A stretch of DNA of 41,357 bases, from positions 1 to 41,357 of the forward strand of contig JAFRFV010000198.1 in NCBI GenBank assembly GCA_017434185.1, read 5' to 3'. Under the pieces are notes generated by a model. It saw nothing but the letters and a program-made list of their open reading frames with translations, was not told the origin of the DNA and searched no databases. This document shows, in pieces, positions 1-41,357 of this stretch. The position numbers and the translations under genes were made by a program. Numbering within the stretch: the first letter of the stretch is position 1; every line of letters begins with the position of its first letter. The stretch is from Coriobacteriales bacterium. GTDB taxonomy: Bacteria > Actinomycetota > Coriobacteriia > Coriobacteriales > RUG844.

Positions 1-108
1 CTTGATGGGGTTGTGGTTGCCACGGCAGATGACGACGACGGCGTTGACGGCACCCTCCTTGACGGACTTGACGGTACCCTTGATCTGGTTGCGAGCGGAA
101 ATCTTCAT
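1..108 (-). CDS. Mop/TOBE-type molybdate-binding protein (partial)
   Basis: Only the first 36 codons are in the window; the gene runs off the left edge. The translation begins MKISARNQIKGTVKSVKEG, which is the typical start of the about 70-residue TOBE/Mop domain (molbindin) that binds molybdate or tungstate oxyanions in the cytoplasm. The ATG follows a GGGGGAG ribosome site about five bases upstream. It is divergent from an HTH/periplasmic-binding-like regulator, a pairing that suggests molybdate-dependent gene control. It could be a stand-alone molbindin or the first domain of a longer protein; the missing part decides this. Confidence 0.8.
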   Translation of the reverse strand, partial: MKISARNQIKGTVKSVKEGAVNAVVVICRGNHNPIK

Positions 109-189
109 GATGTCTCCCCCTTTTTCTTCTCGGCCGGCTCTCCCGGCGGGTTCTCGGTGGTTTCGCGTCAGCTCCCTGCTGACAACTGC

Positions 190-219
190 AGTATGCCCCA
201 GGCCCGCATCACGTCTCAA
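190..219 (-). promoter_or_regulatory. Candidate promoter of the Mop gene
   Basis: Read on the minus strand, TTGAGA and CATACT are separated by 18 bp. This would give a leader of about 75 bases before the Mop ATG at 108. The match is partial, and no conserved molybdenum-cofactor riboswitch fold was recognised in the leader. Confidence 0.35.
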
Positions 220-301
220 GCGAGAATGTTCTTATCCACGAATCCTGTTGCGTTTCGTCACCGTTCGTCACGCCTCGCCACATGACGCGTGTCCGGGGCA
301 C

Positions 302-329
302 TTGCCATCTTCTCGTCATGATATATACT
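302..329 (+). promoter_or_regulatory. Candidate promoter of the HTH/PBP regulator
   Basis: TTGCCA and TATACT are separated by 16 bp. The predicted start lies about 30 bases before the ATG at 366, which has an AAGGAG site at 355-360. The segment between them is unusually A+T-rich and could hold an autoregulatory operator. Confidence 0.5.
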
Positions 330-365
330 TAACAAAGAATAATTAACTGGCATCAAGGAGTAAAG

Positions 366-1352
366 ATGCTATCCAATGATGTTATGAACGCCGAAGACGT
401 CGCCCGTTTGCTCGATTTGGGCAAGAACACCGTCTACCAGCTGGCCAAGGAGGGCAAGCTCGCCTCGTACCGTGTGGGCAGGAAGCTCCGTTTCACCATG
501 GAGGACGTGGAAGCCTACATCGCGTCGACTCGCCAGACTGGGATCGGCTCGACTCGAAGCGATGATACGAGGAGCTTTCCTCCCGTCGCCTCTCCCTCTC
601 CTGCAGCATCCCAGGCGCTCTCGCAAGCTGCTTCCTTCGGTGCGCTCCAAGTCGAGCCTTTCGTTCTGGCAGGGGAGGACATGGTCGCTGATGTGATCGT
701 GGGCAATCTGAACAGCCTTGGCATCCCTGCGGTCCGCTTGGTGCGTGGCAGTTACACCGCCTTGGTCAATCTCTACGCGGGCGACGCGCATATGGCAGTC
801 GTCAACCTGTACGACCAACGTAGCAACAGCTCCAACCTGCCCTATGTCCGCAACCTGGCCCCTGGAGCGAATGTCGTGGTGTTCCGCCTGTACGCCCGCT
901 CCGCCGGTTTCGCGGTCGCAAAGGGGAACCCCAAGAGGATCGCTTCCTGGGGTGCCCTCCTGCGTGAGGGAGTCCGCCTGTCCAACCGCAGCAAGGGCAG
1001 CGGGGCTCGCGTGCTTCTGGACGAGAAACTCTGCGCGATGGAGGCGAAGGGAAGCAGCATCCAGGGTTATGACAGTGACGAGCTCGTCGCTCCCGCTGCC
1101 ATCAAGCGAGTGGCGATGGGGGCGGCGGATGCCTGCGTGTGTTGTGGACGCGAGGCCGAGCAGTTCAAAGCGATCGACTTCGTGCCCCTGCAGACGGAAT
1201 GGGTCGACCTCGTGGTCGTCAAGACGCAGGCGACACGCCCTCTCATCAGGGCTCTCAAGGCTCTTCTTGTGGATAAGCGCTTCGAAGAGGCGGTCGCCAG
1301 CTTCAGCCCGAGCGACCTTGGCCACCTGGGCTCCATCATCTACGAGAGCTGA
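366..1352 (+). CDS. One-component regulator: MerR/excisionase-type HTH plus PBP-like effector domain
   Basis: A protein of 328 residues. Residues 6-55 (NAEDVARLLDLGKNTVYQLA, then YRVGRKLRFTMEDVEAYI) form an excisionase-family winged helix. A linker rich in Ser, Pro and Ala follows at about 58-90. Residues about 95-328 resemble the substrate-binding-protein-like domain of COG1910 regulators, which sense molybdate or related ligands in the cytoplasm. The start is supported by AAGGAG five bases upstream. It is divergent from a Mop gene, so molybdate is the likely effector, but the ligand is inferred from context only. The 3' end is convergent with the DUF2156-GNAT gene, 13 bases away. Confidence 0.8.
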   Translation: MLSNDVMNAEDVARLLDLGKNTVYQLAKEGKLASYRVGRKLRFTMEDVEAYIASTRQTGIGSTRSDDTRSFPPVASPSPAASQALSQAASFGALQVEPFVLAGEDMVADVIVGNLNSLGIPAVRLVRGSYTALVNLYAGDAHMAVVNLYDQRSNSSNLPYVRNLAPGANVVVFRLYARSAGFAVAKGNPKRIASWGALLREGVRLSNRSKGSGARVLLDEKLCAMEAKGSSIQGYDSDELVAPAAIKRVAMGAADACVCCGREAEQFKAIDFVPLQTEWVDLVVVKTQATRPLIRALKALLVDKRFEEAVASFSPSDLGHLGSIIYES

Positions 1353-1365
1353 GCAGCGCGCTCCG

Positions 1366-2766
1366 CTAGACTTCCTTGGCGAAATAGTAGAAGGTCTCGT
1401 CCTCGCCCACACGACGCATGCAGCTCGAGAGCATGCGATACGATGCCTCGTTGGGTCGGTGGCACTTTGCCACCACGCGACGGAGCCCCAAGCTGTAGAG
1501 TGCCCATTCCGCCACTCGTTGGAAGGCCTCCACGCCGTAGCCGTGCCCATCGTAGGCCGGGGCGATCCGACAGCCCAGCTCGGCATGACCCTTGCCGTCG
1601 AAGCGATAGAGCACCACCTCGCCGATGAACTCACCCTCCAGGCGGACCGCGAAGTTGATCGCCATCTTGGTGGCGAAATCCCGGCGCGCCACATCCAGGA
1701 AGTAATCCTTCAGCGGCTCGCCCTTCCAGTCCTCGCGGAAGTCGTATCCCCAGAACAGGTTGCGCTCATCGTCCAGACAGAGCGCGTTGTAGGCGGGCTT
1801 ATCCCCCTCCTCGAGAGCGGAGAGCGTCAGGCGATCGGTCTCGAGTGTGGGGATCGCATCGATGCCGTCGAGTTCGTTCAGAACGGAGAAGCAGTACTTC
1901 TGCGCCAGCGTCACGGGGCGGTACTGCAGCTTGCTCGTGCGCAGGCCCTTGTCGTCGACATCATCCTGGCGGTTGATGTAGCGCACGCCGTCCGTCGCGA
2001 AAGCCTGGGCGAAGGCCTGGACGGTGGCCGGGTAGACACCCTCGAAGTCGGGCAGAGCCTTCTCGATGTGCTCATGCAGGGTGTCGCCGCATATCTCGCC
2101 CATGGCGATTGAGATGAGTCGGCCTTCCAGAACGAATCCACCCGCGAAGAAGAAGGGGAGCGTGCGCAGTTCGAGCATCTCCTTGGATAGCCGCAGCTCC
2201 TTGACCGCTTTCTCGTCCTGCTTGGCGCCGGCTTCGTCGAGCTCGTCCCAGAAACGCTCGATGAGTGCCCCGTCGTCTTCGCCCAGCACCTTCCATTCCG
2301 CTTGCGGATAGAGCTTCCTGAACTTGTTGATGTGGTTGCGCTGGCCGGAATAGTGACGGCCGGCGAAGGTCCTGAGCGCTTCCGCGTCGTAGACGTAGTC
2401 CCACCAGCTGCGGTTGTTGATCAGTTTGAAGCGCGGATAGCGCACGAGCAGGCGGGGCGCCTTGGCCACCGGGACCACGGAGATCTCGAGCGGCGTACCC
2501 GTCTCCAGGCACCACTCCTCGATGTGCTCGAGGGCAGCGTCCTCGTCGCCCTGCGGGCCGGGAATGGGGTAATCGAAGCAGATCTTGCCACCGATGTCGT
2601 TGCGGATGATGAGGCATCCCGCCGCCTCGGTCCAGTCGCTGTTGAGGTTGCAGCGCCACATGTACTTGACGAGCGCGCTGTATTCGCAGAGCTGGTAGTC
2701 ACAATCGGCGTAGTAGCGGCGCAGGGTCGCCAGGTCGCCTTGCGAGACAGGTTTGAAATCGAGCAT
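1366..2766 (-). CDS. DUF2156 domain fused to a RimJ/RimL-type GNAT acetyltransferase
   Basis: A protein of 466 residues. Residues 1 to about 290 match DUF2156, the catalytic fold shared with lysyl-phosphatidylglycerol synthases; the segment around INRQDDVDDKGLRTSKLQY is characteristic. Residues about 305-466 form a second GNAT domain starting ETDRLTLSALEEGD, with the acetyl-CoA loop YDGHGYGVEA. No membrane segments are present, so it is not a full MprF. The acceptor is unknown. The start has GGAG nine bases upstream. It is divergent from the aldo/keto reductase at 2897, with a near-palindrome in between. Confidence 0.8.
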   Translation of the reverse strand: MLDFKPVSQGDLATLRRYYADCDYQLCEYSALVKYMWRCNLNSDWTEAAGCLIIRNDIGGKICFDYPIPGPQGDEDAALEHIEEWCLETGTPLEISVVPVAKAPRLLVRYPRFKLINNRSWWDYVYDAEALRTFAGRHYSGQRNHINKFRKLYPQAEWKVLGEDDGALIERFWDELDEAGAKQDEKAVKELRLSKEMLELRTLPFFFAGGFVLEGRLISIAMGEICGDTLHEHIEKALPDFEGVYPATVQAFAQAFATDGVRYINRQDDVDDKGLRTSKLQYRPVTLAQKYCFSVLNELDGIDAIPTLETDRLTLSALEEGDKPAYNALCLDDERNLFWGYDFREDWKGEPLKDYFLDVARRDFATKMAINFAVRLEGEFIGEVVLYRFDGKGHAELGCRIAPAYDGHGYGVEAFQRVAEWALYSLGLRRVVAKCHRPNEASYRMLSSCMRRVGEDETFYYFAKEV

Positions 2767-2790
2767 GCGTTGTGCTCCATATCCTTAATC

Positions 2791-2811
2791 CACCATGGGA
2801 ATCCCGTGGTG
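2791..2811. promoter_or_regulatory. Near-perfect palindrome in a divergent intergenic region
   Basis: A 21-bp sequence (CACCATGGGA, A, TCCCGTGGTG) pairs at nine of ten arm positions, with one T-G wobble. It sits between the divergent DUF2156-GNAT and aldo/keto reductase genes, where an operator for both would be expected. About one palindrome of this quality is expected by chance in a window this long, so the assignment is weak. Confidence 0.3.
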
Positions 2812-2896
2812 CTTGCCTGAACGTATTCCAGAAGCATGATATCCTAGCATCGTGCTTCGAAGCGAGTGACAGGCCGTCAACGAGGAGGGGAATGAC

Positions 2897-4087
2897 ATGC
2901 TCCACCGTGATTTCCAAGGCAAGCAGCTCTCGATGCTGGGTTTCGGCGCTATGCGTCTGCCCCTTCTGGAGGATAAGAGCATCGACGAGGCGCAGGTCTT
3001 CCAGATGGTCGACTACGCACTCGAACATGGGATCAACTACTTCGATACCGCGTACCCGTATCATGGGGGTCTCTCCGAGATCATCCTGGGCCGCGCGTTG
3101 GCCAGGCACCCACGTGATTCCTTCTATCTGGCGAGCAAGTATCCCGGTCATCAGCCGGCGGATCGCTACGACCCCGCGTCCATCTTCGAGGAACAACTTG
3201 ATAAGTGCGGCGTCGACCACTTCGATTTCTATCTGCTACACAACGTGAGCGAGTTCTCGATCGACGTCTACATGGATCCACAGTGGGGCATCCTGGATTA
3301 CTTCCTCGAGCAGAAGCGACTGGGTCGCATCGGGCACCTGGGCTTCTCGTCCCATGGTGGCGTGGAGAACCTGGAGCGCTTCCTCGACCACTGCGGCCAA
3401 CACATGGAGTTCTGCCAGATCCAGCTCAACTATCTTGATTGGACCCTGCAGGATGCCAAGGGCAAGGTCGAACTGCTCGCGTCGCGTGGAATCCCCATCT
3501 GGGTCATGGAGCCGGTGCGGGGTGGTCGGCTCGCCAAACTCGACGCAGGCGCCGAAGAGCGCCTGAAGGCGCTGCGCCCCGGCGATTCCATCGCCTCCTG
3601 GGCATTCCGCTGGCTCATGAGCGTTCCCCAGCCTCTGCCCACGGTCATCCTTTCGGGCATGTCGGACATGGCGCAGATGCGCGACAACGTCGCGACCTTC
3701 GAGGATGGGAAGGGCTTATCCGCAGATGGGATCGTGGCCCTGCAGGACATCGCCGCGTCGATGTACGATCGTCTGCCCTGCACCGCTTGTCGTTACTGCT
3801 GCGATGGCTGCCCCATGGGCCTGGACATCCCGTTCCTGCTGGGAATCTACGATGAAGCCCGCTTCGCGCCCTCCGTCACGGTGGGCATGCGCGTCGAGAG
3901 CATCCCGGAGGACCGCCAGCCCGCCGCATGCATCGGTTGCGGAGCCTGTGTCGCATCATGCCCCCAGGGCATCGACATCCCCACGCACATGCAGGCGCTC
4001 GCGGAGCTGCTCGAGAAGACGCCCAAGTGGCGTGATATCTGCAGGGAGCGCGCTGCGGCGGCCGAAGCGCTGCGGAAGAAGCGCTAG
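2897..4087 (+). CDS. Aldo/keto reductase with C-terminal 4Fe-4S ferredoxin domain
   Basis: A protein of 396 residues. Residues 1 to about 280 form an aldo/keto reductase TIM barrel (FDTAYPYHGG near residue 52, later KYPGHQPADRYDP). The C-terminal part has two cysteine clusters, CTACRYCCDGCP and CIGCGACVASCP, expected to bind two 4Fe-4S clusters. Members of this family are putative oxidoreductases with unknown substrates. GAGGAGGGG precedes the ATG. A paralogue lies at 23601-24734. The stop codon shares a CTAG with the convergent patatin gene's stop, a four-base overlap. Confidence 0.88.
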   Translation: MLHRDFQGKQLSMLGFGAMRLPLLEDKSIDEAQVFQMVDYALEHGINYFDTAYPYHGGLSEIILGRALARHPRDSFYLASKYPGHQPADRYDPASIFEEQLDKCGVDHFDFYLLHNVSEFSIDVYMDPQWGILDYFLEQKRLGRIGHLGFSSHGGVENLERFLDHCGQHMEFCQIQLNYLDWTLQDAKGKVELLASRGIPIWVMEPVRGGRLAKLDAGAEERLKALRPGDSIASWAFRWLMSVPQPLPTVILSGMSDMAQMRDNVATFEDGKGLSADGIVALQDIAASMYDRLPCTACRYCCDGCPMGLDIPFLLGIYDEARFAPSVTVGMRVESIPEDRQPAACIGCGACVASCPQGIDIPTHMQALAELLEKTPKWRDICRERAAAAEALRKKR

Positions 4088-4935
4088 CTCAGAGCGGCGC
4101 GTATCTCCTGTTCGTGCTCGCGCGCCACGGCCAAGCCCTGGTTGTAGAGTGCGACCAGTTTGCTCGCGTCCTTCTCCATCTGCGGGATCGTCACGGGAAC
4201 AGGCGGCTCGATGAGCACGATCCTGCCCTCCTCCTGCAAGCGGAAGCAGAGTTCGCGTTCGGCGTTGTACATGATGTAGCGCTCCTCCATGGCCTTCAGG
4301 AGTGGCGGGAAGGAGCTGTGCATACGACGGGCGAGGAGCATGCGGGATTCGGGCTCCTTGGAGTAGGCGTGGTCCCTGGTGAGGATCACCACGATGCGTT
4401 CGAAACCCTGGTCGAGCGCCCATTGCAGGGGGATGCTGTCGGCGACGCCGCCATCGAGCAGCTTGTAGCCACCGTATTCAACGGGACGGGAGACGAGCGG
4501 CAGGCTCGCGCTCGCGCGCACGACGTCGATCTGCTTTCTCATGTCGTCGATTTTGAAGTAGCGGGGTCCACCGGTCTCCACGTCCGTGCAGACCACGGTG
4601 AGTTCGCAGGGGTTGGCCGCCAGCGCCTCGATGTCGCAGGGGTCGAGCTCCTCCTGCACTTTGTGATACAGGAAGTCGGGGTCGACGAAGCTTCCCGAGC
4701 GACGCATGCTGCGTAGGCTGGCCATGCGGGAGTCATCGCAGTACGTGCAATTGATGCGGATGCTTCGGCCTATCTGCCCGGAAAGGTAGCTGGATGCCAC
4801 CAGGTTGCCGGCGGAGACTCCCACGATGGCATCGGGGTAGGGGATGCGTGCGATCATCATGTGGTCCAAGACTCCCGCGGTGAAACTGCAACGCATGGCG
4901 CCGCCCTCCAAGACCAGACAACTTCCCTTGCCCAT
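4084..4935 (-). CDS. Patatin-like phospholipase (YjjU-like)
   Basis: A protein of 283 residues with a patatin fold. The N-terminal oxyanion loop is LEGGAMRCSFTAGVLD, where Cys replaces the usual second Gly of the GGGxRG motif. The nucleophile elbow is GVSAG (Ser41) and the catalytic Asp is in DGG (Asp161), so the Ser-Asp dyad is intact. It should hydrolyse lipid acyl esters; the substrate is unknown. The start was set at 4935 because AGGAGGA lies eight bases upstream; a longer in-frame reading to 5004 has no ribosome site. Confidence 0.85.
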   Translation of the reverse strand: MGKGSCLVLEGGAMRCSFTAGVLDHMMIARIPYPDAIVGVSAGNLVASSYLSGQIGRSIRINCTYCDDSRMASLRSMRRSGSFVDPDFLYHKVQEELDPCDIEALAANPCELTVVCTDVETGGPRYFKIDDMRKQIDVVRASASLPLVSRPVEYGGYKLLDGGVADSIPLQWALDQGFERIVVILTRDHAYSKEPESRMLLARRMHSSFPPLLKAMEERYIMYNAERELCFRLQEEGRIVLIEPPVPVTIPQMEKDASKLVALYNQGLAVAREHEQEIRAALS

Positions 4936-4975
4936 CTGCAACGTCCTCCTAGCCGTTCGAATGCCGTACCAGACC

Positions 4976-5004
4976 ATTCTTGTGTTCGAAACGTGGGTTG
5001 TCAA
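4976..5004 (-). promoter_or_regulatory. Promoter of the patatin gene
   Basis: A perfect TTGACA (minus strand) is followed after 17 bp by AAGAAT. It gives a leader of about 35 bases containing the AGGAGGA site. It lies back to back with the murI promoter region. Confidence 0.6.
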
Positions 5005-5047
5005 TCGAAACCAGCCCTCGCGAACGGAATCAGCATGCTCTTTGCGC

Positions 5048-5053
5048 TATAAT
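5048..5053 (+). promoter_or_regulatory. murI -10 element, apparently leaderless transcript
   Basis: A perfect TATAAT ends seven bases before the murI ATG, so transcription would start at or within a base or two of the A of ATG. No Shine-Dalgarno-like sequence precedes the ATG. A good -35 is not visible (CGGAAT at 17 bp). Confidence 0.55.
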
Positions 5054-5060
5054 CCGCCCC

Positions 5061-5900
5061 ATGGAAAGGACTGATCTCATAGGGGTGTTCGACTCTGGTA
5101 TCGGTGGCCTCACGGTGGCCAACGAGATAGCCAAGGCATTGCCCCACGAATCGATACTCTACTTCGGCGACACGGCGCGTTGCCCCTACGGGCCCCGTTC
5201 ACAGGACGAGGTGCGTGGTTTCGTGCATCAGATCTGCTCCTGGCTGTGTCAGCAGCGAGTGAAGCTCATCGTGATCGCCTGCAACACCGCCACCGCCGCC
5301 GGGCTCAGGATGGCGCAGAAGGATTTCGATGTGCCGGTCATAGGCGTCATCGCGCCCGGCGCCCGCGCGGCCGTGCAGGTCACGAGCAACCGCAAGGTGG
5401 GCGTTATCGCCACTGTGGGCACGGTCGAGAGTGGTGCCTATGTGGATGCCATCCATGCCCTCGACGCCGGTGTCACCGTGTATTCCAAGGCGACTCCGCG
5501 CTTCGTCCAAATCGCCGAGGAGGGCCTGTGCATCGGGCAGGGTCCCTATCGCATCCCACACCAGCTGCTCGAGGAATACCAGCAGGTGGCGCGCGATTAC
5601 CTTTCCTGCGCGGCCGAGCACGGCATCGACACCCTGGTCATGGGCTGTACCCACTTCCCCTTGGTCGAACCCCTCATAGCGCAGGCGGTGGGCCCCGATG
5701 TGAAGCTCATCTCCAGCGCCCAGGAGACCGCACGCGAGGTCGCCGAGACCCTGCGCCGCCGTGGCCAGCTGGCCACCGGCGAGCCCATCTACCGTTTCGC
5801 CACCACCAGCGATGATCTCGCGGGCTTCCTGGAGCTTGGCAGCCGCATCTTCAGTCATCCGGTGGAGAGCATCCAACATGTGGACATGGGTGAGGAGTGA
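5061..5900 (+). CDS. murI: Glutamate racemase
   Basis: A protein of 279 residues that interconverts L- and D-glutamate, supplying D-Glu for peptidoglycan. It has [10 protein letters not shown] at 10-19, the first catalytic cysteine in ACNTATA (Cys74) and the second in GCTHFPL near residue 188. The ATG at 5061 is preferred because homologues begin just before this motif; an upstream in-frame extension is not conserved in style and has no ribosome site. It is followed by rph (38 bases) and rdgB, a likely operon. Confidence 0.95.
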
Positions 5901-5938
5901 TGGGCTCCACTCCCAGCAGTTCGAAAGGATTGTATACG

Positions 5939-6661
5939 ATGGTCAAGAAACGCTCCTTCGAAAGGGACGCCACCCAGTTGCGCCCCGTGAGCATCACCCG
6001 CGGCTATCTGAAGAACGCGATGGGCTCCTGCCTCATCTGCTTCGGTGACACGCAGGTCGTGTGCGCCGCCACCATTGAGGAGAAGGTGCCCGGTTGGCGC
6101 AAGGGCTCCGGTGCCGGTTGGGTCACTGCCGAATACGCGATGCTCCCGGCTGCCACCAACACTCGCACCGACCGCGAGATCAAGGGGCAGAGCGGACGCA
6201 GCCAGGAGATACAGCGTCTCATCGGGCGTTCACTGCGCAACGTGACCGACCTCAAGGGTCTGGGTGGCGAGGTGACCGTGCATATCGACTGTGACGTGCT
6301 CTGCGCCGACGGTGGCACCCGCACCGCCAGCATCACCGGTGCCTGGGTGGCCCTGCACGATGCACTCGAAACCTGGAAGAAGGCCGGCAAGATCAAGCGC
6401 AATCCGCTCTTCGGCCAAGTCGCCGCCGTGAGCGTGGGCATGGTGGATGGCGAGCTGCTCTGCGATCTCGACTACGCCGAGGACTCCGTCGCCGAGGTCG
6501 ACATGAACCTGGTGATGAACGGTGCCGGTGAGATCATCGAGATCCAGGGCACCGGCGAGCGCGCCCCCTTCACGCGTGATCGCATGAACGAGATGCTCGA
6601 CATGGCCACCGCCGCCATCGCACAGCTGCAGGAGATGCAGCGCGCCGCCATCGCCGAGTAG
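5939..6661 (+). CDS. rph: Ribonuclease PH
   Basis: A protein of 240 residues that trims tRNA 3' ends phosphorolytically. Visible landmarks are [14 protein letters not shown] near the N-terminus, [22 protein letters not shown], the [19 protein letters not shown] core, and [11 protein letters not shown]. The ATG at 5939 has AAAGGA nine bases upstream; an ATG at 5900 overlapping the murI stop is too close to its purine run. Length is normal. Pairing with rdgB is common in Gram-positive bacteria. Confidence 0.95.
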
Positions 6662-6672
6662 GGGAGCCACGC

Positions 6673-7290
6673 ATGCAGGTCGTCGTCGCCAGCAACAACG
6701 CCCATAAGATCCAGGAGATAAGGACCGCCCTCGATTTCCCGGGCTGGGAATTCGTGCCGCTCAAGGCCGTCGCCTCATACCCCGAGCCCGAAGAGGATGG
6801 AGAGACCTTCCTGGACAACGCCCGCATCAAGGCCCGTGCCGCCCATGAGGCCACCGGCATGCCCGCCCTTGCCGACGACTCCGGTTTGGTGGTGGATGCG
6901 CTTGACGGCGCCCCGGGCGTGCGCAGTGCCCGTTTCGCCGGTGATCATGGCGATGACGGTGCCAACAACCGCCTGCTGCTCGAGATGCTCGATGGCGTGC
7001 CCGATGAGCAGCGCACGGCGCGTTTCGTGAGCGTGCTGGTGTTCATCGATGCCGATGGCGCCGAGACCGTCGCCCGTGGCACCGTCGAAGGGCACATCGG
7101 CTATACGGAAGTGGGGGATGAGGGCTTCGGCTACGATCCCATCTTCCACCCCGACGTCTTCGGTGGCACCATCACGATGGCACAGGTGAGCATGGAGCAG
7201 AAGAACGCCGTCTCGCACCGCGGCAACGCCCTGCGCAACCTGAAGGAGCAGCTGCTCGCTATGGCGGATTCGCATTTGCGCAGCAGCTAG
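6673..7290 (+). CDS. rdgB: XTP/dITP pyrophosphatase (RdgB/HAM1)
   Basis: A protein of 205 residues that removes non-canonical purine nucleoside triphosphates. The phosphate-binding SNNAHK motif is at 7-12. ADDSGLVVDALDGAPGVRSA and FGYDPIF are the other family signatures, and SHRGNALRNL is near the C-terminus. GGGGAG lies six bases before the ATG, 11 bases after rph. The 3' end carries the probable -35 of the following tRNA promoter. Confidence 0.95.
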   Translation: MQVVVASNNAHKIQEIRTALDFPGWEFVPLKAVASYPEPEEDGETFLDNARIKARAAHEATGMPALADDSGLVVDALDGAPGVRSARFAGDHGDDGANNRLLLEMLDGVPDEQRTARFVSVLVFIDADGAETVARGTVEGHIGYTEVGDEGFGYDPIFHPDVFGGTITMAQVSMEQKNAVSHRGNALRNLKEQLLAMADSHLRSS

Positions 7291-7304
7291 TGTATGCGTA
7301 TACT
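7276..7304 (+). promoter_or_regulatory. Promoter of the tRNA-Pro/tRNA-Gly pair
   Basis: TTGCGC and TATACT are separated by 17 bp. The -35 lies inside the 3' end of rdgB. The predicted start is about 35 bases upstream of the tRNA. Confidence 0.5.
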
Positions 7305-7316
7305 TGCTCTTGCTCT

Positions 7317-7334
7317 GGACGACGACGGTCGTCC
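7317..7334 (+). terminator. Short hairpin between rdgB and tRNA-Pro
   Basis: GGACGAC and GTCGTCC pair perfectly around GACG. No T-run follows, so it may be a weak terminator for murI-rph-rdgB or a structure in the tRNA precursor leader. Confidence 0.3.
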
Positions 7335-7345
7335 AACACGGATGG

Positions 7346-7422
7346 CGGGGTGTGGCGCAGCCTGGTAGCGCGCCTGCTTTGGGAGCAGGATGTCGCAGGT
7401 TCGAATCCTGTCACCCCGACCA
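7346..7422 (+). tRNA. tRNA-Pro(TGG)
   Basis: The acceptor arms CGGGGTG and CACCCCG pair, the anticodon loop is TTTGGGA with anticodon TGG, and the T arm carries GGTTCGAATCC. The 3' CCA is encoded. Length is 77 bases. Confidence 0.97.
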
Positions 7423-7423
7423 C

Positions 7424-7498
<75 letters not shown>

Positions 7499-7507
7499 GA
7501 CAACACG

Positions 7508-7530
7508 AGGCCCCCTTCCGGGGGCCTTTT
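7508..7530 (+). terminator. Rho-independent terminator of the tRNA pair
   Basis: AGGCCCCC and GGGGGCCT pair perfectly around TTCC and are followed by a short T-run. It ends eight bases before the convergent htpG stop codon. Confidence 0.85.
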
Positions 7531-7537
7531 CCGTGTC

Positions 7538-9406
7538 CTACTGCATCAGCGCGGCGATGTCGCGGGCGAAGGCGATGGGATCCTCGATCGGGAGGCCCTC
7601 GATCAGGCGGGCCTGGTTGTACAGGAGCTTGGCGTAGCGGGCGATCTTATCCCCATCACCGGCTTCCTGGGCTGCCTGCAGTGCTGCGAAGACCGGATGG
7701 CTGGGCGAGAGCTCCAGGATGTGCACGGCCTTGAACATGTTGGGATCGGCACCGGGCTCGTTGGCCAGGATGCGTTCCATCTCCAGGGAGAGCGGACCGT
7801 CGGAGACCAGACAGGCGGGGGCGTCGGTGATACGGGTCGAGCTGCGCACCTTGTCGATCTTGCCATCCAGAGCATCCTTCAGCGCGGTGAAGAGCTCGGC
7901 GTTCTCGGTGTCCAGGGCCTCGGCGGCATCGATCTCGTCTTCCGTTTCGACGTCCAGGTTGCCGCTCGAGACGTTGCGGAACTGCTTGCCGTAGTACTCA
8001 CGCAGGCCCATGAGGCAGAACTCGTCCACGTCCATGGTGCACAGCAGCACGTCATAGCCCTTGGCGAGGACGGTGGTGACCATGGGCAGCTTGGAGACGC
8101 GGTCGAGGTCGTTGCCGGCTGCATAGTAGATGGACTTCTGATCCTGGGGAGCGTCCTCGATGTACTCCGCGAGCGTGATGAGCTTCTGCTTGCGCGCGGA
8201 ATAGAACATGAGCAGGTCCTCGAGCAGTTCCTTCTTCTCGCCGAAGGAGCTGTAGATGCCGAACTTGAATGCGCGGCCGAACTGCTCGAAGAAGGCCTCG
8301 TACGCCGTGCGGTCGTCATCGCGCAGGGCGACGAGCTCGCTCTTGATCTTCTTCTCCAGACGGCGGGCGATCACCTTGAGCTGATTGTTGTGCTGCAGCG
8401 TCTCACGGGAGATGTTCAGGCTCAGGTCCTGGCTGTCGACGACGCCCTTGACGAATCCGAAGCAGTCGGGCAGCAGCTCCTCGCACTTCTCCATGATCAT
8501 GACGCCGCTGCTGTACAGGGCGAGACCCTTCTTGAACTCGCGGTCGTAGTAGTTCCAAGCGGTCTTGGCGGGGATGAACAGGAGCGCGTCATAGGACAGT
8601 GCGCCTTCGGCATGCACGCTGATGGTGCGCAGCGGGCCCTCGGTCTCATGGAAGTTGCTCTTGAAGAACTCGGCGTAGTCCTCGTCGCTCACCTCGCTCT
8701 TCTTGCGCTTCCAGATGGGTACCATGGAGTTGATGACCTCGGTCTTGGGCTTGCCGGGCTCGTCCTCCTCCTTGGACTCGATCAGACGGATGGGATAGCG
8801 CACGTAGTTGCTGTACTTCTTGACCAGACCCTTGATGCGCCAGTCCTCCAGGAACTCGCTGTACTTGTCGTCTGCGGTATCGTCCTTGAGGGTCAGGATG
8901 ACGTCCGTGCCCCAGGTATCCTTGGTCGCGGGCTTGATCTCGTAACCCTCCGCACCGCTGCTCTCCCACATCCACGCCTCATCGCTACCGAAGGCACGGG
9001 AGATGACCTTCACGTTCTTGGCCACCATGAAGGCGGAATAGAAGCCCACGCCGAACTGACCGATGATGTCGATGTCCTTGCCCTGCTCCTTGGCATTGGC
9101 CTCCTTGAACTCCTGGCTGCCGGAGTGCGCGATCGTGGAGAGGTTCTTATCCAACTCATCCTTGGTCATGCCGATGCCGGTATCGCTGATGGTGATGGTG
9201 CGGGCGTCCTTGTTGGGGGTGATGGAGATGCCCAGCGCCTCCTTGGCCACCACGGCATCGGAATCCGTGAGGCTCTTGAGGTAGAGCTTGTCGACGGCAT
9301 CGGAGCCATTGGAGACGAGCTCGCGAAGGAAGATCTCGCGGTTGGTGTAGATGGAGTTGATCATGAGATCGAGGAGCTTCTGGCTCTCTGTCTTGAACTT
9401 GCGCAT
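7538..9406 (-). CDS. htpG: Chaperone HtpG (Hsp90)
   Basis: A protein of 622 residues, normal for bacterial Hsp90. The N-terminal ATPase has ELVSNGSDAVDKL, DTGIGM and GQFGVGFYSAFMV. The middle and C-terminal dimerisation domains follow (SLNISRETLQ and others). The start at 9406 begins MRKFKTESQKLLDL as in homologues and has AGAAGG upstream; a longer open reading to 9559 crosses the promoter and operator and is rejected. The promoter and a CIRCE-like palindrome lie at 9451-9517, implying heat-shock repression. Confidence 0.97.
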   Translation of the reverse strand: MRKFKTESQKLLDLMINSIYTNREIFLRELVSNGSDAVDKLYLKSLTDSDAVVAKEALGISITPNKDARTITISDTGIGMTKDELDKNLSTIAHSGSQEFKEANAKEQGKDIDIIGQFGVGFYSAFMVAKNVKVISRAFGSDEAWMWESSGAEGYEIKPATKDTWGTDVILTLKDDTADDKYSEFLEDWRIKGLVKKYSNYVRYPIRLIESKEEDEPGKPKTEVINSMVPIWKRKKSEVSDEDYAEFFKSNFHETEGPLRTISVHAEGALSYDALLFIPAKTAWNYYDREFKKGLALYSSGVMIMEKCEELLPDCFGFVKGVVDSQDLSLNISRETLQHNNQLKVIARRLEKKIKSELVALRDDDRTAYEAFFEQFGRAFKFGIYSSFGEKKELLEDLLMFYSARKQKLITLAEYIEDAPQDQKSIYYAAGNDLDRVSKLPMVTTVLAKGYDVLLCTMDVDEFCLMGLREYYGKQFRNVSSGNLDVETEDEIDAAEALDTENAELFTALKDALDGKIDKVRSSTRITDAPACLVSDGPLSLEMERILANEPGADPNMFKAVHILELSPSHPVFAALQAAQEAGDGDKIARYAKLLYNQARLIEGLPIEDPIAFARDIAALMQ

Positions 9407-9450
9407 GACGGGGGAACCTTCTTTCGGGTCGTGGAACCGCTTGCTACGAA

Positions 9451-9487
9451 CAGTTTTGGCACTCGCATGCTGGAAGTGCCAAAACTG
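9451..9487 (-). promoter_or_regulatory. CIRCE-like operator of htpG (candidate HrcA site)
   Basis: Two perfect 13-bp arms, CAGTTTTGGCACT and AGTGCCAAAACTG, flank 11 bases. The core reads TTGGCACTC-N9-AAGTGCCAA, close to the CIRCE consensus TTAGCACTC-N9-GAGTGCTAA, with a symmetric A-to-G change. It begins two bases after the htpG -10, where HrcA operators usually sit. Arms this long are not expected by chance in this window. No T-run follows, so it is not a terminator. Confidence 0.7.
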
Positions 9488-9488
9488 G

Positions 9489-9517
9489 ATTCTAGCCTTC
9501 GCCCCGCTGCTTGTTAA
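9489..9517 (-). promoter_or_regulatory. htpG promoter
   Basis: On the minus strand, TTAACA and TAGAAT are separated by exactly 17 bp, each matching five of six consensus bases. The predicted start falls at the first arm of the CIRCE-like repeat. The leader is about 75 bases. Confidence 0.7.
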
Positions 9518-9614
9518 GCGCGCAACGGTCGAATGAATCCCTTGTAACCGATTCGTCAACGGGGTGCGTCGACGCCTACACCTTAGGGGTTATGGATAAG
9601 CGCTTCGCATGGAG

Positions 9615-9620
9615 TACAAT
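9615..9620 (+). promoter_or_regulatory. -10 element of tRNA-Arg
   Basis: TACAAT lies nine bases before the mature tRNA. No convincing -35 is present at 17 bp; a GGATAAGCGC word occupies the spacer region at 9594-9603. Confidence 0.45.
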
Positions 9621-9629
9621 GACCGGTGT

Positions 9630-9705
9630 GCGCCCATGGCTCAATGGATAGAGCACTGGACTTCTAATCCGGTGGTTGCAGGTTCGAGTCCTGCTGGGCG
9701 CACCA
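9630..9705 (+). tRNA. tRNA-Arg(TCT)
   Basis: Acceptor arms GCGCCCA and TGGGCGC pair, the anticodon loop is CTTCTAA with anticodon TCT, and ACCA ends the gene. Length is 76 bases. No terminator is visible before the surface-protein gene 43 bases downstream. Confidence 0.97.
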
Positions 9706-9748
9706 ACATGCATCTTCATCGGTGGTCTCACGGCAAGGAGGTACCCTC

Positions 9749-11278
9749 ATGAGGTTCAAGCATGCTCTGGTCGCGCTGTTCTGCGCTCTCTCCCTGGCTC
9801 TGGTGATCCCCACATTCGCCATCGCGGCTGGTCCGCCCACCATCGAGTATCAGCCCCAGAACGTTGCCTACACCGCTGGGACGGACTGGGCAAGTTACCA
9901 GTGCGTGTCCACGGAGGATCCCGGCCATATGTACTTCGATTACCACTGGTACGTGGTCTGGGATGGCAAGGTCTACGACACCCGGGACGATAAGAGCGCC
10001 AACATGCCGTGGGCGAAGTACTGCAAGGACTACGGCCAGGTGGGCAACGTCTTCGTATTCGAAGCGCCACAGGAGAGTCTCTCCGGAGCACAGATCTACT
10101 GCATCGTGGGCAACGAATACGGCACCACCAAGAGCCGGAACGCCTATGTGAGCATCCTGCCCTCCTGGTATCCCACTGCCCCCGAGATCAGGATCAAGGC
10201 CAACGTCGAGGTCAAGCCCGACAGCGTCATCAAGCTCGCCTGCGATGTCCTGAACTACGATCATGCGTATACGCTCGAGTACCAGTGGTACGAGACCGCG
10301 AGCGGGCAGCTCTTCGACATCAAGGCGATCGATGGCGAGGATGGACCTGTCCTGGTGGCGGACGTCCCCGAAGGACAGACGCGCTACTTCGTCTGCGGCG
10401 TCTTCCAAACCAACTCGATGGGGGATGTCAACTACAGCTACACGAGCGTGAGCGCCGTCACCCGTCGTTCCTCCACTCCCGAGGTGAAGGAAGTCGAGAC
10501 CGTGGAATCGATCGAGATCACCAGCCTGCCCAGCAAGACCACCTACGATGCGGGCGAGACGGTGGATCTTTCCGGTATGCAGGTGCGCATCTACACGAAC
10601 CTGGGCTTCATGGACACCAAGGATACGAGCCTGTTCAAGGTGAACCCCTCGACTTTGAGCTCTCCCGGCACCCAGAAGGTCACCGTCACCTATCAGGGAT
10701 GCAGTGACAGCTTCAACGTGACCGTCAACAAGACCAGCCTCGCTGCGCCCGTCATCGACAGCCAGCCCAAGGGCGGCAAGTTCAACGAGGGCACGGCATG
10801 CGATCTGAAGATAGTCGCGCATGCTCCCGATGGCGGCACGCTGCAGTACCAGTGGTACTCCAGCGCCACCGGTCTCAAGAGCGACAACGTGCCCGTTGCC
10901 GGTGCCACCATGGACCACGTGGTCGTTCCTCCCACCGAGGGCTCGGTCTTCTACTGCTGCTCCGTCAAGGCGGTCGACGGTAGCCTGGTGAGCGACACCG
11001 TCTACAGCGACATGGTCGAGGTCAACTACATCAAGAAGGCGACGGAGGCACCAGGCATCGCCGTCACTCCGGGCACCGACATCGGTAACGGCACTGCCGT
11101 CAACGGGACCACGGGCAATGGCACCGACATCCTCACGCCGCCCGAGCCCGCTCTCAAGTCGCACAACACCGCGGTCATCATCATCGGCATCGGCCTGATC
11201 CTGCTGGCCATCGCGCTTGCCATCATCGCCGCCGTGCTCATCTCCAGACGTCGCAAGGAGGGCCGGCACGGAAGGTAA
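9749..11278 (+). CDS. Membrane-anchored surface protein with bacterial Ig-like domains
   Basis: A protein of 509 residues. Residues 1-27 form a Sec signal peptide ending near FAIAA. Three Ig-like segments share a YQWY or YHWY strand (HWYVVWDG, YQWYETASG, YQWYSSATG), and between the second and third sits a Big_3-type domain beginning SIEITSLPSKTTYDAGETVD. The C-terminus has a membrane helix at about 475-499 followed by RRRKEGRHGR. There is no LPxTG motif, so anchoring is by the helix. AAGGAGG lies seven bases before the ATG. The function is probably adhesion or cell-surface structure, but the ligand is unknown. It may be co-transcribed with tRNA-Arg. Confidence 0.82.
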   Translation: MRFKHALVALFCALSLALVIPTFAIAAGPPTIEYQPQNVAYTAGTDWASYQCVSTEDPGHMYFDYHWYVVWDGKVYDTRDDKSANMPWAKYCKDYGQVGNVFVFEAPQESLSGAQIYCIVGNEYGTTKSRNAYVSILPSWYPTAPEIRIKANVEVKPDSVIKLACDVLNYDHAYTLEYQWYETASGQLFDIKAIDGEDGPVLVADVPEGQTRYFVCGVFQTNSMGDVNYSYTSVSAVTRRSSTPEVKEVETVESIEITSLPSKTTYDAGETVDLSGMQVRIYTNLGFMDTKDTSLFKVNPSTLSSPGTQKVTVTYQGCSDSFNVTVNKTSLAAPVIDSQPKGGKFNEGTACDLKIVAHAPDGGTLQYQWYSSATGLKSDNVPVAGATMDHVVVPPTEGSVFYCCSVKAVDGSLVSDTVYSDMVEVNYIKKATEAPGIAVTPGTDIGNGTAVNGTTGNGTDILTPPEPALKSHNTAVIIIGIGLILLAIALAIIAAVLISRRRKEGRHGR

Positions 11279-11321
11279 CGGAAGAGTGGCGAACCACTAG
11301 TTCTTGTGATTGGAAGTGACT

Positions 11322-11351
11322 CAAGGGCGCACCTATTGTGGTGCGCCCTTG
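11322..11351 (+). terminator. Strong hairpin after the Ig-like gene
   Basis: A perfect 12-bp stem (CAAGGGCGCACC with GGTGCGCCCTTG) surrounds TATTGT. The T-run is poor. Position and strength suggest a terminator. Confidence 0.65.
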
Positions 11352-11450
11352 GTCGTTCGCAGGAAAAAATCACGATGGAACACCCGGTTTCCGGTCCATT
11401 CTGGCCCACATCCGCTGTTCTCTGTGGTAGTATCCACCCGTTTTCGGAAG

Positions 11451-11466
11451 CCCGGCGAGCGCCGGG
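11451..11466 (+). promoter_or_regulatory. GC hairpin in the NCS2 permease leader
   Basis: CCCGGC and GCCGGG pair around GAGC, 26 bases before the permease ATG. It does not look like a purine riboswitch aptamer. A regulatory role is possible but unsupported. Confidence 0.25.
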
Positions 11467-11492
11467 ATGGCTAACGACCTGGGAGAGGGCCT

Positions 11493-12923
11493 ATGGAGAA
11501 GATCTTCAAACTAAAGGAGAACGGCACGTCCGTTCGCACAGAGATCATCGCTGGTCTCACCACCTTCATGACGATGGCTTACATCATCGCCCTGAACCCC
11601 AACCTGCTCACCGGTTGGGGCGCCACCGACGGTGGCATGGCACTGTGGAACGCCGTTTTCATGGCGACCTGCTTGGCTTCCGGTATCGCCATGATCATCA
11701 TGGCCTTCGCAGCCAACAAGCCCTTCTGCTTGGCACCCGGTATGGGTCTGAACAGCTTCATGGCCGTGGTCGTTGGCAACATAGCCGCCATCACTGGCAT
11801 GACCTACGTGGCATCGTTCCAGGCTGCCATGGTCATCGTCCTCGCCGAAGGTGTCGTCTTCCTGATCCTGACGATACTCAACGGGCGCGAGAAGATCGTC
11901 GAGGCGATCCCGCTGGGCGTCCGTCTGGGTATCGCTCCCGCCATCGGCCTCATGCTCATGAACATCGGTCTGGGCTCCAACGTCAGCCTCTATTCCGAGA
12001 CCGGCGGCCCCTTCTATGCGATGCGTGACTTCTTCGGTTCCCTCACGGCCGGCTATGCGCAGACCACCATGGGTTCCGCCTATCCCGTCATGGTGCTGAC
12101 CGTCATCACCATGTTCGTGGGTCTGTTCGCCATCATCCTGCTCCAGCACAAGGGCGTCAAGGGCTCCGTCATCCTGGGCATGCTCATCGCCTCCGTTCTC
12201 TACTGGCTGGGCGAGGCGCTCTTCCTGGGCACCAATCCCTTCGCCGCTCTGGCTACCGCCAGCTGGGCACCGCCCTTCAAGGACATGATCGCGCTGACCT
12301 TCTTCAAGTTCAACTTCGCCGGTCTCGTCCAGCTGGGCTGGTTCACGCTCATCACCCTCATCGTCACCTTCTGCATGATCGATATGTTCGATACCATCGG
12401 CACCCTGGTGGGCACCGCCTCCCGTGCCGGCATGCTGGATGACGAGGGCAAGATGCCCCAGATGAAGCAGGCCATGCTCGCCGACGCCGTCGGCACCTGC
12501 GTGGGTTCCGCCTGCGGTACCTCCACCGTCACCACCTTCATCGAGTCCGCCTCCGGTGTCGAGGAGGGTGGCCGCACCGGCCTGACTGCTCTCACCTGCG
12601 CCGTCATGTTCCTCGCTTGCATGTTCATCGCCCCGATCGCGGCCATCATCCCCGGCGCCGCCACCTCCGCCGCCCTCATCTACGTTGGTATCATCATGCT
12701 GGAGGGTCTCGCCAAGGTGAACCTGACCGACATCGAGCAGGTCGTTCCTGTCGCCCTCATGATCCTGGCCATGCCCATCTCCGGTTCCATCGGACATGCC
12801 ATCGGTCTGGGCCTCATCGCCTTCACCGTCATCAACGTCTGCACCGGCAAGGCCAGCAAGAAGTACGTCCTCACCTACCTCCTGGCCGCGCTCTTCCTGG
12901 TCAAGTTCTTCCTGGCTGTCTAG
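11493..12923 (+). CDS. NCS2-family purine permease (AzgA/PbuG-like)
   Basis: A polytopic membrane protein of 476 residues. It opens MEKIFKLKENGTSVRTEIIA, typical of the AzgA/PbuG branch that imports hypoxanthine, guanine or adenine by proton symport. The family motif APGMGLNSF is at about residue 86, and DMFDTIGTLVGTASRAGML marks the substrate region. GGGAGAGG precedes the ATG. It stands alone between two terminators. The exact purine cannot be read from the sequence. Confidence 0.9.
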   Translation: MEKIFKLKENGTSVRTEIIAGLTTFMTMAYIIALNPNLLTGWGATDGGMALWNAVFMATCLASGIAMIIMAFAANKPFCLAPGMGLNSFMAVVVGNIAAITGMTYVASFQAAMVIVLAEGVVFLILTILNGREKIVEAIPLGVRLGIAPAIGLMLMNIGLGSNVSLYSETGGPFYAMRDFFGSLTAGYAQTTMGSAYPVMVLTVITMFVGLFAIILLQHKGVKGSVILGMLIASVLYWLGEALFLGTNPFAALATASWAPPFKDMIALTFFKFNFAGLVQLGWFTLITLIVTFCMIDMFDTIGTLVGTASRAGMLDDEGKMPQMKQAMLADAVGTCVGSACGTSTVTTFIESASGVEEGGRTGLTALTCAVMFLACMFIAPIAAIIPGAATSAALIYVGIIMLEGLAKVNLTDIEQVVPVALMILAMPISGSIGHAIGLGLIAFTVINVCTGKASKKYVLTYLLAALFLVKFFLAV

Positions 12924-12949
12924 CAGCATTTCGGTCGATCGCTCCAAGC

Positions 12950-12978
12950 CAAGGGCCCGCTCATGCGGGCCCTTGTTC
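12950..12978 (+). terminator. Rho-independent terminator after the purine permease
   Basis: An 11-bp stem (CAAGGGCCCGC with GCGGGCCCTTG) surrounds TCAT, followed by TTC. Confidence 0.75.
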
Positions 12979-13014
12979 TATGCGCGGTCCTGCCTGCATG
13001 GGGCCATTGGGTGA

Positions 13015-13043
13015 TTGTGCTATCCTTACCAGTGGTCTAGAAT
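13015..13043 (+). promoter_or_regulatory. Promoter of the ccm operon
   Basis: TTGTGC and TAGAAT are separated by 17 bp. The ribosome site GAGG and the ATG of ccmE follow after a leader of about 45 bases. Confidence 0.5.
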
Positions 13044-13057
13044 ACGAATGTTATTCT
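13039..13057 (+). promoter_or_regulatory. Inverted repeat overlapping the ccm -10
   Basis: AGAATA and TATTCT flank seven bases and overlap the -10 and start region. Its position fits a repressor site, but six-base arms are common by chance. Confidence 0.25.
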
Positions 13058-13093
13058 TAGGGTGTCATTTAGGCGTGAAAGAGGAAGCTGAGC

Positions 13094-13762
13094 ATGAACA
13101 GCAAGATGAAGCGTCGTCTGATCGTGGTCTCCGGCGTCATCGTGGTCGTCCTTGCCGTCATCCTCGCCGTCGTCGGCGCGGGCGGTGCCGCCAAGACAGC
13201 CTCGGTAGCTGATGTACTGGGCGGGAAATACCAGGATAAGCGCGTCCAGGTGACCGGCAAGGTGCTTCCCAACTCCTATTCCATGCAGGGAACGAGCTTG
13301 CACTTCGCCATCTACGATGAGGGAGCGCCCGGCGCATCCTTGACCGTCGTCTACGATGGGGGAGTGGCCGCCACCTTCGGCAACGATATCACCGCCATCT
13401 GCACGGGCAAGTTGGATGCATCCGGTGTCCTGCAGTGCGATGAACTGGTGACCAAGTGTCCCTCCAAGTACGAGACGGCCACGGATGCCCTTTCGGTGGA
13501 CAAGCTCCTGGGTTACGGGGCTTCCATCGCGGGCAAGCCCGTCAAAGTGACCGGAACGGTTGCGGCGGGCAGTCTCAGGCCCGCATCCCAGGATGGGGCA
13601 CGCTTCCTGCTCGCGGACGCCTCCGATCCCGCTGTCACCGTGCCCATCGACTTCGACGGGGCACTCTCCAGCGATGTCAAGGATGGCAGTGTTCTCGTGG
13701 TGAGTGGTTCCCTAGATGCGAATGGCGTCTTAGTGGCCAGCAACGTCGCCCTGAAAGGCTAG
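13094..13762 (+). CDS. ccmE: Cytochrome c maturation protein CcmE, CxxxY type
   Basis: A heme chaperone of 222 residues with an N-terminal membrane helix (about 9-30) and an extracytoplasmic OB-fold. The heme-attachment motif is CPSKY (Cys122, Tyr126), the CxxxY variant, in place of the HxxxY of proteobacteria. After this motif, residues about 145-222 look like a second OB-like domain (GKPVKVTGTV, later VLVVSGSLD), making it longer than classical CcmE. GAGG lies nine bases before the ATG. First gene of ccmEFABCD. Confidence 0.88.
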   Translation: MNSKMKRRLIVVSGVIVVVLAVILAVVGAGGAAKTASVADVLGGKYQDKRVQVTGKVLPNSYSMQGTSLHFAIYDEGAPGASLTVVYDGGVAATFGNDITAICTGKLDASGVLQCDELVTKCPSKYETATDALSVDKLLGYGASIAGKPVKVTGTVAAGSLRPASQDGARFLLADASDPAVTVPIDFDGALSSDVKDGSVLVVSGSLDANGVLVASNVALKG

Positions 13763-13768
13763 ACTGAC

Positions 13769-15901
13769 ATGGTCATCATCGGTCGCATCTGCCTCATCAT
13801 CGCTCTCGCCGCCCTGGTCATCGGTATCGTTTGCATCGCGTTGGGCCTTCTGAAGGGAAGGGATGACGAGCGGGATGCCAAGGGCCTCCTCTGGGGCGGT
13901 CATGTCGCGGGTTTCCTCTCGCTCATCGCTCTCACGATCGCCTGTCTCCTGCTGGTCTTCTGTTTCTTCAGCGGCAACACCGAACTCTATTACGTCGTCT
14001 CATACCGCAGCTCGTCAGGTTGGCTCTTCAAACTCGCCGGTCTCTGGGCGGGCAGGGAGGGCTCGCTGCTGTTCTGGACATGGCTCATGGCACTCTTCGC
14101 CGGCATCATGGCCTGGCGTGATTATCGCAGCTGCAAACCGCTTGACAGCGCCGCTCTGCTCGTGATGCAGATTCTCCTGACCATCTTCGTGAGCATGCTC
14201 GTCTTCAGCTCGAGCAACTCGCCCTTCCAGCCGGTACCGGGAATCTATCTGGATTCCAACGGTCAGCTCAATGCCGTCTCCGCCGTCCTTGGCATGAACA
14301 GCCTGCTCGAGCATTGGGCCATGGCCATCCATCCGCCCACGCTCTTCGTGGGTTATGCGGGACTCGCGGTGCCCTTCGCCTATGGCATGGCAGCGCTCAT
14401 CATGGGCGATTTCAGCCGCTTGTGGGTCGACCGTTGCACGCCCTATGCGCTCTTCTCCTGGCTCTTCCTGGGCTTGGGCATCGGCTTGGGCGCCATCTGG
14501 GCCTACGTGGTGCTTGGCTGGGGCGGCTATTGGGGCTGGGACCCCGTCGAGAACGCCAGCCTCCTGCCCTGGATCCTGTGCGCAGCGCTTATCCACGACT
14601 TCACCGTGTACAGGCAGAAGGGCATCTATCGGCGTTGGACCATCTTCTGCGCCGCACTCACATTCGCCTTCGTGATCCTGGGCACCTTCATCACCCGCTC
14701 CGGCATCGTCCAGTCCGTGCATGCCTTCGAGGGTGATCCACTCTCGCGCATCCTCTTCCTGGGTCTCATCGTTTGTACGTTGCTGGCTCCTGCTGTCGGG
14801 CTCTATCTGCGGCGTGACACCTTCGCTAAGCAGGTCCGCAGCGGCATGGAGGAAACCCAGAGCATGTTCTCGAAGGACATCGCCTATTATCTCAACAACC
14901 TGCTCATGGTGCTCGCAGCACTGCTCATAACCTATCTCACCATCTGCGCCGCTCTTCCCGGATGGATGCCCTTGGGTGGGCATGCGGTGGGCGCCGCGAC
15001 CTATGGTTCCATCGCGCGGCCGCTGGGTGTGTTCTACTGTGGGCTCATCGCCATCTGCCCTCTGCTGTCCTGGACCAGGACCGACAGAGCCGCTTTCCTT
15101 GACAAGGCCAAACTGCCCGCCGCCTGCGCCGCCGGTCTCTTCGTACTGCTCATGGCGTTGTGGCTCACGGTGCTGCTCCCCAACTTCAACGCCGCGCTCG
15201 CCAACGATCCGCAGACCGTGCTCATGGGTGGCCCCGTGGTCTACCAGCACATCATCGCCATCCTGGCCTTCGCCGTCGCGTCACTGCTCTTCTTCAACGC
15301 GCTGTTCATGCTCATCAAGGCCATGTCGTTCAAAGAGGGGAGCATGGCCGTCAAGGCCATGCGTGGCGCGGGTGCCTGTGTGGCCCACATGGCCATGGCG
15401 CTCATCCTGATCGGATTGGTGGGCAGCGACATGTATGTCTTCCAGCGGGACGCCTATCTCCCCTATGACGAGGAGAAGGCGACCACCACCATGACCAGCT
15501 TCGTGGAGGTGGATGAGCACTACCAACTCGAGTTCCTCTCGACCGAGGTCACGAACGGCGCCGATGGTCGCATGGTCCTCACCGTGCACATGAACGTGCA
15601 CAAGGATGGCAAGCTGATAGGTCAGGTCGATCCCGCCATGGAGTACGACCCGATGACGCAGCAGCAGAAACTCATCGCCAGCGTCATCCATCGGCCCACG
15701 CACGACCTGTTCGTCGTCTTCCGGGGCATCAGCACTGCGGGGGCGGGTCTCGCGCTGGACGTTCGCATCAATCCGCTCATATCCATCCTGTGGCTGGGCT
15801 TCGCCCTGCTCATGCTGGGCACGGCCATGGCGTTCGCGGGTGTGATGGCTGCGGGGCACCGTCGCAGGGTCAAGATGAAGGAGCTGAGCGCGCGTGACTG
15901 A
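13769..15901 (+). CDS. ccmF: Cytochrome c heme lyase CcmF
   Basis: A membrane protein of 710 residues that attaches heme to apocytochromes. The tryptophan-rich WWD-type segment WGGYWGWDPVENASLLPW is near residue 250, preceded by HPPTLFVGY with a likely heme-ligand His. Many membrane helices are visible, and an extracytoplasmic domain precedes the last helix. It starts six bases after ccmE and overlaps ccmA by eight bases. No CcmG or CcmH is encoded beside it. Confidence 0.93.
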   Translation: MVIIGRICLIIALAALVIGIVCIALGLLKGRDDERDAKGLLWGGHVAGFLSLIALTIACLLLVFCFFSGNTELYYVVSYRSSSGWLFKLAGLWAGREGSLLFWTWLMALFAGIMAWRDYRSCKPLDSAALLVMQILLTIFVSMLVFSSSNSPFQPVPGIYLDSNGQLNAVSAVLGMNSLLEHWAMAIHPPTLFVGYAGLAVPFAYGMAALIMGDFSRLWVDRCTPYALFSWLFLGLGIGLGAIWAYVVLGWGGYWGWDPVENASLLPWILCAALIHDFTVYRQKGIYRRWTIFCAALTFAFVILGTFITRSGIVQSVHAFEGDPLSRILFLGLIVCTLLAPAVGLYLRRDTFAKQVRSGMEETQSMFSKDIAYYLNNLLMVLAALLITYLTICAALPGWMPLGGHAVGAATYGSIARPLGVFYCGLIAICPLLSWTRTDRAAFLDKAKLPAACAAGLFVLLMALWLTVLLPNFNAALANDPQTVLMGGPVVYQHIIAILAFAVASLLFFNALFMLIKAMSFKEGSMAVKAMRGAGACVAHMAMALILIGLVGSDMYVFQRDAYLPYDEEKATTTMTSFVEVDEHYQLEFLSTEVTNGADGRMVLTVHMNVHKDGKLIGQVDPAMEYDPMTQQQKLIASVIHRPTHDLFVVFRGISTAGAGLALDVRINPLISILWLGFALLMLGTAMAFAGVMAAGHRRRVKMKELSARD

Positions 15902-16607
15902 TGCCATTGTGGCCAAGGGGCTGCGCAAGGCCTTTGGCAGCAGGGTCGCCGTCGATGATCTGAGCTTCACCCTTCCCAAGGGACGTTTCCTGGTCGTCTT
16001 CGGCCCCAACGGTGCTGGAAAGACCACGCTCCTGCGCATGCTCTCCACGCTGTCGCGTCCCAGTGCCGGTAGCGCGAACATCCTGGGTCTCGACCTGATC
16101 GAGGACGCGCAGGAGCTGCGTCGCCACATCGGTTTCATCTCCCATGCTCCCATGCTCTATCCGGCGCTCTCCGCCAGCGAGAACCTCCTGTTCTTCGCTC
16201 GTCTGCAGGGCGTGCCCAACCCGCAGGCCCGCGTGAAGGACCTGCTCGATGCCGTCGAGCTCTCGCATCGTTCACTCGATCCCGTCTCCACCTTCTCGCG
16301 TGGCATGCTGCAGCGTTGCAGTATCGCACGTGCCCTGCTGGGCGACCCGGAGCTGCTCCTGCTCGATGAGCCGTACTCGGGCCTCGACCTGCGTGCTGCG
16401 GACATCTTCGACCAGCTCCTGAGCGATCATCGCGCCGATCGCAGCATCGTCATGGTCAGCCACGATCTGCAGCATGGCTACGACCTCGCCGACCAGCTGC
16501 TGCTCATGTCGCGTGGCAAACTGCTCCTATCAGCTGATAAGGACGACCTTCCCTTCGACGAGTTCCAGCATCGTTTCCGCGCCGGAGCCGGGATGGCGGT
16601 GGGATAG
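15894..16607 (+). CDS. ccmA: Heme exporter ATPase CcmA
   Basis: An ABC ATPase of 237 residues. Walker A is GPNGAGKTT, the signature is FSRGMLQR in place of LSGGQ, and Walker B is LLLLDEPYSGLD. It works with CcmB and CcmC to release holo-CcmE from CcmC. The start is GTG at 15894, eight bases inside ccmF, with AAGGAGC upstream. It abuts ccmB directly. Confidence 0.92.
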   Translation: MTDAIVAKGLRKAFGSRVAVDDLSFTLPKGRFLVVFGPNGAGKTTLLRMLSTLSRPSAGSANILGLDLIEDAQELRRHIGFISHAPMLYPALSASENLLFFARLQGVPNPQARVKDLLDAVELSHRSLDPVSTFSRGMLQRCSIARALLGDPELLLLDEPYSGLDLRAADIFDQLLSDHRADRSIVMVSHDLQHGYDLADQLLLMSRGKLLLSADKDDLPFDEFQHRFRAGAGMAVG

Positions 16608-17303
16608 ATGGGTTTCTTCGAGCAATACCGCGTCCTGCTCAGGAAGGATCTCACACGCGAGTTCCGCAGCAAGGAGATGCTCAGCTCCATGGGCATCTAT
16701 GCCCTGCTCGTACTTGTGGTCTATGGTGCGGCACTCTCGCAGACCTCCAAGGGGCTCGACATCCTGCAGATGTCAGGCGGTCTTATCTGGGCGCTCATCG
16801 TCTTCACCTCGATGCTGGGGCTCAACCGCTCCTTCGCCTTCGAGAAGGAACAGGGCTGTTTGGAGGGTATCCTGCTCGCACCCATCGACCGTTCGACCAT
16901 CTTCCTTTCAAAGGCAACGTCCAATTGCCTGTTCCTGCTGGTGGTGGAACTCATCACGGTGCCGCTCTTCGCCTTCTTCTTCCTGGGTGGCGTCACACTG
17001 GCACCCAGCTGGCCCCTCATCGTCTTCCCGCTGCTGCTGGGCAGCATCGGCATCGCCGGCGTGGGCACGCTCCTGTCCACCATCACGCTGGAGACCAGGG
17101 GCAAGGACGTACTCCTTGCGGTGCTCTTCGTGCCGCTGCTCTTCCCGCTGGTCTACGCCTGTGTCGCCGCGACCACGGGCTGCATGGTGGGGAGCGAGGG
17201 TTTCATGACCACGTATCTACGCAGCCTGTTGCTGGCGGGCGGCTACGACATCATCATGCTCTCACTGTCCTGGGCGCTCTACGACTTCGTCATAAGCGCC
17301 TGA
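16608..17303 (+). CDS. ccmB: Heme exporter membrane protein CcmB
   Basis: A protein of 231 residues with about six membrane helices. It begins with the RKDLTREFRSKEM cytoplasmic segment seen in CcmB proteins and contains FAFEKEQGCLEGILLAP. The ATG immediately follows the ccmA stop, indicating translational coupling. It is the permease partner of CcmA. Confidence 0.92.
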   Translation: MGFFEQYRVLLRKDLTREFRSKEMLSSMGIYALLVLVVYGAALSQTSKGLDILQMSGGLIWALIVFTSMLGLNRSFAFEKEQGCLEGILLAPIDRSTIFLSKATSNCLFLLVVELITVPLFAFFFLGGVTLAPSWPLIVFPLLLGSIGIAGVGTLLSTITLETRGKDVLLAVLFVPLLFPLVYACVAATTGCMVGSEGFMTTYLRSLLLAGGYDIIMLSLSWALYDFVISA

Positions 17304-17325
17304 TACGGGGATCGGAGGTATACAC

Positions 17326-18117
17326 ATGGGGGATAAGCGAACAGGGAACGCGGGCATCTACCCAGCGGTGGGCACATGGGCCGATACTCTGGCTCCCATC
17401 CTGCTGCTCCTGGCGCTCCTTCTCACGACGATCGGCTTCGTGCTCTCCTTCATCTGGGCACCCCCGGTCTACGGTGCATCCGTCAACGGGGTGGAGGTGA
17501 TCGGCGGGCAGGTGGTGTCCAACGTCCTGCTCATCTCACAGAAGATCTTCTACTTCCACATGCCGGTCGCGATCACCAGCTTCCTCGCGCTGGTTGCGGC
17601 GGCGTTCTTCGCCGTCCGCTTCCTCATGACGCGGGAGGCGCGTTTCGACACCATGAGCCGCGTGTGCATGGAGATCGCGCTCGTGTTCGTCATCATGACC
17701 ATGGCGACCGGTGTCATGTGGACGCGCTTCGAGTGGGGGGTCTGGTGGACCTGGGAGCCGCGACTGACCACCTACTTCATCCTGATGCTCATAGTGATCG
17801 GCTACTTCATCCTGCGCAACGCGATCGATGACCCGGAGCGCCGTGCTGTCTACGCCGCTGTGCTCGCCATCATCGCCTTCGTCGACACGCCCATCTGCTT
17901 CATGATCACGCGACTGGTGCCCTCGAGCATCCATCCCGTGGTCCTGCGGCAGGGCGGAGGCATGGGCGTGAGCATGATCGTCCCGCTGCTCATGATCATG
18001 TTCGGTATGGTCATGCTGGGATTCGCCCTGTATCGTCTGCGCTTGCGCAGCATCGTGCTCGAGCAGAAGTGCGATGCCCTTACGGAGACCCTGGAAGACC
18101 AGCGCGAGAGCGCATGA
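17326..18117 (+). CDS. ccmC: Heme handling protein CcmC
   Basis: A protein of 263 residues with about six membrane helices. The heme-binding WWD segment WGVWWTWEPRLT is near residue 136, and the flanking His residues are in FHMPVA and SSIHPV. CcmC loads heme onto CcmE. GGAGG lies seven bases before the ATG. The start region contains a GGATAAG word. Confidence 0.92.
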   Translation: MGDKRTGNAGIYPAVGTWADTLAPILLLLALLLTTIGFVLSFIWAPPVYGASVNGVEVIGGQVVSNVLLISQKIFYFHMPVAITSFLALVAAAFFAVRFLMTREARFDTMSRVCMEIALVFVIMTMATGVMWTRFEWGVWWTWEPRLTTYFILMLIVIGYFILRNAIDDPERRAVYAAVLAIIAFVDTPICFMITRLVPSSIHPVVLRQGGGMGVSMIVPLLMIMFGMVMLGFALYRLRLRSIVLEQKCDALTETLEDQRESA

Positions 18118-18135
18118 GATAGAAGGAGATAAGAG

Positions 18136-18318
18136 ATGGACCCCATCCTGCAGGAGATCTACTCCACCATCATCCCGTCCGCGCCTTACATCATCGCCGC
18201 ATACGCCCTGCTCTGGGCCGCGCTGCTGGTCTACGTCCTGTTCGTGGTGAAGGGCCTCAAGCGTAGCGAGAAGCGCATGGAGCTGCTCGAAGCCGCCATC
18301 GCGAAGAAGAGCGAGTGA
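18136..18318 (+). CDS. ccmD: CcmD-like small membrane protein
   Basis: A protein of 60 residues with one membrane helix (about 17-38) and a charged C-terminal tail (KRSEKRMELLEAAIAKK). Size, topology and place after ccmC match CcmD, which stabilises the CcmABC-CcmE complex. AAGGAG lies seven bases before the ATG. Last gene of the operon, convergent with the permease 15 bases on. Confidence 0.82.
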   Translation: MDPILQEIYSTIIPSAPYIIAAYALLWAALLVYVLFVVKGLKRSEKRMELLEAAIAKKSE

Positions 18319-18333
18319 GAGGCGCTCGTCCCA

Positions 18334-21300
18334 TCACTCCTGCACTTTGAGGGCGATGGAGAGCGGAACCCCGCGTATACGTCGCATATGCAGGATCGCG
18401 ACGACGGCATAGGTCGCCATGCCTATGAGCACCAACAGCAGCAAGCGCTCCGGGGGCACCACGATCGCGAAGTTGCCCGCGAAGCGGGTGAAGACCAGCT
18501 TCAACAGCACTTTGAGCAGCCAGATGATGAGCGGGATACTCGCCACGAGACTGAACGCGACCGCATAGGTTATGGGGCGTATGTAGAGCCCGTCGATCTC
18601 TCCGTTGTGGTAGCCGAAGACCTTCATATAGCTGATGGAGCGTGAATTGCGATCGATCACGGTCTTGGTCAGCAGATACATCAACACCAGGTAGATGGGT
18701 ACGGCCATGAACATCATCATATACATGATCTCACCCATCGAGTCAGCCATCTGATCGGTGATCTTGTCCATGTCGCTCGGAACGATGAGGGAAGCGACGT
18801 AGCGGTCGTCAAGCAGCAGGGGCGAAGATGAGGCATACGCGTTGAAGTAGTCCGCACCATTGCCGAACATCGCGTTGAAGTCGTCGAGACTCATGTACAG
18901 ATTGGTGTCAGCCTGGTTCGAGGCACAGCTCGCGATGTTCAGATGGTATGTCTCCCCCTCGCGGCGGTTCTCAAGTGTGACTTGAGTGCCAGGCTTCGCG
19001 CCGCATTTCTCCGCAAGACCCTGACCGGCTATGACGACACCGTCGGAAACGGGGATGTCAGTCCAGTACCTGCTCTGCGGCTGGATACCGTAGACGGTGA
19101 TCGTCTCGTATGTGCCACCGAAGCTGCGCATGACCTCCAAGCTGCCCACCGCGTACTTCTCGGTATTGGCGAGAACGCCCGGATCGTTCACCTGGGTGTT
19201 GACCACGTGAGCGTCCTCGTCGATCTTACCGGCCAGACGCAGGTCATCGAGTAGGTCGCGATCCATGTCCTTCACAAGCTCGATGTCATCCTTCGTCGCT
19301 TGATCGAGGTTCGAGAGTAGCTCTATATCGTCCTTGGTCTGCTGGTCGGCATCCATGATGAGTTGCAGATCGTCCTTGGCTTGGCCCTCCAGGTTGGACA
19401 GCAGTTCCAGATCGTCCTTGGTCTGCTGGTCGAGGTTGGAGATGAGTTCGATGTCCGCTCGCGTCTGGGCACTCATGTTGGAGACGGTCTGGATGTCGCG
19501 TTTGGTCTGTGCGTCCATCTTGGATACGGTTTCGATGTCGCGCTTGGTCTGCTCGTCCATACTCGCGGCCTTCTCCATATCCGAACGTGTCTGATCGTCC
19601 ATGCTGGCAACGAGTTCCATGTCGGCGCGCGTCTGCTCGTCGAGGCTCGCAAGCAGCATCAGTTCCTCTTCCGTCGCTGTTCCCTCCTGGGCGTGCTGGG
19701 CTGCGGCGATCACTTCGGGGTGTTCCTGCATGCGCTGGGCAGCTGCAACCAGGTCCTGCTTGCTCTGGAGCCTCTGTGCTGCGGCGATGATATCCTGCTT
19801 GCTCTGGAGCCTCTGTGCCGCGGCGATCATGTATCGTTTGGATTCCAGGCGCTGGGCTGCATCGATCACATATTGCTGATCCTGGAGGCGTTCCGCTGCG
19901 TCAAGCAGGTCCTGCCTGTCCCGCAGCCGCTCTATCGCATCCATGAGCTCCTGGTCCTCCTGCAGGCGCTCTACAGCTTCAAGGAGTTCCGTGTTGTCCA
20001 TCAGGCGTTCGAGCGCATCCATGAGCTCCGTGTTGTCCCGTAGTCGTTTGGCGGCGTCGATCGCATCCTTGTTGGCGTCCATGCGCTCGCGGTCGCTTGC
20101 CAAGCGCAGGGCAGCAGCGTACATCTCGCGTTCCTCGTCACTGCCGTCGAGTTCGAGCGGTGTCTTGAGTACGTATTCATAGGGAGCCTTGACCGTCTCA
20201 CGCAGTTGGTTCGCATACTCTGCGACCACGGGAAGCATGCAGGTGCCGAAGAGCAGTAGCAGACTGGCGAACATGATGCCGCAGAAGAGCGTGACGAAGT
20301 GGCTCGCGTTACGCACGATCACGCGTGTGCGGAACTTGACCGGGTAGGGGAGTCTCTGGGGTAGGCGGATACGTGCGGCGTGATTTCGGCCTGCGACCTC
20401 GTGGCGCAGGAACTGGAGCGGGGTGAAGCGCAGCTTGCGGGCGAGGCCAACGAAGGTGATGCCGATCAACATGACATAGGGCAGGACAGCGGTGATGAGC
20501 ACGATGCGCCAGTTCCAGATCGTCTCGAATGGGGGGAGGCTGTAGCTGTTGTAGTACAGGTCCTTCATGGGCCCATCCAGCACGGTGACGCCGATCGCCA
20601 GACCGATCGCACATGCCAGGAAACCGATGATGGCAGGAAGCAGCAGATAGTGGCGGATGAGTTCGCCTTTGCGCCAGCCGCTCGCCAGCATGGTGCCTAT
20701 GACGGAGCTTTCCTGCTCGATGGTCGCGCCGGTGAGAACGACGAAGACGAAGGCCATGATCACGATGAGGATGAACAGGAGTGCCGTCCACATGGCCTGA
20801 TCACCCACGACATCATCCATCGCATAGCCGATCGCCTGATTGTCGTTCGCATCCAGGAAATCGGAGATCATCGCGTCGTTGTCGTTCAGGGCATCCAGCA
20901 TGTCCTCCTCGATTTCCGTGCGCTGCGTCAGGTCGAGGCTCTTGTCCACGAAACTGAAGGGATAGACGAACGACTCCGTACCCGTGATCCCCTCATAACC
21001 GTTTCCGCCTACCAAGCCCACGGTGAAGGTGAGGGCATCGAACATGAAATCGTTGTTGCCCTTGAACATCGCCTGGTAGTCGGGCAGGGTGAGCACGCCG
21101 GTGATGCGCATGCGCTTACCGCCCAAGGTCACCATGTCGTCGAGTTCCAAGTCGTGGTTGTTCATGAAGACGCGGTCGAAGGCGACTTCGTCATCGGCTC
21201 GCGGCGCGCGTCCGGCGGCGTAGGCGGGCATGTTGATGGTTTCGCGTGCGTCCTGCCTGAAGACACGTGCGGTGATGTCGTTCCTGCCATCGCCCGCATC

Positions 21301-21588
21301 TCCCAAGTCGAGTGTGGCATCCTTGTAGAAGCCCTCATGCACGGTGACACCAAGGGACTCGACCGCCTGGATGGTCTCGTCGTCCGCCTCGAAGTCCAAT
21401 TCGAAGTGCCCGTCTTCGATGGCATAGGTCTGCGGCATCTCTTCGATGATGGTCTCGATGCTGCCCGCGGAAAGCAGGAAGCCGCTCGTGAAGGAGACAG
21501 CGAATACCATCATGAGGAAGATGCCAAGGTATTTTCCCAGGTTGTTGCGCAGCTCTCGGGGATAGCGTTTGGAAATGGGGTTGCGCAT
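18334..21588 (-). CDS. FtsX/MacB-type ABC permease with long repeat domain
   Basis: A protein of 1084 residues. One membrane helix lies near the N-terminus (about 20-41). An extracellular domain follows, then three helices (about 267-383), another near 430-455, a large extracellular region (about 456-950), and three C-terminal helices (about 953-1067), giving two FtsX cores. The large region holds nine 13-residue repeats (512-631) and ten 14-residue repeats (647-786), strongly polar and probably helical. The start at 21588 has GGAG seven bases upstream, one base after the ATPase stop; a longer reading into the ATPase gene is rejected. The exported or sensed substrate is unknown. Confidence 0.88.
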   Translation of the reverse strand: MRNPISKRYPRELRNNLGKYLGIFLMMVFAVSFTSGFLLSAGSIETIIEEMPQTYAIEDGHFELDFEADDETIQAVESLGVTVHEGFYKDATLDLGDAGDGRNDITARVFRQDARETINMPAYAAGRAPRADDEVAFDRVFMNNHDLELDDMVTLGGKRMRITGVLTLPDYQAMFKGNNDFMFDALTFTVGLVGGNGYEGITGTESFVYPFSFVDKSLDLTQRTEIEEDMLDALNDNDAMISDFLDANDNQAIGYAMDDVVGDQAMWTALLFILIVIMAFVFVVLTGATIEQESSVIGTMLASGWRKGELIRHYLLLPAIIGFLACAIGLAIGVTVLDGPMKDLYYNSYSLPPFETIWNWRIVLITAVLPYVMLIGITFVGLARKLRFTPLQFLRHEVAGRNHAARIRLPQRLPYPVKFRTRVIVRNASHFVTLFCGIMFASLLLLFGTCMLPVVAEYANQLRETVKAPYEYVLKTPLELDGSDEEREMYAAALRLASDRERMDANKDAIDAAKRLRDNTELMDALERLMDNTELLEAVERLQEDQELMDAIERLRDRQDLLDAAERLQDQQYVIDAAQRLESKRYMIAAAQRLQSKQDIIAAAQRLQSKQDLVAAAQRMQEHPEVIAAAQHAQEGTATEEELMLLASLDEQTRADMELVASMDDQTRSDMEKAASMDEQTKRDIETVSKMDAQTKRDIQTVSNMSAQTRADIELISNLDQQTKDDLELLSNLEGQAKDDLQLIMDADQQTKDDIELLSNLDQATKDDIELVKDMDRDLLDDLRLAGKIDEDAHVVNTQVNDPGVLANTEKYAVGSLEVMRSFGGTYETITVYGIQPQSRYWTDIPVSDGVVIAGQGLAEKCGAKPGTQVTLENRREGETYHLNIASCASNQADTNLYMSLDDFNAMFGNGADYFNAYASSSPLLLDDRYVASLIVPSDMDKITDQMADSMGEIMYMMMFMAVPIYLVLMYLLTKTVIDRNSRSISYMKVFGYHNGEIDGLYIRPITYAVAFSLVASIPLIIWLLKVLLKLVFTRFAGNFAIVVPPERLLLLVLIGMATYAVVAILHMRRIRGVPLSIALKVQE
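19231..19650 (-). repeat. Ten tandem 42-bp units coding 14-residue repeats
   Basis: Exactly 420 bp encode ten repeats of the pattern SNMDxQTKxDIELV (for example ASMDDQTRSDMEKA and SNLDQQTKDDLELL). The last unit is degenerate (KDMDRDLLDDLRLA). Two heptads per unit fits a helical rod or coiled coil. Confidence 0.92.
19696..20055 (-). repeat. Nine tandem 39-bp units coding 13-residue repeats
   Basis: Nine units of the pattern AAQRLQSKQDIIA lead into a partial AAQ. Units at 19754-19790 and 19793-19829 are nearly identical in DNA, pointing to recent duplication. The other units have diverged. Confidence 0.92.
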
Positions 21589-21589
21589 C

Positions 21590-22297
21590 CTACCACTCCA
21601 ATGTCGACGCGGGGCGGACATCAGGGTTGATCGAGTCCTCCACCAGCTGACCATCGCGCAGGCGCAGGATTCGATTCGCCATATGCTTGATGGCATCGTT
21701 GTGCGTGACGATGATGATGGTGCATCCGTAACGCCGGTTGATGTCCTCCATGAGTTGCAGGATCTCCTTGGAGGTGTTGTAGTCGAGCGCACCGGTGGGC
21801 TCGTCGCAGAGCAGCAAGCTGGGGTTCTTCACCAGTGCACGACCGATCGCGCAGCGTTGTTGCTGACCGCCGGAGACCTGGTTGGGGAATTTGTTGCGGT
21901 GCTCCCACAGTCCCAACGATTGGAGAAGGTCGTCCAAGGGCAGGGGTTCGGGGGATAGGAACTCACAGACCTCGATATTCTCACGTATGGTGAGGTCGGG
22001 TACCAGGCTATAGAACTGGAAGACGAAACCCAGGGACTTGCGGCGGTATTCGACGAGTTGCTTGCCGGAAAGCGCGGTCAGATCCAGATCGCCCACCTTC
22101 ATGCTACCGCTATCCGCGGGCTCCAATCCGCCAACCAAGTTGAGGAAGGTCGATTTGCCGCTGCCGCTGGGCCCAAGCAACACGCAAATCTCTCCGGCAT
22201 CGATGTCCACATCGATGTTCTTGAGAACCTCTGTCCTCGCTTCACCTTGCCCGTAGGACTTGCAGAGCCCTGCAATGGAAAGGAATCCATCTGCCAC
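21590..22297 (-). CDS. MacB/LolD-type ABC transporter ATPase
   Basis: A protein of 235 residues. Walker A is GPSGSGKST, the Q-loop is FVFQFYSL, the signature is VSGGQQQR, Walker B is LLLCDEPTGALD, and the H-loop is VTHND. It powers the permease encoded one base downstream. The start is GTG at 22297, with GGGAGG six bases upstream. The promoter region holds three inverted repeats. Confidence 0.93.
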   Translation of the reverse strand: MADGFLSIAGLCKSYGQGEARTEVLKNIDVDIDAGEICVLLGPSGSGKSTFLNLVGGLEPADSGSMKVGDLDLTALSGKQLVEYRRKSLGFVFQFYSLVPDLTIRENIEVCEFLSPEPLPLDDLLQSLGLWEHRNKFPNQVSGGQQQRCAIGRALVKNPSLLLCDEPTGALDYNTSKEILQLMEDINRRYGCTIIIVTHNDAIKHMANRILRLRDGQLVEDSINPDVRPASTLEW

Positions 22298-22311
22298 GTG
22301 ATGCCTCCCAA

Positions 22312-22333
22312 TAAGTTAGAATAAGATAACTTA
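22312..22333 (-). promoter_or_regulatory. Inverted repeat just upstream of the ABC transporter genes
   Basis: TAAGTTA and TAACTTA flank eight bases in an A+T-rich island directly before the ribosome site. It resembles a TetR/MarR-type operator in form. A second palindrome, ATAACG-AA-CGTTAT, lies at 22369-22382. Confidence 0.35.
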
Positions 22334-22343
22334 CTGAGGATAG

Positions 22344-22364
22344 CACTCCCACGGCGGGGGAGTG
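22344..22364 (-). terminator. Possible coaBC terminator
   Basis: CACTCCC and GGGAGTG pair around seven bases, 30 bases past the coaBC stop. There is no T-run. It may instead belong to the leader of the ABC genes. Confidence 0.3.
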
Positions 22365-22393
22365 GAATATAACGAACGTTATCTGGTGACGAG

Positions 22394-23590
22394 TTAGCGA
22401 GTGGCGTCGATCGTATCCATGATGGCGTCCAGGATGGCCGAAGCGAGCGCTTCCTTGCTCATGACATCCAGTTCGACGACGCCCTCCTGGCTCACGAGCC
22501 AGACCTTGTTGTCGGCGCTGCCGAATCCCAGGGTACCGGACACATCGTTGGCCACGATCAGGTCCGCGTTCTTGGATACCAGCTTGCCCTTGGCGTACTG
22601 CAGTACGTTCTGGGTTTCGGCCGCATAGCCAACCACGAAGGTGTCGCCCTTATCCGCTGCAAGGGTCTTGAGGATGTCGGGGTTGGGCACGAGCTCGAGT
22701 TCCAAGCGGTCCTTGCCGCCTTTCTTGATCTTGCCTTCGGCGACGCTTTCGGGGCGGAAGTCGGCGACGGCGGCCGTGAAGATGGCGATGTCAGCCGCAG
22801 CGAAGGGTTCACGTGTCGCTTCGAGCATCTCGTTCGCGCTGGTCACATGGCGCACCTCGATACCGTAGGGGTCCTCGAGCGAAGTGGGGCCGGCGACGAG
22901 CGTGACCTTGGCGCCACGTAGCTGCGCCTCGCGGGCGAGCGCGTAGCCGGACTTACCGCTGCTGCGGTTGCCGATGAAGCGCACGGGGTCGATGGCTTCA
23001 TACGTGGGACCTGCGGTGATGACGACGTTCTTCCCCGCAAGGTCCAGCTGTCGTTCGAGTGCCTCGCAAGCTGCGGCCACGATCTCGTCGACTTCGGCGA
23101 GCTTGCCATCGCCATGGTCGCCGCAGGCCAGGTATCCGGTCGCGGGCCCCACCACCTGGACGCCGCGTGCGCGCAGGGTGCGCATGTTGTCCTGGGTGGC
23201 GGTATCGTGCCACATGTGCTCGTTCATCGCGGGGGCGATCATCAAGGGAGCGGTGCAGGCGAGTGCGGTCGAGCTCAACAGGTCGTCCGCGATGCCATGG
23301 GCGAGCTTCGCGATCATGTTCGCGGTCGCGGGGGCGATCAGGAACAGATCCGCCTCTTTGGCACGGGTGATATGCGGGACGGGGTCTCCGGCCTCGTCAA
23401 ACATCTCGACACCCACGGGGAACTGGCTCAACGCGTGGAAGGTGGTGGGTCCCACGAATTCCGTCGCGTGCTTGGTCATGATGACCTTCACCTGGTAGCC
23501 GGCCTTCTGCAACCCACGAAGGACCTCGCAGGCCTTGTAGGCAGCTATGCAGCCGGTGACACCCAGGACGACCGTCTTCTGTTCCGTCAT
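22394..23590 (-). CDS. coaBC: Bifunctional phosphopantothenoylcysteine decarboxylase / phosphopantothenate-cysteine ligase
   Basis: A protein of 398 residues for two steps of coenzyme A synthesis. The N-terminal CoaC flavoprotein has GVTGCIAAYK and PAMNEHMW. The C-terminal CoaB part begins near ITAGPTYEAIDPVRFIGN and has KIKKGGKDRLELELVPNPDIL. The start at 23590 has GAGGAGC upstream; an in-frame TTG at 23611 is less likely. It lies 10 bases after the ferredoxin-type aldo/keto reductase in one operon. Confidence 0.95.
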   Translation of the reverse strand: MTEQKTVVLGVTGCIAAYKACEVLRGLQKAGYQVKVIMTKHATEFVGPTTFHALSQFPVGVEMFDEAGDPVPHITRAKEADLFLIAPATANMIAKLAHGIADDLLSSTALACTAPLMIAPAMNEHMWHDTATQDNMRTLRARGVQVVGPATGYLACGDHGDGKLAEVDEIVAAACEALERQLDLAGKNVVITAGPTYEAIDPVRFIGNRSSGKSGYALAREAQLRGAKVTLVAGPTSLEDPYGIEVRHVTSANEMLEATREPFAAADIAIFTAAVADFRPESVAEGKIKKGGKDRLELELVPNPDILKTLAADKGDTFVVGYAAETQNVLQYAKGKLVSKNADLIVANDVSGTLGFGSADNKVWLVSQEGVVELDVMSKEALASAILDAIMDTIDATR

Positions 23591-23600
23591 CTCGTGCTCC

Positions 23601-24734
23601 TCACTCTCCAAGGCGTTCGGCGAAGTCTGCCATCACCTTGCTGATCTCGATCTTCTGAGGACAGACCGCTTCGCAGCTGCGGCAGGCGATGCAGTCCTTG
23701 GGCTTGTGTCCTTCCTCGACGGCATCCATCGCCATGGGAGCGATGAAACCATCGTCGGTGAAGACATGCTCGTTGTAGAGCTCGATGAACCAGGGGATGT
23801 CCAGTTCCATCGGGCAGTAGCTCGTGCAGTAGCTGCATTTGGTACAGGGGATGCTGGTCCTGCCCGTCATCTCGTGTCCGATCTCCTCCAGGATCATGCG
23901 TTCCTTCATGATCAGGCGCTCATCGCGCTCGAAGATCTCGACGTTCTGCTCGAGCTGTTCCAGGTTGGACATGCCCGAGAGGACCACGAAGACGCCCGGC
24001 GTGCCGTCGCACCAGCGCAACGCCCACTCCACTGCGGGGACGTCGGGGCGGAATCGACGCAGGCGCTCCATGTGCTGCGGCTCGAGGTCCACCAGACGGC
24101 CTCCACGCAGGGGTTCCATGACGGCGATGGGGATGTGCAACATGTTCAGGAGCTTCACTTTGGACTTGGCATCCTGGAAGTCCCAATCAAGGTAGTTGAG
24201 TTGGATCTGGCAGAACTCCATGTACTGGCCGTACACCTCCAGGAAGCGCTGGAAGGTCTCCTGCGAACCATGTACCGAGAAGCCAAGATGACGGATGCGA
24301 CCGGCGCGCTTCTGCAGCAGCATGAAGTCGAGGACGCCCCATTTGGGATCGAGGTAGAAGTCGATGTTGGACTCACAGACGTTGTGCAGCAGGTAGAAGT
24401 CGAAGTAGGGGGTCTGGCACTTCTCGAGCTGCTTGAAGAAGATCTCCTCGAGCTTGGGGAAGTTGGAGGCATCGTAGCCCGGGAACTTGTCCGCCAGAAG
24501 GAAGCTGCAGCGCGGGTATTTGGAGAGCACTTCGCCCATCACGATCTCGGAATTGCCGTTGTGATAGCCCCAGGCAGTGTCGAAGTAGTTGATTCCATGT
24601 TCCATGGCATGGGCGACCATGCGCTCGACCTGCTCCTTGTCGATCCGGGTGTAGTCGCCGTCGATGACTGGCAGACGCATGCAACCCATGCCCAGACCTG
24701 AAACGTCCTTGCCCTGGAAGTCCTTGTATTCCAT
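23601..24734 (-). CDS. Aldo/keto reductase with C-terminal 4Fe-4S ferredoxin domain (second copy)
   Basis: A protein of 377 residues, a paralogue of the one at 2897-4087 (MEYKDFQGKDVSGLGMGCMR against MLHRDFQGKQLSMLGFGAMR). The barrel has FDTAWGYHNGNSE. The C-terminus has CTKCSYCTSYCP and CIACRSCEAVCP, two likely 4Fe-4S sites. The ATG lies one base after the GNAT stop, with AAGGGA upstream, so translation is coupled. The substrate is unknown. Confidence 0.88.
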   Translation of the reverse strand: MEYKDFQGKDVSGLGMGCMRLPVIDGDYTRIDKEQVERMVAHAMEHGINYFDTAWGYHNGNSEIVMGEVLSKYPRCSFLLADKFPGYDASNFPKLEEIFFKQLEKCQTPYFDFYLLHNVCESNIDFYLDPKWGVLDFMLLQKRAGRIRHLGFSVHGSQETFQRFLEVYGQYMEFCQIQLNYLDWDFQDAKSKVKLLNMLHIPIAVMEPLRGGRLVDLEPQHMERLRRFRPDVPAVEWALRWCDGTPGVFVVLSGMSNLEQLEQNVEIFERDERLIMKERMILEEIGHEMTGRTSIPCTKCSYCTSYCPMELDIPWFIELYNEHVFTDDGFIAPMAMDAVEEGHKPKDCIACRSCEAVCPQKIEISKVMADFAERLGE

Positions 24735-24735
24735 G

Positions 24736-25236
24736 TTACATCCCTTCGATCCACTCGTAGGCCTTACGGGGGGAGCCATCCTCGATGTAGATGACTCCGG
24801 TGTATGTGAAGCCGCACTTGGCAATCGCGCGCTGCATGGGGATGTTGTCCGCATGCGTGTCGACGCGCAGATGCGTGTACCCCAGCTGCTTGGCGAAGGC
24901 GACGGCTTGTGCGAAGACACCGCGCATCGTGCCATCGCTCGCCACACGATGCAGGGTCGCATAAGGGGAATCATCCAGCCAGGCGCCATCCTCGATGTAG
25001 GAGTAGGTGGGGTCGGGATAGTCGATCAGCTTGAAGATAGCGTGAGTCCGGCCGTCGTCTCCCTCGATCACGTAAAGGACGCCATCCGCGATGTCCTTCT
25101 CGACCGCGTCGACGGAAGGAGTGCCCGCGGGCCATTGGCTGGGGTTGCCGTTCTCCCACATGAAACGTCGCGCGATGTCGAAGATCCCCATCAGTTCGGG
25201 GAGTTCGTCTTGCATAGCCAAACGGATACGTCCCAT
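24736..25236 (-). CDS. GNAT-family acetyltransferase
   Basis: A protein of 166 residues with a GNAT fold: an N-terminal RLAMQDELPELMGIFDIAR helix, a WPAGTPSVDAVEKDI segment, and RVDTHADNIPMQRAIAKCGF near the C-terminus. The acetyl-CoA loop is degenerate (SDGTMRGVFAQAV). GAGAGG precedes the ATG. It is the first gene of a GNAT-reductase-coaBC operon. The acceptor cannot be inferred. Confidence 0.82.
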   Translation of the reverse strand: MGRIRLAMQDELPELMGIFDIARRFMWENGNPSQWPAGTPSVDAVEKDIADGVLYVIEGDDGRTHAIFKLIDYPDPTYSYIEDGAWLDDSPYATLHRVASDGTMRGVFAQAVAFAKQLGYTHLRVDTHADNIPMQRAIAKCGFTYTGVIYIEDGSPRKAYEWIEGM

Positions 25237-25275
25237 CGTGTCCCTCTCTCACAGGTCGATGCGCTTATCCAATGA

Positions 25276-25303
25276 ATTATAAGGCATCGGGCGTTGGAAT
25301 CAA
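25276..25303 (-). promoter_or_regulatory. Promoter of the GNAT-reductase-coaBC operon
   Basis: On the minus strand, TTGATT and a perfect TATAAT are separated by 16 bp. The -35 overlaps the end of the tRNA-Pro terminator. A GGATAAGCGC word lies at the predicted start. Confidence 0.6.
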
Positions 25304-25328
25304 AAAGAGCACCGTTTCCGGTGCTCTT
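25302..25328 (-). terminator. Rho-independent terminator of tRNA-Pro(GGG)
   Basis: A 10-bp stem (AAGAGCACCG with CGGTGCTCTT) surrounds a tetraloop and is followed by a five-T run on the minus strand. Confidence 0.9.
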
Positions 25329-25336
25329 CGAATTCC

Positions 25337-25413
<77 letters not shown>

Positions 25414-25426
25414 TTAGCAAGATGGT

Positions 25427-25454
25427 ATGATAGCGCAATCGAATCAAAAGGCAA
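25427..25454 (-). promoter_or_regulatory. Promoter of tRNA-Pro(GGG), overlapping a birA -10
   Basis: On the minus strand, TTGCCT and TATCAT are separated by 16 bp, close to the tRNA start. On the plus strand, TATGAT at 25426-25431 overlaps this -10 and may serve birA, although no clear plus-strand -35 is seen. Confidence 0.5.
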
Positions 25455-25493
25455 TATGCGAGTTGCGGAATCAGAAGAGGGGAGTGGTGAGCG

Positions 25494-26276
25494 GTGACGC
25501 AGGGAGTGGATGCCCGATCCTTCGAAGCGGTTTTGCGTGACGCACTCCCCGGTCAGCTTCGCGGTCTGCCACTGTTCTTCTACGACAGCATCGATTCGAC
25601 GAACTCGCAAGCCAAGCGCCTTCTCGCATCCGGCGATCTCGCGGCGCCCGCTGTGGTGGTCGCCACGCAGCAGGAGGCGGGGCGCGGCAGGCAGGGGCGC
25701 ATGTTCAACTCTCCTCCCGGTGGCCTGTACATGAGCTATGTCATACCCCATGATGCCGTCGCTGATCCTGAGCTGCTCACGCCCGCTGTGGCCGTTGCGA
25801 CCCGGCGTGCCATCATGAACCTCGCGCCCCGTCTCGACCCCGGCATCAAGTGGGTGAACGACATCTTCCTGGGGGATCGCAAACTCGCGGGTATCCTGTG
25901 CGAGACCAGCGGCGATACCGCGCCCTTCGTGATCGGTATCGGCGTGAACGTTACGGTCAAGCAAGCGCTCATCCCCCAGACCGCCACCAGCCTGTCCAGT
26001 CACACACTGCGCCCGCCACAGCCCGGCATGCTCTGCGCCGCGATCATCGCCAACCTGGACGCGATCATGCGTGACTTCGATCCCAGCGCGCTCATCGATG
26101 AATACAAGCAGGCGAGCACCCTCCTTGGCCGCGAGGTCGAATGCGACTGGGATTCCACCGAGCCCTACACCGCGACCGCCATCGACATCGACGAGCGTGC
26201 CCGCCTTTTCCTGCGCCTGCACGACGGCAGCATCCGCATCCTGCACAGCGGTGACGTACGCGTACGCAGTCTCTGA
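25494..26276 (+). CDS. birA: Biotin-[acetyl-CoA-carboxylase] ligase, monofunctional
   Basis: A protein of 260 residues that attaches biotin to carrier proteins. The biotin-AMP loop is GRGRQGR at 63-69, followed by KWVNDIFL and GIGVNV. A small C-terminal domain is present. The N-terminal DNA-binding HTH of bifunctional BirA is absent, so this copy cannot act as a DNA-binding repressor. The start is GTG at 25494 with GGGGAG upstream. Confidence 0.93.
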   Translation: MTQGVDARSFEAVLRDALPGQLRGLPLFFYDSIDSTNSQAKRLLASGDLAAPAVVVATQQEAGRGRQGRMFNSPPGGLYMSYVIPHDAVADPELLTPAVAVATRRAIMNLAPRLDPGIKWVNDIFLGDRKLAGILCETSGDTAPFVIGIGVNVTVKQALIPQTATSLSSHTLRPPQPGMLCAAIIANLDAIMRDFDPSALIDEYKQASTLLGREVECDWDSTEPYTATAIDIDERARLFLRLHDGSIRILHSGDVRVRSL

Positions 26277-26410
26277 AACGTTTCCTGCCCATCAAGGTCC
26301 CAAGACACCTAGGTAGACTGGGTGATTCATGAGTATTGCACTGGGGATTGTTGGCCTTGATAATCACGAGCGTTAGGCGAATAGGCGGCCAATTGGTCGA
26401 CGTATGCCGC

Positions 26411-26416
26411 TACAAT
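26411..26416 (+). promoter_or_regulatory. Candidate -10 of the ech operon
   Basis: TACAAT lies about 57 bases before the echA start. No good -35 is seen at 17 bp. A CCAATTGG palindrome lies just upstream at about 26389-26396. Confidence 0.35.
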
Positions 26417-26467
26417 GAATTCAGCTGTACTCGGTTCCCGGCACAGAAGAGAAGGGGGTGGACAGAC

Positions 26468-28414
26468 TTGAGCCTCATCGCGTTCCTCGTTCTGTTCCCG
26501 CTCCTTGCCGCCGCGTTGCTCCTGGTTCTGCGCGACGACAAGGCCAGGTCCGTTGTCACCTACGTGTCAGCGGCCCTCATCGCATTCGCCGCCATCCTGT
26601 TGGCGGTGACATACCTTGGAGCGGGGGTGACTTACTTCAACCTGCCCAGCGACGCCGCCGATGAGGCCGTGAGCATCATAGCGTTGCTGGTGGATATCGC
26701 GCTGGCGGTCTACATCATCGCGAAGTCCGCCAAGTACCGCAAGTGGCTGCCCTTGGTCCTGGCGCTCATCCAAGCGCCCCTGGTGGCTGTCTTCGAGCTC
26801 ACCAAGGCAGGGAGCATCCCCGTCGACTTCGGGTTCTACATCGACAACCTGAGCATCATCATGGCGCTCATCATCGGCATCATCGGCAGCGGCATCTGCG
26901 TCTATGCCGTTGGTTACATGCGCGATCATGCGGCACACCTGAAGGAGGGGGAGAAGGACCGCCGTCCGGTCTTCTTCGCCCTCATGTTCACCTTCCTCTC
27001 CGCCATGTTCCTGCTGGTGTTCGCCAACAACCTGATGTGGATGTTCACCGCCTGGGAGATCACCACGGTCTGCTCCTTCGCCCTTATCGGCTACACCCGC
27101 ACCGAGGAGGCCATCAACAACTCCTTCCGTCAGATCTGGATGAACCTGATCGGCGGTCTGGCCTTCGCGGCTGCCATCGTGCTGATCGGCATGCAGCAGA
27201 GCGTTCTGGAATTGGATAAGGTCATCAACCTGGGCATCGGTGGCGGCATCATGCTCCTGCCCATCGCCTGCTTGGGTCTTGCCGCCTGTACCAAGGCAGC
27301 GCAGTCCCCGTTCCACTCCTGGCTGCTGGGCGCCATGGTCGCTCCCACTCCCACGAGCGCGCTTCTCCACTCCTCCACCATGGTCAAGGCCGGCGTCTTC
27401 CTGCTCATCAAGCTGGCTCCCTGCCTGGGCTTCAACGCCCCCGGTATCATGATCATGATCGTGGGAGGCTTCACCTTCCTCATGTGCTCCTGCATGGCGA
27501 TCAGCCAGAGCAATGCCAAGCGCGTCCTGGCGTACTCGACCATCGCCAACCTGGGTCTCATCACCGCCTGTGCCGGTGTTGGAACCCCGGCGGCCATCTG
27601 GGCGGCCATCTTCCTGCTCATCTTCCACGCCTGTGCCAAGTCCCTGCTCTTCCTGTGCGTGGGTACGGCGGAGCACCACATCGGCTCCCGCAACATCGAG
27701 GACATGGACTACCTCTTCGAGCGCATGCCCAATCTGGCGCGTTTCATGCTCCTGGGCATCCTCGTCATGTTCATCGCGCCCTTCGGCATGCTCGTTTCCA
27801 AGTGGGCCGCCTTCACCAGCTTCATCGAGAGCGGTAACCTGTTGCTCATCCTCTTCCTCGCCTTCGGTTCCGCGGCCACCTTCTTCTTCTGGGCCAAGTG
27901 GATGGGCAAGCTCGTGACCTGCTGTGGCAACAAGCAGGTCATCGAGGGTAGCATCCATAAACCGGAATGGGTCTCCATCGGTCTCATGGCCGCCCTCGCC
28001 AGCCTGTGCAGCGTGCTGTTCCCGATCATCTCCAAGGGCGTCGTCGTGCCCTACATCGGCTATGTCCTGGCCTCCCACAGCACCGGCTTCTACGCGCAGG
28101 CCATCGCGGCGATCAGCGCCGACAACCTCTGGCTCGTCGCCATCCTTGCACTGTTCACCGCTGTCGTGATGCTGGGCCTGCCCAAGGCCGGCTCCAACGA
28201 CGAGCTCGACGTCTACCTGGCGGGCGCCAACGTGGACAACGATGGCCGTCTGTTCAAGAACTCCTTCGGTCAGCCCATGGCCTACACCCAGCGCAACTGG
28301 TACCTGGAGGGCTTCTTCGGTGAGGCCCGTCTGGATAAGCCCACGGTGGCCATCAGTCTGGCGGTGTTCGTGTTCGGCATATTCGCTGCGATGCTGATAG
28401 GGGGTGGCTTCTGA
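26468..28414 (+). CDS. echA: Ech hydrogenase subunit A (NuoL/MrpA-like)
   Basis: A membrane protein of 648 residues with many helices, homologous to the antiporter-like proton-pumping subunits of complex I. Landmarks are WMFTAWEITTVCSFALIGY, the helix with SPFHSWLLGAMVAPTPTSAL, and STMVKAGVFLLIKLAP, with conserved Glu and Lys residues inside membrane segments. The length equals that typical of EchA. The start was placed at TTG 26468 because AAGGGGG lies nine bases upstream; an upstream in-frame ATG would cross the promoter. It overlaps echB by one base. Confidence 0.88.
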   Translation: MSLIAFLVLFPLLAAALLLVLRDDKARSVVTYVSAALIAFAAILLAVTYLGAGVTYFNLPSDAADEAVSIIALLVDIALAVYIIAKSAKYRKWLPLVLALIQAPLVAVFELTKAGSIPVDFGFYIDNLSIIMALIIGIIGSGICVYAVGYMRDHAAHLKEGEKDRRPVFFALMFTFLSAMFLLVFANNLMWMFTAWEITTVCSFALIGYTRTEEAINNSFRQIWMNLIGGLAFAAAIVLIGMQQSVLELDKVINLGIGGGIMLLPIACLGLAACTKAAQSPFHSWLLGAMVAPTPTSALLHSSTMVKAGVFLLIKLAPCLGFNAPGIMIMIVGGFTFLMCSCMAISQSNAKRVLAYSTIANLGLITACAGVGTPAAIWAAIFLLIFHACAKSLLFLCVGTAEHHIGSRNIEDMDYLFERMPNLARFMLLGILVMFIAPFGMLVSKWAAFTSFIESGNLLLILFLAFGSAATFFFWAKWMGKLVTCCGNKQVIEGSIHKPEWVSIGLMAALASLCSVLFPIISKGVVVPYIGYVLASHSTGFYAQAIAAISADNLWLVAILALFTAVVMLGLPKAGSNDELDVYLAGANVDNDGRLFKNSFGQPMAYTQRNWYLEGFFGEARLDKPTVAISLAVFVFGIFAAMLIGGGF

Positions 28415-29283
28415 TGTTCATCCCGATGCTCATCTTCGGTCTCATCTGCGCTCCCATCCTGGGCTGTCTCCTGGCTGGTGTCGATCGCAAGATCACGGCC
28501 CGCATGCAGGGTCGTGTGGGTCCCTCCATCCTGCAGCCCTACTACGACTTCCGCAAGCTGCTGGGCAAGGACACCGGTCATACCAACCGTACGGAATCCG
28601 TCTACATCTTCATGTACCTGCTCTTCGTGGTGATCGCCACCGTGCTGTTCTTCCTGGGCGGCAACTTCCTGCTGGTGGTCTTCGTCCTCACGCTCGGCGT
28701 GCTCTTCTTCATCCTCGCCGCCTATGCACCCGGCTCGCCCTATGCGTCCATCGGTGCCAACCGCGAGATCCTGGCTGTCATGGCCTATGAGCCCATGGTG
28801 CTCCTGGTTGCCGCCGGCCTGTATCTGGCGACAGGCACCTTCGACGTGGTCGCGATGACGCAGGCCTCCAAGCCCGCGATCATCATGCTGCCGCTGCTCT
28901 TCCTGGGCTTCATCTACGTGCTCACCATCAAGCTGCGCAAGAGCCCCTTCGACCTGTCCATGAGCCACCATGCGCATCAGGAACTGGTTCGCGGTATGAC
29001 CACCGAGATGAATGGTCAGACGCTCGCCATGGTCGAACTCGCCCACTGGTACGAGAGCATCCTGTACCTGGGTTGGGTCGCCCTGTTCGTGATCTGGAAG
29101 GGCTGGGTCGGCCTCATCGTCGCACTGCTGGTCGCGGCGCTCGTGTACTTCCTCGAGATCCTGGTCGACAACAACTTCGCCCGTATGAAGTGGCAGTTCG
29201 CGCTCAAGTCCAGTTGGTGGCTGGCCCTCATCCTGGGTCTGCTCAATCTTGGCGTGATCCTGCTTCTGGGTCTGGCGCTCTAG
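28414..29283 (+). CDS. echB: Ech hydrogenase subunit B (NuoH-like)
   Basis: A membrane protein of 289 residues with about eight helices. DRKITARMQGRVGPSILQPY and YDFRKLLGK are characteristic of the NuoH/EchB family, as is SPFDLSMSHHAHQELVRGM. It anchors the peripheral hydrogenase arm and links it to ion translocation. The ATG overlaps the echA TGA. Confidence 0.92.
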   Translation: MFIPMLIFGLICAPILGCLLAGVDRKITARMQGRVGPSILQPYYDFRKLLGKDTGHTNRTESVYIFMYLLFVVIATVLFFLGGNFLLVVFVLTLGVLFFILAAYAPGSPYASIGANREILAVMAYEPMVLLVAAGLYLATGTFDVVAMTQASKPAIIMLPLLFLGFIYVLTIKLRKSPFDLSMSHHAHQELVRGMTTEMNGQTLAMVELAHWYESILYLGWVALFVIWKGWVGLIVALLVAALVYFLEILVDNNFARMKWQFALKSSWWLALILGLLNLGVILLLGLAL

Positions 29284-29296
29284 GGAGGTGCGTGAG

Positions 29297-29749
29297 ATGT
29301 CACATTCTTCCAAGTCCCCATGGCTTATCCACTACGATGCCTCCAGCTGCAATGGCTGCGACATCGAGGTCCTGGCCTGTCTGACTCCCATGTACGATGT
29401 CGAGCGTTTCGGCATCATCAACACCGGTAATCCCAAGCACGCCGACATCTTCCTGGTCACCGGTAGCGTGAACGACCAGAACATCAAGGTCGTCCAACAG
29501 ATCTACGAGCAGATGCGTGAGCCCAAGGTGGTCATCGCCTGCGGTGTCTGCGCCTGCAGCGGTGGCATCTTCAAGGAGTGCTACAACACCCTGGGCGGCG
29601 TTGACATGGCGATTCCCGTCGATGTGTACGCTCCCGGTTGTGCCGTTCGCCCCGAGGCCATCATCGACGCCGTCGTCAAGGGTCTGGGCATCCTGGAGCA
29701 GAAGCGCGCCGCACTGGACGCCGCCAAGAGCAAGAAGAAGGAGGCGTGA
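29297..29749 (+). CDS. echC: Ech hydrogenase small subunit C (NuoB-like)
   Basis: A protein of 150 residues carrying the proximal 4Fe-4S cluster. Candidate ligands are Cys18 and Cys21 (SCNGC), Cys82 or Cys85 (ACGVC), and Cys115 (YAPGCAVRPE). The ATG at 29297 has GGGAGG eight bases upstream; a GTG at 29288 lies within that site and is rejected. The C-terminal tail is Lys-rich. Confidence 0.92.
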   Translation: MSHSSKSPWLIHYDASSCNGCDIEVLACLTPMYDVERFGIINTGNPKHADIFLVTGSVNDQNIKVVQQIYEQMREPKVVIACGVCACSGGIFKECYNTLGGVDMAIPVDVYAPGCAVRPEAIIDAVVKGLGILEQKRAALDAAKSKKKEA

Positions 29750-29750
29750 G

Positions 29751-30182
29751 ATGGCTGCCTACCAAGATACCTTCACCAGCATCCCCCTGAGCGAACTCGC
29801 CACCTTGGCGCAGTCAAAGAAGGACGAAGGCGCCCGCTTCATCAACATTCATGCCGCCACCGTTGCTGATGGATTCGTACTCACCTATACGTTCACCAGC
29901 AATGAGACCGTGACGGACAACTGCCAGGTGCACGTGACCGCCGATGACGTGGTCCCCGCCATCAGTCCGCTGTTCCTGGCAGCCTTCGTCTTCGAGAACG
30001 AGGTGCACGACCTCTTCGGAATCAACATCGAGGGCATCGCGGTCGACTTCAAGGGCGATTTCTACCAGATCTCGATCGAGACCCCCATGGCCGTGCCCAC
30101 CAAGCCCGAACATGCCACCGCGGTCAACACCAAGTACGGTGCCACCGTGCCCGTCAAGCAGAGGAAGGGGGAGGAGCAGTAA
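29751..30182 (+). CDS. echD: Ech hydrogenase subunit D (NuoC-like)
   Basis: A protein of 143 residues resembling the NuoC 30-kDa fold: EGARFINIHAATVADGFVLTYTF, then AAFVFENEVHDLFGINIEG, the family's EREVxDxFG-like motif. It bridges the small and large subunits. The ATG follows the echC stop after one base. It overlaps echE by one base. Confidence 0.88.
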   Translation: MAAYQDTFTSIPLSELATLAQSKKDEGARFINIHAATVADGFVLTYTFTSNETVTDNCQVHVTADDVVPAISPLFLAAFVFENEVHDLFGINIEGIAVDFKGDFYQISIETPMAVPTKPEHATAVNTKYGATVPVKQRKGEEQ

Positions 30183-31270
30183 TGGCCAAGCAGACCATCA
30201 TCCCCTTCGGTCCCCAGCATCCCGTTCTTCCCGAACCCGTGCACCTCGACCTCGTGGTCGAGGACGAGACCGTCGTCCAGGCCATCCCGCGCATCGGTTT
30301 CGTGCATCGTGGTCTCGAGAAGCTGGTGGAGAAGAAGGACTACACGCAGTTCGTCTTCGTTACCGAGCGCATCTGCGGTATCTGCAGCTTCGGTCATTCC
30401 CTGGGTTATTCCCAGACGATCGAACATCTCATGGGTATCGAGGTGCCGCCGCGCGCGGAATACCTGCGCGTGATCCTGCATGAGCTCTCCCGTGTCCACA
30501 GCCACCTGCTGTGGCTGGGTCTGGGCGCCGACGCCTTCGGTTTCGAGAACCTGTTCATGCAGTGCTGGCGCATCCGCGAGCGCGTGCTCGACATCTTCGA
30601 GAAGACCACCGGCGGCCGCGTGGTGCTCTCCGCCTGCAACGTGGGCGGCACCCTGTACGACATCGATGATGAGACCCTCAAGGGCATCTGCGCCACGCTC
30701 GATGTGGTCCGTCGCGAGTATGACGCCATCCTGGGTGCCTTCCTGAACGACTACAGCGTGCGCAGCCGTCTGGAGGGCGTTGGTTATCTGTCGCAGCAGC
30801 AGGCCCGCGACCTTTCCATCGTCGGTCCCTTCGCCCGTGCCTCCAATGTGAACAACGATGTGCGTTGCCTGCGTCAGGGAGGTTATGCGTACCTCGAATC
30901 CTTCGAGCCCATCATGAGCGACGGCGGCGATTGCCTTGCCCGTGTGATCGTGCGTGCCAAGGAGGTCTACCAGTCCATCGACATCATCAAGGAGCTGGCC
31001 GCCAAGATCCCCGCAGGCCCCGTGATGAACGCACCCAAGGGCAAGCCCGCTGCGGGCACTCAGGCCAGCATGCGACTGGAGCAGCCCCGCGGTGAATGCT
31101 ACTACTACGCCAAGGGCAACGGCAGCATGTTCCTGGAGCGCATGCGCATCCGCACCCCAACCAGCCAGAACCTGGGCGGTCTGGTCGTGGCGCTGGCAGG
31201 CTGCGACCTGGCGGATGTGCCCAACATCGTCCTGACCATCGACCCTTGCATCAGCTGCACGGAAAGATAG
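30182..31270 (+). CDS. echE: Ech [NiFe]-hydrogenase large subunit E (NuoD-like)
   Basis: A protein of 362 residues. Both nickel-ligand motifs are present: RICGIC (Cys65, Cys68) and DPCISC (Cys356, Cys359). It is therefore a real hydrogenase and not a complex I NuoD, which lacks these. The protein ends three residues after the last cysteine, so there is no C-terminal peptide for maturation endopeptidase removal, as I recall for other Ech enzymes. No hyp maturation genes lie in the window. Confidence 0.93.
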   Translation: MAKQTIIPFGPQHPVLPEPVHLDLVVEDETVVQAIPRIGFVHRGLEKLVEKKDYTQFVFVTERICGICSFGHSLGYSQTIEHLMGIEVPPRAEYLRVILHELSRVHSHLLWLGLGADAFGFENLFMQCWRIRERVLDIFEKTTGGRVVLSACNVGGTLYDIDDETLKGICATLDVVRREYDAILGAFLNDYSVRSRLEGVGYLSQQQARDLSIVGPFARASNVNNDVRCLRQGGYAYLESFEPIMSDGGDCLARVIVRAKEVYQSIDIIKELAAKIPAGPVMNAPKGKPAAGTQASMRLEQPRGECYYYAKGNGSMFLERMRIRTPTSQNLGGLVVALAGCDLADVPNIVLTIDPCISCTER

Positions 31271-31279
31271 GAGGGAGAC

Positions 31280-31732
31280 ATGGGAACCTTCAAACTCGCA
31301 GGAACCAGCATGAAGGGGCTCTTCTCGAAGCCCGCCACCAAGATGTATCCCGTTGTGGTGCCCGAGTACTTCGAGCGCACCGCCGGCCATATCGAGAACG
31401 TGGACATGAAGTCCTGCATCCTCTGTGGCCTGTGTGCACGCAAGTGCCCCACCGGTTGCCTTGTGGTGGATAAGGGCGCGGAGACCTGGAGCATCGACCC
31501 GTTCGGATGCATCACCTGCGGCAGCTGCGTGCGCGCATGTCCCAAGGATTGCCTCGTGATGCAGCGCACGCACACCGAGCCCGCCACGGATAAGCGCCGC
31601 ATCACCGTCAAGAAGCCCGAGCTCACGCCCGAGGAGAAGGCCGCGAAGGCCGCCGCCGAGGCCGAGAAGGCGGCTCGCATCGCCGCGGCGAAGGCAGCGG
31701 CTGCGAAGAAGAAGGCCGAGCCCGCTAGCTGA
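31280..31732 (+). CDS. echF: Ech hydrogenase ferredoxin-like subunit F
   Basis: A protein of 150 residues with two 4Fe-4S motifs, CILCGLCARKCP (Cys46, 49, 52, 56) and CITCGSCVRACP (Cys77, 80, 83, 87). It accepts electrons from ferredoxin. A tail of about 40 residues rich in Ala, Lys and Glu follows and is probably a helical extension. It ends the operon and overlaps the convergent lipoprotein gene by eight bases. Confidence 0.92.
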   Translation: MGTFKLAGTSMKGLFSKPATKMYPVVVPEYFERTAGHIENVDMKSCILCGLCARKCPTGCLVVDKGAETWSIDPFGCITCGSCVRACPKDCLVMQRTHTEPATDKRRITVKKPELTPEEKAAKAAAEAEKAARIAAAKAAAAKKKAEPAS

Positions 31733-32531
31733 CGGTTATCCTGCCGCTGTTGGTGTAGAGCCTGATCGTGCCGGGTGGGTTCATGCCTTGATTGCTCTCG
31801 AAGGTGGAGAAATCGCTCTCGGCGACGACATGGCCTAGGGAAGCGTACGTACTCATGGAGTCCCTCACCAGCTCTTTGGAAAGAGCGGTGGGGGGCTCCT
31901 GTTCATAGGGGATCACCAGATGCCCGCTCACCGTACAGGCCACCAGGCGCATGGGCTGATCCTTGGGTAAGGCCAGTTCCAGACGTCCGCTGTCGCTACC
32001 GATGCTGATGTCCCCTGTCATTCGGGTGCTGCTCAGTCTGCATGCCCCACTCCGTGAGAAGAGTTCGATGCTGTGGGCGCTCACTCCGCTCACGATCAGG
32101 TTGCCGCTCAGGCTCTGCAGGCTGAGTCGTTCCAGATCGTTGTCGAGCAACACGTTCACCTGCCCCGATGTAGTACTGATCACGAGGCTTCCCTTGTAAT
32201 ACGCGGGCACCTGCAGCTCGACGTGGGCGCTCATGCTCCCGTTGCTCGGTCTTTCGCCACCCTTGATGATCATGCGGTCGCCTTCGAAGCTCACACTGGC
32301 GAGCATGCCGCTGTCGTGACGGCTCAGGTACTCGTCCAGCAGGAGCATGTCGTCCTGCGCCAGTGTGACGCTCACGTTATCGCCTTCATACTCGAGGACG
32401 ATCGCGCTTATCCCCGTGATGTCGTACTCGGTGCTCATGGCCAATGTGGCCTTCTCATCGAAGCAAGCGCTCAGGAACAGGCATGACACGAAGGTGGCGG
32501 CGCAGCATACTGCCGCAAGCATCCTCCTCAT
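31725..32531 (-). CDS. Lipoprotein with DUF4097-like beta-repeat domain
   Basis: A protein of 268 residues. A lipoprotein signal ends in the lipobox LSAC (Cys23). The mature part has repeated short beta motifs such as STTSGQVNV, QSLSGNLIVSG, SRSGACRL and GSDSGRLEL, as in DUF4097 right-handed beta-helix adhesin-like proteins. The ATG at 32531 has AAGGAGG eight bases upstream; an ATG at 32537 is only two bases from it. The role is unknown. It is divergent from pgsA. Confidence 0.75.
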   Translation of the reverse strand: MRRMLAAVCCAATFVSCLFLSACFDEKATLAMSTEYDITGISAIVLEYEGDNVSVTLAQDDMLLLDEYLSRHDSGMLASVSFEGDRMIIKGGERPSNGSMSAHVELQVPAYYKGSLVISTTSGQVNVLLDNDLERLSLQSLSGNLIVSGVSAHSIELFSRSGACRLSSTRMTGDISIGSDSGRLELALPKDQPMRLVACTVSGHLVIPYEQEPPTALSKELVRDSMSTYASLGHVVAESDFSTFESNQGMNPPGTIRLYTNSGRITVS

Positions 32532-32651
32532 GTACATCGCCTCCTTCCGCGATCGTCCCTTGCTCGTCATTCTAACCCAGCCTTGGAAACGGCTGCTGGA
32601 AGAGAAAGCAAACGGGCGGTTTACGGGACTGTATCCCGGGCGTTTTTCGCG

Positions 32652-32657
32652 TACAAT
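32652..32657 (+). promoter_or_regulatory. -10 element of the pgsA-vanW-dacF operon
   Basis: TACAAT lies 37 bases before the pgsA ATG. No clear -35 is recognised. Confidence 0.4.
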
Positions 32658-32694
32658 AGTCGGGTTAGGAAAAAGGGGATTGTTGGGGGTCCGG

Positions 32695-33372
32695 ATGTCT
32701 CAGAGCGATGATCAGGCGAAGAAGCCCGTCAAGGGCCAGGCCGAAGACCCCCTCGACACCATCTTCACCTGGCCAAATCTCGCGACGCTCCTGCGTCTTT
32801 TGCTGCTTCCCATCTTCTTCGTGATCCTGCTGGACGATTCGATCCCCAACAACAACACGATCGCTTGCATCATCTTCGCCATCGCCGCTTCGACCGACTG
32901 GGTCGATGGCCAGCTGGCACGTCGCACCAACAGTGTCTCGAAGTTCGGTCAGCAGTTCGACCCCGCAGTCGATCGTCTGCTCATCGCTTTGGGCGTCATA
33001 GGCGTGTATTGTGTGGGGCGCGTGCCCCTCTGGATCGTGATCGTGCTCATCCTGCGCGACTTCGTCCTGCTCATCGGTACCGCGCTCCTGCGCACGCGCA
33101 CCAAGATGAAGATGATCCCGGTCATCTTCATGGGCAAGGTGACCACCGCGCTGCTGTTCATCGGTTTCGCTTCCCTCATGATCAACTGGCCCATCTCAGG
33201 CGGATTGAGCCTGTTCGAATGCAGCTGGTTGCCCGGATTCGGGTCGCAACAGTGGGCATTGGGTATCTGGTTCATCTACGCGGCCCTGGTGTGTTCGCTC
33301 ATCGTGATGGTCATCTATCTCAGACGCATACGTGCCGTCCTGAAAGCCGAAAAGCTCAAGGACGAGGAATAG
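32695..33372 (+). CDS. pgsA: CDP-diacylglycerol-glycerol-3-phosphate 3-phosphatidyltransferase
   Basis: A membrane protein of 225 residues that makes phosphatidylglycerol phosphate. The CDP-alcohol phosphotransferase motif runs from Asp68 to Asp93 (DWVDGQLAR, then G, D and D at the required spacing). The N-terminus has the usual WPNLATLLRLLLLP. GGGGG lies five bases before the ATG. It is first in an envelope operon with vanW and dacF. Another CDP-alcohol transferase role is possible. Confidence 0.88.
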   Translation: MSQSDDQAKKPVKGQAEDPLDTIFTWPNLATLLRLLLLPIFFVILLDDSIPNNNTIACIIFAIAASTDWVDGQLARRTNSVSKFGQQFDPAVDRLLIALGVIGVYCVGRVPLWIVIVLILRDFVLLIGTALLRTRTKMKMIPVIFMGKVTTALLFIGFASLMINWPISGGLSLFECSWLPGFGSQQWALGIWFIYAALVCSLIVMVIYLRRIRAVLKAEKLKDEE

Positions 33373-33390
33373 ACGAAGGGAACAGGAACG

Positions 33391-35871
33391 GTGCCCGCAA
33401 CGGAGAATGATCGCAGCAAAGCGAATGGCACTTCCAGGAACGGCAGTCGCAGGACCGTCAAGAGCAGCGCCTCCAAGGCGAGTTCCCGTTCGCTCATAAG
33501 CAGTTCCTCGAGTTCGAACAGCCACTCCAGCCGCTACTCCGGTGGCGTCAGGAGCGGTTCGACGGGTGGCGGCAGCAAGAGCGCTGCCACCAAGAAGACG
33601 TCCGCCAAGAACGCTTCTTCAGGGGATAAGGGCGGCAAGACCGCTTCGAAGTCTGCCAGCGCCGCATCGAGCAAGCGGAAGGACCTCTCCAAGCTCAAAC
33701 GGAGCGGCTCCAGCGGCAAGACGACCACGAGCAAGACGACGAAGGCCAAGACCACGACCGCGAAGGCCACGTCAAGCGCTGATTCCGCTCCCAAGCGCAG
33801 TCACGCAGCCAAGCATTCCACCCGCAGTAAGGTGGCCGCCTCCAACAAAGCCGCCGCGAGGAAGGCGGCCATCGCCAGTAGTAAACAGGCATCGGGCAAG
33901 ACGAGCACCCGGAAGGATCTGGCGTCCAAGACGCGTTCCGCCAACACCGACGGTGTTCGTCGTCGTCATCCCGCTCGCAAGGAGCATGGTATCTCCAAGG
34001 CGAAGAAGCCACTCATCATCGTGTTCTCGGTGTTGCTGGGTCTGGGCGTTCTCGTGGGGCTCGACGTTCTGGGTTCGAAGGGCAGCATCCACCGTGGTGT
34101 CACCGTCGCCGGCATCGAAGTGGGCGGCATGACGGTCGATGAAGCTGCGGAATTGCTCCAGGATGAGTTGAGCAGCCGTCTCGAGGATGCGAGCGTCACC
34201 GTCTATGCCGATGACGACGCCAGGATCGCCCATGAGGCGGGTTTCGATGCGAGTGAGACCTGCGTGTACTGGAGCATCACTCCCGAGACCATCGGGGCAT
34301 ATATAGACGGCCAGCGTCTCGCTCAGGAGGCCTACGACATCGGCCGCGACGGCAGGACCTTCCTACTCCGCTTCAAGGCATGGCTGGGCGGCGTGGAGAC
34401 CAACCCCACCGTCGACTATGACGAGGCTGCGATGGATGATGTCATGGGCGTCATCAACGACCATCTGGGGACTCCCATGATCGATGCCAACGTGGTCATC
34501 GAGGATGGGGAAGTGAGCTGCACCCCCGCCTCCGATGGCTTCCTGCTCGTTCAGAACGAGTTCATCCAGAGCGTCAGCAACGCATTCCTCCAAGGCGCCC
34601 CCTCGTTCATCGCCCATCTCGACACGGTGCACCATACCACCACGGATGAACAAGCCCAGGAACTCGCGGAGTCCATCACCCGGGACATCGCTGAGCCCGT
34701 CACCCTCACCTACGAAGGCGAGAGCTGGGAGCTCGGTCCGGCTGAACTGGGTGCCTGCCTCACCGTCACCCGTCAGAAGGGTGCTTTCGGTGGCTACGAG
34801 CTGGGTGTCGAGGTCGATAAGGATAAGTGCGAGGCCGTCCTCAAGTCACATATGGGCGATGATGTCATCCTCAAGGCGAAGGACGCCTATTTCGTGCCCG
34901 ATGTCGACTCCGGCTACATCTACATCGAACCCAGTGTGAACGGCATCGGCCCCGACGTCTCCACGGCCGCCGCCCTGCTGCAGAACATCCTCTTCACCGT
35001 GCCTGCGGAAGGGGAGGAGCCTCCCGCGCGCGTCATCAACCTGCTCGCCACCTCTCTCGAGGCGGATTTCACCACCCAGGACGCCCAGGACATGGGCATC
35101 GTCGAGGTCGTGGGTACCTACACCACCCGCTTCGGCGGCAGTGATGCGAAGGCGCACAACATCAGGACCCTCTGTGCCCTGCTCGACAACACGTTCGTGG
35201 AGCCCGGCGAGGTCTGGTCCTTCCATGCCACGGTTGGTGAGTGCAACGAGGAGAAGGGCTTCCAGGCCGCCGGTTCCATCGTGGACGGTGTCTACACCAC
35301 CGAGATCGGTGGCGGTATCTGCCAAGTGGCCACCACACTCTTCAACGCCATCTTCGAGAGCGGTCTGCCCATCGAGGAGCGCGTGAACCACTCGCTCTAT
35401 CTTTCCAACTATCCCACCGGCAGGGATTGCACCGTTTCGTATCCCTCGCCCGATCTCAAGTTCATCAACGACACCGATCATTGGTTGCTCATCTCCGTCA
35501 AGTGCGAGGGCAACTATGTGACCGCAACCATCTGGGGCACGTCACCCGGCTACTCCGTCGAGGCCGAGACCAGCGATTGGTATGTCGATGCACCCTACAG
35601 CACCACCACCATCAAGGATGACAGTATGTACGAGGACGAGCGGAAGGTGACGCAGGAGGGTCGTGATGCCATGACCATCTACGTGACCCGATACGTCTAC
35701 GATTCCGATGGCGAACTGGTACGCAAAGCCACCTTCACCTCGAAGTACAAGTCCATCAACGAGGTCGTGCATGTGGGTACCAAGGTACGTGAGCCCGAAC
35801 CGGAGCCCGAACCCAGCGACGGCGGCGACGTGTCCGCCGGGGACGCCGATTCCGATGCGGGCAGTGAATAG
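33391..35871 (+). CDS. VanW-family protein with long basic N-terminal tail
   Basis: A protein of 826 residues. Residues 1-206 form a very basic, disordered tail of Lys, Ser, Thr, Ala and Arg, like eukaryotic histone H1 tails. One membrane helix follows at 207-228. The extracytoplasmic part has peptidoglycan-binding_4-like modules (about 260-560) and a VanW domain (about 605-740; GEVWSFHATVG, GGGICQVATTLFNAIF, NHSLYLSNYPTGRD). The C-terminus is Pro-Glu-rich. The start is GTG at 33391 with AAGGGA nine bases upstream. It sits between pgsA and dacF, suggesting a cell-wall role. The function of VanW is not established. Confidence 0.85.
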   Translation: MPATENDRSKANGTSRNGSRRTVKSSASKASSRSLISSSSSSNSHSSRYSGGVRSGSTGGGSKSAATKKTSAKNASSGDKGGKTASKSASAASSKRKDLSKLKRSGSSGKTTTSKTTKAKTTTAKATSSADSAPKRSHAAKHSTRSKVAASNKAAARKAAIASSKQASGKTSTRKDLASKTRSANTDGVRRRHPARKEHGISKAKKPLIIVFSVLLGLGVLVGLDVLGSKGSIHRGVTVAGIEVGGMTVDEAAELLQDELSSRLEDASVTVYADDDARIAHEAGFDASETCVYWSITPETIGAYIDGQRLAQEAYDIGRDGRTFLLRFKAWLGGVETNPTVDYDEAAMDDVMGVINDHLGTPMIDANVVIEDGEVSCTPASDGFLLVQNEFIQSVSNAFLQGAPSFIAHLDTVHHTTTDEQAQELAESITRDIAEPVTLTYEGESWELGPAELGACLTVTRQKGAFGGYELGVEVDKDKCEAVLKSHMGDDVILKAKDAYFVPDVDSGYIYIEPSVNGIGPDVSTAAALLQNILFTVPAEGEEPPARVINLLATSLEADFTTQDAQDMGIVEVVGTYTTRFGGSDAKAHNIRTLCALLDNTFVEPGEVWSFHATVGECNEEKGFQAAGSIVDGVYTTEIGGGICQVATTLFNAIFESGLPIEERVNHSLYLSNYPTGRDCTVSYPSPDLKFINDTDHWLLISVKCEGNYVTATIWGTSPGYSVEAETSDWYVDAPYSTTTIKDDSMYEDERKVTQEGRDAMTIYVTRYVYDSDGELVRKATFTSKYKSINEVVHVGTKVREPEPEPEPSDGGDVSAGDADSDAGSE

Positions 35872-35882
35872 AAGGAGTGAAG

Positions 35883-37181
35883 ATGTCCAAGCAACGACAC
35901 GAAGCATGCGCGGATGACCGCCGCCTCAGCGGCCCGGGGCGCGTGTTCCGCCTGCTTCTCGCAGCGCTTATCAGCTGTGTCATGCTCTGTCCCGTGAGTG
36001 CTTTCGCGAGCATCTCGGGACAGGATGTGATAGGTAACGATACCATCGAAGGCTGGGGTCTGAGTGTGACCGAATGCCCGGACATCAACTGCGAGGCGGG
36101 AATCCTGGTCGCGGCAGATGGCACCGTACTGTGGTCACGCAATGCGGACGATCAACGTGCTATCGCGAGTATCACCAAGATCATGACCGCCATCGTGGCG
36201 CTCGAGAACGCGAGCGTGGACGACGAGATCACCATCCCGTATGCAGCTGAAGTGGTGGGGGAGTCGAGTGCCGGCCTGCGTTCCGGCAACACGACCACGC
36301 TGGGCAACCTGCTCTACGGTCTGATGCTGTCCTCGGGCAATGATGCGGCGGTCGCCATCGCCATCGGCGTGGGAGGCGACCAGGGCACCTTCGTCGACAT
36401 GATGAACGCCAAGGCGGAGGAGCTGGGGATGACCAGCACCCACTTCGCCAACCCCCACGGTCTGGATGCCGATGGTCACTACTCCAGCGCACGCGATGTG
36501 GCGATCATGGCCCAGTACGCTATGAACAAGCAGGAGTTCCGTGACATCGTCTGCTTGAGCACCGCCGATGTCGACTTGGGCGCCGGCACGGTCACCCTGC
36601 GCAGCACCAATTCGCTTCTGGGCATCTTCGATGGCTGCATCGGTATCAAGACCGGTTTCACCGACCCCGCCGGTTACTGCCTGTGCTCCGCTGCCAACCG
36701 CGATGGACTCGAACTGTACAGCGTCATCCTGGGCTCGAGCACGGCCGACACCCGCTTCAGCGCATCATGGGCACTGCTTGATTGGGGCTATCGTCACTAC
36801 ATCCCCGTGCAGCTCTCCGATACTGAAACGACCATCGCCCTCGTGCCCTCCCTCGATTGGATCGACAGGAGCATCCCCGTGGCAGCGGATCGGGAAAGTT
36901 CCACCTACGTGCTCGATTACAACGGTCCTGTCAGTCAGTACATCTCCCTGGTGGATGTACACGGCAAGGTGCAGGTGGGTGATGTGCTGGGCACCATCAC
37001 CTGGACACAGGACGGCAAGGTTATAGGGACCGCGCAGCTCATAGCCCAGGATTCCCTTGAGCCGCCGGGTTTCTTCAAGCGCTTCGAGATCTGGTTCAAG
37101 CGTACCTTCAAGGGCGAGACGCACGAGACCGCTCAGGTCCTTGCCGCGCCGCCTGAGATCCAATCGCCTTCTTCGAATTGA
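35883..37181 (+). CDS. D-alanyl-D-alanine carboxypeptidase (peptidase S11)
   Basis: A protein of 432 residues that trims peptidoglycan stem peptides. A signal peptide ends near SAFA (43). The penicillin-binding motifs are complete: SITK (Ser96, Lys99), SGN (151-153) and KTG (256-258). The C-terminal domain ends in a basic amphipathic stretch (FFKRFEIWFKRTFKG), a likely membrane anchor as in DacA/DacF. The ATG at 35883 has GAAGGAG five bases upstream. It follows vanW by 11 bases. Confidence 0.93.
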   Translation: MSKQRHEACADDRRLSGPGRVFRLLLAALISCVMLCPVSAFASISGQDVIGNDTIEGWGLSVTECPDINCEAGILVAADGTVLWSRNADDQRAIASITKIMTAIVALENASVDDEITIPYAAEVVGESSAGLRSGNTTTLGNLLYGLMLSSGNDAAVAIAIGVGGDQGTFVDMMNAKAEELGMTSTHFANPHGLDADGHYSSARDVAIMAQYAMNKQEFRDIVCLSTADVDLGAGTVTLRSTNSLLGIFDGCIGIKTGFTDPAGYCLCSAANRDGLELYSVILGSSTADTRFSASWALLDWGYRHYIPVQLSDTETTIALVPSLDWIDRSIPVAADRESSTYVLDYNGPVSQYISLVDVHGKVQVGDVLGTITWTQDGKVIGTAQLIAQDSLEPPGFFKRFEIWFKRTFKGETHETAQVLAAPPEIQSPSSN

Positions 37182-37197
37182 TGATGATGGGGGAGCG

Positions 37198-37653
37198 CTA
37201 GTACTGCGCTTCCACGGTCATCACGAACGCACCTATCTGCAGCACGTCGCCCTCGTTGAGCACGGCTTCGGGGACGATGCTGCCGTTCACCCAGGTGCCA
37301 TTGGTGGAGCCGTTGTCCTTGACGGTCATGACGCCATCCTCGATCTGGATGATGGCATGCTTGCGCGAGACGGTCACATGGGACAGGAAGATGTCGCAAT
37401 GGGGGTTGCGGCCGATGCTGTAATACGAGTTCACCAGATCGAATCGGACGTCGTGCTGGGGGCCCTTGTTGATGTAGAGGGAATAGTAGCGGGGCCTGGC
37501 GTTCTGCTGGCGTTTGGGGCTCATCTGCCTGGGGGTGGGGACGCCATCCACCAACTCGTAGGTCTGGGTGCGCTCGGCAAGCTGTGCTCCGCAATGCGGG
37601 CACTCCCTGTAGCTGTCTTCCACATGCATGTTGCACTCAGGACAAACGATCAT
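37198..37653 (-). CDS. FHA-domain protein with N-terminal zinc ribbon
   Basis: A protein of 151 residues. The N-terminal zinc ribbon is CPEC at 4-7 and CPHC about 16 residues later. The FHA domain (about 60-148) has the phosphothreonine-binding features IGRNPHCDI, SRKHA and NGSTNGTWVNG. Such proteins read Ser/Thr kinase signalling. The second of two tandem ATGs (37653) is preferred because AAGGAGG is six bases away; the first is only three. Convergent with the carboxypeptidase gene. Confidence 0.88.
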   Translation of the reverse strand: MIVCPECNMHVEDSYRECPHCGAQLAERTQTYELVDGVPTPRQMSPKRQQNARPRYYSLYINKGPQHDVRFDLVNSYYSIGRNPHCDIFLSHVTVSRKHAIIQIEDGVMTVKDNGSTNGTWVNGSIVPEAVLNEGDVLQIGAFVMTVEAQY

Positions 37654-37797
37654 CATGAACCTCCTTGGAACCAATACGGGGCAATCGCCCCATGTGCAGC
37701 ATGATAACGCAACGGGTGGACGAAGGTCACTCGCCGTTGTCAAACCATAAACTCCGACCGATTCCTCCGTGTTCCCTTCACATCCGCTCGGTCGGGC

Positions 37798-38535
37798 TCA
37801 TCGATCGATGATGCTCTCCAAGGTCCTACTGCCGATGGGCATCACCTGTGCGAAACTCATGAAGGCCCGCCAGAGGCCGGCGGCGCGGGTGGGCGGACAG
37901 TAGATCTCGAAGTATTCGCCGTCGAAGGCAGGGGAGTGGAACACCAGCGCGGGAACGGTGTCGAGCACCATCAGCCCCAGACTGTGGACCGGTGGGATGG
38001 AGCTCGCGGCGTTCTGGCCCGCGAGTTCCTGCAGTATCGAGCTCGCTTCTGGGCCCGCCAACAGGATACCAGCCAGACTGTGCGTCTGGTCTTCCAGCAC
38101 CGCGACGTCACGGATGGCCGCATCGGCGCCCAGGATGCAATTGGCTTCGTCGAGCCACGCATAGCAATCCTCGCGATTGGAGGGCGGAACCAGCAGCATG
38201 AATTCGCTGTCACCGCTGCGTAGGATGTGGATCCGGCCAGCGATGCGTCCATCGTCCTTCATCAGGGATGCACCTATGCCCTGTCCAACGTCGGGCAGGA
38301 GGGAGGTGGGGCAGCCGAATGCACTGCTGATGAAATCGAGCGCTTTGGGCCCGGCGATCCTGAACTTGCCTTTCGCGGAGATGTCGCTCAGCACCGGCTG
38401 GTTGTCGATGTTGGCCAGTACGAAGTCCATCTCCTCCCGGGCATCGCCGTAATACAGGGGGATGCCGCCCTTATCCCATCCAAGGGCTTCGTGCTCCTGA
38501 TGCAGGGGGCTTGCGTAGCTTCCGTTCCCGCTCAC
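37798..38535 (-). CDS. GcvT/YgfZ-like folate-binding protein, short form
   Basis: A protein of 245 residues aligning with the N-terminal two-thirds of aminomethyltransferase (GcvT). It contains DISAKGKFRIAGPKALDFI and VPPSNREDCYAWL. The segment matching the catalytic IDD of T-protein reads IAG here, so the catalytic Asp appears lost, and the C-terminal barrel is missing. A binding or accessory role is more likely than glycine cleavage. The start is GTG at 38535 with AGGAG nine bases upstream, 12 bases after pta. Confidence 0.75.
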   Translation of the reverse strand: MSGNGSYASPLHQEHEALGWDKGGIPLYYGDAREEMDFVLANIDNQPVLSDISAKGKFRIAGPKALDFISSAFGCPTSLLPDVGQGIGASLMKDDGRIAGRIHILRSGDSEFMLLVPPSNREDCYAWLDEANCILGADAAIRDVAVLEDQTHSLAGILLAGPEASSILQELAGQNAASSIPPVHSLGLMVLDTVPALVFHSPAFDGEYFEIYCPPTRAAGLWRAFMSFAQVMPIGSRTLESIIDR

Positions 38536-38547
38536 TTCACCGCGCTC

Positions 38548-39549
38548 CTATAGAGCCGCCTTGCGGCACTGGGATTGCACGCAGGTGATGGCGACCACGC
38601 CCACGATATCGTCCGCGCAGCAACCGCGCGAGAGGTCGTTGACGGGCTTGGCGATACCCTGGGTGATGGGGCCGAACGCGTCGGCCTTCGCAAGCCGCTG
38701 TACGAGCTTGTAACCGATGTTGCCCGCGTTGAGGTCCGGGAATACCAGAACGTTCGCCGCGCCCGCCACAGGGCTTCCTGGAGCCTTCGAGGCGGCAACG
38801 GAGGGAACGATGGCGGCATCAAGCTGCAGCTCGCCATCGAGCGCGAGATCGGGTGCCTTCTGCTTGGCCAGTGCGGTCGCCTCCTGGACCTTCTCCACCA
38901 GCGGACCCTTCGCGCTGCCGTAGGTGGAGAAGCAGAGCATGGCGACACGCGGCTCGCCGCCCACCAGCGCTTCGAAGGATTTCGCGCTTGCCAGGGCGAT
39001 CTCGCTCAGGTCGTCGGCGCTGGGATCGGGCACGAGTCCGCAGTCCGCGAACACGAAGACGCCGTCTTGGCCGAAGTCGCAGTTGGGGACGTCCATCACG
39101 AAGAAGCTCGACACCAGCTTGGTGCCGGGGGCGGTACGCAGGATCTGCAGGCTGGGACGCAGCACGTCGGCGGTGGCGTGGCAGGCACCCGCGACCATGC
39201 CGTCGGCTTTGCCGGAGTACACCATGAGCACACCGAAGTAGAGAGGATCGAGCGCCAGCTGCTGCGCCTTCTCCAGGGTCATGCCCTTCTTCTGACGCAG
39301 TTCGAACAGGGTCTGCGCGAAGCCATCCGCTTCTTCCGCGGTCCTGGGATCGACTATCTCCGCGCCATCGAGTGCGTAGCCGCTCGCGGCGATGGTTTCT
39401 CTATCACCCAGGATGATCAGGTTGGCGATGTCCTGCTCCAGGATCTTCGCCGCTGCCTCGAGCGTGCGGGCATCGTCTCCTTCCGCGAGGACGATGGTCT
39501 GCTTGTTAGACTTCGCTTCGAGGATGGTTCGTTCCAGGAATCGGCTCAT
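38548..39549 (-). CDS. pta: Phosphate acetyltransferase
   Basis: A protein of 333 residues, the usual length for the short form. It converts acetyl-CoA and phosphate to acetyl phosphate and CoA. It begins [20 protein letters not shown]; later landmarks are [20 protein letters not shown] and [17 protein letters not shown]. The start at 39549 has AGGGAGC upstream. No ackA is next to it. It probably belongs to an operon with the alpha/beta hydrolase upstream and the GcvT-like gene downstream. Confidence 0.95.
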
Positions 39550-39587
39550 GATGCTCCCTTCGACGCGGGATGTCCCATGCACCTATC

Positions 39588-40373
39588 CTAATCGTCTTCG
39601 AGCAGGAAGGCCACGGTGGTTCGGGCGAAACGCAGGGGCTCGTCCAGCATGATGCAGTGGCCGGCGTTGGGGATGACCTCCAGACGGGCGTTGGGCAGCG
39701 ACTTCGCGATGAGCTGGGAGTGCTCGAGCTTGACGTCGTCGAACTCGCCGGTGAGGACCAGGGTGGGAACGCGCAGGTAGCGCAGGGATGCCGGATCGAT
39801 GGTGGGTTGCGACTTCGCTATGCTGACTTTATCGCAGGTGGCTTCCGCCTTACGACTGAACCCCTTGCCCAGGCTCGCGAACTTGCCGGTGATATCCTTC
39901 GCCATGCGCGCCGATGCCGTCTTGCCCTGTGGGAAGAGGCTCGCGCCCACCAGGATGAGGGCGGCCACGCGCTCCTGGTGCGCCTTCGCGAAACTCAGGG
40001 CCGCAATGCCGCCGCTTCCATAGCCCAGGATGACCGCATTGCCGATGTGCAGGGTGTTGAGCAGGCCGAAGAGGTCCTGTGCGATGAGTTCGATGCAGGG
40101 TTCCAAGCTGCCGCGCTCCGATCCGCCGCAGCCTCGCATGTCCATGGTGATGACGTTGTAATAGGGGGTGTAGCTGCTGATGAGCCCATCGAACACGCTG
40201 CTGTCGTTCTCGCTGCCATGAAGGAGCAGCAGGAAGGGCGCGTCCGGCGCCTTGCTGTTGAAGCTGCGGTAATGGATCTTGACGTCCTTGAACTGGACGA
40301 AATCGTCCTTCGAAGGTATTGGCGCTTTGGACGGATGCGCAGCGCCAGCCTTTTCGGCTGTGACGAAGAACAT
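39588..40373 (-). CDS. Alpha/beta hydrolase-fold protein lacking the usual nucleophile
   Basis: A protein of 261 residues with a clear alpha/beta hydrolase fold: LLLLHGSENDSSVFD (oxyanion region), MDMRGCGGS, GEFDD (acid) and NAGHCIMLDEP (His). The nucleophile elbow, normally GxSxGG, reads GYGSGG, with Gly at the nucleophile position and Ser one residue later. It may be non-hydrolytic or may use a shifted Ser. It has its own promoter and leads a probable operon with pta. Confidence 0.82.
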   Translation of the reverse strand: MFFVTAEKAGAAHPSKAPIPSKDDFVQFKDVKIHYRSFNSKAPDAPFLLLLHGSENDSSVFDGLISSYTPYYNVITMDMRGCGGSERGSLEPCIELIAQDLFGLLNTLHIGNAVILGYGSGGIAALSFAKAHQERVAALILVGASLFPQGKTASARMAKDITGKFASLGKGFSRKAEATCDKVSIAKSQPTIDPASLRYLRVPTLVLTGEFDDVKLEHSQLIAKSLPNARLEVIPNAGHCIMLDEPLRFARTTVAFLLEDD

Positions 40374-40390
40374 ACGAACCCCTTCCCCTT

Positions 40391-40410
40391 GCCGTGACCC
40401 CCATCACGGC
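40391..40410 (-). promoter_or_regulatory. Hairpin in the hydrolase leader
   Basis: GCCGTGA and TCACGGC pair around six bases, directly before the ribosome-site region of the hydrolase gene. It may affect translation or mRNA stability. Confidence 0.3.
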
Positions 40411-40423
40411 CCCCTCAAGGGTT

Positions 40424-40452
40424 ATTCTAGCCCAGGAATGAGCGTGTCTCAA
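40424..40452 (-). promoter_or_regulatory. Promoter of the hydrolase-pta-gcvT-like operon
   Basis: On the minus strand, TTGAGA and TAGAAT are separated by exactly 17 bp; each matches five of six consensus bases. The predicted start gives a leader of about 45 bases. Confidence 0.7.
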
Positions 40453-40461
40453 GCAACGATA

Positions 40462-40947
40462 TCAGCTTTTATGCGTGCCCATTCGCATCAATTGTTCACC
40501 ATCTATGCGGTACACGTGCCAGTCCATCATGGGACGTGCGCCCAAGGACAGGTAGAAGTCGATGCTGGGCTGGTTCCAGTCGAGGCATGCCCACTCGAGG
40601 CGACCGCAACCACGCTCCACGGCGATCTGCGCAAGACGTGTGAGGAGCGCTTTGCCGTGTCCGCGACCGCGATGCCCGGGATCGACGAAGAGGTCCTCCA
40701 GGTAGATGCCCGCCTTACCCAGGAAGGTCGAATAGTTGTGGAAGAAGAGGGCGAAGCCAACGGGTTGGCCGTCCTCCAGCGCGAACAACACCTCTGCGTG
40801 GCCTTGGTCGAAGATGCTCTCCTGGAGCCCCTCGGCCGTGGCGACGACCTGGTCCTCCATGCGCTCGTAGATCGCCAAGCGTGTGATGAAGTCCAGGATG
40901 ATGTCGCACTCTTCACGCGTCGCGAATCGCACGTCGTTGCCGCTCAT
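40462..40947 (-). CDS. GNAT-family acetyltransferase
   Basis: A protein of 161 residues similar to diamine/spermidine N-acetyltransferase-type GNATs. The order is RFATREECDIILDFITRLA, an ALEDGQPVGFALFFHNYSTF strand pair, YLEDLFVDPGHRGRGHGKAL (acetyl-CoA loop RGRGHG) and WNQPSIDFYLSLGA. The ATG at 40947 begins MSGNDVRFA with GAGG upstream; a longer reading to 41022 has no ribosome site. The acceptor is a small amine by analogy only. Confidence 0.88.
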   Translation of the reverse strand: MSGNDVRFATREECDIILDFITRLAIYERMEDQVVATAEGLQESIFDQGHAEVLFALEDGQPVGFALFFHNYSTFLGKAGIYLEDLFVDPGHRGRGHGKALLTRLAQIAVERGCGRLEWACLDWNQPSIDFYLSLGARPMMDWHVYRIDGEQLMRMGTHKS

Positions 40948-41097
40948 GTCGCCTCGTTTCCTTCGATCGCTGCTGTCATGCTGCGAATCATAGCAGACCA
41001 GCGCAAGCGCAGCAGCTTCCACGCCGCCGCAAAGAGGGACGGCTCTGGTTTGCGCAATCGGGGACAGTCCTTGGGAGGGCGCTGACGATAGTTGGCG

Positions 41098-41211
41098 TCG
41101 ATTCTTGGCGCCTCTAGCGCCGTGTGGTCGATTATTTACTCATTGGGTAAATCGTGTAGCCTTTTGAGCGTCGCTACCGCCGACACGCCAAGAATATGCG
41201 CCAAGAATCGA
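41098..41211. repeat. 114-bp unit with 14-bp perfect terminal inverted repeats
   Basis: TCGATTCTTGGCGC at the left and GCGCCAAGAATCGA at the right match perfectly. TTGGCG also occurs 13 bases outside the left copy, and CGCCAA occurs 13 bases inside the right copy, so the motif is present four times in pairs. An inner pair (ATTTAC with GTAAAT) flanks seven bases. No target-site duplication is evident. Confidence 0.75.
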
Positions 41212-41224
41212 AAGTGGGGCTCGC

Positions 41225-41264
41225 GAGTCTGTCGAGCGAGTCTGCGGGTCGACAGACTCGCGGG
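41225..41264. repeat. 40-bp palindromic repeat, copy 1
   Basis: It matches copy 2 at 38 of 40 positions. Within it CGAGTCTGTCGA (from 41224) and TCGACAGACTCG form perfect 12-bp arms around 13 bases, which themselves contain another GCGAGTCTG. Confidence 0.85.
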
Positions 41265-41310
41265 GCGATTTCGAGCCCGCTGAACTCGAGATATCGCGAG
41301 TCTGACGATT

Positions 41311-41350
41311 GAGTCTGTCGAGCGAGTCTGCGTATCGACAGACTCGCGGG
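41311..41350. repeat. 40-bp palindromic repeat, copy 2
   Basis: It differs from copy 1 only at the two central bases (TA for GG). GAGTCTG also occurs alone at about 41298. The array may continue past the window edge. Confidence 0.85.
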
Positions 41351-41357
41351 AGCAGTA

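Follow-up and report, generated by a model that had tools for sequence, protein, structure and literature searches.

Matched tandem arrays of 13- and 14-residue units in a Type VII ABC permease of Coriobacteria, and their likely folding as an extracellular helical ladder

Why should an ABC permease of a known kind carry two distinct repeat arrays in one gene, and why should these evolve at matched copy number? The gene that raises this question lies in the window, by which we mean the whole stretch of 41,357 nucleotides that was analysed, at positions 18,334 to 21,588 of the minus strand. It encodes a protein of 1084 residues with two FtsX domains, in line with the FtsX-type permease that a sequence-only reading of the locus had proposed (Pfam FtsX, PF02687, 63.4 bits in two stretches against a cut-off of 25.5; PF12704 reached 12.4 bits, under the Pfam cut-off of 27). 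Directly upstream lies the gene for a LolD/DevA-like partner ATPase of 235 residues (21,590 to 22,297, minus strand), which matched the NCBIfam models DevA (3e-61) and LolD (2e-57), both under the equivalog/subfamily cut-offs. The permease is not a LolCE equivalog, since it scored 12.5 bits against the NCBIfam lolCE cut-off of 362. An AlphaFold2 model of the full-length protein, with an alignment of 35 orthologs as input, had a mean pLDDT of 85, and its best Foldseek match was Escherichia coli YbbP (1.6e-12 over 1123 alignment columns). A streptococcal MacB-like permease, LolCDE, MacB, HrtB and BceB were also matched, those to YbbP, LolE, MacB and HrtB being at E < 1e-5. The layout of the model together with Foldseek placed a large extracytoplasmic domain of MacB/LolC fold between TM1 and TM2 of each half, and two MacB-like halves are fused in one chain, a YbbP-type trait. 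The permease is a member of the Type VII (MacB/LolCDE/YbbP-fold) ABC permeases.

MacB, LolCDE, FtsEX and YbbAP have been described as Type VII ABC systems that work by mechanotransmission (PMC5985334; PMC12646458). The E. coli YbbAP-TesA complex is a Type VII ABC transporter (PDB 9GE6) in which YbbP has 10 TM helices (PMC12646458). Like YbbAP-TesA, the window system has two FtsX/MacB halves per chain, two extracytoplasmic domains and a separate LolD-like ATPase; the secondary structure predicted by AlphaFold2 has 8 long membrane-type helices and no linking pair, and the permease carries a repeat array, which is not among the described features of YbbP. Fold and topology are also shared with LolCDE, MacB, HrtBA and BceAB, and to our knowledge no arm of this kind is present on any of these. 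The ATPase gene stays beside the permease gene in nearly all relatives, and when neighbouring genes were compared across relatives no other conserved neighbour was found, giving no hint of a partner. On the plus strand of the window, an apparent cytochrome c maturation cluster adjoins the permease gene (13,769 to 18,117; CcmF-, CcmA-, CcmB- and CcmC-like open reading frames, judged by eye).

Both arrays sit in the second extracellular domain, in keeping with the extracellular location proposed earlier, and a single Glu separates them. Array A comprises eleven 13-residue units (residues 492-634; 19,687 to 20,115, minus strand) and Array B eleven 14-residue units (residues 636-789; 19,222 to 19,683, minus strand). 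The sequence-only reading had counted nine and ten units at 19,231 to 20,055. Its two periods were confirmed, as self-identity was 0.57 at lag 13 and 0.53 at lag 14, against at most 0.24 and 0.21 in 5,000 shuffles, whatever the lag, but in register the counts are 11 and 11 and the span is corrected to 19,222 to 20,115; the undercount probably arose because the end units are more diverged. Two 39-bp units said to be nearly identical were indeed so once the register was shifted, agreeing at about 35 of 39 bases, but not in the unit register, where the best pair reached 77% DNA identity among the 13-mers and 83% among the 14-mers. Mean in-register identity was only 52-54%, and most units in the window are therefore old copies. 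Arg occupies position 11 in 10 of the 11 units of Array A and Asp occupies position 7 in 10 of the 11 units of Array B; unit position 1 carries capping residues (D/S/N), and Pro lies near helix starts. Where the arrays meet (19,642 to 19,725, minus strand), the last 13-mer, EHPEVIAAAQHAQ, is followed by the single Glu and the first 14-mer, GTATEEELMLLASL. At the opposite ends, MYA plus the first unit, AALRLASDRERMD (20,077 to 20,124, minus strand), and the last unit, DRDLLDDLRLAGKI (19,222 to 19,263, minus strand), match the first and second helices, respectively, of orthologs with a short loop.

Orthologs of the permease were found throughout Coriobacteria, in a scan of genome contigs and an order-wide scan of 399 genomes. 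The array profile matched 18 of the 399 order genomes, from six genera, always in this permease and at the same spot, and those genomes that have names are, to judge by their titles, mostly ruminant-gut metagenome genomes. The repeats are thus present in relatives, and the same architecture in independent assemblies of other species shows that no sequencing error created them. In a phylum sample of 397 genomes the profile matched only the window's own genome; no array was found outside this gene in that genome or in the sample, and genus and family rescans yielded no further array-bearing species. Matches in G057 and G093 were rejected as arrays and are HEAT-like proteins.

Comparison across species revealed arrays of 4 to 17 units, with equal numbers of 13-mers (n13) and 14-mers (n14) in 15 of the 17 complete species. 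The counts were 17/17 in L038, L041, L042 and L049/L132, 15/15 in L036 and L044, 13/13 in L037 and L045, 12/12 in L039, 11/11 in the window, L043 and L118, 10/10 in L062, 6/6 in L047 and 4/4 in L048 (same as L129; units counted by hand on the sequence). Such agreement was reached in none of 200,000 permutations, and again in none when the near-identical 15/15 genomes were merged (14 of 16 equal). Insert lengths mostly differed by multiples of 27, that is, 13 + 14. The tree requires a minimum of 10 changes in n13 and 9 in n14, and their independent contrasts correlated with r 0.96, or 0.85 without L048, a value reached by none of 5,000 tip shuffles. Both exceptions, L040 (17/14) and L122 (16/17), are recent single-arm changes. 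L122 is separated from its sister L038 (17/17) by branches of only about 0.006, and a block of three 13-mers has been duplicated in L040 (117 bp, 91% DNA identity), whose count without it is 14/14; growth of the arrays by duplication, proposed from the window alone, is hereby borne out. In the other arm of L040 a three-unit block (126 bp, 89% DNA identity) is duplicated too, and these duplications suggest growth by blocks of three units. L048 stands in a clade whose other members are at 17/17, and its 4/4 arm is without the usual tip unit; either a deletion has shortened both strands symmetrically or the assembly is at fault. In L049 (G159 C5:118289-121962) the permease frame is broken near residue 253-273, giving two open reading frames.

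The earlier reading had taken the arrays as successive pieces of one rod. The equal counts, together with the in-register loss of Arg and Asp and the equal helix lengths described below, lead instead to paired strands, and we consider it likely that they build a single extracellular helical hairpin: each array would supply one of its two antiparallel strands, and the resulting ladder would lengthen by whole rungs. The k-th 13-mer from the base would pair with the k-th-from-last 14-mer to form one rung, in which two 11-residue helices lie side by side. This matched two-period ladder is our main new result beyond the earlier reading. Were the arrays instead successive parts of a single HEAT/TPR-like alpha-solenoid of 22 short helices, the equal counts would be coincidence or shared ancestry, and there would be no reason for n13 to equal n14 through about ten changes of n.

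Covariation between the arrays was analysed with unit k of Array A set against unit n+1-k of Array B (antiparallel pairing). Among internal units, Arg was present at position 11 of the 13-mer in 123 of 129 and Asp at position 7 of the 14-mer in 124 of 129. Across eleven non-redundant species with equal counts, all eight losses of Asp fell on rungs that had also lost Arg; there were nine losses of Arg, and the lone one without loss of Asp was at rung 6 of L039. At offsets of 1-4 in either direction, no co-loss was seen (hypergeometric p 4e-12 for the co-loss, ancestry ignored). At least four kinds of substitution replaced the R-D pair: W-G on the rung next to the tip in L039, L043, L045 and L118, G-N on the same rung in L041, H-E at the tip in the window, L037 and L036, and V-A in L040. 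In the last of these, once the duplicated block is discounted, Val for Arg and Ala for Asp both fall at rung 5, and L040 is therefore an independent mid-array case; its W-G rung also comes into register. Three of the four kinds lie within the two rungs nearest the tip, and allowing for shared ancestry leaves only a few events. Taking the four kinds of event only, we estimate chance agreement of register at about 1 in 10,000 or less (1/11 x 1/17 x 1/11 x 1/14 = 3.5e-5, with the tip bias ignored). In 84 tests of conserved column pairs, R11/D7 at offset 0 ranked first and the next two pairs were also at offset 0. Mutual information over all unit columns in each register showed a similar excess at offsets 0-3, and did not single out offset 0. 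For the strong column pairs (11,7) and (12,4) the position numbers add up to 16-18, which is what simple antiparallel pairing of helices would give; the pair (8,4) is less clear. Most rungs would thus be held by contact between Arg at position 11 of the 13-mer and Asp at position 7 of the 14-mer, presumably as a salt bridge. A solenoid offers no reason for co-loss at offset 0 only.

What kind of structure could accommodate such pairing? AlphaFold2 predicted an 11-residue helix in nearly every unit of both arrays, in the full-length and the array-only models alike, with breaks of 2 residues in Array A and 3 in Array B. The pLDDT of the array was 75-86 within the full-length model and 86.5 when modelled alone (pTM 0.57), and the prediction is of ordered helices, not disorder. 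According to these models, units of 13 and 14 residues could be partners because their helices are equal and only their linkers are not; the different periods would arise from the linkers. Foldseek with the array alone returned weak matches (E > 0.05), mostly to long antiparallel hairpins (dynein stalk, SMC, MukB), and alpha-solenoids were missing from the top matches. A PDB sequence search with the permease and the array profile gave no significant match (best 0.018, a nucleolar protein), a Pfam search of array segments gave scattered weak matches only, the HEAT/TPR profiles of Pfam matched none of 16 array members, and the array found only weak tape-measure matches (E > 0.05) in a viral fold library. 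The separate short helices and tight turns of the model, possibly in two layers, do recall HEAT/TPR solenoids, and HEAT-like repeat proteins of about 330 residues in the relatives L146 and L147 are 32% identical to the 13-mers, with no sign of common origin. However, the two helix types of HEAT/TPR proteins alternate in sequence, whereas here all A units precede all B units, and with the Foldseek, Pfam and count evidence we regard a solenoid as quite improbable.

Two hairpin-like alternatives bear on the geometry of the arm. An ordinary continuous coiled-coil hairpin, like SMC stalks or the helical inserts of other permeases, would suit the helical, hairpin-like array region, and Collinsella orthologs carry at the same spot a 97-residue insert that reads as a plain helical hairpin. 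The strict units, the capping residues and the Pro near helix starts speak against a continuous coil, as does the breaking of the helix every 11 residues in both models with no uninterrupted heptad-like periodicity, and this possibility is very improbable. Dynein stalks and SMC arms do share two antiparallel helical strands of matched length with the arm, in addition to the weak Foldseek resemblance; unlike them, the window helices break every 13 or 14 residues and come from two distinct kinds of tandem unit, and species differ in how many rungs they have. In a two-layer zigzag, each array would be a sheet of up-down helices and the sheets would be stacked helix on helix, 13-mer to 14-mer 1:1. 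This keeps the pairing of the ladder and differs in geometry alone, accounts for the equal counts and the covariation as well as a rod does, and would be allowed by turns of 2-3 residues, which can join antiparallel helices. We nevertheless think it unlikely, as the weak Foldseek matches were elongated hairpins and the column pairs (11,7) and (12,4) sum as for simple antiparallel helix pairs. The rod-like arm of the earlier reading is supported, although its elongated, stiff shape is our inference: the ladder would measure about 2 nm per rung and about 22 nm in the window if the chain runs along the rod, or about 1 nm per rung and half the length with helices in zigzag.

The arrays are under purifying selection. 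Their dN/dS was 0.13-0.17, compared with 0.07-0.11 over residues 1-472 of the same proteins, and counts of 17/17 were retained at dS 0.7-1.05. The duplications in L040 do show that the repeats can expand, but these values, together with the equal counts, the covariation and the confidently predicted helices, leave hardly any probability for an unstructured or selfish expansion without function.

How could such an arm have arisen? Within the second extracellular domain, the arrays are flanked by its first strand (residues 470-474) and, on the far side, by a short strand at about residue 795; the counterpart in the first domain of the model is strand 60-64, helix 70-77 and strand 81-83. By this comparison, the Porter-like part of the second domain appears to have the arrays where its first beta-alpha-beta element would have a helix. 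Most orthologs have a loop of 30-38 residues at this site, and where it measures 32-34 residues it can be read as the first 13-mer joined through 2-4 residues to the last 14-mer; in L009, for example, the loop is AYA-AAERIATAESMAD-ILG-DEGMIGDLLLSSTI. Judged from sequence, the short loop looks like a hairpin with one rung and could have been the starting point of the ladder, and tandem duplication in each strand would have lengthened the ancestral rung while selection held both strands at equal length. The array-bearing orthologs formed one fully supported clade in a tree built without the arrays, and the array is therefore most simply read as having a single origin. A 97-residue insert of different sequence occupies the site in L064-L086 and others (Collinsella, Ellagibacter, Slackia isoflavoniconvertens) and reads as an Ala-rich helical hairpin, a third kind of arm. 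One Atopobiaceae ortholog, L046, has there an unrelated insert of 282 residues with a recurring YGLGxVDL-like motif, and the site therefore accepts different arms.

In FtsEX systems the long helical part belongs to the partner, whereas the window permease has its long helical part built in. As a functional model, FtsEX with PcsB, CwlO or EnvC offers ATP-driven extracellular movement handed to a partner, the extracellular loop of FtsX working a coiled-coil hydrolase (for example PMC6355983). Type VII systems shift their extracellular domains when ATP binds in the cytoplasm. In the window permease such motion may similarly travel along the arm to a partner in the wall or at the surface, and a stiff arm of tuned length would also let a distant partner be reached. 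With the chain running along the rod, arm lengths in the family would be roughly 8-34 nm, which is comparable to the thickness of the Gram-positive wall; with stacked helices they would be about half of this. A rigid arm that reaches such a partner or serves as a ruler, in the direction suggested by the earlier reading, is plausible, if inferred.

Literature searches returned no relevant account of tandem repeats or paired arrays in a permease of the FtsX type. Measured against the solved structures and Pfam families searched here, we lean towards regarding the arm as a new architecture, in which each strand of a ladder is a separate tandem array with its own period, salt-bridged rungs in register hold the two copy numbers equal, and the arm of the transporter grows by single rungs, possibly to serve as a ruler of the cell wall. 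The family provides a natural series of lengths, apparently of 1, then 4, 6, 10 to 13, 15 and 17 rungs, with which the growth of a repeat protein while it stays folded, and the transmission of transporter motion over distance, can be probed. The Arg/Asp code of the rungs gives sharp predictions for charge-swap and cross-linking experiments, and designed rods could use the unit pair as a module. A ruler role, if true, predicts that n is correlated with wall thickness.

Follow-up and report, generated by a model that had tools for sequence, protein, structure and literature searches.

A 125-bp inverted-repeat element, which we call module A, occurs at six places on five contigs of a single genome and is probably a non-autonomous, dispersed intergenic element of the MITE or REPIN kind, mobilised in trans. 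One copy lies near the right end of the window, by which we mean the whole stretch of 41,357 bp that was analysed. The window is contig C199 of an assembly of 268 contigs and 1.99 Mb, with 93.44% completeness and 3.65% contamination. The reading as a mobile element is supported by the six dispersed places, the fixed length of 125 bp, and module edges that fall at the inverted ends. We infer from these features the movement itself, the trans-acting enzyme, and the use of the 13-bp units at the ends as binding sites.

Anatomy and copies of module A

Each end of module A spans 26 bp and is composed of two units at a spacing of 13 bp, the typical unit being GAT[TC/AG]TTGGYG. The first base of the inner units often differs from this form, and in one inner unit (copy C26) the variable pair reads AA. 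The parts of the copy in the window and its neighbours are as follows:

40462..40947, − strand: GNAT acetyltransferase gene, the nearest gene to module A (139 bp away, with the start codon picked by eye)
41024..41083, + strand: module R, a degenerate GGGACGGTTCT direct pair
41086..41210, + strand: module A, the whole inverted-repeat element (125 bp)
41087..41097, + strand: left outer unit GATAGTTGGCG, AG type
41100..41110, + strand: left inner unit GATTCTTGGCG, TC type
41112..41184, + strand: 73-bp core, variable apart from a TTTAC...GGTAAAT segment
41134..41152, + strand: small inverted repeat ATTTAC/GTAAAT in the core
41186..41196, − strand: right inner unit TATTCTTGGCG
41199..41209, − strand: right outer unit GATTCTTGGCG
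41222..41262, + strand: module B hairpin 1, GCGAGTCTGTCGA-type 13-bp units and an inverted copy
41295..41348, + strand: module B hairpin 2, three direct units spaced by 13 bp and one inverted copy (the contig ends at 41357)

In all six aligned copies, the core keeps TACT and GGTAAA unchanged. In the symmetric register, the arms at 41086-41110 and 41186-41210 are 25 nt long and 80% complementary. Over the 26-bp ends, the matches in register number 20/26 in C199, 21/26 in C216, 20/26 in C26, 19/26 in C251b, and 25/26 in C251a, which is the best copy for end pairing.

The sequence-only reading had described a 114-bp element with 14-bp inverted ends. These ends do exist: 41098-41111 and 41198-41211 are complementary at 14 of 14 positions and lie 86 nt apart. 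The mirrored TTGGCG pairs that it reported, two per side at 13-bp spacing, are present as well (41092 and 41105 on the + strand, and within 41186-41204 on the − strand). Its borders did not survive, since the repeating unit is the 125 bp of 41086-41210 and the 14-bp arms are shifted by one unit from the true register. Pairing of the second left unit with the first right unit was ruled out by the register across copies. The left inner and right outer units are identical (11/11) in C199 alone, and the other complete copies match at 7, 7, 8, and 10 of 11 positions; it is because of this identity in C199 that arms of 14 bp and a length of 114 bp had been read.

The claim that such arms are too long to be chance was borne out by simulation. 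We generated 200 first-order Markov sequences of the length of the window and counted perfect 14-bp inverted pairs with a spacer of up to 150 nt. The simulated sequences held 0.05 such pairs on average, and only 9 of the 200 had any, while the window has three. Two of these three belong to module B, which adjoins module A, and none is left once the last 400 bases are removed.

Searches of the genome by blastn and by pattern found five complete copies and one partial copy:

C199: 41086-41210
C216: 2118-2242
C26: 4834-4958
C251a: C251:129-253, − strand
C251b: C251:8488-8612
C47: 8688-8786, cut by the contig end

Single-copy status, which the sequence-only reading had listed among the findings that would speak against it, is therefore contradicted as far as copy number goes. 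The length is exactly 125 bp in every one of the five complete copies, even in the diverged C251b, where the MAFFT alignment shows the core shifted by an insertion and a deletion of 10 bases each. A covariance model built from the six copies, and thus certain to recover them, revealed no seventh place in this genome; several places scored on both strands, as expected of an inverted repeat. The exact unit pattern GATWSTTGGYG has 22 matches in the genome, 12 of them inside copies of module A. The ten others have no paired arm in the approximately 300 bp inspected around each; one of them (C118) abuts module B and another (C251:7365) shares its contig with copies of module A.

All six copies are apparently intergenic, with genes judged by eye from lists of open reading frames (ORFs). 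Mechanical calls of at least 60 amino acids do cross several copies (among them 41092-41283 in the window, 2168-2629 in C216, and 3770-5002 in C26), and these were judged by eye to be spurious. The same lists, as we read them, place the element upstream of a gene at three loci (C199, C47, C251b) and downstream of one at the other three (C216, C26, C251a). The right edge of module A in the window is 147 bp from the contig end. Of nine repeat-module loci, seven are no more than 250 bp from a contig end, as against 6.7% expected, with the cut-off picked after the loci had been seen and the distances entered by hand. This excess fits repeats that break assemblies, and the number of copies is thus probably an undercount.

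Mosaic arrangement with other repeat modules

Module A commonly stands in a row with other repeats. To its left, module R is found in C199, C216, C26, and C47, and unrelated DNA in C251a and C251b. To its right, module B, made of 13-bp units of the GAGTCTG type, is found in C199, C216, C26 (where the copy is cut inside module B), and C251a; the right side is unrelated DNA in C251b and is unseen in C47. C251b therefore represents module A alone, with neither B nor R. A further module, C, with GATTCTGCGG units, continues after B in C216 and C251a. The modules also occur in other combinations: contig C118 has an R-like stretch followed by B and no A, and contig C8 has R followed by C. The number of 13-bp units differs between loci in both B and C.

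The four copies linked to module B differ in conservation along their length. The right arm has the highest mean pairwise identity (1.00), followed by the first B hairpin (0.94), the left arm (0.81), and the core (0.79). Among the three R-linked copies, the 26 bases to the left of module A have identities of 0.85–0.88, and these fall to 0.12–0.23 in comparisons with C251a, which has no R. This drop in identity places an edge at the end of module A. All four carry module B and agree fully in the right arm; a spread of the whole composite, or gene conversion, may therefore account for them in place of movement of module A by itself.

Two further observations concern these loci. After the repeats, C216 (L046) and C118 (L050) continue with a stretch that is near-identical by eye (GCGCTGTGCTGAGCCGGATAGCC...) and carries the same 29-nt inverted repeat, which suggests duplicated neighbourhoods. 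Pairs of GGGACGGTTCT also occur in this genome at C8:5693-5735 and C47:8638-8673.

Proposed mobilisation and alternative explanations

In the mechanism that we propose, the paired 13-bp units at both ends would serve as recognition sites. A recombinase or transposase encoded elsewhere in the cell would bind these units, and would move or copy the 125-bp element into intergenic DNA. Insertion often beside other repeats of the genome (R, B, and C) would build the mosaics described above. A scan of the flanks at 81 offsets for a target-site duplication turned up an exact repeat of 4 bp at most, in one of the five complete copies, and none in the other four. A flanking repeat of at least 4 bp was reached at 150 of 500 random places. 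A target-site duplication could have decayed. No longer or autonomous element with module A ends was recognised around the 22 exact unit matches, in an assembly that tends to break at repeats.

A single Y1_Tnp gene was found in this genome at E ≤ 1e-5. It encodes 249 amino acids (G000:C49), and we provisionally label it RAYT-like. The gene is enclosed by its own 44-bp inverted repeats, which are 98% complementary and 993 bp apart (L106:1594-2674). As these flanks are unlike module A, the Y1 transposase was rejected as its mobiliser. Among the nine stretches compared, the flanks had no match at E ≤ 0.01 outside their own contig, and no relation to modules A, B, or C was seen. A partnership of this transposase with module R is possible, given a weak likeness by eye between GGGACAGGTCTT and GGGACGGTTCTT. 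Y1_Tnp genes are present in 239 of 395 genomes of the order, and the presence of one here therefore tells little by itself.

Of the three readings offered from the sequence alone, the miniature mobile element is now the best supported, a two-sided protein-binding site is compatible with the data, and a structured RNA has been weakened. Protein binding may in fact be how the ends of a mobile module A are recognised. As an explanation in its own right, it would make module A a binding site for a host regulator or a chromosome-organising protein, with the 13-bp site pairs joined by looping across the 73-bp core; we regard this as unlikely. The unit sequence is kept and its TC or AG type varies approximately independently of pairing, as if units were read singly; four copies agree fully in the right arm, against a core of 79% identity; and the length is fixed, all of which a host-protein site would explain. 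However, a spacing of 13 bp is not a whole helical turn of DNA (approximately 10.5 bp), the copies lie on both sides of genes, and module A was not found in the two family mates searched (85% and 80% complete).

It is more doubtful still that module A acts as a structured RNA or a transcript-end element, forming a stem-loop in 3′ or 5′ untranslated regions. The single strand folds stably (z = −4.16, with none of 200 shuffles as stable, under DNA parameters), but any inverted repeat must fold in this way. Two-sided changes were seen in 6 of 39 predicted pairs (by our reading, C251b contributes four of these, and C47 and C26 one each); nevertheless, the consensus fold has an unfavourable covariation term (+4.34). 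Among the 20 units, 14 are of TC type, 5 of AG type, and 1 of AA type, so that agreement across the stem is expected by chance in about 5.5 of ten in-register pairs; six agree. Together, chance-level type pairing and the unfavourable covariation term favour the view that each unit is read as DNA sequence, with the proviso that the copies are related and few. Moreover, there is no Rfam match at module A, the only matches in the window above the gathering score being four tRNAs elsewhere; there is no terminator-like site; and the copies lie on both sides of genes.

Least probable of all is a passive by-product, in which duplicated intergenic blocks were homogenised by recombination and 13-bp units multiplied by replication slippage with no enzyme involved: the right arm and first B hairpin do exceed the left arm and core in identity, as under local conversion, and unit numbers do vary in B and C, but C251b has module A without B or R and retains exactly 125 bp despite its divergence, and the outer flanks differ between copies.

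Distribution and relation to known repeat families

To the extent of the searches made, module A is seen in one genome, which to judge by gene content may belong to the Coriobacteriia. Among 395 genomes of the order, a strict two-arm pattern matched just one, that studied here; as it recovers three of the six known places (missing C26, C251b, and C47), its absence elsewhere is not exhaustive. The same applies to the covariance model, which was run with strict filters and scored at most ten candidates per genome: it matched 2 of 297 genomes, namely this one and, weakly (E = 0.0057), G162, whose sequence reads as coding by eye and was rejected as a copy. A DNA search within the family detected module A in this genome and in neither of the two family mates. 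The module B pattern matched 2 of 395 genomes of the order, this one and G380, where the 29-bp match was likewise rejected as coding by eye. In contrast to module A, GGGACGGTTCT direct pairs (module R) occur in 20 of the 395 genomes (L088-L097 among the loci), with as many as 26 matches in a single genome (G389) and with spacers that differ from genome to genome. These pairs make up a widespread repeat family of their own.

An origin from a phage, plasmid, or virus was rejected: module A had no blastn match among phage and plasmid records, the strict pattern had none in viral contigs, and neither the module B pattern (0) nor the CTTGGCG pair pattern (0) matched. A half-arm pattern had one match, which reads as coding by eye. 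In the genome contig collection (genome_contigs), the strict pattern had one match only, in an Acidobacteriia metagenome-assembled genome (L045). There, at L045:3446-3586, arms of 46 nt that are 87% complementary carry tandem CTTGGCG/CTTTGCG units. The likeness to module A consists of the strict-pattern match and tandem units of a similar kind; the L045 repeat differs in having an extra unit, another core, and another arm length, and it is present at one locus in 8 kb. No plasmid relatives of it were found. In two contigs of the genome studied, 20 kb of each was searched de novo, roughly and with a prefilter, for further inverted arms of 26 bp; this gave one and zero matches, and the single match reads as coding by eye. 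A literature search on the motif letters gave no title about a bacterial repeat among the matches listed.

We compared module A with the bacterial MITEs (Correia/NEMIS, RUP, ERIC) listed in PMC2229807. As a short element with terminal inverted repeats, module A resembles these, sharing a size of approximately 100–200 bp, multiple copies, and intergenic positions. It differs from the families as tabulated in that no target-site duplication was found, the ends have no TA, no parent insertion sequence was recognised, and each end is formed of two 13-bp-spaced units. REPINs and BIMEs with RAYT transposases, as portrayed in PMC3116915 and PMC2817692, have in common with it hairpin-capable inverted pairs and mosaic clusters with other palindromes. 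The genome has its one RAYT-like Y1_Tnp gene, but the module A repeats do not flank it and few copies were found. A GTAG-type tag is not a consistent feature, since only three cores (C199, C26, and C251a) contain GTAG and those of C216, C251b, and C47 do not (by eye, on one strand). The Caulobacter CIR elements, as described in PMC2229807, are similar in being approximately 110 bp long, intergenic, and furnished with GANTC sites. They are described there as conserved across alphaproteobacteria and as being without a terminal inverted repeat, in which module A differs, as does its diverged copy C251b in having no GANTC. As far as the literature searches reach, module A represents a new family of an ordinary kind of short bacterial repeat, well bounded and seen in one genome.

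GANTC occurs in the units of B and C and in the outer TC-type units of A, with two sites in each of four complete copies of A and none in C251b. Its density is 31.6–59.3 per kb in the measured B and C stretches, 14.0–15.5 per kb in the four B-linked copies of A, and 0 in C251b; since the units are repeats, these densities represent few independent events. Over positions 1-41000 of the window, GANTC is depleted, at 2.17 per kb (89 sites versus 128.3 expected, SD 9.9, under a second-order Markov model).

Separately, the 9-mer GATAAGCGC, often extended to GGATAAGCGC, occurs eight times in the window (at 1272, 9595, 13235, 14585, 25261, 31589, 32404, and 35964) versus 0.28 expected in shuffles. 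It is the commonest 9-mer in four other contigs of this genome (74.9 kb), with 20 occurrences versus 0 for a reversed control. A sample of approximately 216 kb, drawn from 12 other genomes of the order, held three copies in all. The 9-mer resembles a signal for DNA uptake or one of the Chi type. In C216 and C8 the row of modules stops next to GATAAGCGC, and in C118 it stops next to the shorter GATAAGC. As a speculative and rather improbable extension, A, B, and C might be sister families of an undescribed type, built of tandem and inverted 13-bp units with a shared GA[T/G]TCT, GANTC-containing core, and dispersed by one non-RAYT-like enzyme system, partly beside the genome-wide GGATAAGCGC signal.

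The module repeats fit with the breaking of the assembly at this locus, and the family will hold little surprise for specialists in bacterial repeats. It does combine an unusual end design, of two 13-bp units per end and a fixed length of 125 bp, with a clear mosaic context. Such families help to ask which enzyme moves short palindromic repeats where the genome's own Y1 transposase is no obvious partner.
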